A stretch of 64,000 nt of DNA, from assembly GCF_003368325.1 (NCBI RefSeq), contig NZ_CP031467.1, positions 1,240,001 to 1,304,000 on the forward strand, in the 5' to 3' direction. The notes below the pieces were generated by a model. The model was given only the letters and a program-made list of their open reading frames with translations. It was not told the DNA's origin and made no database searches. Both the position numbers and the translations under genes were made by a program. Numbering within the stretch: position 1 is the stretch's first letter; each line of letters opens with the position of its first letter. The stretch comes from Paraburkholderia caffeinilytica (lineage in GTDB: Bacteria > Pseudomonadota > Gammaproteobacteria > Burkholderiales > Burkholderiaceae). Positions 1 through 64,000 of this stretch are shown here, piece after piece.

Positions 1-9
1 CCACAGACG

Positions 10-49
10 TTGACATATCGGCACTTCTGTAATAGTGTATGTTACACAC
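10..49 (+). promoter_or_regulatory. Promoter and dyad operator of the Rrf2-family gene
   Basis: A perfect -35 hexamer TTGACA (10-15) is followed after 17 bases by TAGTGT (33-38), a weak -10. A short dyad, GTGTA (35-39), TGT, TACAC (43-47), overlaps the -10 and ends 17 bases before the start codon. Rrf2 proteins often repress their own promoters through dyads like this, so autoregulation is likely. That is an inference from position and symmetry. Confidence 0.5.
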
Positions 50-64
50 TTTCGCATCTAAACT

Positions 65-508
65 ATGCCGACTAGCACCCGATTCGCCGTGGCCATCCAT
101 ACGCTCGCAGCACTTGCTGTGAGCGCCGATAAGCCGTTGCGCTCAGAGGACCTGGCCAATTCGGCGAATACCGGGCCGGTCGTCATTCGCGGTTTGCTGT
201 CGCGACTAAGCGAGGCGGGTCTTACGAAGTCACAACTGGGCGCAGGTGGAGGCGCGTTGCTCGCCAGGCCGGCCAATGAGATCCGGCTTCTCGACGTCTA
301 TGAGGCGGTCGAGGACACAGAACTCTTTACGTTGCACCGCTCGCCGCCATGTGCGGAGTGCCCTGTCGGCGGCAACATCCAGGAGGCAATGCGCCCTGCA
401 CTGGAGCAAGCCCGGAAGGCACTCGAGACCGAGCTATCCAGGTTCACGATCGCCGATATTGCCGTCGAAGTGTCGCGACTCGGAAAATTCACGCTTCCAC
501 CCATGTGA
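65..508 (+). CDS. Rrf2-family transcriptional regulator
   Basis: A 147-residue protein with the Rrf2 layout: an N-terminal winged helix-turn-helix (about residues 5-70, ending in a glycine-rich wing) and a C-terminal dimerisation helix. Family members such as IscR and NsrR bind an iron-sulfur cluster through three cysteines. Here only C96 and C99 (CAEC) lie in that region, so a canonical cluster is unlikely and a thiol or other redox signal is possible. It stands alone, 151 bp ahead of an NADP-binding oxidoreductase on the same strand that it may regulate. The ATG start is preceded by a good promoter. Rrf2 membership is secure; the ligand is unknown. Confidence 0.85.
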   Translation: MPTSTRFAVAIHTLAALAVSADKPLRSEDLANSANTGPVVIRGLLSRLSEAGLTKSQLGAGGGALLARPANEIRLLDVYEAVEDTELFTLHRSPPCAECPVGGNIQEAMRPALEQARKALETELSRFTIADIAVEVSRLGKFTLPPM

Positions 509-659
509 TCGTTTTTTTATCTTTAAATGTCATCACGTCATCGACACATATACATTTTGACGCGGGATCGGTGCGTGCGCAGCAGTTTTTCGTCGGCCCA
601 ACCACGGGACGGCGGTGGCCACGGCGGCCTGAGCCGAACCAACTGATATCGGAGTAAGG

Positions 660-1307
660 ATGAAGAGCATTGGCATCATCGGCGCAGGCGCGCTCGGGTC
701 AAATCTGGCGCGGGCGTTCGCCGCGGCGGGCATATCGGCCACCATTTCGAACAGCCGGGGTCCGGAATCCCTCACGGAATTAGTCGAGGAACTCGGCCCG
801 ACGATCAAGGCCGGTACGACGGAGGAAGCAGCCCACGCAGACATCGTATTCATCGCCATTCGCTGGGTGGACTTGAAGCGTGTTCTTGGCGGGCTGCCCG
901 CATGGAACGGACGCGTTGTCGTCGACGGGACCAACCCGGTCGAATGGATCGATCCCAACTCGCCGCACGCCAATGATCCGGACAACCCGCTGGCCGCCTA
1001 CGGCATCAGGGCAGTCGATCTCGGCGGACGGCACTCGAGCAGCGTCGTCGGCGAACTCGTCTCGGGCGCGCACCTCGTCAAGGCATTCAACCATCTCGAC
1101 GCGAGCGCGCTGACTGAACCTGAGGTGTCCGGCGGCCGCCGCGCGATCTTCTACTCGGGCGACGACGTGGACGCCAAAACGACGGTTCGCTCGCTTATCG
1201 AACAGACCGGCTTTTTTGCAGTCGATCTCGGCGCGCTGGATGTGGGTGGCCCGCTGGCCTCGCTTCCATTCGGTACGCTGGCCGGAACCGGCTTCGTCCA
1301 GGTATGA
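660..1307 (+). CDS. NADPH-dependent F420 reductase-like oxidoreductase
   Basis: A 215-residue Rossmann-fold protein. The N-terminal dinucleotide-binding loop GAGALG (residues 8-13) opens the fold, and the following strands match the 'NADP oxidoreductase, coenzyme F420-dependent' family. Burkholderia do not generally make F420, so many such proteins use other substrates; the real reaction cannot be told from sequence. A Shine-Dalgarno-like GGAG lies 5-10 bases before the ATG. It follows the Rrf2 regulator in the same direction and may be its target. Nothing in the sequence suggests truncation. Confidence 0.75.
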   Translation: MKSIGIIGAGALGSNLARAFAAAGISATISNSRGPESLTELVEELGPTIKAGTTEEAAHADIVFIAIRWVDLKRVLGGLPAWNGRVVVDGTNPVEWIDPNSPHANDPDNPLAAYGIRAVDLGGRHSSSVVGELVSGAHLVKAFNHLDASALTEPEVSGGRRAIFYSGDDVDAKTTVRSLIEQTGFFAVDLGALDVGGPLASLPFGTLAGTGFVQV

Positions 1308-1652
1308 GGCGATAACGGCATTCGGCGTGACGCACGGATGTTCAGGACCGGAAAGTGTCAACGTCATCCTCTGCGTAGCGAGAAATCAAGCGATCAGTAC
1401 GGCGTTTGCGATCGGCGCGGTGTATGCCGCGCTCACGTGGCGCAACCTTCGGAGTCAAATTGACGGCCAACTGGCGAAGCCGCGCTGCGCACGGTATGGT
1501 GGGCGTTGCAGCCGGTAGCCAATCCGCGTCGGGTCAAACGCTCACCTTCCAGCACAACCGGAAAGGGTTAGGTCCGCTCGACCACCGTTGCCCGGCGTCC
1601 GTTTTGGATACCATTGGCGCAGGGCTTACGACCAGAGACGGGGGATTGAACT
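1308..1652. other. Intergenic stretch with no recognisable gene
   Basis: These 345 bases hold only short overlapping frames with no family features and no convincing ribosome-binding site until that of the next gene. I see no tRNA, repeat or strong terminator. It may be decayed coding sequence, since base composition stays GC-rich, but nothing positive supports that. Confidence 0.4.
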
Positions 1653-2414
1653 GTGAGCGACTTCGTTATCGCGTCGATCGTGTTTGTATGTGTATTCGGC
1701 AGCGCGCTGCTTGGCCTGTACCTGCGTACCATATTGCCGCAGCATCACCTTGGTGACGATTCAGTCGGCGTCGTAAAGCTGTCGACCGGCCTGATCGCAA
1801 CGATGGCCGCGTTGGTGCTTGGCTTGCTGATCTCGTCGGCGAAAAGCTCATTCGAAACAGTGAACAGTGAGCTTGTGCACAATGCCGCCGGCGTCGTTCG
1901 TCTGGATCGCGTGCTAGCCCAATATGGACCTGAAACGCAGGAGATCCGTGGCCTGGTTAAGCAGAGCTACGGCACGTGGATCCAGACACTCGCCTCCCGC
2001 GACCCCGCAAAGGTGGCAGCACTTGGCAGCGTAGAGGCGCTAAGAGAGGTGGAAGGTCTTCAGCACAAACTGAAGGAGCTCTCGCCGCGTAACGCAGAGC
2101 AGCATGAGTTGCAGACCAACGCCATCCAGATTGCCGATGAAGTGCTGGCTGTGCGCGGACTGGCGCTGCTGCAGGCAGTGAACTCACTCCCTATACCGCT
2201 GCTGGTAGCCCTGGTGTTGTGGCTTGCCATTATTTTCGGCGCGTTTGGCATGCTCACCCCCGCCAACGCTACAGTGATTGCAGCGTTGTTTATGAGCGCG
2301 TTATCCACTTCCGTGGCAATTTTCCTGATACTGGAAATGACCAAGCCGCTCGATGGGCTGTTTACAGTCTCATTTGCCCCTCTGCGCGCCGTGCTCGCCA
2401 TACTTGCTCAGTAG
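1653..2414 (+). CDS. DUF4239 (bestrophin-like) membrane protein
   Basis: A 253-residue integral membrane protein of the DUF4239 type. Hydrophobic segments lie near residues 4-24 and 43-62, then a long soluble, alpha-helical middle part (about 70-175) rich in charged residues, then two more membrane segments near 180-235. This two-loop-two arrangement is typical of the family, whose function is unknown. The start is GTG, with the in-frame sequence giving a membrane helix immediately. No neighbour gives a functional clue. The family call is fairly secure; no role is proposed. Confidence 0.7.
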   Translation: MSDFVIASIVFVCVFGSALLGLYLRTILPQHHLGDDSVGVVKLSTGLIATMAALVLGLLISSAKSSFETVNSELVHNAAGVVRLDRVLAQYGPETQEIRGLVKQSYGTWIQTLASRDPAKVAALGSVEALREVEGLQHKLKELSPRNAEQHELQTNAIQIADEVLAVRGLALLQAVNSLPIPLLVALVLWLAIIFGAFGMLTPANATVIAALFMSALSTSVAIFLILEMTKPLDGLFTVSFAPLRAVLAILAQ

Positions 2415-2540
2415 CGTTGCATAGCGCTCGAAGCGCGAGTCGCCGCACACGCATGCCGACCGGAGATCGGTCGATTTTCCAAGAGCTGTTGATCTACTCG
2501 CGACGTGCAGCTTAAGGCATCAGCCCGAAGAGCTCCACGT

Positions 2541-3113
2541 TCAGAACATCTTGTTTGAATTGGCGCGGGGGATGTTCGGCGCGACCCAAGGAGCCGAGTT
2601 TTTTGGGTCACCGACAAGCTGCAGCGCGTCCCAATGCTCGACGGCCTTTCCTTCGGCATTCATCCGGTAAATATCGACGCCGGCGACACCCTTGTCATCC
2701 GGGTCGTCCGTTAGCAGATTGAGAAAATTCACATGAGCGAACACATAGTCCCCGACAGCAATGATCTTGTGGACGACGACGTGAGCACCAGGATGCGCCG
2801 ATTTTACGCCGGCGAAATATTTGCCAAGCGCCACAGAGCCGTCAGCAATCAATGGGTTGTGCTGGACATAACCGGGAACAAGAAACCTGGCTGTGCCTTC
2901 TTCCGCCTTGTTCTCATTGATCATCATTTCATAGAGAGTGAGGACGTTGTCCACATTGCGGACAGCATGTTTGTCGTGTGGATCAACCAGTACGATGTCG
3001 GCTTTCGCTTTAGCATCCTTGGCCAGTGCGGTTTGCGATGGGACAAGCACGGCGACGCTCAACGCAAAGACGGCAGCCGCAAGTCCTCTGCGCAGGGTGT
3101 TATCGAATGTCAT
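2541..3113 (-). CDS. Exported SnoaL-like / NTF2-fold protein
   Basis: A 190-residue protein with a clear signal peptide: basic N-terminus, hydrophobic stretch at about residues 10-24, and an Ala-x-Ala cleavage site near residue 31. The mature part resembles SnoaL-like polyketide-cyclase proteins of the NTF2 fold (NVLTLYEMMINENK, then YVQHNPLIADG, then HVNFLNLL, ending in a HWDALQ-type motif). Such periplasmic versions often carry only a predicted function. The ATG at 3113 is chosen over an upstream in-frame start because AGGAG sits just before it and the signal peptide starts there. It is 91 bases downstream of the SDR gene and may be co-transcribed with it. Confidence 0.75.
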   Translation of the reverse strand: MTFDNTLRRGLAAAVFALSVAVLVPSQTALAKDAKAKADIVLVDPHDKHAVRNVDNVLTLYEMMINENKAEEGTARFLVPGYVQHNPLIADGSVALGKYFAGVKSAHPGAHVVVHKIIAVGDYVFAHVNFLNLLTDDPDDKGVAGVDIYRMNAEGKAVEHWDALQLVGDPKNSAPWVAPNIPRANSNKMF

Positions 3114-3204
3114 TTGATTCTCCTGGTTTGTTTGGAAATATCCGGAACGAGTGGCGGTCGAGAAGCTTCTTCGGCCTCGTAAGACGTGGCGTTGTGGGGC
3201 GGCT

Positions 3205-4074
3205 CTAGCCGAGGCCAACCATCCGCAGACGCAGCGCGTCTTGTTCAGCGTCAGGCATGTCACGAGCGGCGCGCAACATTTCGGCGGCATCGTCGCCCAC
3301 GGGGGCGATGCTCGGCGCCGGCACCTGTTCGGCTAGCTCAATGATTCTTTTGGCCGCCAGGACCGATTCCAGACCTGCACTCTGCATGCCGTTGAGCTTG
3401 TCGGCGAACGTCGCGAAGGATCGTCCGTACAGCTCGCGTTGTTCGGCCGTCATGCGGTCGGCGACATGCGCAAGGGCGGCGGCTGTTTTCGCCGGGCCGC
3501 CGGTTTTCATATTGCCCGCAGGAGCCACCACGACATCGATGCCAAAAGGCTTCAGCTCGGCGCGGTAGACGGCCGCAAACACCTCCATGGCCGCCTTTGA
3601 AGCGCCTGACGGCCCATTGAAGGGAAGCGGCACGCTCGCCGTCCAGGTGCTGACCTGGACGATGCGGCCACGAACCTTCCTTAGCGCCGGCAGGAATGCG
3701 TTTATGACCGAGAGCGCACCGAACACATTGACGTCAAATTCGCGTCGGATGGCATCGAGAGGCAAAAGCTCGATCGGTCCGGGCGTCAGGATGCCCGCGT
3801 TGTTAATCAGCAGATTGAGGCCGGCATCGCCGAGTGCGTCGGACACGCCGCCTGCCCAGGCTTTCACGGCCTGTTCCTTGGTCATGTCGCAAACGATCAG
3901 GCTGACGCGCCCACCGGACGCGTCCTTCAGATCCTGAACCTCGGTGACGGACATGGCCGTGCCGAAAACGATATAGCCCTTGGCGGCGAGCCCCAACGCG
4001 ATTTCGCGGCCGAGGCCGCTCCCCGCGCCGGTCACGGCAGCGGAGCGGCCGGGATGCTGGAAAGTGGACGACAT
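3205..4074 (-). CDS. Short-chain dehydrogenase/reductase with atypical active site
   Basis: A 289-residue classical-type SDR. The cofactor loop TGAGSGLG is at residues 15-22 and the structural NNAG at 91-94. In the active-site motif Tyr-x-x-x-Lys the lysine is K160 but the tyrosine position holds serine (GPSGASK, S156), so standard hydride-transfer chemistry is doubtful. The ATG at 4074 begins the Rossmann strand at the usual distance; upstream in-frame codons lie in the promoter region. The gene is divergent from a LysR regulator (107 bases between starts), the usual arrangement for regulator and target. Probably an oxidoreductase of unknown substrate, or a degenerate family member. Confidence 0.8.
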   Translation of the reverse strand: MSSTFQHPGRSAAVTGAGSGLGREIALGLAAKGYIVFGTAMSVTEVQDLKDASGGRVSLIVCDMTKEQAVKAWAGGVSDALGDAGLNLLINNAGILTPGPIELLPLDAIRREFDVNVFGALSVINAFLPALRKVRGRIVQVSTWTASVPLPFNGPSGASKAAMEVFAAVYRAELKPFGIDVVVAPAGNMKTGGPAKTAAALAHVADRMTAEQRELYGRSFATFADKLNGMQSAGLESVLAAKRIIELAEQVPAPSIAPVGDDAAEMLRAARDMPDAEQDALRLRMVGLG

Positions 4075-4181
4075 CACATGCCTCGTTTCAAGTGGTCTTC
4101 GGGAAGCAAGGATGCCGTTCCTATATGCGACGTGGTAGTCTCGAATTTTGCCGAACAGTGTCGCTGAAAGTGGAACGCTAA

Positions 4182-5048
4182 ATGCTGGACATTGAAGACC
4201 TGCAAACATTTGTCGAAGTGGCCGATGCGGGTGGCGTCTCATCGGCCGCCCGGCGTCTTGGCGTCTCGAAGTCCATCGTCAGCCGGCGGCTGTGCCGGCT
4301 TGAAGCGGACCTTGGTATCCAGCTGCTCGCACGGACCACGCGCGGCGCCGCGCTGACAGAAGCCGGCGCCACGTTCCGCGACCATGCTGCCCGGGTTTGC
4401 GCCGAGATCGATATTGCGCGGGAGACGATTCTCCCTGCTGGCGACCTCCGTGGACGTCTGCGAATCGCTGCGCCGCTTTCCATCGGCCCGACGGATTTGG
4501 CGCCCGTGTTTGCAGAGCTCGCGCGGCGCCACTCGCAGCTTCACATCCACGCGTGTTACAGCGACCGCTTTGTCGACATAGTCGGAGAAGGTTTCGACTG
4601 CGCGATACGAGTCGGCTATCTTGGCGACTCGAACCTGATTGCGCGGCGCATTGGCCCCATCGGCGGAAAACTTGTCGCAAGTCCGGGCTATATCAAAACG
4701 TACGGAGCGCCAGAGCGGCCGGAAGAGCTTCTCTCCCACCAGGCGCTCATGCAAGGTACTGAAGCTTGGCAATTTACGGATGGCGACAAAACGATCTCTG
4801 TTCGTCCGCAAGGGCGCTTCAAGGCCGACAGCGGCATCGCGCTCGCCGCTGCCGCCGTCGCGGGACTAGGCATCGCCTGGCTTCCGGCGTGCCTCGTCGA
4901 GCCCTATCTGGCGTCTGGCGCCCTCGTTTCTTTGATGACTCGCTATCCTCCGCCGACGGCCGGCATGTTTGTCGTCCGGCCGCCAGGATCGCATCCTGCG
5001 CGAAAGGTTCGAGTTCTCACTGAACTGCTGATCGAGCATTTCGGGTAG
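4182..5048 (+). CDS. LysR-family transcriptional regulator
   Basis: A 288-residue LTTR. Residues 1-60 form the winged helix-turn-helix (MLDIEDLQTFVEVADAGG and a recognition helix around SKSIVSRRL). Residues from about 90 form the periplasmic-binding-protein-like effector domain with the usual RVGYLGDSNLIAR segment. Length and layout are standard, with no sign of truncation. It is transcribed away from the SDR gene and by the usual LTTR logic would control the shared 107-base promoter region and itself. The inducer cannot be predicted from sequence. Confidence 0.9.
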   Translation: MLDIEDLQTFVEVADAGGVSSAARRLGVSKSIVSRRLCRLEADLGIQLLARTTRGAALTEAGATFRDHAARVCAEIDIARETILPAGDLRGRLRIAAPLSIGPTDLAPVFAELARRHSQLHIHACYSDRFVDIVGEGFDCAIRVGYLGDSNLIARRIGPIGGKLVASPGYIKTYGAPERPEELLSHQALMQGTEAWQFTDGDKTISVRPQGRFKADSGIALAAAAVAGLGIAWLPACLVEPYLASGALVSLMTRYPPPTAGMFVVRPPGSHPARKVRVLTELLIEHFG

Positions 5049-5476
5049 TTGCCGAGGTCTCGGACAAGCCTGCAGAGGAACACTTGCCAAAAGATACGGC
5101 GCCATCGCGTACTAGTGTCTTGAGTTGAACATTCGTTGATTGATGCCGATCACGTAGCACCGTGTTCGGTGTGGCACGTGATACGCGGGGGCAACGATGG
5201 GTGGGCAGTCCAGGAGGAAATGCTTGCCGAGCGGTTCGGCGCGGCTTTTTAATCAGCACTTCGTCGTTCCGGAAAGAACGGGAAGTTGATTCAACGAACT
5301 TCTAACTCACGACGCTAGCCGCTCATTCTTCGCCGCCGCAGCTTGCGCTCCGACCCCGACCCGCCGGGCTGATATCCCGACTGTTTGAGCGACGTAAGGG
5401 CGGCGTCCATTGCGAACGCCGCCCGGCCTCTCGCCCCCTGTATCAGCGAGCCGAGCAAATACGCTTCAACGACGCC
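5049..5476. other. Intergenic region between the LysR gene and ilvD
   Basis: These 428 bases lie between two convergent genes. Besides the ilvD terminator at 5398-5424 I see no coding frame with family features, no RNA gene and no repeat. Small AT-richer patches occur around 5110-5160 and 5250-5310, without clear promoter or element structure. Confidence 0.4.
5398..5424 (-). terminator. Terminator-like hairpin downstream of ilvD
   Basis: A 9-bp perfect stem, GGGCGGCGT (5398-5406) with ACGCCGCCC (5416-5424), and a 9-base loop lie about 50 bases past the ilvD stop. Only a short T stretch follows on the minus strand, so termination may be inefficient or partly Rho-dependent. Confidence 0.55.
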
Positions 5477-7339
5477 TCACTTGCGCTTCAATTGCGAGAG
5501 ATCGCGCACGGCACCGCGGTCCGCGGACGTCGCCAGCGCTGCATAGGCCTGCAACGCCTGCGACACCACGCGCTCACGATTCACCGGCATCCAGGCCTGG
5601 TCACCGCGAGCCTCCATGGCTTCGCGACGGCGCGCCAGTTCCTCGTCCGACACTACCAGGTGCATCTTGCGCTTAGGAATGTCGATCTCGATCACATCGC
5701 CGTCTTCCACCAAACCGATCGTGCCGCCTTCCGCCGCTTCCGGCGACGCGTGCCCAATCACGAGCCCGGACGAACCGCCTGAGAAACGGCCGTCGGTGAA
5801 CAGCGCACAGGTCTTGCCCAGCCCCTTGGATTTCAGATACGACGTGGGGTACAGCATTTCCTGCATGCCGGGGCCGCCCTTGGGGCCTTCGTAACGGATC
5901 ACGACCACATCGCCCGCCACGACCTTGTCGCCCAGAATGGCGTCGACAGCATCATCCTGGCTCTCGAAGACGCGCGCGCGCCCGGAGAAAATCCATTGCG
6001 ATTCGTCGACACCCGCGGTCTTGACGATGCAACCCTTCTCCGCGAGGTTGCCGTAGAGCACGGCGAGGCCGCCGTCTTTCGAATACGCGTCCTGCTTGCT
6101 GCGGATACAGCCGGTCTTACGGTCGGTATCCAGCGACGCGAATGTGGCTTCCTGGCTGAACGCGACGGTGGTCGGAATGCCGCCCGGCGCCGCGCGGAAA
6201 AACTTCTGGGCCTCCTCACCCGCGCCACCGGCGACATCCCACCTGGCGATCGCATTGCCCAGCGTGCCGCTATGCACGTTGCCGCACGAGAGGTCCAGCA
6301 GATCCGCACGCGCCAGTTCACCGAGAATGCCGAGGATGCCGCCGGCGCGGTGCACGTCTTCGATATGGTATTTGTCGGTAGCGGGCGCTGCTTTGCACAG
6401 GCACGGCACTTTGCGCGAGATGCGGTCGATGTCGGACATCGTGAAATCGACGCCCGCTTCCTGCGCGGCGGCCAGCAGGTGCAGCACGGTATTGGTCGAA
6501 CCGCCCATGGCCACGTCGAGCGCCATGGCGTTCTCGAACGCCTGCTTGCTGGCGATGCTGCGCGGCAGGACCGACGCGTCTTCCTCCTGATAGTAGCGGC
6601 GGCACAGGTCCACCACCAGGCGGCCGGCCTGCTCGAACAGGCCCTTGCGCCATGCGTGCGTGGCGACGATCGTGCCGTTGCCGGGCAACGCCAGACCGAT
6701 CGCCTCGGTCAGGCAATTCATCGAGTTCGCGGTGAACATACCCGAACAGGAACCGCACGTCGGGCAGGCGCTGCGCTCGACTTCGGCCACTTCAGCGTCG
6801 CTGATTTTAGGGTCAGCCGCCTTGATCATCGCGTCGATCAGGTCGATCTTGGCGATCACCTGGCCGTCCGTCGGCGATTTGACCTTGCCCGCTTCCATCG
6901 GGCCGCCGGACACGAAGACGACCGGGATGTTCAGGCGCATGGCGGCCATCAGCATGCCCGGGGTGATCTTGTCGCAATTGGAAATGCAGACCATGGCGTC
7001 GGCGCAGTGCGCGTTGACCATGTATTCCACCGAATCGGCGATCAGTTCGCGCGAGGGCAGCGAATACAGCATGCCGCCGTGGCCCATGGCAATGCCGTCG
7101 TCCACCGCGATGGTGTTGAATTCCTTGGCCACACCGCCCGCCGCTTCGATTTCCTTCGCGACCAGCGCGCCCAGGTCGCGCAGATGCACATGGCCCGGCA
7201 CGAACTGGGTGAAGGAGTTCACTACCGCGATGATCGGCTTGCCGAAATCGTCGTCTTTCATTCCGGTGGCGCGCCACAAGGCGCGGGCGCCGGCCATGTT
7301 GCGGCCATGAGTCGATGTGCGTGAGCGGTAGTGCGGCAT
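5477..7339 (-). CDS. ilvD: Dihydroxy-acid dehydratase
   Basis: IlvD dehydrates 2,3-dihydroxy-3-methylbutanoate and -pentanoate to the keto acids that give valine, leucine and isoleucine; the cytosolic enzyme carries an iron-sulfur cluster. The 620-residue length matches the family (E. coli about 616). The cluster ligands and magnesium-binding residues are visible: C122 and K124 in [11 protein letters not shown], and C195 in CPTCGSCSG. The start [19 protein letters not shown] is the conserved N-terminus. The gene reads away from ribB, with about 200 bases between them. There is no neighbour from the branched-chain pathway, so ilvD is a single transcription unit here. Identification is secure. 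Confidence 0.97.
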
Positions 7340-7541
7340 GATCTGTCTCGAACGGGTTGAGCGGGGAAGTCGTTTTCTGGAGGCGGCCCTCGCGGGCGCG
7401 ACGAATTATAGCAACGCCGCTCCGCCGAACCGCCGCCGGACAGCCCAATTGCCTCGCCAAACGGCCTATGCCGTCCGGCCCAGGCGACTTGGGCGCGCGC
7501 GTGGCGTAAAATACGCGCTTTCTTCGAAAAACTCCGCCAAC

Positions 7542-8678
<1,137 letters not shown>

Positions 8679-8729
8679 TCCGACCATTCACGCGCGTTAA
8701 GCGCCAACTCAAAACACTACGGAATTCAC

Positions 8730-9236
8730 ATGGAAATCGGACAATACCAACCGAATCTCGACGGCGACGGACTGCGTATCGGCATCGTTCAGGCGCGGTT
8801 CAACGAGCCCGTCTGCAACGGCCTCGCGGATTCGTGCATCGAAGAACTCGAACGCCTCGGCGTGACCGGCGAAGACGTGCTGCTGGTCACCGTGCCGGGC
8901 GCACTGGAAATCCCGCTGGCGCTGCAAAAGCTCGCCGAAAGCGCCCAATTCGACGCGCTGATCGCGCTGGGCGCCGTGATTCGCGGCGAGACGTATCACT
9001 TCGAACTCGTGTCGAACGAAAGCGGCGCGGGCATCACCCGCATCGGCCTCGACTTCGGCATTCCGGTCGCGAACGCCGTGCTGACCACGGAAAACGACGA
9101 ACAAGCCGTCGCGCGCATGACCGAGAAGGGTCGTGACGCAGCGCGCGTTGCCGTCGAAATGGCGAACCTCGCGGTCGCGCTCGAGCAACTCGGCGGTGAC
9201 GACGAGGAAGAAGACGAAGAAGAGGAAGAGGCATGA
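8730..9236 (+). CDS. ribH: 6,7-dimethyl-8-ribityllumazine synthase
   Basis: RibH joins the RibB product with 5-amino-6-ribitylaminouracil to make the lumazine precursor of riboflavin, in icosahedral or pentameric assemblies. The 168-residue protein shows family motifs: ARFNEPV near the start, [11 protein letters not shown] in the substrate pocket, and [14 protein letters not shown] containing the catalytic histidine. The C-terminus carries an unusual acidic tail ([14 protein letters not shown]) beyond the fold. It starts 52 bases after ribB and overlaps nusB by four bases (ATGA), so the three are probably one operon. Confidence 0.95.
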
Positions 9237-9667
9237 AGAGCGCACGCCGACGCTCCCGCGAACTGGCCACGCAGGGACTTTACCAGTGGCTGCTGTCGGG
9301 TTCGCCCGGCGGTGAAATCGACGCACAGCTGCGCGGCGCGCAAGGCTTCGACAAGGCTGACCACGAACATCTGAACGCCATCCTGCACGGCGTGATCCGC
9401 GATTCGGAAGCACTCTCCGCGGATATCGCACCGTGCCTCGACCGCCCGATCGACCAGCTTTCACCGGTCGAACGTGCGGTGCTGCTGGTCGCCGCCTTCG
9501 AGCTGAAGAATCACCTCGATATTCCCTATCGCGTGGTCATCAACGAAGCGGTCGAACTCGCCAAGACGTTTGGTGGCGCGGATGGCTACAAGTACGTGAA
9601 CGGCGTGCTGGACAAACTGTCGGCGCAACTGCGCGCTGCTGAAACCCAAGCGGCTCGCAAGCATTGA
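9233..9667 (+). CDS. nusB: Transcription antitermination factor NusB
   Basis: NusB binds boxA RNA with NusE (S10) and supports antitermination in rRNA operons. The 144-residue all-helical protein begins [19 protein letters not shown], the typical basic N-terminus, and contains the conserved [10 protein letters not shown] and [13 protein letters not shown] segments. It overlaps the ribH stop (ATGA), the widespread ribH-nusB linkage that suggests translational coupling. A stem-loop (9674-9696) follows. Confidence 0.95.
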
Positions 9668-9673
9668 GAACAG

Positions 9674-9696
9674 GGCGCATGGCCTGCTCATGCGCC
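9674..9696 (+). terminator. Stem-loop after nusB
   Basis: GGCGCATG (9674-9681) pairs with CATGCGCC (9689-9696) around a 7-base loop, 7 bases past the nusB stop. There is no T-run, so it may protect the 3' end or be a weak, Rho-assisted terminator. Confidence 0.4.
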
Positions 9697-9931
9697 TCGC
9701 GCTAAACGTTGCCCCGGCCAGCACCGCCCTACGAAGAGCGGAGCGGTGCCGCTGGAACACTCCGATCGCCTGTTTCGGCGGCGTCTAACCGGCTTTCGCA
9801 TCGCTGCCCGGCTGGATGCCTGCTACATACCGCAGCCCCATACCGCCGGGTGCTTGCAAGGACGCCGCCATGCGCATGAACTCATGCTTCAGGCGCCGTC
9901 CCGCTTTTGCTTCTGAACTGGATTTGATCGT

Positions 9932-11128
9932 ATGAACTCCGTGACCGAACCCTTGGTGCGGCTTGCTGCCCGCGTCGACGCCATCCAGCCTTTCTATGTG
10001 ATGGAACTGGCCAAGGAGGCAGCGCTGCTCGAGCGCGACGGGCGCGACATCATTCATATGGGGATCGGCGAACCTGACTTCACCGCACCCGAGCCGGTCA
10101 TCGAAGCGGCCGCGAGCGCCCTGCGCCGCGGCGTCACGCAATACACCAACGCCCTTGGCCTGCACGCGCTGCGTGAAGCGATCTCGGCGCACTACGCCGA
10201 GGTCTATGGCGTCAGCATCGATCCGGCGCGGATCGTCGTCACCGCCGGCGCGTCCGCCGCGCTGCTGCTGGCTTGCGCGGCGCTGGTCGATCGCGACGAT
10301 GAAGTGCTGATGCCTGACCCGTGCTACCCGTGCAACCGCCACTTCGTGATCGCGGCGGAAGGCAAGCCGGTGATGGTGCCAAGCGGGCCGGCCGAACGCT
10401 TTCAGCTGACCGCCGCCGACGTCGAACGCCTGTGGAACGAGCACACCCGCGGCGTGCTGCTGGCGTCGCCGTCGAACCCGACGGGCACGTCGATCGAACC
10501 GGCCGAACTCGAACGCATCGTCAAGGCCGTACGGGCGCGTGGCGGCTTTACCATTGTCGACGAGATCTATCAGGGCCTGAGCTACGACGCGAAGCCCGTC
10601 TCGGCGCTCTCGTTCGGCGACGACGTCATCACCGTCAACAGCTTCTCGAAGTACTTCAACATGACTGGCTGGCGTTTGGGCTGGCTGGTGGTGCCGCCCG
10701 GCATGGTCGGCGCATTCGAAAAGCTCGCGCAGAACCTGTTCATCTGCGCGTCGGCGCTCGCGCAGCATGCGGCGCTGGCCTGCTTCGAACCGGAAACAAT
10801 CGCCATCTACGAAGCGCGCCGCCTCGAATTCAAGCGCCGCCGCGACTTCATTGCGCCGGCGCTCGAATCGCTGGGTTTCTCGGTGCCGGTCATGCCGGAC
10901 GGCGCGTTCTATGTGTACGCCGATTGCCGCACGGTCGCGCACCGGGCGGCTGGAGACAGCGCAGCGCTCACCCAAGCCATGCTGCACGACGCGGGGGTGG
11001 TGTTGGTGCCGGGCATGGACTTCGGCACGCACGCGCCGAAGGACTACATCCGGCTATCGTATGCCACCGCCCTGCCGAAGCTGGAAGAAGCGGTCGAGCG
11101 GCTGGCGAAGCTGTTCGGACGGCACTGA
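9932..11128 (+). CDS. PLP-dependent class I/II aminotransferase
   Basis: A 398-residue fold-type I aminotransferase of the aspartate/alanine aminotransferase superfamily. The PLP-binding lysine is K240 in NSFSKYFNMTGWRLGW, with a downstream RLSYA-type arginine motif for the substrate carboxylate and the conserved SPSNPTGT at about 179-186. The exact amino donor and acceptor are not set by these motifs; it resembles AlaA/AspC-like enzymes often annotated simply as 'pyridoxal phosphate-dependent aminotransferase'. It is monocistronic, 264 bases after nusB and followed by a strong terminator. Identity at superfamily level is secure. Confidence 0.9.
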   Translation: MNSVTEPLVRLAARVDAIQPFYVMELAKEAALLERDGRDIIHMGIGEPDFTAPEPVIEAAASALRRGVTQYTNALGLHALREAISAHYAEVYGVSIDPARIVVTAGASAALLLACAALVDRDDEVLMPDPCYPCNRHFVIAAEGKPVMVPSGPAERFQLTAADVERLWNEHTRGVLLASPSNPTGTSIEPAELERIVKAVRARGGFTIVDEIYQGLSYDAKPVSALSFGDDVITVNSFSKYFNMTGWRLGWLVVPPGMVGAFEKLAQNLFICASALAQHAALACFEPETIAIYEARRLEFKRRRDFIAPALESLGFSVPVMPDGAFYVYADCRTVAHRAAGDSAALTQAMLHDAGVVLVPGMDFGTHAPKDYIRLSYATALPKLEEAVERLAKLFGRH

Positions 11129-11263
11129 TCGGATAGAGGCATCAGCGCGCTCTCAGCGGCTTGAGTCCTCGAGGAGGGGGACCCGGCGAGACCGGTTGCA
11201 ACTAACACCTGTGACGCTCGCCTCACGGCCGAACGCGCCACCACGGATGTCAGCCACAAAACG

Positions 11264-11294
11264 AAAAAGGACACCGCTCGGGTGTCCTTTTTTT
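11264..11294 (+). terminator. Intrinsic terminator after the aminotransferase
   Basis: AAAGGACACC pairs with GGTGTCC(TTT) around a GCTCG loop and is followed by seven T's (11288-11294). An A-run upstream makes it usable from the opposite strand, where the convergent lytic transglycosylase gene ends at 11337. Confidence 0.9.
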
Positions 11295-11336
11295 GTACCG
11301 GCTGCTTTCTTGCCTGACGAACTGGTTACGCCAACC

Positions 11337-12512
11337 TCAGGCGCCCATTTCCGGCGCCGATGCCACGTGCTTGGTCGCATTGGAACTGGCGTCGTTCTGC
11401 TCGGACACCGGCGTCTTCACCGGCGCTGCCGAACTCAGCGGATGACCGCTATCGAGCGTCATCTGCACGCGCTTGCCGTTAGCCGCAGCAGGCGTAGCCG
11501 TGTTCGACGCCGTCAGCACCGGCGCCTGCGGCGCGTTGATCGGCACCTTGCGGCCACGCGCCACATCACGCAGACGGCCACGCTCGGCCATCACCTTGGC
11601 GCCGTAGCCGCCGTCGTCCTGCGAGGTCGAGCCGACATAGAGACGCAGACCGCCCGGCAGCGAACCGCCGCGGGCGATGCAATCCTTCAGCACCAGCGCG
11701 CCCACCTTGATGTTCGCAACCGGTTCGAGCGCGGCGCTCTGGCCGCCGAAATACTGGAATTTGTCCGAGTGAACCTTCGACATCACCTGCATCAGGCCCT
11801 GCGCGCCCACGCCGCTCTCGGCGTAGGGGTTGAAGCCCGATTCGATGGCCATCACCGACAGCAGGAGAAGCGGGTCGAGACCGACTTCACGGCCGGTGTC
11901 GAACGCTGCCTTCACGAGTTCGCCAACAGGCTCCTGAGCGACACGGTAACGCCGCGCCAGATACGACGAGACCAGATCCTGCTCACGGGTCGAGACCAGC
12001 ACGCGGTCGTCGCGCGCATCGGCCGAGACGCGCTGCGGCGGGATCAGCCGTGCCAGCGCGGAGACGCTCTGCATGGTGCGCGGATCGAGGCCGTTCAGCG
12101 CCGCCACGCCCATACCGGATGTGCCAGTGCCGTCGGAGGCGCTGTCGTAGCCGGTGTTGCTGGCGGTGACGCCATTGTTGCCATTGTTCGCACCGCTAGT
12201 GGCGTCGCTGCTGGTCGAATTCGCGGACAGCGAGTCGTCGGAGGACGCGCCGGGCGGCCCGAAAGCCGGCAGCGGGTGGCCCTGCAGCAGACGGGCGGGA
12301 CCAGCTTGCACAGCAGCGGAAATGACCGGCATCAGCTTCGCGGCAAGGGTGCCGCGCCAGGCCGGCATCAGCCACAGCGTAAGTGCCAGCACGACAGCGA
12401 TACCGCCGACGATGCTGAACAGGTGATGACTCATTCGCGTCCCGCGACGCAACGCACCACGCACAACTTGCGCAATACGCTCATCGGGACGCCACGATAA
12501 CCAGGCGTTCAT
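11337..12512 (-). CDS. Membrane-anchored lytic transglycosylase (SLT domain)
   Basis: A 391-residue peptidoglycan-cleaving enzyme. One membrane anchor at about residues 31-50 follows a basic N-terminus. A Ser/Thr/Asn/Gly-rich linker (about 88-135) leads to an SLT goose-lysozyme-like domain. The catalytic glutamate is E224 in MAIESGFNP, followed by VGAQGLMQVM; the substrate-pocket motifs are intact. The C-terminal about 70 residues are low complexity. The start at 12512 has GGGAG ahead of it; M27 (MSHH) is an alternative. The enzyme likely acts in the periplasm on glycan strands. A long, structured upstream region precedes it. Confidence 0.88.
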   Translation of the reverse strand: MNAWLSWRPDERIAQVVRGALRRGTRMSHHLFSIVGGIAVVLALTLWLMPAWRGTLAAKLMPVISAAVQAGPARLLQGHPLPAFGPPGASSDDSLSANSTSSDATSGANNGNNGVTASNTGYDSASDGTGTSGMGVAALNGLDPRTMQSVSALARLIPPQRVSADARDDRVLVSTREQDLVSSYLARRYRVAQEPVGELVKAAFDTGREVGLDPLLLLSVMAIESGFNPYAESGVGAQGLMQVMSKVHSDKFQYFGGQSAALEPVANIKVGALVLKDCIARGGSLPGGLRLYVGSTSQDDGGYGAKVMAERGRLRDVARGRKVPINAPQAPVLTASNTATPAAANGKRVQMTLDSGHPLSSAAPVKTPVSEQNDASSNATKHVASAPEMGA

Positions 12513-12628
12513 TCAGATCTCCCATGTTGCATGATCCGCGAACTCCGCCAGTTGAACAGGCGGTAACGCACATTCGCAGAGTCAAGACATCGCGCGCTCT
12601 GTCTGGTTAGGGCAGCAGCGACGTCGGG

Positions 12629-12710
12629 AAAACGGCACAGACCGTTTGTGGGGAGCCATCTTGAAAAGAGGCCCGCGGCATGCCAAAAACATGCAGGCGG
12701 AGGCTCCCAC
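12629..12710 (-). other. Structured 5' region of the lytic transglycosylase gene
   Basis: On the minus strand a stem formed by GTGGGAGCC (12710-12702) and GGCTCCCCA (12657-12649) encloses a smaller hairpin, TGCATG with CATGC around a T-run. It is followed by a second hairpin, AAACGG (12647-12642) with CCGTTT (12635-12630), ending in TTCCC. This lies between the candidate ncRNA terminator and the coding start. It may be a leader structure; no known riboswitch core was recognised. Confidence 0.35.
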
Positions 12711-12713
12711 GCG

Positions 12714-12738
12714 AAAAACCAGCGTCAACAGGCGCTGG
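12714..12738 (-). terminator. Intrinsic terminator of the candidate RNA
   Basis: On the minus strand CCAGCG and CGCTGG pair around an 8-base loop and are followed by TTTTT (12718-12714). It sits about 200 bases upstream of the lytic transglycosylase start codon, so it ends a separate RNA or attenuates that gene. Confidence 0.55.
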
Positions 12739-12851
12739 CGAGGACTTCAGTAAGACCGCCAAATACCGTGCAGGGGGTCGGTAAGCGGTGACGCGTTGCG
12801 TCTGAAGGGACCGGGGCGGCGGTAAAAAGGTTCACGCCCTGCAACCAATGT
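12714..12851 (-). ncRNA. Candidate small RNA or terminated leader
   Basis: A promoter on the minus strand (TTGACG at 12886-12881, 17 bases, TAGAAT at 12863-12858) would start RNA near 12851. About 115 bases later an intrinsic terminator (stem 12738-12733 with 12724-12719, then TTTTT) would stop it, giving roughly 138 nt. Inside, GCAGGG can pair with CCCTGC over 60 bases and CTTCAG with CTGAAG, suggesting a closed multi-branched fold. There is no ORF with an ATG. It could be an sRNA or the attenuated leader of the lytic transglycosylase. No Rfam family was recognised. Confidence 0.45.
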
Positions 12852-12857
12852 GGACGG

Positions 12858-12886
12858 ATTCTATGCAGGGTTTTATAGATCGTCAA
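12858..12886 (-). promoter_or_regulatory. Sigma-70-type promoter for the candidate RNA
   Basis: The minus strand reads TTGACG, 17 bases, TAGAAT, differing at one position from each consensus hexamer (TTGACA, TATAAT). It is the best promoter in the 605-base gap between the lytic transglycosylase and ubiD. It points toward the lytic transglycosylase. Confidence 0.6.
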
Positions 12887-13117
12887 CACTATAGATAGGC
12901 AAAAGTATAACTAATTGTAATAATGAACAGTGTTCAGTCCGTCAAGAACCGCGCGGTGCGCGCTTCTTGAGCTATCTCGATTAGTCCCTCCGAAGCCGGC
13001 CATTTGGCCAATCTACGTGCACCTGCCAACACAGGTAAAATCGACAATCGTTCTGGCACCGCAAAACCCTGCGGCGCCCTACCTTTTTGCCGCTTGCGCG
13101 GCGCTCTACCGCACCAG

Positions 13118-14686
13118 ATGAAATACAAAGACCTGCGCGATTTCGTCGGCCGCCTCGAAACGATCGGCGAACTGCGCCGCATCTCGCAAAACGTCTCGCC
13201 CGTCCTGGAAATGACCGAACTGTGCGACCGCGTACTGCGCGCCGGCGGTCCGGCGATACTGTTTGAGAGCCAGCAGCAGCACGCGTTCCCGGTCCTCGGC
13301 AATCTGTTCGGCACGCCACGCCGCGTCGCGCTCGGCATGGGGATCGACGCGCAGGCCGGCGAGGGCGACGGCGCCGCGCTGGAGTCGCTGCGCGACGTCG
13401 GCCGCCTGCTCTCGGCATTGAAGGAACCCGAGCCGCCGAAAGGACTCAAGGACGCGGGCAAGCTCTTCACACTCGCGAAGGCAGTCTGGGACATGGCGCC
13501 CAAAACTGTCAGCGCGCCGCCCTGCCAGGAAATCGTCTGGGAAGGCAACGACGTCGACCTCGGAAAGCTGCCGATTCAGACCTGCTGGCCCGGCGACGCC
13601 GGGCCGCTGATCACGTGGGGCCTGACCGTCACAAAAGGCCCGAACAAGAGCCGACAAAATCTAGGCATTTATCGCCAGCAGCTGATCGGCCGTAACAAAC
13701 TCATCATGCGATGGCTTGCGCATCGCGGCGGCGCACTCGATTTCCGCGAGTTCGCGCTGCAGAATCCAGGCAAGCCGTATCCCGTGGCCGTGGTGCTGGG
13801 CGCCGATCCGGCGACCATCCTCGGCGCAGTTACGCCAGTGCCCGACACGCTCTCCGAATACCAGTTCGCCGGACTGCTGCGCGGCGGCCGCACCGAACTC
13901 GCGAAGTGCATCACGCCGGGCGTCGACGGCTTGCAGGTACCCGCGCGCGCGGAGATCGTTCTGGAGGGCTTCATCTATCCGCAGGAAGGCACGCCCTCGC
14001 CTGCTCCCGCGGGCGCACCGCCGCGTCCGGCCAAAGGCGCGTCCGCCGCTTACGAACATGCGCTGGAAGGCCCTTATGGCGACCACACCGGCTACTACAA
14101 CGAGCAGGAGTGGTTTCCCGTCTTCACGGTCGAGCGCATCACCATGCGGCGCGACGCGATCTATCACTCCACCTACACCGGCAAACCGCCCGATGAGCCC
14201 GCCGTACTCGGCGTCGCGCTCAACGAGGTGTTCGTGCCGCTGTTGCAGAAGCAGTTCACCGAGATCACCGATTTCTATCTGCCGCCCGAAGGATGCAGCT
14301 ACCGGATGGCGATCGTGCAGATGAAGAAGAGCTACCCCGGCCACGCCAAGCGCGTGATGTTCGGCGTGTGGAGTTTCCTGCGGCAATTCATGTATACGAA
14401 GTTCATCGTCGTGGTCGACGAGGACGTGAATATCCGCGACTGGAAGGAAGTGATCTGGGCGATCACCACGCGTATCGATCCGGCGCGCGACACCGTGCTA
14501 GTCGATCGCACACCGATCGACTATCTGGATTTCGCCTCGCCGGTGGCGGGTCTCGGATCGAAGATGGGACTCGACGCGACCAACAAATGGCCCGGCGAAA
14601 CCGATCGCGAATGGGGCCGCCCGATCGAGATGGACAAGGCGGTCAAACAGCGCATCGACAGCTTGTGGAATGAGTTGGGACTGTAA
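13118..14686 (+). CDS. ubiD: UbiD-family 4-hydroxy-3-polyprenylbenzoate decarboxylase
   Basis: UbiD removes the carboxyl group of 4-hydroxy-3-polyprenylbenzoate in ubiquinone synthesis using prenylated FMN supplied by UbiX. The 522-residue protein starts [14 protein letters not shown] and carries the family's RQNLGIYR and [13 protein letters not shown] prFMN/metal-site segments, then the [14 protein letters not shown] stretch. The ATG at 13118 is the conserved start; an upstream in-frame start lies in a basic, noncoding-looking stretch. It is the first gene of a plus-strand run with a LysE-type exporter following after 125 bases. Confidence 0.93.
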
Positions 14687-14811
14687 ACGCAGGCCTCGAA
14701 TCACATCGCCGAATTCCGGGGTTCTGTCGGCCTCGAAGCGAGCCATTCACCCGCCGGGTCGCTCGCGCCCGAACAAGTCTGAATAGCAAAACCGATGGAG
14801 CAGTTGCGCGG

Positions 14812-15489
14812 ATGCATGCCTTTTCAATGATGTCGGATGGTTTTTTCCTGTCGTTGTCGTTGTGTCTGGATATCGGGCTCGTCAACGTCGCGATGATTTC
14901 GCTGACGCTGTCGCATGGCTTCAAACCCGGCTTCTGGTTGGGCTTGGGCTCCTGTTTCGGCGATCTGGTTTACGCGGCGCTCGCGCTCGCGGGAATGGCT
15001 GCGCTGCTGCAGTTCGAATCGGTACGCTGGGTCGTGTGGATCGGCGGCGCGGCGGTCCTGCTGTTTCTCACGTGGAAGATGGCGCGTGAAGCGCTGTTCC
15101 CGGCGTCGGCGCCGCCAGTTGCCGGCGAAGCGGATGCCAACGCGCCGCACCTTTCCGCGTGGCGCGGTTTCTTGCGCGGCGCGTTGCTGGCGATGTCGTC
15201 GCCGTCGGCGATTCTGTGGTTCGCCGCGGTCGGCGGCGCGTTGATTGCGAAAGCCGGCGCCACCAGCGTGACGACCGCGCCGGTATTCCTCGGCGGTTTC
15301 TTCCTGGGTGGTCTGTGCTGGACGATCTTTATCTGCGGACTCGGCAGCCATGGACGCAAACGCGCCGGCACCGGTTTGCTGCGCGCGTGCCATGTGTTGT
15401 CGGCGCTGCTGTTCGCCTACTTCTCGTATAGCGTGATCGTGAACGGGTATCGCGATCTGATCGTGCAGACCGCACAGGTGGCAAGCTAG
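14812..15489 (+). CDS. LysE/RhtB-family exporter
   Basis: A 225-residue membrane protein of the LysE superfamily, which exports amino acids and related metabolites. It shows about six hydrophobic segments: about 8-28, 40-65, 70-92, a hydrophilic loop at 93-118 (SAPPVAGEADANA), then 120-145, 155-180 and 190-215. The family signature appears near the N-terminus (LCLDIGLVNVAMI, then GFKPGFWLGLGSCFGDLVY). The exported substrate cannot be deduced. It converges on the dehydratase gene, with a terminator between them. Confidence 0.85.
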   Translation: MHAFSMMSDGFFLSLSLCLDIGLVNVAMISLTLSHGFKPGFWLGLGSCFGDLVYAALALAGMAALLQFESVRWVVWIGGAAVLLFLTWKMAREALFPASAPPVAGEADANAPHLSAWRGFLRGALLAMSSPSAILWFAAVGGALIAKAGATSVTTAPVFLGGFFLGGLCWTIFICGLGSHGRKRAGTGLLRACHVLSALLFAYFSYSVIVNGYRDLIVQTAQVAS

Positions 15490-15514
15490 AAAAAACGGCT
15501 CGCCTTGGCGAGCC
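15490..15514 (-). terminator. Terminator of the PLP dehydratase gene
   Basis: On the minus strand GGCTCGCC and GGCGAGCC form an 8-bp palindromic stem (two-base centre, so the real loop is wider), followed by G and six T's (15495-15490). It lies about 57 bases after the dehydratase stop. Confidence 0.75.
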
Positions 15515-15570
15515 TGGCGAGCCATCCTTCTCAAATTCACCGAGCGCCGCGCAACGCGGCGCAGAGCCTG

Positions 15571-16536
15571 TCAGGCAAGATACTGCGCCAGCTTGGCCAG
15601 ATCGACGTTGCCGCCGCTCACCACCACGCCTACGCGCTTGCCTTTCACCGGCACGATGCCGTTGAGCACGGCAGCCGCCGCGAGGCAACCCGTCGGCTCG
15701 ACCACGATCTTCATGCGCTGCGCGAAAAAACGCATGGTCTCGATCAGCTGCTCGTCGCTAACCGTTTCGATCTGCGCAACCCGCTTCTGGATGATGGCGA
15801 ACGTGTAGTCGCCGAGATGCGTGGAGGCCGCGCCGTCGGCAATCGTGCGCGGCGCGTCGATATGCACGATCTCGCCGCGCGCGAGCGATTGCTGACCGTC
15901 GTTGCCCGCTTCGGGCTCGATGCCGATGACGGTGCACGCCGGACTCAATGCCGCCGCCGACAATGCACTGCCGCCGATCAGTCCACCGCCGCCGAGACAA
16001 ACGAACAGCATGTCGAGCGGGCCGGTTTCCTCGATCAACTCCTTCACCGCCGTGCCCTGCCCGGCGATCACATGCGGATGGTCATACGGCGGAATCAGCG
16101 TCATGCCGCGCTCTTCAGCGAGCCGCCGGCCGATCTCTTCGCGACTCTCGGTGTAACGGTCGTAGCTGATCACTTCGCCGCCATAGCCCCTGGTTGCCGC
16201 GACTTTGGCGGCGGGCGCGTCGTGCGGCATGATGATCGTCGCGCGGATTCCGGCGAGGCGCGCCGATAGCGCGATAGCTTGCGCGTGATTACCCGACGAG
16301 TACGTCAACACACCCGCTTTACGTTGCTCCGCATCGAAATGCGAAATCGCGTTGTAGGCGCCGCGAAACTTGAAAGCGCCCATGCGCTGGAAATTTTCGC
16401 ACTTGAAGAACACCGACGCGCCCGTGCGTTCATCGAACGTGCTCGACGTGAGAACGGGGGTGCGGTGAGCGACGCCTTCGAGACGCGCAGCGGCGTCGAG
16501 TACGTCGTCGAAAGTGGGAGCGGGAAGCGCTTGCAT
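15571..16536 (-). CDS. Threonine/serine dehydratase-family PLP enzyme
   Basis: A 321-residue fold-type II PLP enzyme. The PLP-lysine is K56 in MGAFKFRGA, and the phosphate-binding glycine loop is CLGGGGLIGG near residue 185. The length without a C-terminal ACT regulatory domain fits catabolic threonine dehydratase or threo-3-hydroxyaspartate ammonia-lyase, which the N-terminus (FDDVLDAAARLEGVAHRTPVL) resembles. The product would be a 2-oxo acid plus ammonia. The start at 16536 is chosen because GGAG lies at the right distance; the upstream in-frame start lacks this. Confidence 0.85.
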   Translation of the reverse strand: MQALPAPTFDDVLDAAARLEGVAHRTPVLTSSTFDERTGASVFFKCENFQRMGAFKFRGAYNAISHFDAEQRKAGVLTYSSGNHAQAIALSARLAGIRATIIMPHDAPAAKVAATRGYGGEVISYDRYTESREEIGRRLAEERGMTLIPPYDHPHVIAGQGTAVKELIEETGPLDMLFVCLGGGGLIGGSALSAAALSPACTVIGIEPEAGNDGQQSLARGEIVHIDAPRTIADGAASTHLGDYTFAIIQKRVAQIETVSDEQLIETMRFFAQRMKIVVEPTGCLAAAAVLNGIVPVKGKRVGVVVSGGNVDLAKLAQYLA

Positions 16537-16693
16537 TGGCGAAACTCTCCGGAGCGGTGGCGAAACAGCCATTCTCCCAGCTTCGACAGTGCTTTGGTAA
16601 GTCGGTTGGTATGCCGCAGCGGAAACACAAACGGCGCAACCCGGCGATCAAGCCGGCGTTACGCCGTCAACATATCCCGCCCGCTTCTTGCGA

Positions 16694-16990
16694 TTAGCGG
16701 CGATAGTAGCCGTGGCCGTAGTAACCGCGGTAGTAGCCATGGTGATAATACGGACGGCCATAGCCACCGTAATACCCACCCACCACGACTGCAGGCGGCG
16801 CGTAATAGCCCGGCGCATACACCACCGGCGGAGGCGGCTCGTAATAAACCGGCGGCGGCGCGGCATAAACCGGATACGCCGGTGCGACCGGAATGCCAAT
16901 CCCGATCCCGACGGAAACGTGCGCCTCAGCAGCAGTAGCGAACCCCACGCCGAGTGCGGCAGCAACGACAAACGGAACGATCTTTTTCAC
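16694..16990 (-). CDS. Small secreted Tyr/Pro/Gly-rich protein
   Basis: A 98-residue protein starting at GTG with AGGAG nine bases upstream. Residues 1-23 form a signal peptide ending in an Ala-x-Ala site (ATAAEA). The rest is low complexity: short valine/proline repeats (PVAPAYPVYAAPPPV) followed by tyrosine/glycine/histidine-rich YYGGYG-like runs to the end. It resembles the PXPV-type small exported proteins of Burkholderia. Function is unknown; such proteins may sit in the envelope or matrix. It stands alone, with an AT-rich promoter region upstream. Confidence 0.7.
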   Translation of the reverse strand: MKKIVPFVVAAALGVGFATAAEAHVSVGIGIGIPVAPAYPVYAAPPPVYYEPPPPVVYAPGYYAPPAVVVGGYYGGYGRPYYHHGYYRGYYGHGYYRR

Positions 16991-17297
16991 TTTTATTCTC
17001 CTGGCGCGGCCCACTAAGGTCGCCGACTTTGCATGCCTTGCATGCCATGGAATCAATGTATCGAAAAAGACTCTGCATAGATGTTCGCATTTGTTGCAAA
17101 TTGCAATTGGCAGCAATAGGTCGGAATGTGCGGCGGCGCGGCGGCGCCCGGACACGCTCTGTAACGGACTGAGAACTAAGGGTTTGCCAGCGCGCCGGCG
17201 GATGCGAATCCGCCGCTTTTCAGATCCCGCGGCTTCGGCCTCTCGCCGGCCGGTAATCTTTGATTACAAATTAGCTTCAATCCTGACGGCTCAAACG

Positions 17298-17330
17298 AAA
17301 AATGCCCGATGCGATCGCACCGGGCATTTC
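17298..17330 (-). terminator. Terminator of the 53-residue gene
   Basis: AAATGCCCG and CGGGCATTT form a 9-bp stem with a 12-base loop. On the minus strand it is followed by TTTCGTTT. It lies 25 bases past the small gene's stop. Confidence 0.75.
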
Positions 17331-17353
17331 TTACCCATCAGCAGACGGTATTT

Positions 17354-17515
17354 TCAGCCCACCTTCACGTAGGCGAATTCTCGGGAGACGTTGGGCGGGA
17401 CATACGCGCCGCTGATGCGCACGCGTGGCGTCAAGCGCTTCTTCTGGTCCCACCAGCGACGGCGCTGCGAGTGCGTCAAGAACCGCAAGTGCTTTCGGTA
17501 AGAAAAAATATTCAT
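17354..17515 (-). CDS. Small basic protein of unknown function
   Basis: A 53-residue frame, MNIFSYRKHLRFL...VSREFAYVKVG, with a very strong GGAGG at ideal spacing before its ATG and an intrinsic terminator just after its stop. It is rich in arginine, lysine and tryptophan (RRRWWDQKKRL) and has no membrane segment or recognised domain. Own signals at both ends argue that it is a real gene rather than a shadow frame. I do not recognise the family and propose no function. Confidence 0.55.
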   Translation of the reverse strand: MNIFSYRKHLRFLTHSQRRRWWDQKKRLTPRVRISGAYVPPNVSREFAYVKVG

Positions 17516-17757
17516 CGTTACCTCCCGAATCTGACTGCGAGACGAAAAACCCAGAACAGCAACTGCCAAACCGGCTCATGAAGAAATTGTGAGCAGTTTT
17601 CGGACCCGCGGGGCGCGTACGACCGGATGACCGACCGCACTTGCCATATCGCGGGCGCACTGATCAGAGGAATGCCCGCTCGGGGACACCCTACTGCCGG
17701 ACGGATGCGCGATACTGCTGCTTTCCCGTTCAAGTGTCCCGTCTGGAGCAGGCAACC

Positions 17758-18696
17758 ATGTCCCAGCCCTCTCTGCCGCGCCTCGGCTTCATCGGTGCGG
17801 GACGGCTCGCGCGCTGTCTCGCGCTGAGCTTTTCCCGCGCCGGCTATCCCGTCACGGCGGTGGCGAGCCGCACGGCGGCCTCGGCCAGCCGGCTCGCCGG
17901 TCAAATCGAGCATTGCGCGGCATTCGACGATCCACAGCAGGCTGTCGACGCCGCCGACATCATCTTTTTAGCCGTTCCCGACGACAGCATCGGTACGACA
18001 GCACACACACTGCGGTTCGCGGCGGACGTGGCCAGCGGCCCATACGGCAAGGCGCTCGTGCACTGCAGCGGCGCCTCGCCGGTGGAATTGCTGGCCCCGG
18101 CGCGCGACCAGGGCGCCTCGATCGGCGGCTTTCACCCACTGTACCTCTTTAGCGGCGATCTCGCCGACATCGAGCGGATCGCCGGTTGCTCGGTGACCAT
18201 CGAGGCCGATGGCGCGCTCATGGATGCGCTGACGGCGCTGGCCGTCGCCCTGCGCTGTCATCCGCTGTCGATTCCGCCGGGCGGCCGCATGCTGTACCAC
18301 GCCGCCGCTCATTACGCCGCCAGCTTCGCGCTGTGCAGCCTCGCCGAATGCGTCGCGCTATGGCATACGCTAGGCTTTGCCGAAGACGACGCGCTGCGCG
18401 CGCTGCTGCCGATGCTCTCCGGCACCATCGAAACCGCCCGCGACAAGGGGCTGCCCAACGCGCTCGCCGGGCCCGTCTCGCGCGGCGATACCGGCGTTGT
18501 GGAAAAGCAGTTGGCGTTGCTGGAAGGCCTCGGCGGCGATCATGCCGCACTGTACGGTTTGCTGACGCGGCGCGCGGTCGGATTGGCCGAACGCCGCGCC
18601 AAACCGCCCGCTGCGATCGAGGCGATTGCCGAGGCGGTGGAAGAATCGCTCAACCGGTCGCTGAATCAGGCCGCCGCAGGTGCAAGCGTCAAGTAA
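17758..18696 (+). CDS. Rossmann-like and DUF2520 domain protein
   Basis: A 312-residue protein beginning with an NADP-binding fold (LGFIGAGRLARCLA, residues 8-21), like ketopantoate reductase or pyrroline reductase. This is followed by the helical DUF2520 domain (FHPLYLFSGD, then PPGGRMLYHAAAHYAASF). Proteins of this architecture are widespread but biochemically undefined; an oxidoreductase role is likely from the fold. The start at 17758 is preceded by GGAG; an in-frame upstream ATG would add a basic tail. The EthD-like gene follows after 77 bases and may be co-transcribed. Confidence 0.8.
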   Translation: MSQPSLPRLGFIGAGRLARCLALSFSRAGYPVTAVASRTAASASRLAGQIEHCAAFDDPQQAVDAADIIFLAVPDDSIGTTAHTLRFAADVASGPYGKALVHCSGASPVELLAPARDQGASIGGFHPLYLFSGDLADIERIAGCSVTIEADGALMDALTALAVALRCHPLSIPPGGRMLYHAAAHYAASFALCSLAECVALWHTLGFAEDDALRALLPMLSGTIETARDKGLPNALAGPVSRGDTGVVEKQLALLEGLGGDHAALYGLLTRRAVGLAERRAKPPAAIEAIAEAVEESLNRSLNQAAAGASVK

Positions 18697-18773
18697 GCCG
18701 TGATAATGTGACGTCCGGCGCCGCGCGCAATCCGCCAGCGCCGCGCTTCGGGACCAACAGACGAGAACGCACA

Positions 18774-19094
18774 ATGATCAAGGTCAGCATCCTCTATCCG
18801 TATCGGGAAAACGGCCACTTCGACGTGGATTATTACTGCGTCACGCACATGCCGCTCGCGGCCAGGTTGTTCGGGCCGTCGCTGAAAGGCTGGTCGGTCG
18901 ACGTCGGCATCAACGCCGGGCCGCCGGGAACGCCGCCGCCGTATGTCGCCGCAGGTCACTTCCTGTTCGATAGCGCGGACGATTTCTACAAGGTCTTCAA
19001 GCCGGCCTCGGAGCAGCTGGTTGCCGACATTCCGAATTACACCGACGGCGGCAACGGCACGATTCTGATCAGCGAAATCAAGGTCTCCGTGTGA
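18774..19094 (+). CDS. EthD-family protein
   Basis: A 106-residue ferredoxin-like alpha/beta-barrel protein. It carries the EthD pattern: MIKVSILYPYRENGHFD at the start, then VTHMPLAARLFGPSLKGW with the conserved histidine, and DFYKVFKPASEQL near the end. The family is named after a gene in ethyl tert-butyl ether degradation, but most members have unknown substrates. It lies 77 bases after the DUF2520 gene on the same strand. No promoter is obvious between them, so an operon is likely. Confidence 0.8.
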   Translation: MIKVSILYPYRENGHFDVDYYCVTHMPLAARLFGPSLKGWSVDVGINAGPPGTPPPYVAAGHFLFDSADDFYKVFKPASEQLVADIPNYTDGGNGTILISEIKVSV

Positions 19095-19313
19095 TGTCCT
19101 ACAGCCGGGTGTGGCTTGGCGGTATGCGGTTCGCCGATTAGCCCGACTCGAACATCTGGAAATTGAACCGCTGCGTCCCCATTTGTGACGCGCAACGCGC
19201 CCTCCTCCGGGAATGGCGCAGGCAATCCAAATGAACCCGCCGGCGCACCGATCGGTCAGCGCCGGCACCCTGCGGCCGACCGACGGCCGCCTTCCGAAGG
19301 ATAAGGACACGAG

Positions 19314-19877
19314 ATGTTTGGCGATATCGCCCGTTTTCTGCTCAATACCGTCTTTACGCTGTTCGGCGCCGCGTTGCTGCTGCGCGCATGGCTGCAAGTC
19401 GTGCGCATGCCGCCGTACAACCCCGTCACGAACGCCGTGCTGCAAGCCACCAACTGGATCGTGCTGCCGTTGCGGCACATTCTGCACAGCACGCGCAACA
19501 TCGACTGGGCGAGTCTTGTCGCCGCGCTGCTTGCGGCAATCGTGTACGTGGTGCTGATGGTGGTGCTCACGGGCGCCGATCCGCTCACGCTCGTGCCGAC
19601 GCTGCTGATCGTCGCCGTGCTGACCGTCATCAAGTGGGCACTGAATCTGATCATCTGGATGACGATCCTGATGGCGCTGCTGTCGTGGCTCAATCCGCGT
19701 TCGCCGGCCATGCCGATTCTGTATCAGCTGACCGCACCGTTCCTGAATCCGCTGCGCCGCGTGGTGCCGCAACTCGGCGGCATCGACCTCTCGCCGATTC
19801 TGCTGTTCGTAATCGTGCAGGTGCTGCTGATGGTGGTGACGCGCGCGGCCGTTCAGTTGACTTATTTCGTGATCTGA
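19314..19877 (+). CDS. YggT-family membrane protein
   Basis: A 187-residue protein with two YggT repeats. Hydrophobic segments lie near residues 5-25, 60-80, 88-108 and 150-170. Conserved pieces include YNPVTNAVLQATNWIVLPLRHI in the first repeat and the matching LYQLTAPFLNPLRRVVPQLGGIDLSP in the second. YggT proteins are inner-membrane proteins linked to osmotic and envelope functions; no enzyme activity is known. The gene is monocistronic and lies 86 bases before the tRNA-Gly gene. Confidence 0.85.
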   Translation: MFGDIARFLLNTVFTLFGAALLLRAWLQVVRMPPYNPVTNAVLQATNWIVLPLRHILHSTRNIDWASLVAALLAAIVYVVLMVVLTGADPLTLVPTLLIVAVLTVIKWALNLIIWMTILMALLSWLNPRSPAMPILYQLTAPFLNPLRRVVPQLGGIDLSPILLFVIVQVLLMVVTRAAVQLTYFVI

Positions 19878-19922
19878 CCGGCGCGGCGCGCGTCTTGCAG
19901 ATCAGGGTGGCGGCAGCGCGAT

Positions 19923-19952
19923 TTGCGCTAACCGCCTCTTCGCGAGTAGAAT
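19923..19952 (+). promoter_or_regulatory. Promoter of tRNA-Gly
   Basis: TTGCGC (19923-19928), 18 bases, TAGAAT (19947-19952). RNA would start about 10 bases before the mature tRNA end at 19963, as usual for stable RNA genes. Confidence 0.55.
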
Positions 19953-19962
19953 CGTGCGCTCT

Positions 19963-20036
19963 GCGGGCGTCGTATAATGGTAATACCCTAGCTTCCCAAG
20001 CTAGAGCCGTGGGTTCGATTCCCATCGCCCGCTCCA
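19963..20036 (+). tRNA. tRNA-Gly (anticodon CCC)
   Basis: A 74-base cloverleaf with the acceptor stem GCGGGCG pairing with CGCCCGC. The D-arm is TCGTATAATGGTAAT-like and the anticodon stem CTAGC/GCTAG encloses loop TTCCCAA with anticodon CCC (19995-19997). The T-arm carries TTCGATT, and CCA is encoded (20034-20036). This reads GGG glycine codons. A terminator follows at 20071. Confidence 0.95.
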
Positions 20037-20070
20037 CCTTCCTGCTGGACCGTCAGCAGCATCCAGCACG

Positions 20071-20099
20071 AGCCGCCTCCCATGAAGGCGGCTTTTTTG
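20071..20099 (+). terminator. Terminator of tRNA-Gly
   Basis: AGCCGCCT (20071-20078) pairs with AGGCGGCT (20086-20093), followed by a run of T's. It lies 35 bases after the tRNA. Confidence 0.85.
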
Positions 20100-20236
20100 T
20101 GGTGGCAGCGCTCAAGGCATAGCGATTCGAGCGGACCGTGCCTGCGAGCCGCGGCCCATGCCGCGCAAGCGCAAGCGGCGCCTCGCAACACGCCATGCAA
20201 GCGGCCAGGCCCTCACCCTAGTAAGCAGTATCGACA

Positions 20237-21031
20237 ATGATCCACGATCCAAACGACGCCGGCCTGCCCGACGAACTCCCGCCGCCTTCCGCCGACGCTG
20301 AAGGCCAACCGGCCGGCACGGAGACCGGCGCCGACACCCCGCAAGGCGAAGCCTTGCATCGACGCCGCATCCGCAGTTTTGTCACGCGTGCGGGCCGCGT
20401 ATCGACCGGCCAGCGCCGCGCCATGGACGAACTCGGTCCGCATTTTGTCGTGCCCTTCACACCGCAACAACCCGACTGGACCAGCGTGTTCGGCCGCGCA
20501 GCGCCGCGTGTGCTGGAAATCGGTTTCGGGATGGGCGCGACCACGGCGGAGATCGCCTCGCACCGCCCCGGCGACGACTTTCTCGGCGTCGAAGTGCACG
20601 AGCCGGGCGTCGGCGCGCTGCTCAAGCTGATGGGCGAACAGAACCTGTCGAACATCCGCATCGTTCAGCACGACGCGGTCGAAGTCCTCGAACAGATGAT
20701 CGCGCCGGACAGCCTCGACGGCGTCCATATCTTCTTTCCGGATCCGTGGCACAAGGCGCGCCACCACAAGCGCCGGCTGATCCAGCCGAAGTTCGTCGCA
20801 TTGCTGGTTTCGCGTCTGAAGCCCGGTGCGTATCTGCATTGCGCGACCGACTGGCAAAACTACGCCGAGCAGATGCTCGAAGTGCTGGGCGCCGATCCGG
20901 CGCTGGAAAACACCGCCGACGGCTATGCGCCGCGTCCCGAGTATCGTCCGGTGACGAAGTTCGAGCGCCGTGGCTTACGGCTCGGGCATGGTGTATGGGA
21001 TCTGGTGTTCAGGAAGCGCGGCACAGTATAA
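20237..21031 (+). CDS. trmB: tRNA (guanine46-N7)-methyltransferase
   Basis: TrmB methylates N7 of G46 in the variable loop of many tRNAs using S-adenosylmethionine. The 264-residue protein has an acidic, variable N-terminus (about 1-45). Then come the class I methyltransferase motifs: [14 protein letters not shown] (SAM loop), [14 protein letters not shown] (acidic end of beta-2), and the TrmB signature [17 protein letters not shown]. It is followed by a bidirectional terminator facing uppP. Confidence 0.95.
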
Positions 21032-21061
21032 AACCGCGCTGCAGTTGTACTCGCCACACAC

Positions 21062-21090
21062 AAAAAGGTCCGCAAACGCGGACCTTTTTT
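21062..21090. terminator. Bidirectional terminator between trmB and uppP
   Basis: AAAAAGGTCCGC and GCGGACCTTTTTT form a stem around AAAC. The symmetric A and T runs let it stop transcription from both converging genes. Confidence 0.9.
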
Positions 21091-21115
21091 CATGACTTCA
21101 GGAAACGGCGGAAAA

Positions 21116-21952
21116 TCAATCCGCCCAGCTCAACGCGCCGCTGTAGCCCACCAGAAGGATCAACAGCCCAAAGCCAATGCGATACCACGCGAACACCGTG
21201 AAATCGTGCGCGGCGATGTAGCGAAGCAGCCAGCGCACGCAGGCGAAGGCGCTGATGAAAGCCGCCACGAAACCGAGCGCGAAGCTGCCGAGCGCGTCGG
21301 CGGACAGCAGATGCCAGTCTTTATACAGCTCGTAAGCCGTCGCGCCGAAGATGATCGGAATCGCGAGGAAGAACGAGAACTCAGTCGCGACGCGCCGCTC
21401 AAGACCAAACAGCATCCCGCCGATGATCGTCGAACCCGAGCGCGACATGCCCGGAATCAACGCAAAACATTGAGCAAGGCCGACTTTCAAGGCATCCAGC
21501 GGGCTCAAATCGTCGACGTTCTGCACGCGTGCCGCCGCCTCACCGCGCGCACGCTGGCGCGCCTCCGCCCACAGGATCACCACCCCGCCCGCCACCAGCG
21601 CGAACGCGACCGGCACCGGCGAAAACAGCGCCGCCTTGATGGCCTTCTCGAACAGCAGACCAAGCACGATCGCCGGAATCGTCGCGATGATCACATTCAA
21701 CGTAAAGCGCCTTGCGTCGGGCCGGCTGGGCAAGCCGACCACCACGCTGCCGATGCGGCGGCGAAACTCCCAGCACACCGCCAGAATCGCGCCGAGCTGG
21801 ATCACGACATCGAAGGTTTTCGCATGGTCATCCGTGAAATTGAGCAGACTGCCTGCGACGATCAAATGACCGGTGCTCGATACCGGCAAAAATTCCGTCA
21901 GCCCCTCGACGACGCCCAGAATCAGCGCCTTGCACGCCATTAGCCAGTCCAT
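21116..21952 (-). CDS. uppP: Undecaprenyl-diphosphatase (BacA/UppP)
   Basis: UppP removes a phosphate from undecaprenyl diphosphate so the lipid carrier can be recycled for peptidoglycan and other envelope polymers; excess gives bacitracin resistance. The 278-residue polytopic protein has both family signatures: [15 protein letters not shown] near residues 16-30 (active-site Glu, Ser and His) and [10 protein letters not shown] near residue 175. It stands opposite trmB with a terminator between the stops. Confidence 0.95.
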
Positions 21953-22033
21953 CCGTGACCCTCATCGCTATAGATTGTCTAAACGAACAGGGGCGGCACG
22001 ATGTGCGCGCGGCCCTGCCGGCCGCGCGCAGCG

Positions 22034-22627
22034 TCATTTCTCGACGATTTGCACGCGTATGCCGTTTGTAAGGATGGTGATTGTACCGGGTTCGTAATTC
22101 ACGCCGGCAAATTGCAGTTGTTCGGGCTTGAAGGTGTAGATCGGATAGTTGGTCAGCAACTGCGTGGCGAGCACGGCCGCTGCGGCGTTGATCTGCTGCG
22201 TGTAGGCCTGCGCCTGGCCGCTCACGCTGACGTTGTCGACGCTCGGCGACTTCAGCACGACCGATTTGCTGGCGGCGTCGTAGGCCAGCTCGCTCGACAG
22301 CGTGAATACGCCGTTGACCGGTTGCGCCATGAACGGGCTCGCGAGCCGGGCGTCGAGCTTCACCGAGACGCGATTCGCGTCCGGCAGGAAGCCGACCACC
22401 GGATTGGTCAGCGCGACGTCGAACACTTGCGAAACCGTGCGCTGATAGGGGAATTTACGCTGCACTGCGTCCTGCACCTGCTGCTGCGAGAACGTGTAGT
22501 GCGAGGGGATGAACGGGAAGGTCGATGTCGCGCAGGCCGCGAGCGACACGGTGATGCCAAGCGCGGTGCAGCCTGTCAGCGCGGCAAGCAGGAAGCGGCG
22601 CCGGGTCGGCGCAGCGGGTCGAGTCAT
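22034..22627 (-). CDS. DUF1439 (YceB-like) lipoprotein with a Tat-type signal
   Basis: A 197-residue protein. The N-terminus TRRRFLLAALTG matches a twin-arginine motif and LAAC with C32 is a lipobox, so it may be a Tat-exported lipoprotein. The rest is a DUF1439 domain (FTFSQQQVQDAVQRKFPYQ-like, ending VNYEPGTITILTNGIRVQIVEK), structurally of the lipid-binding SMP-like type. The start at 22627 has AGGAG upstream; the longer frame begins in noncoding-looking sequence. It forms a minus-strand unit with the YkgJ gene upstream. Lipid handling is inferred from fold only. Confidence 0.75.
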   Translation of the reverse strand: MTRPAAPTRRRFLLAALTGCTALGITVSLAACATSTFPFIPSHYTFSQQQVQDAVQRKFPYQRTVSQVFDVALTNPVVGFLPDANRVSVKLDARLASPFMAQPVNGVFTLSSELAYDAASKSVVLKSPSVDNVSVSGQAQAYTQQINAAAAVLATQLLTNYPIYTFKPEQLQFAGVNYEPGTITILTNGIRVQIVEK

Positions 22628-22716
22628 GCGAAATCTCCTGTGGAAGGCTTCTCGAGCATGCGGTTGTGTTGGGTTGTTTGTCCGGGCGGATGACGTGGCG
22701 CAATCGTTCACGCGCG

Positions 22717-23046
22717 TTATGGACGCATCGCCGGTTGCGGTTGAGTCTGCGTTTCAAGCTGGGTGAGCCACGCGAGCGCCTCGCCGCGGCTCGCGCCGCA
22801 CATGTCCATCTGCGGCTGCAGACCGGAACAGCACGCCGGCCGCTCCGGTTGACCGAAAATCGCGCAGCGCAGATCGTCCCCGAGTTGCACGCAGCGCACG
22901 CCCGCCGGCTTGCCATTCGGCATGCCAGGGATCGGACTCGAAATCGACGGCGCGATACAACACGCGCCGCAATCGGGGCGGCAGGCATGACCGGCCACCC
23001 GGAACGGGAACTCGCGCTTCACAACGGTATTCGGCACATCACTCAC
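22717..23046 (-). CDS. YkgJ-family cysteine-cluster protein
   Basis: A 109-residue protein rich in cysteine, starting at GTG behind AGGA. It shows the zinc/iron-sulfur cluster-type pattern [12 protein letters not shown], followed by [30 protein letters not shown] and MCGAS. YkgJ proteins are thought to coordinate metal ions; the function is unknown. It lies 89 bases upstream of the DUF1439 lipoprotein and is divergent from hemN. Confidence 0.8.
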
Positions 23047-23278
23047 GACATTTTTCCTGAACTCGAAAACACGCAAAACAACAGCCAACGCAACGCCAGA
23101 CCCGCATTGTGCCATCGCATCGCGTGCGACCTTTTTACGCAATCCGGCAACGGGTCGCTCACGTAGACTCGATGGATACGAAAGGCCACGCTCAAGAGGC
23201 GTTTGCGCAGTTCGAACCGGTCCCGAGAATCCGCCGGCTCGCGCCTCCTCAAAGGTGGCTGTCAAACCCGAGCGCCCC

Positions 23279-24664
23279 ATGACCACCGCCAACACGCTGT
23301 TCCGCCCCGACCTGCTCGCCAAATACAATGCGAACGGTCCACGGTATACGTCCTATCCGACCGCCTTGCAGTTCCGCGACGATTTCGATCCCGCCGACTA
23401 TTTGCGCGCCGCCGCGGACCCAGGCGCTTCCGCCACCGATCTCTCGCTGTACTTCCACATTCCCTTTTGCGACACCGTGTGCTTCTACTGCGGCTGCAAC
23501 AAGGTCGCCACGAAGAACCGCGCGCACGCGCGTCCCTATGTCGAGCGCCTGAAGCGCGAAATGGCCTTGCAGGCAGCGTGTTTCGACACGCGGCGCCCCG
23601 TGTCGCAATTGCATTGGGGCGGCGGCACGCCCACGTTTCTGTCGCACGATGAAATGACGGAACTGATGGCTGCGACGCGCGAATACTTCACGTTGCTGCC
23701 CGATACTGAAGGCGAATATTCGATCGAAGTCGACCCGCGCGAGGCGTCGCCCGGGACCATTGCGCATCTGCGCACGCTCGGCTTCAATCGGCTCAGTCTC
23801 GGCGTACAGGATTTCGATCCGGTGGTGCAGCAGGCGATCAATCGCATTCAGCCGCTCGAAATGACCGCCTCGGTGATGCACGCCGCACGCGATATGGGGT
23901 TCCACTCGATCGGCGTCGATCTGATTTACGGGCTGCCGCATCAAACGGTCGATAGCTTCAGCCGCACGCTCGATACGATGATCGAGCTCGCACCCGATCG
24001 TCTTTCCGTGTTCGCCTATGCGCACATGCCGCAACTCTTCAAGATGCAACGACAGATGGATCCGGCCACGCTGCCCTCTCCCGCCACGCGGCTCGCGATC
24101 CTGGAGCGGGTGATCGAGCGCTTGACGAGCACGGGTTATGTCTACATCGGCATGGACCACTTCGCGCGACCCACCGACGAACTCGCACGCGCGCAGGCGC
24201 AGCGTACATTGCATCGGAATTTTCAGGGGTACAGCACGCGGGCGGAATGCGATCTGATCGGCTTCGGTGCGTCGTCGATCGGCAAGGTCGGCGACGTGTA
24301 CGCGCAGAACGTCAAGGACCTGCCCGGCTATGCCGCGGCAATCGATGCGGGCAAGCTCGCGATCACACGCGGCGTGCGCCTTACCGTGGACGACCGTCTG
24401 CGTCGCGATGTGATCACCCAATTGATGTGCAATCTGGAACTGCGCTTCGATGAATTCGAAGCCGCGTACGGCATCCGCTTCGCCGATACGTTCGAGCCGG
24501 AACTGGAGCGCCTGCGCGGCTTCGAGCAGGACGGACTGGTGTCGGTGAGCGGCAGCAAGCTCGAAGTGCGGACGGCCGGACGCATGCTGGTGCGCAACAT
24601 TGCGATGGTGTTCGACCGCTATCTCGGTCAGCAGACGCTCGAACGATTTTCACGCACGGTTTGA
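23279..24664 (+). CDS. hemN: Oxygen-independent coproporphyrinogen III oxidase
   Basis: HemN makes protoporphyrinogen IX from coproporphyrinogen III without oxygen, using radical SAM chemistry. The 461-residue protein has the radical SAM motif [10 protein letters not shown] (CxxxCxxC) near residue 62, the HWGGGTPTF glycine-rich SAM loop, and a HemN C-terminal domain ending near ERFSRTV. A GTG at 23255, eight codons upstream, is the alternative start; neither has a strong Shine-Dalgarno. It is divergent from the YkgJ gene and followed by tRNA-Leu. Confidence 0.93.
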
Positions 24665-24693
24665 TGACGGAGCACGCGACGAAGGCAAGCGGC

Positions 24694-24722
24694 TTGCCCG
24701 CCGTCGAATTTTCGGCCATAAT
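24694..24722 (+). promoter_or_regulatory. Promoter of tRNA-Leu
   Basis: TTGCCC (24694-24699), 17 bases, CATAAT (24717-24722), about 48 bases before the mature tRNA. The -35 shares the first four consensus bases and the -10 five of six. Confidence 0.5.
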
Positions 24723-24770
24723 CTGCGTCTTCGCCGCGTGCCGTACTCTGACGCGTGCGCCGCAAGACCT

Positions 24771-24855
24771 GCCCAGGTGGTGAAATTGGTAGACGCAGGG
24801 GACTCAAAATCCCCCGCCGCAAGGCGTGCCGGTTCGATTCCGGCCCTGGGCACCA
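24771..24855 (+). tRNA. tRNA-Leu (anticodon CAA)
   Basis: An 85-base class II tRNA. The acceptor stem GCCCAGG pairs with CCTGGGC and the anticodon stem GGGGA/TCCCC encloses loop CTCAAAA (anticodon CAA, 24805-24807). A long variable arm, the TTCGATTCC T-loop, discriminator A and an encoded CCA (24853-24855) follow. It reads UUG leucine codons. The 3' end borders an integrase fossil, as expected of a genomic-island attachment site. Confidence 0.95.
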
Positions 24856-24890
24856 TCAGCTGTTCCGGCAAAAGCCGAAGTATTCCGAGA

Positions 24891-24925
24891 AACCCCGCAA
24901 GATCAACGTCTTGCGGGGTTTTTTA
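24891..24925 (+). terminator. Terminator of tRNA-Leu
   Basis: AACCCCGCAAG (24891-24901) pairs with CTTGCGGGGTT (24910-24920), followed by T's. It sits 35 bases past the tRNA. Confidence 0.9.
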
Positions 24926-24946
24926 TTCCTCAGCGATCCGCTTTGA

Positions 24947-25150
24947 CTCGTCGACACCGCGTGGGATCTGGTCGGCGCAATTCCATCGGCACAAACAACT
25001 CGCTTCGCTTCAATCACGGAGCCGTCCAAGGTCGGCGAGATGCTGCGCACGTTCGACGGTTTCGCCGGCGCATTTCGCGTGGCGCCGATCATTGGCGCGA
25101 GCATCGCGTGCGGCATCGGCATCGTCGGGGTGCTCGGCGTGTTGCTGTGA
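24947..25150 (+). pseudogene. Fossil of a P4-type tyrosine recombinase
   Basis: An open reading stretch of 67 codons between stops 24944-24946 and 25148-25150, with no start codon before an internal ATG at 25040. Its peptide reads ..DLVGAIPSAQTTRFASI and then TEPSKVGEMLRTFDGFAG, the linker between the core-binding and catalytic domains of P4-family integrases (LRGALPPxKTxHFAAITEPxxxGxLLRAIDGF in typical members). After FRVAPI it diverges into a hydrophobic tail. The N-terminal arm and the catalytic R-H-R-Y part are absent. It starts about 90 bases past tRNA-Leu, where such integrases normally sit. Confidence 0.6.
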
Positions 25151-25188
25151 GGCCGATCAGACATGCCGTGCGATCATCGGCGGGCATG

Positions 25189-25689
25189 TCAACAGTCGGC
25201 CACGATAAAGCGGCGCAATTGGCGCACGAACTCCGCGCGGGCGGCGGCAGGCAGTTGCCGTCCGACGGGAACACGCTGCCAGCCATCGCAAAGGTAGACG
25301 GCGCCATCGCTGTCGCCGAGAGACACGGCCAGGCGAGCCGCATTCATCCAATACATCGTGCGGCGTCCGCACTCGTGTACTTCGACGATCACGAACGGAG
25401 GCGCGAACGTCAGCACCTCGCCGTCCGTCGCGTGCCTGGCGTAGGCGATAAAGGCGATGCCGACGGCCACGGTGCAAAGCATCGAGAACGGCAGCGTGAG
25501 CCACGCGCCGAATACGAATGCCGCTGCCACGCCGATCGCGAGGTCGAGCGCCATGAGGAACACGGTCGCGGCGAGCGACTGCCGCGGCGTGAGGGAGCAG
25601 TTGCGCTTGATGCGCCACTCGCGGCTCGGCACACCTCCCTCGCCGTCGAAAGAGCCAGGCCCGTACGACCGCCTGAAGTATGCGTACAT
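25189..25689 (-). CDS. DUF2244 membrane protein
   Basis: A 166-residue protein with two membrane segments near residues 37-57 and 62-82 and a soluble C-terminal part carrying the DUF2244 pattern (EVLTFAPPFVIVEVHECGRRTMYWMNAARLAVSL). Such genes often accompany cytochrome c oxidase genes; here a caa3 oxidase operon lies about 2 kb away on the same strand. Function is unknown. The start ATG at 25689 begins directly at the conserved N-terminus. Confidence 0.75.
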   Translation of the reverse strand: MYAYFRRSYGPGSFDGEGGVPSREWRIKRNCSLTPRQSLAATVFLMALDLAIGVAAAFVFGAWLTLPFSMLCTVAVGIAFIAYARHATDGEVLTFAPPFVIVEVHECGRRTMYWMNAARLAVSLGDSDGAVYLCDGWQRVPVGRQLPAAARAEFVRQLRRFIVADC

Positions 25690-25801
25690 GATCGAAAGTC
25701 CTGCGTCGCGGAGCCATTCGCGGCGCGCAAATGCGCGTGCCGCGCTGCCCCGAATGCAGCGTCCACGCCGCTTGCAATGTCACCGTTACACTTGCACCGG
25801 A

Positions 25802-26335
25802 CTACGATGGGCCGCCCGCGTCCGCCTTGACCCCGCGGGATGTGTTGCGCTCCAGTCTCATGTACAGGTTCGCCGCCACGATACCGAAGACGATGTGAGC
25901 GAACAGGCTGGCCAAGTTGCGTGCTTCTGCGAACCACGGAAAAAACCGTGTCATGCCGTAGAAATTAATCAGGTAAACGGCTACAGCGAAAACGCCACCC
26001 GCCAGTGAAGCCATCCCCATGCTCGAGTCAAGGTTGAACGACGTCATGATCAGACCGAGAATAAGCGCGAACACGATGGCAAGGGCAAAATGCACCACAA
26101 AGGCTGCGAGCACGATGCCAATTGAGAATGTTTGCGACGATTGCAATGCGCCTCGGCCCAGCATGATCGCGGCGACCATGCGTGGGGGCTCCAGCGGACT
26201 TCCGCCCGTCGTCAGTGCCATCAGGACAACCCCTAACGCCAGGAATACAGCGCCCGCCATGACGCCTGCCAGCACGGCTGCCCGCCAGTCGAGCTGGCCG
26301 TGTGTGAAATGATGGGAATCCATGTGAAGTTGCAC
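25802..26335 (-). CDS. Four-helix membrane protein of unknown function
   Basis: A 177-residue integral membrane protein. Hydrophobic segments lie near residues 20-42, 70-100, 108-128 and 138-165, ending in a basic tail. The GTG at 26335 is chosen because GGGAGAG lies 6-10 bases upstream; an ATG four codons later (MDSHHF) is the alternative. I do not recognise the family. The composition resembles small terminal-oxidase-associated proteins, but that is only suggestive. Confidence 0.6.
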   Translation of the reverse strand: MQLHMDSHHFTHGQLDWRAAVLAGVMAGAVFLALGVVLMALTTGGSPLEPPRMVAAIMLGRGALQSSQTFSIGIVLAAFVVHFALAIVFALILGLIMTSFNLDSSMGMASLAGGVFAVAVYLINFYGMTRFFPWFAEARNLASLFAHIVFGIVAANLYMRLERNTSRGVKADAGGPS

Positions 26336-26998
26336 AATTTCTCTCCCGATCGATTCGAATAATTCATTCTAGTCCGCCAGATCGCGAGACTGATAGCGCC
26401 GCATGGCTATCGCAAACCCGACTGATGATCCTCGTTCTGGCGACGGAGCGGCGTGATGAACTGCACATGCAAGAGACCCGTGAGGCACGTCAGTTGTTGG
26501 CCGCAGCAGACCTGTCAGCGGATCGATAATTAATCTTTTAGTTCGCAGTAGAAGATCAAATGCCTGCGAAGCCACGGATCGATCGCTACGCCGCGATGGA
26601 CACGGCCCAACGCAGGACGTTCCGGGACCGGCTCGGGCTACCGTCCGGCAGCGCCTTGACCAACAGTACAAGCCGCCTCGGTTAGAAGGCGACTGCTCGA
26701 TCGAGCTCGACGAGGACCCGACGGATCACTGAAGACCCTGCCCGCCCGGCAAACGGCGCGTCGCTTTCCGCGCGATTTGGCGCAATCCTATCCGTTCGGT
26801 TTGAGCGGAAGCGATCGACCGGAACGGCGGCAAAGGAGTAATGTTACATAGCGGACTGTTCAGAGTGGACGGCATGGAACCCGATCGTGGCATCACGGCA
26901 TGGTCGCGGTGCGTGCCACCGCATACACCGCTGTCTCGGCGCGGGTGAGGTAGGGCGGCATAGTCTGCAACCGCCAGTCAACGATGGAAGGAGGCCAC
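26336..26998. other. Long gap with possible decayed coding sequence
   Basis: No intact gene of convincing quality. Around 26610-26732 one plus-strand frame reads a well-composed stretch (VRQRLDQQYKPPRLEG, then DCSIELDEDPTDH and stop) without a start, which may be the 3' remnant of a lost gene. A 35-codon frame at 26841-26948 has AAAGGAG ahead of its ATG but no recognisable product. I see no RNA gene. Confidence 0.35.
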
Positions 26999-27556
26999 AT
27001 GTCACTCATCGTCGCAGCACGCTTTACGACATTCCCCGCCGCTGAAGACGCGGCGCAACGGCTCTTCAATGCAGGTTTTGTCGAGGAGGACGTCACACTG
27101 TTTTTCGTCAATCCGATCGGCCAGCACGCACGTTTTCGGCCCGGCGGCGATATCAGCGCCGACGCAAACGCGAAGGAGGCACCGAAGGGTGCCGAGATGG
27201 GTATCACGATTGGCGCAGCGGTTGGCGCCGTGGTCGGTGTCGGAATCTTCGCGGCGTTTTCGGCGCCGCTTATCATGTCGTTGATCGCGGCCGGGGTGAG
27301 TGCGTATGTCGGTTCATTGGTCGGCGCGATGATGCGCACGCGTGAAGCCAGCGACGAAGAAACCCGTGATTCCGGCGTGCTGGTGGCCGTCCACGTGTCG
27401 CCGGACAGCCAGTTGGATGCCGCACGGGTGCTGCGCGATGCGGGAGGCGCGGCGATCGAACGCGCGACCGGCCGCTGGCAACAAGGGCGGTGGGCGGACT
27501 TCGATCCGCTCAAGCAGCCTGAGCCGCTCAACGAATTCAGTGAGAAGCACGCCTGA
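26999..27556 (+). CDS. Glycine-zipper-type small protein of unknown function
   Basis: A 185-residue protein. Residues 1-45 look like a soluble domain starting MSLIVAARFTTFPAAEDAA. A glycine/alanine-rich hydrophobic stretch (about 68-115, GITIGAAVGAVVGVGIF then SAYVGSLVGAMM) fits a glycine zipper membrane hairpin. The C-terminal part is soluble (VLVAVHVSPDSQLDAARVLRDAGG). The ATG at 26999 has GGAAGGAGG upstream, one of the strongest ribosome sites in the window. A terminator follows. No function is known for this arrangement. Confidence 0.65.
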   Translation: MSLIVAARFTTFPAAEDAAQRLFNAGFVEEDVTLFFVNPIGQHARFRPGGDISADANAKEAPKGAEMGITIGAAVGAVVGVGIFAAFSAPLIMSLIAAGVSAYVGSLVGAMMRTREASDEETRDSGVLVAVHVSPDSQLDAARVLRDAGGAAIERATGRWQQGRWADFDPLKQPEPLNEFSEKHA

Positions 27557-27600
27557 TTCGAAGGTGTTTTTCGCTGAGAGTTTCAGCGAGCCAGGAAACA

Positions 27601-27631
27601 AAAACGGCCCGGCATTTGTCGGGTCGTTTTG
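27601..27631 (+). terminator. Terminator after the glycine-zipper gene
   Basis: AAAACGGCCCG pairs with CGGGTCGTTTT around a short loop (with one G-T pair), giving a T-ended stem in the gap before the convergent oxidase operon. Confidence 0.75.
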
Positions 27632-27686
27632 TATTCAGAGCGGTGCATTCCAGGCACTCGCCTGAGGAATGGTCGGCACAGGGATA

Positions 27687-28028
27687 TCAGTGGAAGAAGA
27701 GTTCCCGCATGCCGAAAGTGTGATGCGCTTCGGCAGCCATCAGCACCATCAGCACCAGCAGACCCAAGGGCGGCATCAGAATGGCGTACACCAGCGCCAG
27801 CCGCTCCCACATCATGTGCATGAAAATCGACACGATCAGCCCGGCCTTGGCGATCATGAGCACGACGATCAGTGTCCAGCGCAGCACGCCCTGCACGTGA
27901 AAGTAATCCACCATGTACGACATCGTGCTCAGTACGAACAGCAGGCCCCAGATTTTCAGGTAGATGCCGATCGGATGCTGCTGGCCGTGCCCGGCGTCGG
28001 GTCGATGGGCCGAATCGATGTGGTCCAT
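27687..28028 (-). CDS. Cytochrome c oxidase subunit IV-like membrane protein
   Basis: A 113-residue protein with three hydrophobic segments (about 24-44, 48-70 and 80-102), typical of bacterial oxidase subunit IV (KIWGLLFVLSTMSYMVDYF, then KAGLIVSIFMHMMWERL). It is the last gene of the caa3 operon, overlapping or abutting the subunit III gene upstream. GAGGCAG precedes the ATG. It probably stabilises the complex. Confidence 0.8.
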   Translation of the reverse strand: MDHIDSAHRPDAGHGQQHPIGIYLKIWGLLFVLSTMSYMVDYFHVQGVLRWTLIVVLMIAKAGLIVSIFMHMMWERLALVYAILMPPLGLLVLMVLMAAEAHHTFGMRELFFH

Positions 28029-28036
28029 GGTCTGCC

Positions 28037-28744
28037 TCACCACAAATAGAACAGCGCAAAGATGAACACCCACACCAGGTCGACGAAGTGCCAGTACAAG
28101 CCGGCAATCTCCACGATCTGAAAGTTGCCGTGCTCCGTGAACCCCGGCTGCAGGATCTTGCGCGCGATCAGCAGCAGGTAGATCACACCGCAGCTCACGT
28201 GAAAGCCGTGGAACCCGGTGATCATGAAGAAGCACGCGCCAAACTGCGCAGCGCCCACCGGGTTGCCCCAGGGGCGGATACCTTCATGGACGATCAGCTT
28301 GGTCCATTCGAAGGCCTGCATCGACACGAAGGTCGCGCCCAGCAGCGCGGTCGCCAGCAACAGTACGGCAGCGCGTTTTGCGTTGCGCCGATAGCCAAAG
28401 TTGACAGCCATCGCCATGGTGCCGCTGCTGCTGATCAGGATGAACGTCATGATGGCGATCAGCAGCAAGGGCACATCCACGCCGCCCACCGTGAGCGCGA
28501 ACACCTTGGACGTGTCAGGCCATGGCACCGTGGTCGACATGCGCACCGTCATGTAGCCGATCAGGAAGCTGCTGAAGATAAAGGTGTCCGAGAGCAGGAA
28601 GATCCACATCATCGCCTTGCCCCACGGCACCTTGAAGGCTTCGCGGTCGGCTGACCAGTCCGTGACGATGCCGCGCCAGCCGTCAGGCCCGGCGTCGGCG
28701 GGCGTGGTGGCGGCGGATTCGGTGGGGAGCGTGGGCGTGGTCAT
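28037..28744 (-). CDS. Cytochrome c oxidase subunit III
   Basis: A 235-residue protein with about five to seven membrane helices. It carries the subunit III pattern: WGKAMMWIFLLSDTFIFSSF, then AFEWTKLI, then FGACFFMITGFHGFHVSCGV and a C-terminal YWHFVDLVWVFIFALFYLW, the usual last helix. Subunit III does not bind metals but stabilises proton pumping. It overlaps the upstream gene by four bases (ATGA) and is the second of two subunit III-like genes here. Confidence 0.9.
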   Translation of the reverse strand: MTTPTLPTESAATTPADAGPDGWRGIVTDWSADREAFKVPWGKAMMWIFLLSDTFIFSSFLIGYMTVRMSTTVPWPDTSKVFALTVGGVDVPLLLIAIMTFILISSSGTMAMAVNFGYRRNAKRAAVLLLATALLGATFVSMQAFEWTKLIVHEGIRPWGNPVGAAQFGACFFMITGFHGFHVSCGVIYLLLIARKILQPGFTEHGNFQIVEIAGLYWHFVDLVWVFIFALFYLW

Positions 28745-29352
28745 GGCGCGGCTCCATACAGCGGCCCGCAGATAGTGGCGACGAACCCAGGGGTGATCCA
28801 CCACATCGCCGCCAGCAGCACGAGCCAGACAGACAGCAGGAAATGCCAGTAGATGGCGCAAAGCGCGATGGCGCGGTGGGCCCGGAAGGGGTCCGCTCGC
28901 CGGAGAAGCGCGATCGTCACGGCCCAGGCCACCAGCCCGCCCAGCACGTGCAACCCGTGGAGGCCGGTGAGCAGGTAGAGGAAGCTATTCGAAGGATTGA
29001 CGGTGACGGTCTGCCCGGCCGCCGACAGCATGCGCCAGACGGCCAGTTGTCCGATCACGAACACGGCCGCCAGCACACCGCCGGACACCAGCCACGCCGC
29101 GCGGTGCAAGGTAATCTGCCGGGCACGCTGCATGGCAATGCTCGCCAGCACCAGCGCGCCAGTGTTCCACCACAGCAGCGCCGGATGCGGGATCGGCTGC
29201 CAGTCGGGCTCGCGCATACGCATTGCATAGGCGAGCAGCAGCAGTGAAAACAAGGTCGTTGCCACCGCCATGAAGACGATCAGGCCGATGCGGCTCGCAT
29301 TCGGCAAGACAGGTGGCGCGTCGGGAACGAAGGCGCGGGGCAGTGTGGTCAT
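28741..29352 (-). CDS. Heme-copper oxidase subunit III-like protein
   Basis: A 203-residue protein with five hydrophobic segments. It carries the subunit III features (FLYLLTGLHGLHVLGGLVAWAV, then CAIYWHFLLSVWLVLL) in a shorter form than its neighbour. It overlaps ctaD by four bases (ATGA) and the next subunit III gene by four. Two different III-like subunits in one operon are unusual but known in some caa3 and related oxidases. Confidence 0.8.
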   Translation of the reverse strand: MTTLPRAFVPDAPPVLPNASRIGLIVFMAVATTLFSLLLLAYAMRMREPDWQPIPHPALLWWNTGALVLASIAMQRARQITLHRAAWLVSGGVLAAVFVIGQLAVWRMLSAAGQTVTVNPSNSFLYLLTGLHGLHVLGGLVAWAVTIALLRRADPFRAHRAIALCAIYWHFLLSVWLVLLAAMWWITPGFVATICGPLYGAAP

Positions 29353-31106
29353 TCGCGTGCCTCTCCGGGTTGAAGCGTCGGGTGGGCGGCCGGTTCAGGC
29401 GCCGTCGCGGGCGGCTGGTTTTGCGGGACGAAGTCTTCCTCCTGCCCCGTCGGACTGTACTCGTACGCCCAGCGGTAAACGATGGGCGGCGCGGCGCCCC
29501 AGTTGCCATGCACCGGCGGCGTTTGCGGCGTCTGCCATTCCAGCGTGGTGGCCCGCCAGGGGTTGCCGTCGGCACGCTTGCCGCGCGCGAGGCTCCACGC
29601 CAGGTTGTACAGGAACAGCAACTGCGCCACTGCAACGATCAGCGCGACGATGGTGATGAACGTGTTGAGCGTCTGCGCCGAAGATGGAATGAAGCTGATG
29701 CCCTCATACGCGTAATACCGTCGCGGCATGCCAAGGATGCCGAGATAGTGCATCGGGAAGTAGATCGCATAGGTGCCGAGGAAGGTAACCCAGAAGTGCA
29801 CGCGCCCGAGCGTGTCGTTGAGCATGCGGCCCGTCACCTTCGGATACCAGTGGTAGATGCCGCCAAATACCACCAGGATCGGCGACACGGCCATCACCAT
29901 ATGGAAGTGCGCCACCACGAAATACGTGTTCGACAGCGGAATGTCCACGCTCACGTTGCCGAGATAGAGCCCGGTCAGCCCACCCAGGACGAAAGTGCTG
30001 ATGAATCCGATGGCAAACAGCATCGGCACGGTCAGGTGGATATCGCCGCGCCACAGCGTCAGCACCCAGTTGTAGACCTTGAGGGCGGTCGGGATGGCGA
30101 TGATGAGCGTGGTGGTGGCAAAGAAGAAGCCGAAGTACGGATTCATGCCGGCGATGAACATGTGGTGCGCCCAGACCACGAAGCTCAGCCCACCGATGAC
30201 GACGATGGCCCACACCATCATCTTGTAGCCGAAGATGCTCTTGCGCGCGTGCGTGCTGATGAGGTCCGACGCAATGCCAAAGGCCGGCAGCGCGACGATG
30301 TAGACTTCCGGATGCCCGAAGAACCAGAACAGGTGCTGGAACAGCAGCGGGCTGCCGCCGGCATGCTTGAGCGTCTGCCCCATCGACACCACGGCCGGTA
30401 TGAAGAAACTGGTGCCGAGTGCCCGGTCGAGGAGCATCATCACCGCCGACACGAACAGCGCCGGAAACGCCAGCAGTGCCAGGATGGTCGCGATGAAGAT
30501 GCCCCACACCGTGAGCGGCATACGCATGAGCGTCATGCCGCGCGTGCGCGCCTGCAGCGTGGTGGTGACGTAATTCAGGCCGCCCATCGTTGCCGCGACA
30601 ATGAAGATCGCCAGCGACACCAGCATCAACACGATGCCCCATTCCACGCCCGGCGTGCCCGGCAGGATGGCCTGGGGTGGATACAGCGTCCAGCCCGCGC
30701 CGGTCGGCCCGCCTGGCACGAAGAAGCTCGCCACCAGCACCAGCACGGCCAGCAGGTAGACCCAGTAGCTCAACATGTTGAGAAACGGGAACACCATGTC
30801 GCGCGCACCCAGCATCAGCGGGATCAGGTAATTGCCAAAGCCGCCCAGAAACAGCGCCGTCAGCAGATAGATCACCATGATCATCCCGTGCATGGTGACG
30901 AACTGGTAGTAATGGGTGGCGTCGATGAAACTGAACTTGCCCGGAAAGCCGAGCTGCAACCGCATCAGGTCCGACAACACAAGGCCGACGAGCCCGATGG
31001 CGATGGCCGTCAGCGAATACTGCACGGCGATGACCTTGTGGTCCTGGCTCCAGACATAGCGGGTCCAGAAGCTTTGCGGGCCGTGATCGGTGTGTGCGTA
31101 GGACAT
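29349..31106 (-). CDS. ctaD: Cytochrome c oxidase subunit I (heme-copper, A1 type)
   Basis: A 585-residue polytopic subunit that reduces oxygen to water at a heme-copper centre and pumps protons. Key motifs are TMHGMIMV (heme ligand histidine), LFLGGFGNYLIPL, FGHPEVY with the cross-linking tyrosine and D-channel glutamate (A1 type), VWAHHM (copper histidines), and VVAHFHMVM near the end (heme ligands). It lies between subunit II and the III-like genes, with four-base overlaps downstream. Identity is secure. Confidence 0.95.
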   Translation of the reverse strand: MSYAHTDHGPQSFWTRYVWSQDHKVIAVQYSLTAIAIGLVGLVLSDLMRLQLGFPGKFSFIDATHYYQFVTMHGMIMVIYLLTALFLGGFGNYLIPLMLGARDMVFPFLNMLSYWVYLLAVLVLVASFFVPGGPTGAGWTLYPPQAILPGTPGVEWGIVLMLVSLAIFIVAATMGGLNYVTTTLQARTRGMTLMRMPLTVWGIFIATILALLAFPALFVSAVMMLLDRALGTSFFIPAVVSMGQTLKHAGGSPLLFQHLFWFFGHPEVYIVALPAFGIASDLISTHARKSIFGYKMMVWAIVVIGGLSFVVWAHHMFIAGMNPYFGFFFATTTLIIAIPTALKVYNWVLTLWRGDIHLTVPMLFAIGFISTFVLGGLTGLYLGNVSVDIPLSNTYFVVAHFHMVMAVSPILVVFGGIYHWYPKVTGRMLNDTLGRVHFWVTFLGTYAIYFPMHYLGILGMPRRYYAYEGISFIPSSAQTLNTFITIVALIVAVAQLLFLYNLAWSLARGKRADGNPWRATTLEWQTPQTPPVHGNWGAAPPIVYRWAYEYSPTGQEEDFVPQNQPPATAPEPAAHPTLQPGEARE

Positions 31107-31119
31107 TGCGTGTGCTCCG

Positions 31120-32268
31120 CTAGGGTTTGGCTGCGCTGATGGCGGCCGGGCCGCCTTGCGATTCGATGTAGGTCACCAGCGCGGTCAGCTCCTGCTCGCT
31201 CAGGTCGAAGGTCGGCATGATGGGCGCGAAGCCCTTCACGACGCGGGACTTCGGGTTGCGGATAAAGGCGCGCAGATAGGCTTCGTCCACCTTCGCCGTA
31301 CTGCCGTCGGCCATCGTTTCGGTCTTGCCGTACAGGCCCTTCCAGGTGGGGCCCACGAGCGGACTGCCATCCACGGTATGGCAGGCGATGCAGCCCTTGG
31401 CCGCTGCGAGCGCCTTGCCCTGGTCAGCAAGCACCTGAGCTCTGCCGCCCGCAGCGGCGGGTGCGGCCTGCACTCTGGCCTGCTGCCGCTGCTCGAACGT
31501 GCTCTGCTGCGCCAGCCAGCGCGCGAACGATGCCTCGTCTTCCACCACGACTACGCCGCGCATGTTGGAGTGGCCGATACCGCAAAGCTGCGCGCACAGG
31601 ATGTCGTAACGGCCTGCCTTGGTCGGCGTGAACCAGAAGGTCGTCACCATGCCGGGCACCATGTTCATGCGCGCACGGAACGGCGGCACGTAGAAGTCGT
31701 GCAGCACGTCGCGCGACCGTGTCAGCACCTGGATCGGCCGGTTGAGCGGCAGGTGCACCTCGGGCGTCTCGATCAGGTAGTTGTCACGGCCGTTGGGGTC
31801 GGCGGGATTCAGGCCGAAGGGATTGTCGTTGCTGATGTAGCGCACGTCTGTCGTGCCCAGCTTGCCTCCGGGGCCGGCAAAGCGGAAGCGCCATTGCCAC
31901 TGCTGGCCGAGCACTTCCATCTGCAGCACGTTGGGCGGCGGCCGTACGAAGTCCGCGTAGACGAAGAGCCCCGGTGCCAGCAACGCTGCCACGCCGACAG
32001 TGGTCAGGCCGATCAGCCACCATTCCAGCCGCTTGTTGTGCGGCTCGTAAGCTGCGCGATGCCCCCTGCGATTGCGGTAGCGCACCAGTGCGATCACGAT
32101 GAACAGGTTGATCGCGATGAAGAGCACGCCGGTAATGACCAGCGTGATCGTGAGCATGTCGTCCATGCGCACCCAGTTCGAGGCGATCGGCGTGATCCAC
32201 CAGGGACTGGCAAAGTGAAACCCCACCGCCAATACGATGATCAGGCTCAGGGCAATCGCAAGCGCCAT
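31120..32268 (-). CDS. coxB: Cytochrome c oxidase subunit II with fused cytochrome c (caa3 type)
   Basis: A 382-residue subunit II. Two N-terminal membrane helices (about 4-22 and 38-62) precede the CuA domain, whose ligands H190, C225, C229, H233 and M236 are intact (CAQLCGIGHSNM). A proline/alanine linker leads to a C-terminal cytochrome c domain with CIACH (C293-x-x-C296-H297). This fusion defines caa3-type oxidases, which accept electrons directly through the attached cytochrome. It is the first gene of the five-gene operon. Confidence 0.95.
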   Translation of the reverse strand: MALAIALSLIIVLAVGFHFASPWWITPIASNWVRMDDMLTITLVITGVLFIAINLFIVIALVRYRNRRGHRAAYEPHNKRLEWWLIGLTTVGVAALLAPGLFVYADFVRPPPNVLQMEVLGQQWQWRFRFAGPGGKLGTTDVRYISNDNPFGLNPADPNGRDNYLIETPEVHLPLNRPIQVLTRSRDVLHDFYVPPFRARMNMVPGMVTTFWFTPTKAGRYDILCAQLCGIGHSNMRGVVVVEDEASFARWLAQQSTFEQRQQARVQAAPAAAGGRAQVLADQGKALAAAKGCIACHTVDGSPLVGPTWKGLYGKTETMADGSTAKVDEAYLRAFIRNPKSRVVKGFAPIMPTFDLSEQELTALVTYIESQGGPAAISAAKP

Positions 32269-32780
32269 AGTCCACCTCGCTGCGCGTCACTTGCTGGAGC
32301 CGCTGACAAAAAGGCTCCTGGCGTCGTTGTGCCGCCCTGCCGTACTTCGTACTGCCTGCGCCGGCACTTCTGCCAGGACCGCTTCGCTGAGCGTTGTAAG
32401 CGGCTCTAAAACAAAGGTAGTCCTCTCCTCTGCATCGTGCAAGACGGCGCCAGGGGGAAACGCGCCCCATATACGGATCGCGTGAATGGAGGCGTTATTT
32501 GCCGCGATGCAATGCAAAACGGCCGCCTCCAGCCTTGGCTGTCGGGGCGGCCGTCTCCCTGGGGCGCCGGGTGTTCAGAGTCTGTTCACGTGCGCGACGT
32601 GCGTACGACGACTACGCGAAAGACAGAATGGCCAGCCAGAAGCACGTGAATGACCTGGTCCCCACGCCCGGTGGTATTTTTGGTGGCATCCGTACCGGCA
32701 AAATTCCACGAACCCGCTCCAGCAAAGCGATAGCCGGAATTGTTCCACTCCGGCCCCGGCACCAACAGGAAATATCCGCC
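32269..32780. other. Gap upstream of the oxidase operon
   Basis: No coding frame of family quality is seen in these 512 bases. It should contain the coxB promoter and the permease terminator. A hairpin (ACGGCCGCC / GGCGGCCGT at 32519-32554) is the only clear structure. Confidence 0.4.
32519..32554 (-). terminator. Hairpin downstream of the permease gene
   Basis: Nine base pairs of ACGGCCGCC with GGCGGCCGT around an 18-base loop. On the minus strand only TTT follows, so termination strength is uncertain. It is 227 bases past the permease stop. Confidence 0.4.
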
Positions 32781-34178
32781 TTACCGCCCCGCCACCTGGG
32801 CGCCGCCATGCATCGCGGCACGCCGGCGCTTGAACACATAACCGGCCCACATCACGACCAGCCACGCGGGCACGAGCCATACTGACACCGACAGGCCCGG
32901 CGTCATCGCCAGAATCACGAGGATCAGCGCCATGAAAGCGAGGCAGATCCAGTTGCTGACCGGAAACCAGAACGACTTGAACACAAGCGTCTCGCCCGCT
33001 GCCACCATCGCCTTGCGCGACTTCAGATGCGTCAGGCTGATCAGCGCCCAGTTCAACACCAGCGCGGCGACCACCAGCGCCATCAGCAAGTCGAGCGCTT
33101 CGGCCGGAATCAGGTAGTTGACGATCACGCAGGTGAATGTGGCGAGCGCCGATAAGCCAATCGCCATATAGGGCACGCCGCGCCGATCGACCTTCATCAG
33201 CGCGCGCGGCGCATTGCCTTGTTCCGCGAGACCGTAAAGCATGCGGCTATTCGCATACACGCCGCTGTTGTACACCGACAGCGCCGCCGTCAGCACCACC
33301 ACGTTGAGGATGTTTGCGGTCAACGTCGAGCCGATCTGCGAGAAGATCATCACGAACGGGCTGCCGCCTGCCGCGACCTGACTCCAGGGATACAGCGAAA
33401 GCAGCACCGCCAGCGAGCAGATATAGAAAATCAGAATCCGGTAGATCACCTGATTCACGGCCTTCGGAATGCTTTTTTGCGGATCGGCCGCTTCAGCGGC
33501 CGTAATGCCGATCAGTTCAAGGCCACCGAACGAAAACATGATGACCGCGAGCATCATGAACAGGCCGTGAAAACCGTGCGGGAAAAAGCCGCCGTCGGCC
33601 CAGAGATTGGTGATCGAGGCTTGCGGCCCACCGTGGCCGCTCATCAGCAGATAGCCGCCGAACAGGATCATGCCGATCACGGCCACCACCTTGACGATCG
33701 CAAACCAGAATTCAGTTTCGCCGTATGCTTTGACGTTGGCGAGATTGATCGCGTTGATGACGGCGAAGCACACCAGCGCCGAAACCCAAGTCGGCACGCC
33801 CGGCCACCAGTAATGCACGTAGGTGCCGACTGCGGTCAGCTCGGCCATGCTCACGAGCACATACAGCACCCAGTAGTTCCAGCCGGACAGAAAGCCGGGG
33901 AAATCGCCCCAATACTTGTACGCGAAGTGGCTGAACGAACCGGCGACCGGTTCCTGCGCGACCATTTCGCCGAGCTGGCGCATGATCATGAAGGCGATGA
34001 TGCCGCCGATCGCGTAGCCGAGAATCATCGACGGGCCGGCTGCCTTCAACACGCTGGCGGAGCCGAGAAACAGGCCCGTGCCGATCGCCCCGCCCAGCGC
34101 GATCAGCTGGATGTGACGATTTTTAAGCCCGCGCTTCAGGCCGTCTTGCTGCTGTGCACTATTCAAAATTGCGCCCAA
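32781..34178 (-). CDS. Amino-acid permease (APC superfamily, AroP/PheP-like)
   Basis: A 465-residue transporter with 12 predicted hydrophobic segments. The N-terminal family signature GLKNRHIQLIALGGAIGTGL lies at residues 14-33 and the segment FGGLELIGITAAEAADP at about 215-231. AroP, PheP and their relatives import aromatic or other neutral amino acids with protons; the exact substrate is not evident. The gene reads toward the oxidase operon but has its own upstream region, facing the hydrolase gene divergently. Confidence 0.88.
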   Translation of the reverse strand: MGAILNSAQQQDGLKRGLKNRHIQLIALGGAIGTGLFLGSASVLKAAGPSMILGYAIGGIIAFMIMRQLGEMVAQEPVAGSFSHFAYKYWGDFPGFLSGWNYWVLYVLVSMAELTAVGTYVHYWWPGVPTWVSALVCFAVINAINLANVKAYGETEFWFAIVKVVAVIGMILFGGYLLMSGHGGPQASITNLWADGGFFPHGFHGLFMMLAVIMFSFGGLELIGITAAEAADPQKSIPKAVNQVIYRILIFYICSLAVLLSLYPWSQVAAGGSPFVMIFSQIGSTLTANILNVVVLTAALSVYNSGVYANSRMLYGLAEQGNAPRALMKVDRRGVPYMAIGLSALATFTCVIVNYLIPAEALDLLMALVVAALVLNWALISLTHLKSRKAMVAAGETLVFKSFWFPVSNWICLAFMALILVILAMTPGLSVSVWLVPAWLVVMWAGYVFKRRRAAMHGGAQVAGR

Positions 34179-34380
34179 GTGTATGGATATCGATCGCCCG
34201 ATCAGACTTGTGGTCCGCCCCGGCAGAACCGGAAATTTTACCGCGACCGATATTCCCTAAATACTGGGACCAACCCGCGTCTGGCTTTGCGCCGCACCTA
34301 ACGGCGAGGATAGGGATTGTCACTGGCGTGGGGCTTCTGTATGTTGCCCTAGTCGAGGTTTCAGCCTTCGGAGATTCAAC

Positions 34381-35346
34381 ATGTTGCCCAAACGTTTGTT
34401 TTGCGCCGCTGCTATGTGTCTCTGTTTCGCTGCGGCGAGTGCCCTCGCGCAAACCGCGGTGCCCCCGGCAGAACCCGCCGCCGAACCGGCCGACATGCCG
34501 GGCATGCCCGGCATGGAGTCGAGCGCACCGGAAACACCGGCCCCGCCGCCCGCGGAGCCGGCTGCGGCACCCGCGACGCCGGCCGCGCCCGCTGCACCCG
34601 TTACCCAAAAAGCGGCTGCGCCCAAACCATCCGCAGCGCCGATGACCGGCCCCGTACGCAATGTCGTGCTGGTTCACGGAGCGTTCGTCGACGGGTCGAG
34701 CTGGAACGGTGTCGTCGCGAAATTGCAGCAGAAGGGTTATCACGTGAGTTCGGTGCAGAATCCGCTCACGTCCCTCGCCGACGATGTCGCCGCCACCCGC
34801 CGCGTCCTCGCACGCCAGGACGGCCCGACCATCCTCGTGGGGCATTCATGGGGCGGCGTTGTGATTACCGAAGCGGGTGCGAACGCGCCGAACGTCTCGG
34901 GCCTCGTATACATCGCGGCGATTGCGCCCGATCTCCATGAATCGACGATGGACTTGATGAAGCGCGCGGCGCCGGCGCCGGCGGGTCAAGCCATCACCGC
35001 GGATTCCACTGGCTTCCTGTGGCTCGACCGCAGCAAATATCACGCCGACTTCGCCGCCGACGTGCCCGAGAATCTGACGCGCGTGCTCTCCGCTGCGCAA
35101 CAGCCGATCGCAGCAAAGGCCTTCAGCGAAACGGTGAGCCAGGTGGCATGGAGAGAAAAACCGTCGTGGTACATCGTGACGACGAAGGACCGCGCGGTGT
35201 CGCCTGAAGTCGAACAGTTCATGGCCAACCGGATGGGCGCGAAGATCGTGCCGATCTCATCGAGCCATCTTGTGCCGGTGTCGCATGCGGGCGCGGTTGC
35301 GGATGTGATCGATCGGGCCGCGCGGGAGTTGAGCCGGCAACAGTAG
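34381..35346 (+). CDS. Exported alpha/beta hydrolase with Pro/Ala linker
   Basis: A 321-residue protein. Residues 1-23 form a signal peptide. Residues about 25-85 are a proline/alanine/glutamate-rich linker with PGMPGM repeats. From about 90 there is an alpha/beta-hydrolase fold with the oxyanion-hole HG in VLVHGAF and nucleophile Ser in VGHSWGG. An [15 protein letters not shown] segment near the C-terminus contains the likely catalytic histidine. The family includes esterases and haloperoxidase-like proteins; the substrate is unknown. The flexible linker is typical of secreted proteins that reach through the periplasm. Confidence 0.75.
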
Positions 35347-35530
35347 GGCGTAGCCGGCTTGATACGTCTGCGCGAGTTTTGCGAAGTCGCTGGCCGCGGC
35401 ATCGGCGCCGCCGGCAAAGGCCGCGACCTCTTCGTTGCGCGTATGCATCCAGCAAATCGAACCGAGCCGGTGCAAGCTATCCGACAGGCCGTTCAGGCTG
35501 TGTAGCCAGTCACGCCCTCCGTCATGCGGC

Positions 35531-36364
35531 TCAGCGCAGCATGAACGACATCGCCGACAGGCAGTTCAGCATGCGCACCGCATGTTCCGCCGACTCCGCG
35601 CCAAAGCGCAACGTGACAGCGTCGACACGCGTGAGCGTCGGCCATTGGCAGAACAAATCCGCGAGCGCGGTGGTTTGCACACGCAACTCGCATTCGACGG
35701 GCGTCACGGCAGCCCGCGTGGCGTGCGGCGCACGGCCCGCGTCGATGTAGTGCCGGACCACTTCGCGTGCGGCCATTTCGATCGCATCGCGAGCGCTTGC
35801 CGGTGTTTGCGTGACCCCGCTCGCATGCCCCGTCGCGCTCTTGGTGACGACAAAACGCGCGCCCGGAAAACGCGGCGCGGTTTCCTCGGCGAATACGTCG
35901 TCGCCGGATAAAAGCGCGACCTGTGCGCCATATTCTTCCGCCAACGCTCCATACAATCCGGCCTCGCCGACTTCGACGCCGTTCAACGAGACACGCGCGA
36001 ACGCGAAGCTGTTGATCGTATGCGAGAGAATGCCGCGCGTTTGCGATCTGGCGTGATAGCCGATCATGAACACCAGCGCCGCACCGTATTCGAGCCCGGC
36101 CATCATGCCGAGCGTACGCGGTTTGCCGAGCACCACCTGAGCACGTGCGTCGAGCAGATCGGGCAGCAGATTGCGGAAGCCGCCATGCGAATCGTTGACC
36201 CACACGTGCGTCGCGCCGCCTGCGAACGCGCCTTCGATCGCGGCGTTGGCTTCAAGGGTCATCCAGCGACGCGCGGCTTCGTATTCGCCGTTGCCCGCAC
36301 GCGTTTGCTCGGGATGAAACACACCGGCTACGCCTTCGATGTCGGCGGAAATCAGGACTTTCAT
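35531..36364 (-). CDS. M55-family D-aminopeptidase (DppA-like)
   Basis: DppA-type M55 peptidases release N-terminal D-amino acids (especially D-Ala) from peptides with two zinc ions. The 277-residue length matches B. subtilis DppA. Metal ligands of the family are visible: D8 and E10 in [10 protein letters not shown], His in NDSHGG near residue 60 and His in IGYHARS near 105. The start at 36364 overlaps the P1-peptidase stop as TGATG, so the two are translationally coupled. It is the last gene of the iaaA-gsiABCD operon, suggesting use on imported peptides. Confidence 0.88.
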
Positions 36365-37527
36365 CAGGAGGATTGCTTGAGAAGTTGAGCGAGATCGGAG
36401 GCGGTGTCGTGCAACGACTGACGACGGTGGCCGTCGCGGCCCGTCACAGACGTGGCGCTCCATAAAGCATCGACGATCGCCTGCTCGACGCTGTCCGCGC
36501 AGGCGCGAAATAGCGGATCGAGGCGCGCGTCGGCGAGCACGGGCGGCAGCGCGACAAAATCGGATTCGTGCGAGACGGTGTAGGTCGTTGAAAACGCCAA
36601 CGCGATGTCACCGCTGCCGTGGCCGTATACCGAGCCGGTTCGTGCAAGGCCGGCCGCGGCGCGCAATGATAGGCGCTTGAGCTGACGAGCGTCGAGTGGC
36701 GCGTCGGAGGCGACGATCATGATGATCGAGCCCTGCTCGGGTTTCGCAGTCGTTGCCGGGAGGGCTGGATTCGTCGAGACCGTTGGGTTCGCCGAAGCGG
36801 CCGAATTCGCCGGATGCGCGAAGGCCGCTGAGCCAGCGGCGGCAGCTTTGGCTGCGCGTTCAACCAGCACGCGACCGAGCGGCATGCCGTCGATCGTCAA
36901 CATCGGCAGGCGGCCGAAGTTCGCCAGCACCAGCGCGCCCACCGTATAGCGCTGCCCTGCTACATCCACGACGCGCGATGCATTGCCGATTCCGCCTTTC
37001 AGATCGAAGCAGGACATGCCGCGGCCCGCGCCGACCGAACCGCTCGCCACGTCGACGCTTGCCACCTCGAACGCAGCGTTGTAATGCCGCTCGCTTACCG
37101 CCAGCGCCTGAACATCGTTCAGGTATCCATCATTACATTCGAACACCAACGGATTGACCGTCGACCATTCGCGTCCAATTTGCGGATTGCCCTGTATGGC
37201 CGCGCGAATCTGCGCTTGTGCGACGGCGGCGACACTGAAGGTATTGGTCAGCGCAATCGGCGTCTCCAGCACGCCGAGTTCTTCAACCTGCAAGAGTCCG
37301 ATGCTTTTGCCAAAGCCGTTGATCACTGAAGCAGCCGCGGGCACTTTCGCGAGAAACGGATCGCCGGCATGCGGACGAATCACCGTCACGCCAGTTTGCA
37401 CAGCGCCTTGATCCAGCGTGCAATGCCCAACCGTCACGCCTTCTACGTCGGCGATCGTGCCACGCGGGCCGTTCGGCAACAGCCCGATATGCGGTGCGCT
37501 TTTGCCTGCCGATTCAGTCAAACTCAT
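36364..37527 (-). CDS. P1-family peptidase (DmpA-like aminopeptidase/esterase)
   Basis: A 387-residue N-terminal-nucleophile peptidase of the DmpA/BapA type, which removes N-terminal L-, D- or beta-amino acids. Such enzymes self-cleave at a Gly-Ser bond; here G266-S267 in [15 protein letters not shown] fits, leaving S267 as nucleophile. An Ala/Pro/Ser/Thr-rich insert (about 228-262) precedes that site. [12 protein letters not shown] and LVLANFGRL are further signatures. Its start overlaps the gsiD stop and its stop overlaps the M55 gene. Confidence 0.88.
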
Positions 37528-38429
37528 GGCCGGTCGAGTTTCGGATCGAGCGCATCGCGCAAACCGTCGCCGAGCAGATTGAAGGCCAGCACGGTGAGGA
37601 AAATCGCCAGGCTCGGAAACAGCGCGATATGCGGCGCGGTGACCATGTCGGCGCGCGCTTCATTGAGCATCGCGCCCCACTCCGGCATGGGCGGTTGCGC
37701 GCCGAGTCCGAGAAACGACAAACTTGCCGCCGTGATGATCGACGTGCCGATCCGCATCGTGAAGTAGACCACGATCGACGAAATCGTCCCCGGCAGAATA
37801 TGCCGCACGATGATGGTCCAGTCCGACGCGCCGATGCTGCGCGCCGCTTCGATATAGGTGAGTTGCTTGAGCATCAGTGTATTGCCGCGCACGAGCCGCG
37901 CAAACGCCGGGATGCTGAAAATCGCCACCGCGCAGATCACGTTGATCATGCCGTTGCCGAGAATCGCGACCACACCGATTGCCAGCAGAATGCCAGGGAA
38001 GGCGAACAGCACGTCGGCGACGCGCATGGTGATGCGGTCCCACCAGCCCTCGTAGTAACCGGCCAACAGACCGAAGAACGTGCCGATCACCGCGCCGATC
38101 GCCACCGACAGAAAGCCGGCCTCGAGCGAAATACGCGAACCCGCCAGAATGCGGCTGAAAATATCGCGGCCCAGCGAATCGACGCCGAACCAGTGCGCGG
38201 CCGACGGCCCCGCGTTCAACGCGTCGTAGTCGAAGAAATTCTCCGGATCGTACGGCACGATATGCGGCGCGAGAATCGCGACCAGGACCAGCAGCAGCAC
38301 GAAAACGCCGGCGCCGAGCGCCACATGCTGCTTGCGGAACTTACGCCAGAATTCGCTCCAGGGCGTGCGGATCGCATTTTCCACGAGCGCGGCCTTGGCC
38401 GCATTCGCCTCGGTGACTGAGATGCTCAT
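37524..38429 (-). CDS. gsiD: Peptide/glutathione ABC transporter permease (DppC/GsiD type)
   Basis: A 301-residue inner-membrane permease with six membrane segments and the EAA loop ([23 protein letters not shown]). The N-terminal helix (residues 35-56) and the cytoplasmic tail match the DppC/GsiD type. The start at 38429 has GAGGC upstream. It follows gsiC by a few bases and overlaps the P1-peptidase start, so it is within the operon. Together with GsiC it forms the transmembrane channel for imported peptides. Confidence 0.9.
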
Positions 38430-38436
38430 GCGGGCC

Positions 38437-39357
38437 TCACTTGAAACGGATGGTCGGGTTGATGACGGCGTACAGCACGTCCACCACCAGGTTGATGATG
38501 ATGAATTCAAGCGAGAACAACAGCACCTCGGCCTGAATCACCGGATAGTCGCGCATCGACACGGCATCCACCAGCAGGCGTCCGAGGCCCGGCCAGTTGA
38601 ACACCACTTCGACCACGATCGAGCCGCCCAGCAGAAAGCCGAATTGCAGCCCCATCATCGTGACGACGGGAATCATCGCGTTGCGCAGACAGTGTTTGAC
38701 GATCACGAGCCGTTCGGGCACACCCTTGGCGCGTGCGGTGCGCACGAAATCTTCATTCAACACCTCGACGAACGACGCGCGCGTGAAGCGCGCCATCACC
38801 GCCGCCACCGCCGCGCCAAGCGTGAGCGAAGGCAGCACGTAGCTTTTCCACGACCCGTCGCCGACGATCGGCAGCCAGCCGAGCTTCACCGAAAAAATCT
38901 CCATCAGCAGCATGCCGAGCGCGAACGCGGGAAACGAAATGCCCGACACCGCGAGCGTCATGCCGAGCCGGTCCGGCCAGCGATTGCGCCATACCGCCGA
39001 GACGATGCCGATGCCCATGCCGAGCACCACCGCCCACACCATGCTCGCGAGCGTAAGCAGCAGCGTCGGCATGAAACGCTCGCCGATTTCCTGGCTGACC
39101 GGCCGCTTGCTGCGCGTGGAGGTGCCGAAATCGCCGTGCGCGATCTTCACGAAGAAGTTGGCGAATTGCCGGGGCATCGGCTTGTCGAGGCCGAGATCGG
39201 CGCGCACCAGCGCAACGGTCGCCTCGTCGGCTTCGGGACCGGCCGCAAGGCGGGCCGGATCGCCGGGCAACAGATGCACGAACAGGAACACCAGCACCGC
39301 GACGATGAAAAGCGTCGGCAGCAGGCCAAAGATACGTTTGACGAGGAAGTTCAGCAT
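38437..39357 (-). CDS. gsiC: Peptide/glutathione ABC transporter permease (DppB/GsiC type)
   Basis: A 306-residue permease, the length of E. coli GsiC, starting [24 protein letters not shown]. It has the DppB-type N-terminal helix, periplasmic loop ([13 protein letters not shown]) and EAA motif ([21 protein letters not shown]). Partner of GsiD in the same operon; only seven bases separate them. Confidence 0.92.
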
Positions 39358-39465
39358 GAAACCCAATCCGGCAATGATGCGGGCAACGAAAGATCTTTCA
39401 GAGCAGTACGCGACCGTCCGGTTCGTGCGTTCGTGAAGAACACACCGCGCCGGACGGCCGGCTCA

Positions 39466-41028
39466 TCACTTGATCGCGATCTCGTCGAAATTGAACGAGC
39501 CGTCCGGCGCGACATACGCACCCGACAAACGCTTGCTGCGCGCGTACACGACCTTTTCCTTGACGAGGAAAATCCACGGCGCGTCGGCCCAGATGCGTTT
39601 TTGCGCGTCGGTGTAGAGCGTGGCCTTCTGTGTACGGTCGGTGGTTTCGAGCGCCTGCTTCAGATCGCTGTCGACGGTGTCGTTCTTGTAGTACGCGGTG
39701 TTGACCATCTTCGGCGGGAACGAGACCGACCCGAGCAGCGGCGTAATCGCCCAATCCGCTTCACCCGTCGACGACGACCAGCCTGCGTAGTACATCCGCA
39801 CCGGCGCGGTCGCCGGATCCTGCGCGCTTTCCACCCTGGCGACGCGCTGACCCGCTTCGAGTGCCTCGACCTGCGCCTTGATGCCGACTTGCGCGAGTTG
39901 CTGCTGCACGAACTGAATTACCTTCTGCGCGGTCGAGTAGTTATACGCGGACCACAGCGTCGTTTCGAAACCGTTCGGATAACCCGCTTCCTTCAGCAAC
40001 TCACGCGCCTTCGCCGGATCGTACGGCCAGGGGCCGAGCTTCGTCGCGTACTCGACGCCTTGCGGCACCACGCCCTCAGCCGGCGTCGCGTACCCGGCAA
40101 ACGCGACCTTGATCAGCGCGTCCTTATTGACCGCGTAGTTCAGCGCTTCGCGCACCTTCGGATTGTCGAACGGCTTCTGGTTGACGTTCATGCTGATATA
40201 GCGTTGGATGATCGACGGCGACGCGATCAGATCGACCTTCGGGCTCGACTGCAATTGCGCGGCCTGCTCGAACGGCACCTGGAACGCGAAGTCCGCTTCA
40301 CCGGTGCGCATCAACGCTGCACGCGTGTTGTTGTCGACCACCGGTTTCCAGTCGATCGCATCGACCTTCGGGTAGCCCTTCTTCCAGTAGCCGGCGAACT
40401 TCTTCACCGTCAGGTCGCCTGCCGGATCCCACTTCACCAGTTCGAACGCACCGGTGCCGACAGGATGGAACGCGATGTCCTTGCCGTACTTCTTCAGCGC
40501 ATCAGGCGAAATCATCACCGCCGACGGATGCGCCAGCACGTTGACGAACGCCGAGAACGGCGCCTTCAGCGTGATCTTCACGGTGTACGGATCGACCACT
40601 TCGGTCTTCTCGATACGGTTGAACATGTTGTAGCGCTTGAGCTTGTTCGCCGGATCGGTCACGCGGTCGAAGTTCGCTTTCACTGCCGCGGCGTTGAAGT
40701 CGGTGCCGTCCTGGAACTTCACGCCGTGACGCAGTTTGATCGTGTAAACCTTCGCGTCCGGACTCGCTTCGTAGCTATCGGCCAGCACATTGACCAGCTT
40801 CATGTCCTTGTCGAAACCGAACAGGCCTTGATAGAACGACTTGGCGACGGCTTGCGACAGCGTGTCGTTAGCGTCATACGGGTCGAGCGTCGTGAAGGTC
40901 GACGCAACGGCCATCACGGCCGTCGTGTCGGCGTGCGCCACATTGCCCGCGAGCATCGCGAACACCACCGCGCCGCCGCTGACCAGCGCGCGCAAACGAA
41001 ACGGAGAAGACGGGACCAGCAGGTTCAT
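39466..41028 (-). CDS. gsiB: Periplasmic peptide/glutathione-binding protein (GsiB type)
   Basis: A 520-residue family 5 extracellular solute-binding protein. A signal peptide (about 1-33, AHA-D cleavage) is followed by the family signatures: [24 protein letters not shown] and [25 protein letters not shown]. It delivers peptides to GsiCD. The gene lies between gsiA and gsiC, the same order as in E. coli. Confidence 0.93.
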
Positions 41029-41149
41029 GAGGTTGGCTCCAGGCTGCGAATTGAAACAGGGTTATGTGCTGCGAGAAAAAATGGCTTTGCTTCGGGTTTA
41101 GTGCTTCGTTCAGGTCCGTGTTCAGGTTTGTGTTCAAGCTTGCGCGCGT

Positions 41150-43072
41150 CTAGTAAGCCCCGCCGACCCGATGCTGAGCCACGAAGTGATCCGGACCCAC
41201 CGCAATCAACGGCGCCACGATCGGCTCGTCGTTCAGCGCGCGGATCGGGCTCGGAATCTCATCGGCGGCGAGCATGCGTTTCGCGTGACGGCGCGCCGGA
41301 TCGGCGACCGGCACCGCGCCCATCAGCTTCTTCGTGTACGGGTGCTGCGGGGCTTCGAACACCGCGCGGCGCGGTCCGATCTCGACGATCTGGCCGAGAT
41401 ACATCACCGCCACGCGATGGCTGATGCGCTCCACCACCGCCATGTCGTGCGAAATGAACAGATACGCAACGCCGAGTTCGCGCTGCAGATCGAGCATCAG
41501 GTTGACGATCTGCGCCTGCACGGAAACGTCCAGTGCGGAGACAGATTCATCGGCGATCACGACTTTCGGATTCAATGCCAGAGCACGCGCAATCGCAATG
41601 CGTTGCCGCTGCCCGCCAGAAAATTCGTGCGGGTAGCGTCCTGCGGCTTCGCGCGGCAGGCCGACCTTTTCGAGCAGCCACGCAACGCGTGCCTGGGCTT
41701 CCGCGCCTTGCGCGACGCCATGCACGAGCAACGGCTCCATGATCGAGAAGCCGACCGTCAAGCGTGGATTCAGCGAAGCGAACGGGTCCTGAAAAATAAA
41801 CTGGATATTTCGACGCAGCACTTGTAACGCAGAGCCTGTGAGCGAGCTGATCTCCTTGCAGTCGAATTCGATCGAACCGCTCTGGCTTTCGACGAGGCGC
41901 AGCAATGAACGGCCCGTCGTCGACTTGCCGCAACCCGATTCGCCGACCAACGCGAGCGTTTCACCCGGGCGCAGATCGAAGCTGACTTTCTCGACCGCAT
42001 GCACGCGCCCCGTCAGGCGTCCGAACAGACCGCTCTTGACCGGAAAGCGCGTGACCAGATCGCGTACGCGCAGAATCGGCGGCGTGCTGTCGTGGACCAA
42101 TGGTTGCGATTCTGCGGCGACGGCCGTAGCGGGACACACGGCCTCATCGCTGCCATTCAAGGCCGCCTGCTCGACGGTCAGAATCGGAAACCTGGCGGGC
42201 TGATCGGTGCCCTGCATCGCGCCAAGGCGCGGGACCGCCGCGAGCAAGGCCTTCGTATAAGGATGCGACGGCGCGGCGAACAGCGTATCCGACGCACCCT
42301 CTTCCACCTTCTCGCCGCGATACATCACCAGCACGCGGTCGGCCACCTCGGCCACCACACCCATGTCGTGCGTGATGAAGATCACGCCCATGTTCATCTC
42401 GTCCTGCAGGCCGCGAATCAATTGCAGGATCTGCGCCTGGATCGTGACGTCGAGCGCCGTGGTCGGCTCGTCGGCGATCAGCAGTGCGGGCTTGCACGAC
42501 AGCGCCATCGCGATCATTACGCGTTGACGCATGCCGCCGGATAGCTGATGCGGAAAACGTGCGGCCACGCGGCGCGCTTCCGGAATGCGCACGAGGTCGA
42601 GCAGGCGCAGCGTTTCGGCGCGCGCGGCGGACCGGCTCTTCCCTTGATGCAAGGCAATCGCTTCGCTGATCTGATCGCCCACCGTGAACACCGGATTGAG
42701 CGAGGTCATCGGCTCCTGGAAGATCATCGCGATGTCGGCGCCGCGAATCGAACGCATCGTGCCGGACGACGCTTTCGCGAGGTCGAGCACGCTGCCGTCG
42801 CGGCGCCGGAGTACGATGCTGCCGCCGGCAAGGCGCCCACCGCCATGCTCGATCAGCCGCATCAACGCGAGCGATGTCACCGATTTGCCCGAGCCCGATT
42901 CGCCGACGATCGCCAGCGTCTCGCCACGCTCGACGGTCAGCGAGAGATTGCGCACCGCGTTGACGGTCTTGTCGCCGCTGCGAAATGCGACCGACAGATC
43001 GTCGACCGCAAGCACGCGCTGCGGCGGCAAGGTTTCGATAAGCGGACTGACGGTGTGCGATGAAGTCGGCAC
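41150..43072 (-). CDS. gsiA: Peptide/glutathione ABC transporter, dual ATPase (GsiA type)
   Basis: A 640-residue protein with two ABC ATPase domains in tandem. The first has Walker A GESGSGKS near residue 58, signature LSGGM and Walker B LLIADEP. The second has GESGCGKST near residue 375, FSGGQ and [11 protein letters not shown], with an oligopeptide-binding C-terminal extension after each. The GTG at 43072 has AAAGGA upstream and is preferred to a longer frame that starts in A/T-poor flanking sequence. It energises GsiBCD import of small peptides or glutathione. Confidence 0.92.
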
Positions 43073-43171
43073 GATGGTTCCTTTGGATTCGGACGCGGCT
43101 AACGGTGGCTCAGGCAAAAACTCAAACTAAGATTCAAGCAGCCGTTCAAGCGACGGCGCGGCAAGACAGCA

Positions 43172-44164
43172 TCAGCGATAGATCGCCGTCACCGGCGACT
43201 CGCCGAGCCGCGCGAAACCGCGATACATGCCCTCGGTGTTGAACGGCAGCGTGACGTTGCCGCGTGCGTCGACGGCGATCAGGCCGCCGCGTCCGTCGAT
43301 CTTCGGCAAGCGGTTCATCACCACGTCGTGCGCCGCTTCTTCGAGCGAGACGTTGCGGTACGCCATCTGCGCCGCGACGTCGTAGGCGGCCACCATGCGC
43401 ATGAACATCTCGCCGGTGCCCGTGGTCGAGACCGCACAGGTTGCATCGTCCGCATAACATCCCGCGCCGATCAGCGGCGTATCGCCGACCCGGCCGACCT
43501 GCTTGTTGGTGACGCCGCCCGTCGAGGTGGCGGCCGCCACGTGGCCGTGCTGATCGAGCGCGACCGCGCCTACCGTGCCGAACTTGCGATTCGGATCGAT
43601 CGGCTCGTGCGGCGTGGGATCGTCGTCGCTCGATGAGGGCGCGGACGCCAGCGTCGCGCCGTCGTGATCGAGCATCGCGCGCTGCTGGCCACGCGCGAGT
43701 TGCCATTGGCGATGACGCGCTTCGGTGTGGAAATACCCGGGCTCGACGAATTCGAGTCCTTGCGCGGCCGCGAAGGCTTCCGCGCCTTCGCCCGTGAACA
43801 GCACATGTTCGCTGCGTTCGAGTACGCGGCGCGCCGCCAGAACCGGATTGCGTACGCGCGTCACGCAGCAGATCGCGCCGGCGTCGAGCGTGCTGCCGTC
43901 CATGATGGCCGCGTCCAGTTCATGCGTGCCGGCGGCCGTGTAGACCGCACCGCGGCCTGCATTGAAAAGCGGGCAATCTTCGAGCAGACGCACCGCTTCG
44001 CTGACGGCGTCGAGCGCGCTGCCGCCGTCGGCGAGCACGCGCTGTCCGGCGCTCAGCACAGCTTGCAAGGCAGCGTGATAGTCGGCTTCGGCGCTGGACG
44101 ACATCGATGCGCGCACGATCGTGCCTGCTCCACCATGAATGGCGATGACTGAGTTGGAGTTCAT
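43172..44164 (-). CDS. iaaA: Isoaspartyl peptidase / type 2 asparaginase
   Basis: A 330-residue Ntn-hydrolase that self-cleaves to expose Thr197 (KFGTVGAVALD), matching E. coli IaaA Thr179. It removes beta-aspartyl residues from peptides and can hydrolyse asparagine. Other signatures are HGGAGTI near residue 10 and the C-terminal GDTPLIGAGCYA and CAVSTTGTGE. The start at 44164 overlaps the RpiR stop as ATGA. It heads the gsi transport genes, the same order as in E. coli, and would process isoaspartyl peptides imported by Gsi. Confidence 0.93.
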   Translation of the reverse strand: MNSNSVIAIHGGAGTIVRASMSSSAEADYHAALQAVLSAGQRVLADGGSALDAVSEAVRLLEDCPLFNAGRGAVYTAAGTHELDAAIMDGSTLDAGAICCVTRVRNPVLAARRVLERSEHVLFTGEGAEAFAAAQGLEFVEPGYFHTEARHRQWQLARGQQRAMLDHDGATLASAPSSSDDDPTPHEPIDPNRKFGTVGAVALDQHGHVAAATSTGGVTNKQVGRVGDTPLIGAGCYADDATCAVSTTGTGEMFMRMVAAYDVAAQMAYRNVSLEEAAHDVVMNRLPKIDGRGGLIAVDARGNVTLPFNTEGMYRGFARLGESPVTAIYR

Positions 44165-45126
44165 TTCTTGGCTTTGGTAGTGCGGGGAATACGAGTGGAA
44201 GCGCTCGCGGACTGCTCGCTTGCGCTGGCGACAACCGTTTGCGGATCGGTGAGCCAGGGCAGCACGAATTCGGTGACTTCGGCGGCGGCCTTCACCGAGC
44301 GCTTCGCCCGGTAGGCGACCGCGTCGCACAGCGCCTCGATGACGGCCAGCACGGCCGAATCGGCATTGGCTGCGAGCCGCCGCTCGGAGCGGATAAAGAG
44401 CGAGAGATCGGCGAATTGCGCGAGCGGCGAACGCGGGCCGTCAGTCAGCGCAAGCACGCGCGCCCCGCGGCTTGCCGCACGCCGCGCGAGTTCGATCGTG
44501 TCTTCGACGTAGCGCGGAAACGCGATTCCGATCACCAGATCGCCTTCGTTCGAGGCGAACAGACGCCGCGCAGCGTGCGACGGTCCGCCGATCAACGCGA
44601 GCGATTGCACATTGTCGTGATACGGCATCAAGCCGTGCTCCATCAATCCGGCGAGAAATGCGCTGGCCCCGTAGCCGAGCACGAATACACGACGCGCGGA
44701 GACGATCGCTTCAACCGCTGCTTCGGCCGCAGCGCTGTCGATCGCAGTGCGCGTTGCATGAAGATTGGCGGCCGCCTGTTCGAGCAAGGCATCGAGCAGA
44801 TCGTCGCCGGAAGCGAGCGATTCCTGCGCGCTACGCAACCGCTCTACCGGCGCGAGCGTCGCTTCGAAACCGCGTACGAGCGCCTCGCGAAACTGCGGAT
44901 ATCCATCGAAGCCGAGTGCGCGAGCAAAGCGATTCGCCGTTGCCACCGATGCCCCGACCACGCTCGCCAGTTCGTCGATTCGCATGGTCGCGGCGCGGAA
45001 CAGATTCGCCAGCACGTAGTCGCCCATGCGTCGATGGATCGGCGTGAGGGTCGGCATGGCTGCGGCGATGCGCGCGGCGATGGCCTGCTCGGCGGGGTTC
45101 GAAGCGGCTGGCGAGTGAAGGATCAT
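44161..45126 (-). CDS. RpiR/MurR-family regulator of the iaaA-gsi operon
   Basis: A 321-residue regulator with an N-terminal winged helix-turn-helix (about 20-80; RIDELASVVGASVATANRFARALG) and a C-terminal SIS sugar-phosphate-binding domain (about 130-260; RVFVLGYGASAFLAGLMEH). RpiR proteins usually sense phosphosugars; here the neighbours are peptide-uptake genes, so the effector is unclear. It is the first gene of the minus-strand operon, and the AT-rich operator-like repeats upstream (45163-45221) would be its natural targets. Confidence 0.88.
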   Translation of the reverse strand: MILHSPAASNPAEQAIAARIAAAMPTLTPIHRRMGDYVLANLFRAATMRIDELASVVGASVATANRFARALGFDGYPQFREALVRGFEATLAPVERLRSAQESLASGDDLLDALLEQAAANLHATRTAIDSAAAEAAVEAIVSARRVFVLGYGASAFLAGLMEHGLMPYHDNVQSLALIGGPSHAARRLFASNEGDLVIGIAFPRYVEDTIELARRAASRGARVLALTDGPRSPLAQFADLSLFIRSERRLAANADSAVLAVIEALCDAVAYRAKRSVKAAAEVTEFVLPWLTDPQTVVASASEQSASASTRIPRTTKAKK

Positions 45127-45162
45127 GCAAGCGAGCCGACGCGGTGGCGCGACGGTGTAATC

Positions 45163-45221
45163 AAAATGAATGAAAGTATATTTACATGGAAATCTCGCCG
45201 AAAAAAATTCATTTTCATTTT
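45163..45221. promoter_or_regulatory. Operator-like inverted repeats between the RpiR gene and rsuA-like gene
   Basis: AAAATGAATGAAA (45163-45175) and TTCATTTTCATTTT (45208-45221) share an exact inverted AAAATGAA/TTCATTTT core within an unusually AT-rich divergent promoter region. A TATACT -10 for the minus strand (45180-45175) abuts the first arm. They fit binding sites for the adjacent RpiR regulator. Confidence 0.45.
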
Positions 45222-45282
45222 CGAGGGTTTTCACGGACGCCCGCGGGCGTTCCGCTTCTTGCGGTGCTATTCTTCGCTCGCC

Positions 45283-45993
45283 ATGAATCTCGAAAGCATC
45301 CTCTTCACTCAAGGTTTCGGCTCGCGCCGCCAATGCCGGGCGCTGATCGGCGACGGTCGCGTGAGCATTTGCGGCGCTGTCCGCACCGATGCCGACGCCG
45401 ATTTCCCAACTCATGACAGCACGCTCTGCTTCAGCGTGGACGGGGTCGTCTGGCCGTATCGCGAGCACGCCTATCTGCTGCTGAACAAGCCTGCCGGCTA
45501 CGAGTGTTCGCGCGATCCGCAGCATCACCTGAGCGTATTCAGCCTGCTGCCGCCGCAGTTCGCCGAACGCGGCGTGCAATGCGTGGGCCGCCTCGATCAG
45601 GACACGACCGGCCTCCTGCTGCTCTCCGACGACGGCAAGTTCGTGCACATGTTCACGTCGCCGAAACGCAAGGTGCCGAAGCTGTACATCGCGACCACGC
45701 GCCATCCCATCGACGACGCCCAGTTGAGCGCCTTGCGCAACGGTGTCCTGCTGCACGGCGAGCCCAGGCCGATCGTCGCCGTCGATGTGGAGGCGCGCGG
45801 TGAGCACGCGCTGGCCCTCACCGTGATGGAGGGCAAGTATCACCAGGTCAAGCGGATGATCGCGGCCGCCGGCAACCGTTGCGAAGCGCTGCATCGCGAG
45901 CGGATCGGCGGACTCGCGTTGCCCGCGACACTGGCGGTTGGCGCGTGGCAATGGCTCGACGAAACCGACCTCGGATCTTTACGGAGCGGGTAA
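45283..45993 (+). CDS. RsuA-type 16S rRNA pseudouridine synthase
   Basis: A 236-residue pseudouridine synthase. A small S4-like domain (residues 1-60; LFTQGFGSRRQCRALIGDGRVSI) precedes the catalytic domain with VGRLDQDTTGLLLLSDDG, containing the catalytic aspartate, and YHQVKRMIAAAGNR near the C-terminus. RsuA modifies U516 of 16S rRNA; RluE/F-like specificity cannot be excluded from sequence alone. The ATG at 45283 starts the S4-like domain; a longer frame upstream is antisense to the RpiR gene. Confidence 0.88.
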   Translation: MNLESILFTQGFGSRRQCRALIGDGRVSICGAVRTDADADFPTHDSTLCFSVDGVVWPYREHAYLLLNKPAGYECSRDPQHHLSVFSLLPPQFAERGVQCVGRLDQDTTGLLLLSDDGKFVHMFTSPKRKVPKLYIATTRHPIDDAQLSALRNGVLLHGEPRPIVAVDVEARGEHALALTVMEGKYHQVKRMIAAAGNRCEALHRERIGGLALPATLAVGAWQWLDETDLGSLRSG

Positions 45994-46161
45994 ACCGGTA
46001 GGCCCCCTTTAGAGCCTTGATGCGTCAGGAGAATCGTGTGCGCGCCCGCACATAAGCCCTGAGAGACGCCGCATTGCGCGCTGCATCGCAGCATGCCCTT
46101 CCTTACAACTCGCTCTATACTCGTTTAAACAAAGACTACAAAGGGTTCAAGGAGGGGCGCC

Positions 46162-46350
46162 ATGGTCATCCACGACACGATTGAAATTTCATCCGCGATG
46201 ATTGCTTTCACATGTCTCGGGATAGTCCTGGTCGGCGGACTGCTGGTCGTGATGCGGCTGCGGCATAAATATCATCCGAACCTGATCGGCGCGCTGATCG
46301 GCGCAATGCTTTGTTTTCTGTTGCTCGAGGCATTGCCGGCGCTGACATAA
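46162..46350 (+). CDS. Small membrane protein with two predicted helices
   Basis: A 62-residue protein starting behind AAGGAGGGG, a very strong ribosome site. Two hydrophobic segments (about 12-30 and 41-58) flank a basic loop RLRHKYHP, so it should sit in the inner membrane as a hairpin. A terminator follows at 46398. I know no family for it; the gene looks genuine but has no assigned role. Confidence 0.6.
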   Translation: MVIHDTIEISSAMIAFTCLGIVLVGGLLVVMRLRHKYHPNLIGALIGAMLCFLLLEALPALT

Positions 46351-46397
46351 GCCACAAAGGGGGGCGCGCAGTCGGCGCAGAGGCCGGCGCGCGGAGT

Positions 46398-46430
46398 ATC
46401 GCCGGGCGCTGCATGGCCCGGCGATTTGTT
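46398..46430 (+). terminator. Terminator of the 62-residue membrane protein gene
   Basis: ATCGCCGGGC (46398-46407) pairs with GCCCGGCGAT (46415-46424), 10 bp, followed by TTGTTGTTT. It lies 48 bases after the stop. Confidence 0.75.
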
Positions 46431-46477
46431 GTTTGCGGCTGAACGTGTTGAAACCCGTCGCCTGGCCGCGTGTTTTC

Positions 46478-47554
46478 TCAGCCGCCCGCTTTTGCTTCGC
46501 CGTGTGGCCCCGTGGCACGCCGTTCGGACAGCACGCGCAGAAAATCGTCGACGCTTGGATACCGCAGGCGCACACGCAACTCTTCTTTGAGGCGCCGGTT
46601 CACGAGCCGCCTCGATTCACGCATGAAGGACAGCAAGGTCGGCTCGATCTGCCGTTCGGCCTCCGCGCGCGGGATGCGAGGTGCGCGCTCGAGACCGAAC
46701 GCATCGGCCACCGCGTCGAAGTACGCTCCCATTTTCAGCGACGTATCGTCGGACGCGTGAATCACACGCGCCGGCCGCCCGTGTGTGGCGAGGCGCACGA
46801 GGATCGCGGCGAGGTCGTCGGCATGGATATGGTTGGTGTAGACGTCGTCGGCGTCGATCAAGGCCGGGGTGCGCTTTTCCAGTCGCGCGAGCGGCAGGCG
46901 GTTGCCCGCGTAGATGCCCGGAATCCGCGCGATGCTGGCGGCGACCGCGCCTCGCGCGGTGGCGCGCCGCAGTTGCCGCTCGGCCGAGACGCGGCGTTTG
47001 GCGCGCGCATTGGCCGGCTGCGGCGCGCGCGTCTCGTCGATCCACGCACCGTCACAGTCGCCGTAGACGCCTGTCGTGCTTGCGTACACCAGCCTCACAG
47101 GCACGCGTGGAGCGGCGGTCCAGCGCACCCTGTCGGGTACAATATTGGCTGCTTCAGATTCCGCCCACGAGGCACTGAGGTTGCGCGACCCGCGACGCAG
47201 CCGCCCGACCGGTGTCATCGCACCGCGCGCCGCACGCATCGCCCGATCACGGCGCGCGCTCAACGTAGCGAGCAAGGCACGCGTGCGGCGGTCGTCGTCG
47301 CCGGTCTTTTGCGGCGGCGCGAGATGCAGCACCGTCCGAGCGAGGCCGGCGAGCCGCTTCAGACTGCGGCGCACGTCGAGGTCGCCGACCAGCGGCGTGA
47401 CGCCGGCGGCGCGCAATTCGGCGCTGCGTTCGGCGTGGCTGGTGAGCGCGAAGACATGCGCGCGTGGCCGCAACAGGGGCACGCAGCGCATGCCGACGTC
47501 ACCGCAGCCAACAATCAACACGCGCGGCCGGCGTAAATTTCGTGTCGCTTTCAT
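46478..47554 (-). CDS. NAD(P)-binding SDR-like (YeeZ-type) protein
   Basis: A 358-residue protein with the atypical SDR/epimerase fold: nucleotide loop VLIVGCGDVGMRC (residues 12-24), and YASTTGVYGDCDGAWIDE, which supplies the SDR active-site serine/threonine and tyrosine region. The end is arginine-rich. YeeZ-type proteins are conserved but lack a known substrate. It is convergent with the small membrane protein and divergent from the ferredoxin-reductase gene. Confidence 0.75.
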   Translation of the reverse strand: MKATRNLRRPRVLIVGCGDVGMRCVPLLRPRAHVFALTSHAERSAELRAAGVTPLVGDLDVRRSLKRLAGLARTVLHLAPPQKTGDDDRRTRALLATLSARRDRAMRAARGAMTPVGRLRRGSRNLSASWAESEAANIVPDRVRWTAAPRVPVRLVYASTTGVYGDCDGAWIDETRAPQPANARAKRRVSAERQLRRATARGAVAASIARIPGIYAGNRLPLARLEKRTPALIDADDVYTNHIHADDLAAILVRLATHGRPARVIHASDDTSLKMGAYFDAVADAFGLERAPRIPRAEAERQIEPTLLSFMRESRRLVNRRLKEELRVRLRYPSVDDFLRVLSERRATGPHGEAKAGG

Positions 47555-47648
47555 GGTGGACGCATTGTAGCCGTCAAGCGAGGCAGGTACCGCACAGTTG
47601 CACCGCGGGTCCGATAACGATTACCGACTTTTCGATTTCGAACACTCT

Positions 47649-48680
47649 ATGGCATTTAACGTCACGCTCCGGCAAAGCGGCCGGCAGTTTCAGGTAGAAC
47701 AGGACGAACCGGTCCTGATCGCGGCTTTGCGCCAGGGCATCGGCCTGCCGTACGGCTGCAAGAACGGCGCCTGCGGCTCATGCAAAGGCACCGTGGTCAG
47801 CGGGCAGATCGAACAGCGTCAGCATTCGTCGTCGGCCTTGTCGAACGACGAAAAGACTCGCGGCATGGCGCTCTTCTGCTGCGCGACGGCATGCTCCGAT
47901 CTCGAAGTGGATATCCGCGAAGTGGCCGGCGTAGGCGACGTGCAGGTCAAGAAACTGCCGTGCCGCGTGAACGCGATCGAGCGCAAGGCCGACGACGTCG
48001 TCGTGTTGAAACTGCAATTGCCCGCTAACGAGCGTCTGCAATATCTGGCCGGCCAGTACCTCGAATTCATTCTGAAAGACGGCAAGCGCCGCAGCTATTC
48101 GATGGCGAGCGCGCCTCACACCGAAGGCCCGATCGAACTGCACATCCGTCACATGCCCGGTGGCGCGTTCACCGATCACGTCTTCAATGCAATGAAGGAG
48201 CGCGACATCCTGCGCTTCGAAGCCCCGCTCGGCACCTTCTTCCTGCGTGAAGACTCGGACAAGCCGATCGTGCTGCTGGCCTCGGGCACCGGTTTCGCGC
48301 CGCTGAAGGCGATCGTCGAGCATGCGGTGTTCAAGAACCTGAATCGCCCGATGACGCTTTACTGGGGCGCGCGCCGCAAGAAGGACCTGTACCTGCTCGA
48401 ACTCGCCGAGCAATGGGCTCGCGAGATTCCGAACTTCAAGTTCGTGCCGGTGTTGTCGGAACCGGACGCGGGCGATGCGTGGACGGGCCGCGTCGGCTTC
48501 GTGCATCGCGCGGTCATCGAGGACCTGCCGGATCTGTCGCCGTACCAGGTGTACGCGTGCGGCGCGCCGGTGATGGTCGAGTCGGCGCAACGCGATTTCA
48601 CCCAGCACCATGGGCTGCCGGAAGACGAGTTCTACGCGGACTCGTTCACGAGCGCAGCGGATCTGGCGAACGCGGTTTGA
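47649..48680 (+). CDS. Ferredoxin-fused NAD(P)H oxidoreductase
   Basis: A 343-residue protein. Residues 1-95 are a [2Fe-2S] ferredoxin with cluster cysteines C37, C42 and C45 (CKNGACGSCKG) and a fourth near FCCATACSD. This is followed by FAD-binding (RRSYSMASAP) and NAD-binding (LLASGTGFAPLKAIVE) domains, ending YACGAPVMVESAQRDF. The order resembles the reductase components of oxygenases and the CDP-6-deoxy-glucoseen reductase type. The oxygenase or dehydratase partner is not in this window. Confidence 0.88.
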   Translation: MAFNVTLRQSGRQFQVEQDEPVLIAALRQGIGLPYGCKNGACGSCKGTVVSGQIEQRQHSSSALSNDEKTRGMALFCCATACSDLEVDIREVAGVGDVQVKKLPCRVNAIERKADDVVVLKLQLPANERLQYLAGQYLEFILKDGKRRSYSMASAPHTEGPIELHIRHMPGGAFTDHVFNAMKERDILRFEAPLGTFFLREDSDKPIVLLASGTGFAPLKAIVEHAVFKNLNRPMTLYWGARRKKDLYLLELAEQWAREIPNFKFVPVLSEPDAGDAWTGRVGFVHRAVIEDLPDLSPYQVYACGAPVMVESAQRDFTQHHGLPEDEFYADSFTSAADLANAV

Positions 48681-49581
48681 GAGAATGCGTAGCATCGTCG
48701 CATGCGCGTCGATGCTCGCGACGCGGAGTTCTGGAAGCGCGGCTGTGCAAATGGCCGCGCTTTTCGCATGTAGGGTGTGCGCCTACGAAGGCGTCGATTC
48801 TGATCTGCAACGCGTGCGCCTGGTTTTCTAGCGCCGCATGCTCCGGCCAGAGCATTTTGTGCAAGGGCGTGCATCCATCGCTGCCGGCTGCACCCAGATG
48901 CGAAACAACAAAATCGACCGCGGTCAGCGTATCGAACAGCCTGCGGCCATATACCGGCTCATGGTGCGCGACGCGATTACGCGTCTGATAGATGTGCTCC
49001 AATTGGATGGCGACCGCCGACCGATCGACTCGCTTGTCCGGGAAAATGCGCTTGAGCGACGATTTCCATAACGTCTGTTCGTAGTCGTTGGAAAACAGCC
49101 GCTTCCAGAAGTACATAGTGAGTTGGGTGATCACTTGCCCGCTTCGAACAGAGATTGTCTTTTGCCGCGCGTCGAGTCTGAATTCCTGCCGTAACCCATG
49201 CGGCACGCCGCGACGGAACGCCACCTCATCGAGAGCGCGTTTGTCGGAAGAGTTCAACTTGGTGTAGGCGGCGCGCTGCGCACTGCGAACCGCCGCTTCG
49301 ATCTTGCCACGCTCCTCGTCCTTCCACGCAAAAGGCGCCGGTGGTCGACGCAACCAACCTTCAACGCCGAAATACTCGGTCAGTCTGTCGCACACGGCGT
49401 TGCGCAGTGCGACTTCGACCACCGCGGTCACGCTCATCAGTGCGCCGGCAAGCTGCAACATCTCCTGATGAAGAGCGACTGCTGCGCGAGTGCTCCCTGC
49501 CATTGCCTGAAACGTACCGAGACGCTCGCCCGAAAGCAGTGCGGCAACTGCCGTAATTTCTTCATCTGTCAGGTGTTTCAT
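48646..49581 (-). CDS. Abi-like protein with HEPN-type motif
   Basis: A 311-residue protein of the Abi_2-like type, a family linked to abortive phage infection. Residues 52-66 carry TAVVEVALRNAV and 149-180 carry QLTMYFWKRLF with YEQTLWKSSLKRIFP. The HEPN signature RNRVAHHEP is at 201-209 (R201 and H206, R-x4-H), the active site of HEPN ribonucleases. The last about 40 residues are a low-complexity, arginine-rich tail encoded opposite the neighbouring gene's terminator and 3' end, so the natural C-terminus may be lost. No antitoxin-like partner is visible. Confidence 0.7.
   Translation of the reverse strand: MKHLTDEEITAVAALLSGERLGTFQAMAGSTRAAVALHQEMLQLAGALMSVTAVVEVALRNAVCDRLTEYFGVEGWLRRPPAPFAWKDEERGKIEAAVRSAQRAAYTKLNSSDKRALDEVAFRRGVPHGLRQEFRLDARQKTISVRSGQVITQLTMYFWKRLFSNDYEQTLWKSSLKRIFPDKRVDRSAVAIQLEHIYQTRNRVAHHEPVYGRRLFDTLTAVDFVVSHLGAAGSDGCTPLHKMLWPEHAALENQAHALQIRIDAFVGAHPTCEKRGHLHSRASRTPRREHRRACDDATHSLKPRSPDPLRS
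48735..48764 (+). terminator. Terminator of the ferredoxin-reductase gene
   Basis: AAGCGCGGC (48735-48743) pairs with GCCGCGCTT (48754-48762) followed by TT, about 55 bases after the reductase stop. It lies inside the opposite-strand Abi-like frame. Confidence 0.7.
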
Positions 49582-49679
49582 TGACCTTTAGCTCCTGTGC
49601 TTTTAGAATTGTTGGCGATAAGTCGGGATCAGTGTCGGCAGCTATCTTCGGGTGGGCGGACCCCCGGCTTCCTGATTAA

Positions 49680-49707
49680 AAATGGGCGCTCTCCTGAGCG
49701 CCCATTT
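49680..49707 (-). terminator. Strong hairpin upstream of the Abi-like gene
   Basis: AAATGGGCGCTC (49680-49691) pairs perfectly with GAGCGCCCATTT (49696-49707) around a 4-base loop. On the minus strand TTT continues into TTAATC, so this orientation fits a terminator better. No minus-strand gene ends here, so it could insulate or attenuate the Abi-like gene. Confidence 0.5.
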
Positions 49708-49863
49708 GCATTTCTGGCAGCCGTTTACGCCGGCCTGTTTCGCCCTACCGGACAGCGGCTCCACAACCGATGTCACATTTTAGTCAGCCACACATCTCAT
49801 AATCGGCGTACAACCTGAACTTCCGCCGCGGACACAAAATATCCGTCCAATGCAAATTCATGG

Positions 49864-49893
49864 TTTACACCAGCGCTTTTCTTGTCGTATTCT
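49864..49893 (+). promoter_or_regulatory. Promoter upstream of argD
   Basis: TTTACA (49864-49869), 18 bases, TATTCT (49888-49893). RNA would start at about 49900, almost exactly at the ATG of the proposed leader peptide (49901), so that peptide would be translated from a leaderless 5' end. Confidence 0.55.
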
Positions 49894-49900
49894 TTCGCGC

Positions 49901-49951
49901 ATGAACCGCATCCAGTCCGAACTTCGACGTCGCCGCTCGCCGCTCCCTTAG
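49901..49951 (+). CDS. Predicted arginine-rich leader peptide of argD
   Basis: A 16-codon frame encoding [16 protein letters not shown], starting ATG at 49901 and ending TAG at 49949-49951. It holds one arginine at codon 3 and four consecutive arginine codons at 9-12 (CGA CGT CGC CGC). It lies just downstream of a promoter and 62 bases before an intrinsic terminator that precedes argD. Clustered codons for the regulated amino acid are the hallmark of attenuator leader peptides. No Shine-Dalgarno is seen, so translation would be leaderless. Expression is not demonstrated. Confidence 0.45.
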
Positions 49952-50012
49952 GGGCGCCGCTGGCTTCGTCACGGATTCGCGCCGCACAAGGGCGCAAGCA
50001 GTTCGAATCATG

Positions 50013-50039
50013 AAAGCCACGGCATGCCGTGGCTTTTTT
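50013..50039 (+). terminator. Intrinsic terminator in the argD leader
   Basis: AAAGCCACGG (50013-50022) and CCGTGGCTTT (50027-50036) form a perfect 10-bp stem with loop CATG, followed by continued T's. It lies 87 bases upstream of the argD start, so it terminates a leader or separate RNA rather than argD itself. Confidence 0.85.
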
Positions 50040-50126
50040 ATTTGCTTTTTTGTTTTCCCCCGGCCGATGTTTGTGTCGGGCCAATCGCTCACTCACCCTT
50101 CACCCCGCTGTCTGGAGCCTGCCGTT

Positions 50127-51311
50127 ATGAATTTCAATGAGTACCCGATCGAGTCGCTGATGTACATCACGAACCGGCCCGAAATCGTTTTCACGCACGG
50201 CAAGGGCTCGTGGCTCTACGACAATAACGGCAAGCGATATCTGGACTTCATCCAGGGCTGGGCGGTCAACAGCCTCGGCCATTGCAACGACGGCATGATC
50301 GAAGCGCTGAACACGCAATCGAAGCTGCTGTTGAATCCGTCGCCGGCCTTCTACAACGAGCCGATGGCGAAGCTCGCCGGTCTGCTCACGCAGCACAGCT
50401 GTTTCGACAAGGTGTTCTTCGCGAACAGCGGCGCCGAAGCGAACGAAGGCGCCATCAAGCTCGCGCGCAAGTGGGGCAAGAAGTTCAAGGACGGCGCGTT
50501 CGAAATCATCACGTTCGATCACAGCTTTCACGGCCGTACGCTCGCCACCATGTCAGCAAGCGGCAAACCGGGCTGGGACACGATCTACGCTCCGCAAGTG
50601 CCGGGTTTCCCGAAGGCGGATCTGAACGACATCGCATCGGTCGAAAAGCTGGTCAACGCGAAGACCGTCGCGGTGATGCTCGAGCCGATTCAGGGCGAAG
50701 GCGGCGTGATTCCCGCCACGCGCGAGTTCATGCAGCAACTGCGCGAACTGACGAAGAAGCACAACCTGCTGCTGATCGTCGACGAAGTGCAAAGCGGCTG
50801 CGGCCGTGCCGGCACCTTGTTCGCGTATGAACTGTCGGGCATCGAACCGGACATCATGACGCTCGGCAAGGGCATCGGCGGCGGCGTGCCGCTCGCGGCG
50901 CTGCTCGCGAAGGCCGACATCGCCGTGTTCGAAGCGGGCGATCAGGGCGGTACGTACAACGGCAATCCGCTGATGACCGCGGTCGGCTACTCGGTGATCT
51001 CGCAACTGACCGCGCCAGGTTTCCTCAAAGGCGTGCGTGCGCGCGGCGAATATCTGCGCGCCAAATTGCTCGAACTGTCGGAAGAGCGCGGCTTCGAAGG
51101 CGAACGCGGTGAAGGTCTGCTGCGCGCCCTGTTGCTCGGCAAGGACATCGGCAACCAGATCGTCGAGAAGGCTCGCGTGATGCAACCCGACGGTCTGCTG
51201 CTGAACGCAGCACGTCCGAACCTGCTGCGCTTCATGCCGGCACTGAACGTCACGAACGAAGAAATCGACCAGATGATGGCGATGCTGCGTTCGATTCTCG
51301 ACACGCTGTAA
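50127..51311 (+). CDS. argD: Acetylornithine aminotransferase-family protein
   Basis: ArgD converts N-acetylglutamate semialdehyde to N-acetylornithine with glutamate as amino donor, in arginine synthesis. The 394-residue fold-type I PLP enzyme has the class III signature [21 protein letters not shown] (Asp before the PLP) and [15 protein letters not shown] with the Schiff-base lysine. The N-terminus ([22 protein letters not shown]) is typical of ArgD; N-succinyldiaminopimelate aminotransferase activity is a common side role. The ATG at 50127 has GGAG upstream; the longer frame runs through the leader terminator. The GNAT gene follows after 18 bases. Confidence 0.88.
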
Positions 51312-51329
51312 TCGCACAGGAAAGCGCGT

Positions 51330-51794
51330 ATGACGACCGAGCCGTTATCGATCCGCCGCTTCGAAGCGAGCGACACCGATGCCGTGGTCGCGCTATGGCA
51401 GGAAGCGTTCCCGGAGTATCGGGACGTGACGAGACCGCAACGCAACCCGCATCTGTCGATCGCCAACAAGCTGGCGACGCAACCGGAACTGTTTTTTGTC
51501 GCGGTGTTCGGCGAACGTATCGTCGGCACGGTGATGGGGGGTTACGACGGGCACCGAGGCTGGTTGTATTCGCTCGCGGTGGATGAATCGCTGCGTCGTC
51601 ACGGTATCGGCACGCGTCTGGTCGCGCACGTCGAAAGCGCGTTGACCGAACGCGGCTGCCCGAAGCTGAATTTGCAAGTGCTGTCCGCGAAGGCCGACGT
51701 GCGCGCGTTCTATGAGGCGCTCGGTTATCGCGCGGATGCTGTGATCAGTCTCGGCAAGCGCCTCGGCGAACTGGCGGACACTCCGGCCGCTTAG
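51330..51794 (+). CDS. GNAT-family acetyltransferase (YpeA-like)
   Basis: A 154-residue GNAT protein. The acetyl-CoA motif is RRHGIGTRLVAHVE (about residues 88-101) and the C-terminal LNLQVLSAKADVRAFYEALGYRA matches the YpeA-like subgroup. Small acetyltransferases of this kind modify amines of small molecules or protein N-termini; the substrate is unknown. It starts 18 bases after argD and ends in a terminator (51820), so the two are an operon. Confidence 0.85.
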   Translation: MTTEPLSIRRFEASDTDAVVALWQEAFPEYRDVTRPQRNPHLSIANKLATQPELFFVAVFGERIVGTVMGGYDGHRGWLYSLAVDESLRRHGIGTRLVAHVESALTERGCPKLNLQVLSAKADVRAFYEALGYRADAVISLGKRLGELADTPAA

Positions 51795-51819
51795 GCACCA
51801 GGCAGCCGCCTGAATGGAG

Positions 51820-51860
51820 AAAGGCCGCATGCGCGATTGAAACGCATGCGGCCTTTTTTT
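51820..51860 (+). terminator. Terminator of argD-GNAT operon
   Basis: AAAGGCCGCATGCG pairs with CGCATGCGGCCTTT around an 8-base loop, followed by T's. About 25 bases after the stop. Confidence 0.9.
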
Positions 51861-51921
51861 ACGGCTAAAGCTAACTTAGTCCGGGGTTTTCACCCACTTA
51901 TTCGTCAACTTATTTACCAAC

Positions 51922-52644
51922 TTATTCACCGAGATAAGCTGCCCGAACCTTCGGATCATCGAGCATCTGCTTCGCGTCGCCGGACATCGTCACCAGACCC
52001 GAGTCCATCACGTAACCACGGTTCGCCGCCTGCAACGCGAGACGTGCGTTCTGCTCGACCAGCAGCACCGTCATGCCTTCAGCCGAAATCGCCCGCACCA
52101 CTTCGAAGATCTTCTCGACCATGATCGGCGACAGACCCATCGACGGCTCATCCAGCAACAACAGCTTCGGCTTGCTGATGATCGCGCGCGCCATCGCCAG
52201 CATCTGCTGTTCGCCGCCCGACAAAGTGCCCGCGTATTGCGTCGCGCGTTCCTTCAGGCGCGGGAAGAAGCCGAACATGCGATCCACGTCCGCCTTGATG
52301 CCGTCCGTATCCGTACGCAGATAAGCCCCCATCTGCATGTTTTCGACGATCGACATGCGCGCGAAGATACCGCGGCCTTCCGGCACCATCGCCAGCCCTT
52401 TCTTGAGCAGCAGATGCGGCGGCATGCCCTTGATCGACTCGCCCATGTACTCGATGTCGCCGATCGTGTACGGCTTCAGACCCGTGATCGCCTTCATCGT
52501 CGTGGTCTTGCCCGCGCCGTTCGCGCCGATCAGCGTGACCAGTTCGCCCTGCGCGACCTCGAGGTCGATTCCCTTGACTGCCTGGATACCGCCGTAATTG
52601 ACCTGCAGGCCCTTGATTTTCAACATGGTTTGCGTTGTGGACAT
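51922..52644 (-). CDS. livF: Branched-chain amino-acid ABC transporter ATPase LivF
   Basis: A 240-residue ABC ATPase with Walker A GANGAGKTTT near residue 40, the signature LSGGEQQ and Walker B LLLLDEPSMGL. LivF works with LivG to energise the LivHM permease. Its ATG overlaps the livG stop (TGATG), and it ends the liv operon. Length and motifs are standard for LivF. Confidence 0.95.
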   Translation of the reverse strand: MSTTQTMLKIKGLQVNYGGIQAVKGIDLEVAQGELVTLIGANGAGKTTTMKAITGLKPYTIGDIEYMGESIKGMPPHLLLKKGLAMVPEGRGIFARMSIVENMQMGAYLRTDTDGIKADVDRMFGFFPRLKERATQYAGTLSGGEQQMLAMARAIISKPKLLLLDEPSMGLSPIMVEKIFEVVRAISAEGMTVLLVEQNARLALQAANRGYVMDSGLVTMSGDAKQMLDDPKVRAAYLGE

Positions 52645-53417
52645 CAGTGGACTCCTGCACCCAGATAAGCTTCGATCACCTTCGGATCCTTCTGCACGTC
52701 TTGCGGCAGACCTTGCGCAATCACCTTGCCGTAGTCGAGCACCGTCATCTGGTTGCACAGACCCATCACGAGTTTCACGTCGTGCTCGATCAGCAGGATC
52801 GTCTTGCCGTCCGCGCGGATCTTGTCGAGCAGCTTGGTCAGCTCGACCTTTTCCGTTGCATTCATGCCGGCAGCCGGTTCGTCCAGCGCGAGCAGCTTCG
52901 GATCGGTCGCGAGAGCACGGGCAATCTCCAGACGGCGCTGGTGGCCGTACGACAGATTGCGCGACGTGTAGTCCGCGTACTGCGCAATGCCGACGTACTC
53001 CAGCAGTTCAACCGCGCGCTCCTTGATCTCGCGCTCTTCCTTGCGCTCGGCCGGCGTCTGGAACACGGCGCCCAGCAGGCCGTGCTTCGTACGCACGTGA
53101 CGGCCGACCATCACGTTTTCCAGCGCGGTCATGCCGCCGAACAGACGGATGTTCTGGAACGTACGGGCAATCCCCGCCTTCGCCACCTGGTAGACGGCGG
53201 TCGGCGTGTAGTTGTCGCCGTCGAGCTTGAACTCGCCCGAATCCGGCGTGTACAGGCCCGTGATCACGTTGAAGAAGGTCGTCTTGCCGGCGCCGTTCGG
53301 GCCGATCAGGCCGTAGATCTGGCCGGATTTGATTTCCAGGCCCACGTCGGACAGCGCCTGCAGGCCGCCGAAGCGTTTGTTCACGCCCTTCACGGACAGT
53401 CGAATGTTATCGCTCAT
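52644..53417 (-). CDS. livG: Branched-chain amino-acid ABC transporter ATPase LivG
   Basis: A 257-residue ABC ATPase, the second ATPase of the Liv system. Walker A is GPNGAGKTTF near residue 37, signature LSYGHQ and Walker B LLALDEPAAGMN, with the LivG C-terminal TVLDYGKVIAQG. It is followed by livF with a one-base overlap and preceded by two hairpins in the gap to livM. Confidence 0.95.
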   Translation of the reverse strand: MSDNIRLSVKGVNKRFGGLQALSDVGLEIKSGQIYGLIGPNGAGKTTFFNVITGLYTPDSGEFKLDGDNYTPTAVYQVAKAGIARTFQNIRLFGGMTALENVMVGRHVRTKHGLLGAVFQTPAERKEEREIKERAVELLEYVGIAQYADYTSRNLSYGHQRRLEIARALATDPKLLALDEPAAGMNATEKVELTKLLDKIRADGKTILLIEHDVKLVMGLCNQMTVLDYGKVIAQGLPQDVQKDPKVIEAYLGAGVH

Positions 53418-53438
53418 GTTTTATCTCTCTCGTGTCGA

Positions 53439-53492
53439 CCAGAGTTGGCGCTTTAGCGCTTACTCTGGTCCCATGCAGGGCCGTAGCCCTGC
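53439..53492 (-). other. Tandem hairpins between livM and livG
   Basis: Two adjacent stem-loops: 53439-53468 (CCAGAGT with ACTCTGG plus inner GCGC pairing) and 53475-53492 (GCAGGGC with GCCCTGC, loop CGTA). They fill the only sizeable intercistronic gap of the liv operon. They could protect or uncouple livHM from livGF messages; no T-run makes termination likely. Confidence 0.5.
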
Positions 53493-53496
53493 GCCG

Positions 53497-54666
53497 TTAG
53501 GCCCGTACCGGCTTCTTGCCGCTACGCTTCGACAGTTTCGCGATCTTGTCTTCGTGCTTCGGCGACGGCCACAAGCCTTCCGAGCGGTACAGCATGATCA
53601 GCACCATCGCGAGTGCGTAGACCAGCTGACGGATCACTTCCGTGTCGACGATTTCATGACCGAACACCATGTTCTGCAGCGGACCCATCGTCGAACGCAG
53701 GAATTCCGGCAGCACCGCGAGCAGCACCGCGCCCAGAATCACGCCCGGAATGTGGCCCATGCCGCCCAGCACCACGCACGCCAGCACCACGATCGACTCC
53801 GGCAGCGTGAACGATTCCGGCGACACGAAGCCCTGGAACGAACCGAACATCGCGCCCGACAGGCCGCCGAACGACGCGCCCATCGCAAACGCCAGCAGCT
53901 TCACGTTGCGGGTGTTGATGCCCATCGCCTTGGCGGCGATTTCGTCTTCGCGGATCGCGGCCCATGCGCGGCCGATACGCGAGTGCTGCAAACGCGTACA
54001 CACCCAGATCACCAGCAGCGCGGCCAGCACGAACAGGTAGTAGTACGAGTACACCGACGGGAACTGGAAGCCGAACAGCGAGTGCGTCTGCGAGAGGCTG
54101 AAGTCGCCGACATGCACCGGGTCGATCCCCGTGATCCCCTTCGGGCCGTTGGTGATGTTCACCGGACGGTCGAGATTGTTCAGGAAGATCCGCACGATTT
54201 CCCCGAAGCCCAACGTCACGATGGCGAGGTAGTCGCCACGCAGACGCAGCGTCGGTGCGCCGAGAATCACGCCGAAGAACGCGGCGATGGCCATCGCGCA
54301 GGGCACGATGATCAGGAACGGCACATGCAGCCCGCCCGGCGCGAGATGCGAGATCCACTCGAACTGCGCCGCCAGGTGCGGCGAGGAGAGCAGCGCGGAT
54401 GTGTAGGCGCCGACGGCGTAGAACGCGATGTAGCCCAAATCCAGCAGGCCGGCAAAGCCGACCACCACGTTCAGGCCGAGCGCGAGCATCACGTAGAGCA
54501 TCGCGAAGTCGAGCACGCGGACCCAGTAGTTGCCGCCTGCCGTACCGATGATCATCGGCGCCGCGATCACGAAGATCGCGGTGATGATGCCGACCGTCAG
54601 CGTCTTGGTCAGGTTCTTTTCAGGGATGAGCGTCGTGGACGGCTCGATCGGTTGAATTGAGGTCAT
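53497..54666 (-). CDS. livM: Branched-chain amino-acid ABC transporter permease LivM
   Basis: A 389-residue permease with about nine to ten hydrophobic segments and the LivM EAA-type loop (IRIFLNNLDRPVNITNGPKGITG then AWAAIREDEIAAKAMGIN). It pairs with LivH to form the channel. An extended N-terminus and C-terminal basic tail are normal for LivM. It starts 26 bases after livH. Confidence 0.93.
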   Translation of the reverse strand: MTSIQPIEPSTTLIPEKNLTKTLTVGIITAIFVIAAPMIIGTAGGNYWVRVLDFAMLYVMLALGLNVVVGFAGLLDLGYIAFYAVGAYTSALLSSPHLAAQFEWISHLAPGGLHVPFLIIVPCAMAIAAFFGVILGAPTLRLRGDYLAIVTLGFGEIVRIFLNNLDRPVNITNGPKGITGIDPVHVGDFSLSQTHSLFGFQFPSVYSYYYLFVLAALLVIWVCTRLQHSRIGRAWAAIREDEIAAKAMGINTRNVKLLAFAMGASFGGLSGAMFGSFQGFVSPESFTLPESIVVLACVVLGGMGHIPGVILGAVLLAVLPEFLRSTMGPLQNMVFGHEIVDTEVIRQLVYALAMVLIMLYRSEGLWPSPKHEDKIAKLSKRSGKKPVRA

Positions 54667-54692
54667 GTCTGTTTACTCCTAATGGCCCAGGA

Positions 54693-55643
54693 TCAAGCGC
54701 GATCCGCAACGCGTTCGCCGAGCAGGCCCGACGGACGGAACACCAGCACAATGATCAGCACGATGAACGCAAACACGTCCTGATAGTTACTGCCGAACAC
54801 CCCTCCCGTCAGGTTGCCGATGTAGCCGGCGCCCAACTGTTCGATCAGCCCCAGGATCACGCCGCCGACCATCGCGCCGCCGAGATTGCCGATACCGCCG
54901 AGCACCGCCGCGGTAAAGGCCTTCAGGCCGGGGATGAAGCCCATGTAGAAGTGCGCGTTGCCGTATTCGGACGCGATCATCACGCCGGCCAGCGCCGCGA
55001 GTGCCGAGCCGATCATGAAGGTCGCCGAGATCACGAAGTTCGGGTTGACGCCCATCAGGCTGGCGTTGCCCGGATTCTCGGCGATCGCACGCATGGCGCG
55101 GCCGAGCTTGGTCTTGTGCACGAGCAGCAGCAGACCTGCCATCACGAGGAACGCCACCACGATGATCACGATTTCAGTCATCGAGATCACGGCGCCGGGC
55201 GTCGTGTCCGTGGCCTTGATCACGTTGAGCGGGTCGGTGGGCAGCAACTGCGGAAACGGCAGCGGGTTGCGCGACCAGATCATCATGGCCAGCGTCTGCA
55301 GCAGGATCGACACGCCGATGGCGGTGATCAGCGGCGCGAGACGCGGCGCTTTACGCAACGGCCGGTAGGCCACGCGCTCGATCGTGTAGCCGACCGCCGC
55401 GCACACAATGGCCGCGATGATCAGCGCGATGATGAGCGTCGGCACATTGCCGAGGCCGGGGAAGTGGTTCTGAAGCACGCCTATGGCTGAGAGCGCAACC
55501 ATCGCGCCCACCATCAACACGTCGCCGTGAGCGAAGTTGATGATGCCCAAGATGCCGTAAACCATCGTATAGCCCAGTGCGATGATGGCGTAAACGCTGC
55601 CAAGCACCAGCCCGTTGAGGACCTGCTGGATGAAGATATCCAT
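54693..55643 (-). CDS. livH: Branched-chain amino-acid ABC transporter permease LivH
   Basis: A 316-residue permease beginning MDIFIQQVLNGLVLGSVYAIIALGYTMVYGI, the typical LivH N-terminus, with eight or so membrane segments and the conserved LGRAMRAIAENPGNASLMGVN loop. It is the first gene after livK, separated from it by a terminator-like hairpin. Confidence 0.94.
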   Translation of the reverse strand: MDIFIQQVLNGLVLGSVYAIIALGYTMVYGILGIINFAHGDVLMVGAMVALSAIGVLQNHFPGLGNVPTLIIALIIAAIVCAAVGYTIERVAYRPLRKAPRLAPLITAIGVSILLQTLAMMIWSRNPLPFPQLLPTDPLNVIKATDTTPGAVISMTEIVIIVVAFLVMAGLLLLVHKTKLGRAMRAIAENPGNASLMGVNPNFVISATFMIGSALAALAGVMIASEYGNAHFYMGFIPGLKAFTAAVLGGIGNLGGAMVGGVILGLIEQLGAGYIGNLTGGVFGSNYQDVFAFIVLIIVLVFRPSGLLGERVADRA

Positions 55644-55821
55644 TTAATGCTCCTTAGCCCGTGCAACTGGATTCGCGTTCTTCATCAGCCGGTGGGCGGT
55701 GATGCGGTACGCCAATCTCAACGGCACTGCGGGTACTGATGTAAAAGACCGGTAAGGGTTATCCGCTGCCCGGTTCGTCTTATGACTGTGATGCAGTCGT
55801 GGACTCGCCGATGGCGGATGC

Positions 55822-55854
55822 AAAAACGGCACCGTTGGGTGGTTTCGGTGCCGT
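55822..55854 (-). terminator. Terminator after the livK-type gene
   Basis: On the minus strand ACGGCACCG and CGGTGCCGT form a 9-bp stem followed by TTTT (55822-55825 on plus). It should give the binding-protein message its own 3' end, so LivHMGF is made in smaller amounts. Confidence 0.75.
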
Positions 55855-55870
55855 CAGGCTGAACGTCCCG

Positions 55871-57070
55871 TCATCGCATCTTCACGACGTCGAGAACCGC
55901 TTTCTTGCCGTCCTTGAAGTCGTAAAGCGTAATGGCGCTCTCTTTCAAATCACCCTTGTCGTCGAACGCGATGTGGCCGATTACCCCGTTGTAATCGGTC
56001 GACGGCATCGCAGCCAGCACCTTGGGCGCCTCGATCGAATTAGCGCGCTTCATTGCATCGACAATCACGTACACAGCGTCATACGTGAACGGCGCGTAAA
56101 TCTGCACCGGCGTGTGGAAGCGGTCCACGTACTTCTTTTCGAAGTCCGCTCCTTTGTCCATTTTCGAAAGCGCAAGTCCTGCCTCCGAACAGACCAGGTT
56201 TTGCACGGCGGTTCCCGCCAGCTCACCCACCTTGTCGGTACACACACCGTCGCCGCCAAGGATTTTTGCCCCGATACCGAGCGCCGCCGCCTGTTTGGTA
56301 AACGGCCCGCCCGTTGCATCCATGCCGCCGAACATGATCACGTCCGGCTGAACACGCTTGATCTTTCCAAGGACGGCCTGAAACTCCGTAGCCCTGTCAT
56401 TCGTGGCTTCACGCGCGACGATCTTCGCCCCGCTCGCCTGCACCGTCTTTGCGAACTCGTCGGCCAGTCCCTTGCCGTATACGGTCGAGTCGTCGACGAT
56501 CGCGATGCGTTTCGCGCCAAGCACTTTCGTTGCGTAGTTGGCAAGCGCCGGCCCCTGCTGGGCGTCGGTCGCGACCACGCGATAAGTCGTCTTGAAACCT
56601 TGCTGCGTATACCCCGGGTTCGTCGACGACGGCGAGATCTGCACGATCCCCGCATCGCTATATATCTTGGACGCCGGAATCGAAACGCCCGAATTCAGGT
56701 GCCCAACCACGGCGACGACATGATCGTCGACGAATTTTTCAGCGACTGCCGTTCCCGTTTTCGGGTCCGCGGCGTCGTCCTGCGCGTCGAGCTCCAGCTG
56801 GATCTTGTGACCGTCGATGGTCAAGCCTTGTGTATTGATTTCCTCGACCGCCAGACGCGCGCCGTTTTCGTTGTCTTTACCAAGATGTGCAATGCCGCCC
56901 GTCAATGGGGCCGCATGACCGATTTTCACGACAATCGCCTCGCTAGCCGGTGCCGCCGCCATGGCAGCCGATGCACCCGCTCCCGCCTCGCTATCCTGTT
57001 TCTTGCCGCACGCGGTCAACATCGCAACCGCGGTCACGATGGACACGGTGTAAGCAAATTTGACTCGCAT
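55871..57070 (-). CDS. Periplasmic branched-chain amino-acid-binding protein
   Basis: A 399-residue family 6 extracellular binding protein, anchored as a lipoprotein: signal peptide with LTAC (C21), then a flexible AGAGASAAMAAAPASE linker. The two-lobed binding fold starts near IVVKIGHAAPLTGG. LivJ/LivK/BraC-type proteins bind Leu, Ile, Val and sometimes other amino acids; the exact specificity is not visible. The start at 57070 has GGGAG upstream. It heads the liv operon. Confidence 0.9.
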   Translation of the reverse strand: MRVKFAYTVSIVTAVAMLTACGKKQDSEAGAGASAAMAAAPASEAIVVKIGHAAPLTGGIAHLGKDNENGARLAVEEINTQGLTIDGHKIQLELDAQDDAADPKTGTAVAEKFVDDHVVAVVGHLNSGVSIPASKIYSDAGIVQISPSSTNPGYTQQGFKTTYRVVATDAQQGPALANYATKVLGAKRIAIVDDSTVYGKGLADEFAKTVQASGAKIVAREATNDRATEFQAVLGKIKRVQPDVIMFGGMDATGGPFTKQAAALGIGAKILGGDGVCTDKVGELAGTAVQNLVCSEAGLALSKMDKGADFEKKYVDRFHTPVQIYAPFTYDAVYVIVDAMKRANSIEAPKVLAAMPSTDYNGVIGHIAFDDKGDLKESAITLYDFKDGKKAVLDVVKMR

Positions 57071-57245
57071 TAAGTAGGTCTCCCGCGCCTTGCAAAATCC
57101 ATTGTTCGGGACCCGGAGGCCTTGAGAACGCGCGCATTGTAACTCCAATTATGCGACGGGCAATATTGTTGAAACGGTGGGGTTTTCCTGCATTGCAACC
57201 TTATTTTGAGAGAGAAATCCCCCGATAGGCGCAACCCGGTTGCGA

Positions 57246-57467
57246 CTATTTTTCGTGCATCAGTTGCACCACCGTTGCGCCCAATGGCATCAAGTGTTGC
57301 AGCGATCTGGCCCGATCCCCGATTGCGCCGTGGTTCGCGTTAGGTATTACGTTTCCATTGATATCAAGATGAGCGCACCATTCTAGTGCGTCAAAAATCA
57401 AGGCAGCATGTTTGATAGGATTTAAACGGGGACATATCATCGAAAGATCAAATAAAAGCCAAATCAC
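57246..57467 (-). CDS. Doubtful small ORF in low-GC segment
   Basis: A 73-codon frame starting at GTG (or ATG at 57440) with a natural-looking peptide (MICPRLNPIKHAALIFDALEW then PNANHGAIGDRARSLQHLM). There is no Shine-Dalgarno, and no family is recognised. Low GC and isolation suggest acquired or decaying sequence. It may also be chance. Confidence 0.25.
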   Translation of the reverse strand: MIWLLFDLSMICPRLNPIKHAALIFDALEWCAHLDINGNVIPNANHGAIGDRARSLQHLMPLGATVVQLMHEK

Positions 57468-57559
57468 AATTCAAAAGAATTTGTGTGGGAGAACACTTAA
57501 AACGGCTTCTGGCGATGATCTGGCACTTTATTTCGGCGGACCGACGAATCCGCGGACGT

Positions 57560-57589
57560 AAAAAAAGCGCGCCCTTGGGCGCGCTTTTC
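57560..57589 (-). terminator. Terminator of ispH
   Basis: AAAAGCGCGCCC pairs with GGCGCGCTTTT around a TTG loop; on the minus strand T's follow. It is 23 bases after the ispH stop and, with A's and T's on both sides, may act in either direction. Confidence 0.85.
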
Positions 57590-57611
57590 TTTCAGAAACG
57601 TCGGCTGATTG

Positions 57612-58571
57612 TCAGGCAGGCAGACCCAGCCCGCGCGGCAGCGGAAACGCGATGTTCTCCTCGATGCCTTCGAGCGCACGCACGTTGCGCACGCCGAGCT
57701 CACGCAACCGGCCAATTACGGCCTGCGCCAGCACTTCCGGCGCTGAGGCGCCCGCCGTCACACCGATCCGGCGTTTGCCTTCGACCCACACCGGATCGAT
57801 CTGATCCGGCGAGTCCACCATATAGGAAGGCACGCCAAGCTTTTCGGCCAGCTCGCGCAGCCGGTTCGAATTCGAACTATTCGGGCTGCCAACTACGATC
57901 ACGACATCGCATTGCGGCGCCATGAACTTGACCGCGTCCTGACGGTTTTGCGTGGCGTAGCAGATATCCTGTTTCTTCGGTTCGCGGATCGCCGGATACT
58001 TTGCCTTCAAGGCAGCGATGATCTCGGCTGCGTCGTCGACCGACAGGGTGGTTTGCGTAACGAACGCGATCCGCTCGGGATCGGCCAGTTGCAAGGCCTG
58101 CACGTCTTCGATGTCTTCCACCAGGTGCATGCCTTCGCCCGCCTGCCCCATCGTGCCCTCGACTTCAGGGTGACCCTTGTGGCCGATCATCACGATGTCG
58201 AAGCCGTCCTGGCGCATCTTCGCGACTTCGATATGCACCTTGGTCACGAGCGGACAAGTGGCGTCGTACACCCGCAAGCCACGCGACTCGGCTTCCGAAC
58301 GCACCGCTTTCGACACGCCGTGCGCGCTGAAAATGACCGTATTGCCGGCCGGCACTTCTTCCAGCTGCTCGATAAAGATTGCGCCCTTCTTGCGCAAATC
58401 CTCCACGACATAGGCGTTGTGGACGATTTCGTGGCGCACGTAAATCGGCGAGCCGTGCAGTTTGATGGCCCGCTCCACGATTTCAATGGCCCGATCGACG
58501 CCGGCGCAGAACCCACGCGGCTGCGCCAGCAGGATCTCAGTTTCGGCAAGAGTCGTATCCGTGATGCTCAT
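57612..58571 (-). CDS. ispH: 4-hydroxy-3-methylbut-2-enyl diphosphate reductase
   Basis: IspH carries out the last step of the methylerythritol phosphate pathway, giving IPP and DMAPP, with an iron-sulfur cluster. The 319-residue protein has the three conserved cysteines ([11 protein letters not shown] near residue 20, [10 protein letters not shown] near 110 and [10 protein letters not shown] near 205) and the [13 protein letters not shown] segment. It starts two bases after the fkpB stop, the conserved fkpB-ispH pair. Confidence 0.96.
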
Positions 58572-58573
58572 GT

Positions 58574-59029
58574 TTACAGAATCCCGATGATTTTCACTTC
58601 AAACGCCAGCGCCTGGCCGGCAAGCGGATGGTTGAAATCGAACAACGCCGACGTCTCGCCAACTTCCTTCAGGACGCCCGCGTAGCGGCCGCCACCCGGC
58701 GCGTTGAATTCGACCAGGTCACCCGGCGAAAAATCCTCGCCGATCATGCTGTTTTCGCGCAGCGTGGCCAGCGAAACCCGTTGGATCAGCTCCGGATTGC
58801 GCGGACCGAACGCCTGACCCGGCGTTAGCTGAAAGGTCGAATGGTGGCCCACCTTCAAACCCAGCAAAATATCTTCCAACGGCGGCGCCAGTTGACCTGC
58901 GCCGAGCAGCAGCGTGGCCGGCTTGTCGGTAAACGTATTGATGACTTCGGCGCCATCGGCAAGGGAAAGCCGATAGTGAAGCGTCACGTGTGAACCGGGC
59001 TTCACTTCGGAAATGTCGATGATGCTCAT
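58574..59029 (-). CDS. fkpB: FKBP-type peptidyl-prolyl isomerase (FkpB/SlpA)
   Basis: A 151-residue FKBP of the SlpA kind. The FKBP core ([21 protein letters not shown]) is interrupted by the insert-in-flap domain around [17 protein letters not shown], which adds chaperone activity. It likely acts as a ribosome-associated folding helper. The start at 59029 gives the usual [13 protein letters not shown]; a longer frame lies in the promoter region. It precedes ispH by two bases and is divergent from radC. Confidence 0.92.
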
Positions 59030-59248
59030 GCAATGCTCGCTCAGTCGAAGCGCGCTGCACGCGTGCGCCGCGGGCGCAGTTGACGCCGCAGTTGACGCGT
59101 ATGGCAACCCCTCGGGGTGCCGTGCGCAAAGCGTCTATTGTAAGCCACATAGCGGGCGGTGGCTTGGGTCCGTCGCGCGCATCGCGGCACGGCCGGGCAC
59201 CGCGCACCGCGCACCGCCACAAACTGGAACTGGAGGATGCATATCGAT

Positions 59249-60112
59249 ATGGCCGACTATGCCTGCACGATAGATGAAACGACACTCGAAGCGGCTTTGC
59301 CGGCGCTTGTCGCGCCCGCCGCCGCACCCACCTCGGCGCCGCCGCCCGCCTGCGTCGCAGCGAACCACGCCGCGGTCAATCCCGGCGTCGGCACGGCCGA
59401 CGCCGCCGTGAACGGAGGCCCATCCCCGGCCCGGGCGCTTGTACGCGGCAAATGGCGCAAAAACGATATGCCGCGCGAGCGGCTGATCGAGGAAGGGCCG
59501 GCTGTGCTGTCCGACGCCGAAATGATCGTGTTGGTGCTCGGCGCGGGGCTGCCGGGCCACGACGTGTTCGAAGTTGCGCGCGCCCTGCTCGACCGCTTCG
59601 GCTCGCTGCGAGCCATGCTCGATGCGACCTACTCGGACTTCGCCGGCCTGCGCGGCATTGGGCCTGCGAAAAAGGCCCAGTTGATTGCCATCATGGAAAT
59701 GGCGCGGCGTTCGCTGGTCGATAAAATGCGTGGCCGATCGCTCATGAACTCGCCCGAAGCCGTGCAAGACTATCTGCGCCTGCGCATCGGCGGAAGTCCC
59801 AACGAAGTCTTCGTGTCGCTCTTTCTCGACGCCCGCCACCGGCTGATCCGCTGCGAGGAAAGCGCACGTGGCACGCTCACCCGCATGGCCGTTTATCCGC
59901 GGGAAATCGTGCGGCGAGCGCTGAGCCTGAATGCGGCCAGCCTGATCGTCGCGCATAATCACCCTTCCGGCGCCGTCCAGCCGAGCGCAAGCGACCGCCG
60001 GCTGACGCATACGCTGCGTGAAGCCCTTGCACTGATCGACGTGCAATTGATCGACCATCTGGTGATCGGCGCGGATTGCACATACTCCTTTGCCCGCGCC
60101 GGCTGGCCATGA
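59249..60112 (+). CDS. radC: RadC-family (JAB/MPN) DNA-repair-associated protein
   Basis: A 287-residue RadC family protein. From about residue 65 it follows the family: [18 protein letters not shown], a helix-hairpin-helix segment ([15 protein letters not shown]), then the JAB/MPN metal site [18 protein letters not shown]. Residues 1-60 form an alanine/proline-rich extension not found in E. coli RadC. GGAGG lies 12 bases before the ATG at 59249; an ATG at 59237 is too close to it. The role in repair is disputed. Confidence 0.88.
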
Positions 60113-60170
60113 CGCGGCGCGAACCAGGGGTCCGGCAAGGTCGTGCAGAGTTCGATATCGCAAATAAGGT

Positions 60171-60200
60171 TTGATTTTGCGGCTTTTTTTCTGCTAGAAT
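60171..60200 (+). promoter_or_regulatory. Promoter of rpmB-rpmG
   Basis: TTGATT (60171-60176), 18 bases, TAGAAT (60195-60200), about 155 bases before rpmB. A T-rich spacer lies between the hexamers. Confidence 0.5.
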
Positions 60201-60354
60201 TCCGGTTTGCCTATTTCCAACCCCCTGTTCCGAAGCCACCAAGGCGTTCCGGAAAGGAAACGTGCCTCGAGTTTCAACAAACTCTCAAGCGCGGCTCCTT
60301 TCGGGAAACTTTCACGGCGTTCGAACTCAGAATTAGCGTATTAGGAGTGCTCTC

Positions 60355-60588
60355 ATGGCACGCGTATGCCAAGTAACTGGGAAAGCGCCGATGAGCGGCA
60401 ACAACGTTTCCCACGCGAACAACAAAACCAAGCGCCGGTTCCTGCCGAACCTGCAAAACCGCCGCATTTGGGTGGAAAGCGAAAACCGTTGGGTGCGTCT
60501 GCGCGTTTCGAACGCCGGTCTGCGCCTGATCGACAAGAACGGTATCGACGCTGTGCTCGCAGATCTGCGCGCACGCGGTGAAGCCTAA
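60355..60588 (+). CDS. rpmB: 50S ribosomal protein L28
   Basis: A 77-residue basic ribosomal protein of the large subunit, with the family pattern [26 protein letters not shown] then [13 protein letters not shown] and [17 protein letters not shown]. Followed after 10 bases by rpmG with AAGGAG between, the conserved rpmB-rpmG operon. Start and identity are certain. Confidence 0.97.
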
Positions 60589-60598
60589 GGAGTAAATC

Positions 60599-60766
60599 AT
60601 GGCGAAAGGCGCACGCGACAAGATCAAGCTGGAATCGACCGCAGGCACGGGTCACTTCTACACGACGACGAAGAACAAACGCAACATGCCGGAAAAGATG
60701 CTGATCAAGAAATTTGATCCGGTCGTCCGCAAGCACGTTGAGTACAAGGAAACCAAGATTAAATAA
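60599..60766 (+). CDS. rpmG: 50S ribosomal protein L33
   Basis: A 55-residue ribosomal protein ([20 protein letters not shown], then [35 protein letters not shown]), too short for most ORF screens. It lacks the CxxC zinc motif, so it is the C-minus type of L33. AAGGAG precedes the ATG. Terminator after it at 60804. Confidence 0.97.
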
Positions 60767-60803
60767 ATCTTGGGTCCTGCCTGACGAAGGCAAAAAGATT
60801 TGC

Positions 60804-60836
60804 AAAAAAGCCTCGCATTCGTGCGAGGCTTTTTTG
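60804..60836 (+). terminator. Terminator of rpmB-rpmG
   Basis: AAAAAAGCCTCGCA pairs with TGCGAGGCTTTTTT around TTCG, a classic intrinsic terminator 38 bases after rpmG. Confidence 0.92.
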
Positions 60837-61004
60837 TTTTCAAAGTCCCGATATTGCGCTGACTAGCTCTCCGCTGCCCACCAGAACAGTCTTATCCCGT
60901 TCGGCCAGCTTTCCCTGATTCGTCGCGACGCGTATCCTTTCTCGTTTTAGCGGCATGCTCACATGCATGGCGTCATGGCAAAACGAAAGACGGAGATGCA
61001 GGCG

Positions 61005-62603
61005 ATGGAATTCGATGTGGCGATTGTCGGTAGCGGTCTGGCAGGGTTGAGCGTCGCGCTCAACCTCGCGGAGACCCGGCGGGTTGCGGTGGTCGCCAAG
61101 CGATCGATGACCGAAGGTGCGAGCGATTGGGCGCAAGGCGGGATCGCCGCCGTACTGGATTCGGCGGACAGCATCGAAAACCACGTGCGCGACACGCTGA
61201 TCGCCGGTGGCGGCCTGTGCGACGAGGCGGCGACACGCTTTATCGTCGAGCATGGGCGAGCTGCGATCGAATGGCTGATCGAGCAAGGCGTACCGTTCAC
61301 CAAAGACGACGCCGCCGAACTCGGCTTTCATCTGACACGCGAAGGCGGCCATAGCCATCGCCGGATCATTCATGCCGCGGATGCAACGGGCCATGCAGTG
61401 GTCGCCACGCTCAGCGAACGTGTACGCCGCCATCCGAACATCACCCTGCTCGAAGATCACTATGCGATCGACCTGATCACGTCAGACCGTCTCGGCCTGC
61501 CAGGCCGCCGCTGCCACGGCTTGTATGCACTCGATCTGCAAAGCGGCCGCACCGTGACGATCGAAGCGCCGCATACCGTGCTCGCCACCGGCGGCGCCGG
61601 CAAGGTCTATCTGTACACCACCAACCCCGACACCGCGACAGGCGACGGTATCGCGATGGCCTGGCGCGCGGGCTGCCGCGTGTCGAACATGGAATTCATC
61701 CAGTTCCATCCGACCTGCCTGTTCCATCCTTATGCGAAGTCGTTCCTGATCTCGGAAGCAGTGCGCGGTGAAGGCGGCCTTCTGAAGCTGCCGGACGGCA
61801 CGCGCTTCATGCCGAACCACGACGAACGCGCTGAACTCGCGCCGCGCGACATCGTCGCGCGCGCGATCGACTTCGAGATCAAGAAACGCGGCATCGACTG
61901 CGTCTATCTCGACATCAGCCATCAGCCGCCTCAATTCCTGCGCGAACACTTCCCGACGATTCTGGCCCGCTGCCTCGAATTCGGCATCGACATCACCAAA
62001 GAGCCGATCCCCGTCGTACCCGCCGCGCACTATACCTGCGGCGGCGTCGTAACGGACCTGGCAGGCCGGACCGATCTGGCGGGTCTCTACGCAGTCGGCG
62101 AGACGTCATGCACAGGCCTGCACGGCGCGAACCGGCTTGCCAGCAACTCCTTGCTCGAGTGTCTCGTGATCGGGCGCTCCGCAGCGCAGGCTATCGAAGA
62201 AGAAGGCTTCAGCGCCGCCGTCCATGCGCCGCTCCCGGATTGGGACGAAAGCCGCGTGTCCGATCCGGACGAAGAAGTCGTGGTTGCGCACAACTGGGAT
62301 GAACTGCGCCGCCTGATGTGGAACTACGTCGGCATCGTGCGGACGGACAAGCGGCTCGCCCGAGCCAAACACCGGCTCGCCCTGCTCCGTGACGAGATTC
62401 ACGAGTATTACGCGAATTTCAAGGTGAGCCGCGATTTGCTTGAACTGCGCAATCTGGTCGACGTGGCGTCGCTGATTGTCGAAGGCGCTCGCTCGCGGCG
62501 TGAAAGCCGCGGCTTGCATTTCAGCCGCGATTGGCCGGCTACATTGCCGAAGGCTTTGCCGACGGTGCTGTCGCCGGAACACGTGCGCAACCGTAACGTG
62601 TGA
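61005..62603 (+). CDS. nadB: L-aspartate oxidase
   Basis: NadB oxidises L-aspartate to iminoaspartate with FAD, the first step of de novo NAD synthesis. The 532-residue flavoprotein begins [16 protein letters not shown] (FAD-binding loop) and has the active-site region [17 protein letters not shown] near residue 110 and [22 protein letters not shown] near 350. The ATG at 61005 has GGAG upstream; an earlier in-frame start lacks good spacing. It faces nadC-nadA on the other strand. Confidence 0.93.
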
Positions 62604-62622
62604 TTTCCAGAAACGGAAATGG

Positions 62623-62656
62623 AAAGGCCATCGCCGGAGAACCGGCGATGGCCTTT
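62623..62656 (+). terminator. Stem-loop between nadB and nadC
   Basis: AAAGGCCATCGCCGG pairs with CCGGCGATGGCCTTT around AGAA, a strong 15-bp stem with T's at its base only. It lies between the two converging genes and probably serves both. Confidence 0.75.
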
Positions 62657-62693
62657 CAACTGGTCGCGAAAGCTTAAGCCTGCCGCGCGCCGC

Positions 62694-63593
62694 TCAGACA
62701 ACCCGCATCGAGTAATCCGTTGCGCGAACATCCTTGGTCAGCGCACCGATCGACACACGATCAACTCCGGTTTCAGCGATAGTCCGCACCGTCTCGAAGT
62801 TCACGCCGCCAGACACCTCCAGCACCGCTCGCCCCGCCGTAATACGCACCGCGTCGCGCATCGCATCGAACGAAAAGTTGTCCAGCAGGATGGATTGTGC
62901 GCGATGCGCCAGTGCAGTTTCCAATTGGACGAGCGTTTCGACTTCGATCTGGATCGACACGCCTGCATTTAGCGCGAGCGCGGCATCCATTGCCGCACCG
63001 ACGCCGCCCGCTGCGGCAATGTGGTTTTCCTTGATCAGGATGCCATCGTACAAAGCGAGCCGCTGATTCGCTCCACCGCCCACGCGCACTGCGTATTTCT
63101 GCGCGAGCCGCAAACCCGGCAGTGTCTTACGCGTATCGAGGATGCGCGTTTGAGTGTGAGCAATTGCGTCGACATAGCGGCGCGTTGCGCTCGCCACACC
63201 CGACAGCAGTTGCAGGAAATTCAACGCATTGCGTTCCGCGGTCAACAGCGCGCGGACAGGACCGCGCAACTCGCACACCGGTGTATCCGCGGTCATCCGA
63301 TCGCCCTCGCGATAACGCCACCGCACGTCGATACGCGGATCGACCTGGCGCATCACCCCGTTGAACCAGGGCACGCCACACAGCACGGCATCTTCGCGCA
63401 CGATGATTCGTGCATCGCGCACGTCGTCTGCGGGGACAAGGCGGCCCGTCTGGTCGCCTGCGCCGACATCTTCCGCCAGCGCGTCGGCAACGTTGCGCGC
63501 CAACGCCGCATCAAATGCCGCGCCATACTGCTCATGGATCTCTGCGAACAGCGGCGACACCGCCTCGACCTGATTGCGCTCCACCGCCCCCAT
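62694..63593 (-). CDS. nadC: Nicotinate-nucleotide pyrophosphorylase (carboxylating)
   Basis: NadC makes nicotinate mononucleotide from quinolinate and PRPP, joining de novo NAD synthesis to the common pathway. The 299-residue protein has the family segments: EDVGAGDQTG near residue 41, TRKTLPGLRLAQKYAVRVGGG near 153 and a KENHI-type loop, with EVEVETL-like strands downstream. Its ATG overlaps the nadA stop as TAATG, so the two genes are coupled. Confidence 0.94.
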   Translation of the reverse strand: MGAVERNQVEAVSPLFAEIHEQYGAAFDAALARNVADALAEDVGAGDQTGRLVPADDVRDARIIVREDAVLCGVPWFNGVMRQVDPRIDVRWRYREGDRMTADTPVCELRGPVRALLTAERNALNFLQLLSGVASATRRYVDAIAHTQTRILDTRKTLPGLRLAQKYAVRVGGGANQRLALYDGILIKENHIAAAGGVGAAMDAALALNAGVSIQIEVETLVQLETALAHRAQSILLDNFSFDAMRDAVRITAGRAVLEVSGGVNFETVRTIAETGVDRVSIGALTKDVRATDYSMRVV

Positions 63594-64000
63594 TACGCCG
63601 CTCCCACGTTCGAATACAGCTGTGCGTCGCGCGCCAGATCTCCGCTGGCTTGCACGCGCTTCTTGTGACGCGCCGCGAAGTCGAGCATTCGGTCGATCGG
63701 CAGGCGTGCGCGCTCGCCGATCTCCCGATCCACGAAGATTTCGTTGTGACCGCGTTCAAGCACCTCAGCCAGATTGGCGAGGCCGTTCATCGCCATCCAT
63801 GGGCAATGCGCGCAGCTCTTGCAGGTCGCGCTGTTGCCGGCCGTGGGCGCGGCGATCAACGTCTTACCCGGCGCGGCAAGCTGCATCTTGTGCAGAATGC
63901 CGAGATCGGTCGCCACGATGAAATGCGTCGCATCGAGTTTTTGCGCGGCGTCGATCAACTGGGTTGTCGAACCCACCACATCCGCCTGCGCGACCACGTT
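63593..64000 (-). CDS. nadA: Quinolinate synthase, C-terminal part (cut by window end)
   Basis: Only the last 135 or so residues of NadA are in the window; the gene runs past 64000. NadA condenses iminoaspartate and dihydroxyacetone phosphate into quinolinate with a [4Fe-4S] cluster. The visible part has the cluster segment [19 protein letters not shown], containing family cluster cysteines, and [13 protein letters not shown]. Its stop overlaps the nadC start. Confidence 0.92.

Follow-up and report, generated by a model that had tools for sequence, protein, structure and literature searches.

The question raised by this locus is whether the short RNA encoded directly upstream of argD in Paraburkholderia caffeinilytica, which belongs to a family filed among the small RNAs, is instead the leader of a transcription attenuator that senses arginine. 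The window is the whole stretch of DNA that was analysed, 64,000 nucleotides of contig NZ_CP031467.1 (positions 1,240,001 to 1,304,000), and argD belongs to the arginine pathway. A preliminary description of the window had proposed that a promoter is followed by an ATG frame with four arginine codons, then by a segment able to pair, a terminator and finally argD, and each of these was found in its place and in that order:

49864..49893, plus strand: sigma-70-type promoter TTTACA-18-TATTCT, with TTTACA at 49864-49869 and TATTCT at 49888-49893
49901..49951, plus strand: leader peptide frame, ATG at 49901 and stop TAG at 49949-49951, kept in relatives through length changes of 3n
49925..49936, plus strand: four consecutive Arg codons CGA CGT CGC CGC, the proposed sensing codons, also part of segment 1
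Segment 1, plus strand: 5' strand of a competing hairpin in the predicted folds, including the Arg codons at 49925..49936
49956..49966, plus strand: segment 2, GCCGCTGGCTT, predicted to have two alternative partners, the segment 1 region and the 5' arm of the terminator (antiterminator)
49979..49995, plus strand: spacer hairpin GCGCC...GGCGC, which separates segment 2 from the terminator and varies in both length and sequence
50012..50039, plus strand: intrinsic terminator hairpin and T-tract, with the 5' arm at 50012-50022, a loop and the 3' arm at 50027-50037
50127..51311, plus strand: argD, acetylornithine transaminase (NF002985), the proposed regulated gene

The promoter has an 18-nt spacer and 9/12 consensus matches, the leader frame comprises 16 codons, and segment 2 begins four bases past its TAG. 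The identity of the argD product comes from NF002985 at 806 bits (cut-off 568). As a test for chance occurrences, every ATG in the 64 kb window was checked on either strand, and 49901 alone had a TAnnnT just upstream together with RRRR within 17 codons. The RNA from 49901 to 50039 has a predicted fold of -59.4 kcal/mol (z = -3.05), a value equalled by none of 200 shuffles. Downstream, a frame at 51330-51794 (plus strand) begins 18 bases after argD and may be co-transcribed with it; we take its product to resemble a GNAT acetyltransferase.

The case for a small RNA comes from Rfam and from published transcripts. Window positions 49887-50039 (plus strand) match family RF02884, BcKCsr7, from end to end at 143.4 bits, where the gathering score is 59, and this family is described as 'Burkholderia sRNA 7' with the Rfam type 'Gene; sRNA'. 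The Rfam search of the leader also returned a sub-threshold match to Phe_leader, and the window contains a full-length match to another Burkholderia sRNA, RF02422 Bp1_738, at 12712-12920 (plus strand, 209.8 bits). The homologue in B. cenocepacia J2315 is RIT34, also named nc5U30, Bc_KC_sr7 and IG1_2967543, with coordinates that span 147 nt (PMC10987360). As the table in the available part of that source reads, this RNA goes down in nematode infection and up with organic peroxide, and none of the listed responses is arginine-related (PMC10987360). RF02884, BcKCsr7, nc5U30 and RIT34 are the same RNA as the window leader; it is filed as an sRNA, and the available parts of the published accounts examined name neither a leader peptide nor attenuation of argD. 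In addition, 82 short 5'UTRs arising from processing or attenuation were described in B. cenocepacia (PMC5688073, available part), a set to which nc5U30 would belong judging by its name. On this evidence the RNA could be a stand-alone trans-acting sRNA in which the arginine frame is incidental, a reading favoured by the Rfam type and by the naming of the short transcript in several B. cenocepacia studies (PMC10987360).

The genomic setting argues against that reading. Matches to RF02884 occur in 183 of 299 genomes of the window's family, 134 of them above the gathering score, and in nine of its 25 genera, with a single copy in the window's own genome; the search across the order gave 12/300, four over the cut-off. 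One locus per genome was fetched from 133 of the 183 matching genomes, and argD lies downstream in 130 of these 133 loci; where the leader could be parsed, in 126, its ATG and argD are 167-267 nt apart. The other three are two terminator-only hits (L050 and L059) and a decayed copy adjoining an inserted stretch (L060), none with an intact leader, and five weak extra matches (L154-L158) lack both argD and the leader motif. Three genomes of genus g10 (3.5-4.2 Mb) carry decayed leaders: L060 has a premature stop beside the inserted stretch, L126 has lost the start codon and the frame, and L044 has foreign DNA upstream. As a measure of distribution the RF02884 model proved insufficient, since genera g5, g7 and g18 of the window's family, all with leaders, escape it; leaders with an Arg run in genomes that it misses include MNSALLSLRRRG..., MNTAIIRRRARTLL..., MHCTAATAGSRRRRLC and MNTLTIRRRRST... 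In a plasmid collection, none of the matches listed, 10 out of 17 records and 15 out of 286, covered the leader part.

At the level of sequence, the decisive evidence for the reality of the leader is its conservation in relatives. A parser that required a -10-like box, an ATG and CGACG read 126 of the 130 argD-linked loci; because CGACG was imposed, those five bases are uninformative on conservation. Four loci were left unparsed: the start codon of L037 contains two N, L044 has its upstream portion replaced by foreign DNA, L125 lacks CGACG although by eye it keeps the frame and three Arg codons, and L126 has lost its ATG and has a broken frame. Among the parsed leaders the distance from ATG to CGACG falls into five length classes (24 nt in 102, 21 in 11, 27 in 8, 18 in 4 and 33 in 1), and it is divisible by three in 126/126. 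The preliminary description had proposed conservation of the arginine codons across argD upstream regions as a check, and this bore the proposal out: the four-codon run holds four Arg in 116 of the 126 leaders, three in 6 and two in 4. The run is interrupted in the g3 leaders L041, L045, L049 and L053, which read RRSFR or RRSVR. Independent changes at the seven run positions outside the motif, counted on an argD tree of the 102 leaders of one length class, numbered 12 at third, three at first and one at second codon positions.

A frame-blind pattern scan of named genomes, which matched at least 120 stretches and in which 80 loci were counted among the matches listed, found the run in frame at 41/41 argD-linked and 7/39 unlinked loci among those matches. 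The linked loci include Burkholderia, Paraburkholderia, Trinickia and Pandoraea, and the leader peptide of P. xenovorans LB400 is identical to that of the window. Leader peptides range from 15 to 32 residues, their sequence outside the Arg run varies widely and the position of the stop is not conserved; this variability in sequence and length suits a leader peptide more than a small protein with a function of its own. A stop just before segment 2, part of the original proposal, holds in Paraburkholderia-type leaders including that of the window, but in Burkholderia, Trinickia and Pandoraea leaders the frame continues across the segment.

Because frame and Arg codons persist and 130/133 loci have argD next to the match, the sRNA-only explanation was rejected as the main reading. 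Length changes that preserve a frame and codon changes biased to third positions stand against it as well, and we consider a stand-alone sRNA very improbable. The preliminary description had itself allowed for an sRNA. The terminated transcript is already catalogued as one, which does not contradict an attenuator; the conserved frame and Arg codons oppose the idea that it is nothing else. The trp/his-type attenuator logic that had been put forward for arginine and argD gains computational support from the conserved Arg codons, the frame, the terminator and the adjacency of argD.

How would a ribosome enter this leader? The end of the -10-like TAnnnT, a box that the parser required, stands 7 nt before the ATG in 90 of the 126 leaders, 6 nt in 25, 8 nt in 10 and 4 nt in one. 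Because the box sits 4-8 nt before the ATG, transcription is expected at or next to the start codon, and in the window it probably starts at or next to 49901, yielding a leaderless leader. The missing Shine-Dalgarno sequence had been counted as a weak point of the proposal; it need not be one, since transcript and frame probably share their start, which would explain it. The lengths of the leaders of genus g12, taken as Burkholderia since named Burkholderia loci share its peptide, can be set beside the published RNA. Counted from the A of the ATG up to the last base ahead of the T-tract, its 30 distinct leaders measure 140-152 nt, with 147 the commonest value (10/30), and up to the end of the T-run they measure 147-158 nt. 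The 147-nt mode agrees with the RIT34 span, which is suggestive and not proof.

The other half of an attenuator is the alternative folding of its RNA. An intrinsic terminator between the leader frame and argD was found by pattern in 125 of 126 leaders. The quantity computed was the probability that the upstream RNA sequesters the 5' arm of the terminator just after its synthesis, in 118 distinct leaders (L120, missed by the terminator pattern, was excluded, and 7 of the remaining 125 were duplicates). Without a ribosome the mean predicted sequestration of the arm is 0.34, and it exceeds 0.5 in 35/118. With Arg codon 1, 2 or 4 in the A-site the mean rises to 0.73, 0.86 and 0.87, with values above 0.5 in 111, 118 and 118 of the 118 leaders, respectively. 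A ribosome at the stop codon gives a mean of 0.42, or 0.28 with a footprint 3 nt longer. The window leader gives 0.97 throughout the Arg run; a ribosome at its stop codon gives 0.56 if the shorter footprint is used and 0.01 with the longer one. High sequestration is also obtained at codons neighbouring the Arg run, and because of this the fold alone does not single out arginine; in the model, it is the codons that do so.

The antiterminator is thus predicted to be favoured by stalling in 118/118 leaders, but at the stop codon it is not lost in 4/118. In these g3 leaders (L041, L045, L049 and L053) the stop-codon value of 0.85-0.86 lies above the stalled value of 0.61-0.78, and in L053 the naked value is also above the stalled one; as modelled, the four contradict a simple switch. 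The frames of L003 (Burkholderia-type) and L040 (Pandoraea-type) cross segment 2 and have their stop at codon 28 or 29; predicted sequestration disappears once the ribosome is seven to nine codons beyond the first Arg codon. Sequestering partly returns (0.5-0.6) in L003 and L047 at codons beyond the Arg run. When the spacer was shuffled, the mean was 0.57 versus 0.86, with 8.1% of shuffles reaching the observed value, and 118/118 leaders exceed their own shuffle mean, these being related and not independent sequences. The shuffle controls are therefore only moderately beaten by the predicted folds.

The folds bear on a further explanation, namely a constitutive terminator accompanied by a small functional peptide, or a riboswitch-like direct binding of arginine without any ribosome. 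The strong structure of the leader (z = -3.05) and the 35 of 118 leaders whose naked RNA favours sequestration of the arm would suit this explanation, but no conserved aptamer-like core was seen: the RNA is variable outside the start codon, the Arg run, segment 2 and the terminator. Moreover, Arg-run frames before argD recur in ten families including the window's. We therefore regard this explanation as very improbable and return to the ribosome-mediated attenuator.

Base-pair covariation in both alternative stems had been named as a mark of such an attenuator, and here the outcome is divided. In a 30-row alignment tested with 500 shuffles, the terminator is conserved and its stem is nearly invariant, with one pair changing from A-U to G-C. 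For the terminator and the competing hairpin, 88.1% of cells are paired versus 86.3% in shuffles (0/500) and 15 cells carry a double change versus a shuffle mean of 4.0 (0/500), while three pairs have a double change versus 1.5 (42/500); the count of further pair types, 8 versus 8.9, does not beat the shuffles (467/500). The antiterminator helix and the spacer hairpin together are 73.8% paired versus 72.9% in shuffles (23/500) and at most 37.9% in slid versions. No pair of the antiterminator helix changed on both sides in this alignment. Since the terminator arm is almost invariant, the antiterminator is supported by complementarity and not by covariation; its pairs may be understated, with seven rows of the most divergent genera (L038, L040, L058, L041, L049, L042 and L047) lying by eye about one column off at the helix. 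Covariation was thus tried as decisive proof and set aside for that role, the double changes being found in the terminator and the competing hairpin and not in the antiterminator helix.

We consider it very probable, and by far the best reading, that argD is controlled here by a ribosome-mediated transcription attenuator responsive to charged arginine tRNA, probably through a leaderless leader. Conservation, frame, linkage and alternative folds were computed; for the start site, the translation of the leader, the stalling and the response to arginine, we infer the following course. RNA polymerase would start at or next to the leader ATG, and a ribosome would load on the leaderless 5' end. With ample arginine, the ribosome would clear the Arg run and cover segment 2, or depart so that segment 1 pairs with segment 2. 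The masking of segment 2 would occur from the stop codon in the window, and by translation across it in Burkholderia, Trinickia and Pandoraea. With segment 2 occupied, the terminator would form and the short RNA known as BcKCsr7, nc5U30 or RIT34 would be released. If arginine is short, the ribosome would instead stall on the Arg codons and hide segment 1, leaving segment 2 to pair with the 5' arm of the terminator and allowing read-through into argD.

The released RNA, or the peptide, might also act in trans, which would be an addition to the attenuator and not a replacement for it. A discrete expressed RNA in B. cenocepacia (PMC10987360) and the precedent of rnTrpL/peTrpL of Sinorhizobium meliloti (PMC7298713) speak for such a dual role, but the peptide outside the Arg run is variable (15 to 32 residues), against a conserved peptide function. 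We judge a second function of this sort to be rather unlikely.

Attenuation by a leader peptide is itself a familiar mechanism. Rfam leaders exist for Leu, Trp, Thr and His, and none is known for Arg. In the mycobacterial polycysteine leaderless short ORFs, a single-amino-acid run in a leaderless frame reportedly acts as an attenuator; these differ from the argD leader in their amino acid, cysteine, and in their host. With the trp/his-type attenuators of proteobacteria, as set out in the available part of one source, the locus shares an amino-acid run in a leader peptide, competing hairpins, an intrinsic terminator and a biosynthetic gene downstream (PMC7298713). It differs in that the argD leader would sense arginine and has its start codon at or next to the probable transcription start. 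The trpL/rnTrpL system of S. meliloti has an RNA that begins with the leader ATG, as is probable here, and a terminated product that is an sRNA, but it responds to tryptophan, belongs to an alphaproteobacterium, and has an RNA and a peptide with reported trans functions (PMC7298713). Salmonella orf34-speF senses arginine through consecutive Arg codons of an upstream frame; these are two in number, the target is ornithine decarboxylase, and control is exerted through Rho, RNase G and the ribosome-binding site instead of by an intrinsic-terminator switch acting on arginine synthesis (PMC6386406, available part). Similarly, a short upstream frame in Staphylococcus aureus, rbfL, senses arginine via Arg codons, but there ribosome occlusion controls the translation of a biofilm regulator (PMC13009471, available part).

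Among openly licensed PMC papers, we found no arginine attenuator of argD and no arginine-response experiment on the leader. The available text of a survey of premature terminators does not mention argD in its main part (PMC2965389), nor does that of a study of structured RNAs in 26 genomes (PMC8632094). For Actinobacteria, the available part of one account reports that conserved RNA structures were not seen upstream of arginine operons and notes arginine T-boxes elsewhere (PMC1262725). The kind of mechanism is known, and its arginine specificity for argD appears to be undescribed. If the attenuator is real, it gives a function to the Rfam 'sRNA' family RF02884 and extends leader-peptide transcription attenuation of biosynthetic genes to arginine as a sensed amino acid.

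How far does the arrangement extend beyond the window's family? In a sample of 399 genomes from across the order, argD orthologues (E at most 1e-100) were detected in 63. The regions upstream of 77 argD loci, 24 from the window's family (several from genomes already counted) and 53 from other families, were scanned for an ATG with a -10-like box and an Arg-rich short frame, followed by a terminator. The strict scan detected a leader at 24/77 loci, against 0/77 on the reverse strand and 1/1540 in shuffles, and the relaxed scan at 27/77, against 0/77 and 2/1155. Outside the window's family the relaxed scan was positive at 18/53 loci in nine families: f3 (4/4), f8 (5/6), f24 (3/4), f15, f20 and f35 (1/1 each), f39 (1/3, a weak case), f21 (1/8) and f5 (1/7). 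The same scan gave no leader in f4 (11 loci), f30 (4), f11 (2) and f19 (1); by eye, leaders are present in one f11 locus (L327, MHSLFLRRRRIPQHG...) and in another f24 locus (L324). Within the window's family it detected a leader at 9/24 argD loci, and genus g13 is an example of those in which the upstream scan detected none. The window's own genus includes two small genomes (4.1 Mb; L135 and L136) that have argD without a detected leader.

For the 27 leaders of the relaxed scan, predicted arm sequestration is 0.49 for naked RNA, 0.81 when stalled and 0.41 after the stop. Shuffles average 0.60, 22% of them reach the observed value and 3/27 leaders score lower than the mean of their own shuffles. 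Stalling fails to raise predicted sequestration above that of the naked RNA in 6 of the 27, and in 3 it gives less than the state after the stop. The same arrangement with diverged sequence in several families would make this a good system for leaderless translation coupled to termination.

The regulator searched for in these bacteria was ArgR (PF01316), which was detected in 0/150 genomes of the window's family and in 0/51 other genomes of the order with this argD; the search was positive in 9/14 control genomes. An RNA sensor would fill this gap, and, if real, the attenuator helps explain how arginine synthesis is tuned in bacteria without detected ArgR. A broader proposal is that of an ancestral, order-wide betaproteobacterial arginine sensor, in which leaderless Arg-run leaders replace the missing ArgR, first at argD (ten families including the window's by the relaxed scan) and, in some lineages, at further arginine genes as well. 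We offer this tentatively and lean somewhat against it.

In the window's own genome, Arg-rich frames lie upstream of argF and carA, and the 450 bases before the argG match contain no Arg-rich short frame. The argF case (L343, G000:C2, upstream of 1365533) is a TTG-initiated frame, LSYHKRRRRRPAILPGETAVFVS, that begins shortly after TATGCT and holds five consecutive Arg codons; its stop overlaps the probable argF start (ATGA), and it is possibly an analogue that works by translational coupling. Before carA (L346), an ATG frame, MDSSRPLRRHRQYASESARASCRCVSLRLAVG, begins 157 bases upstream of where the carA match starts, and no T-rich terminator was seen after it. Finally, two genomes of genus g98 (G511 and G651) have two argD matches each, one of which, in G511, has an internal TGA.
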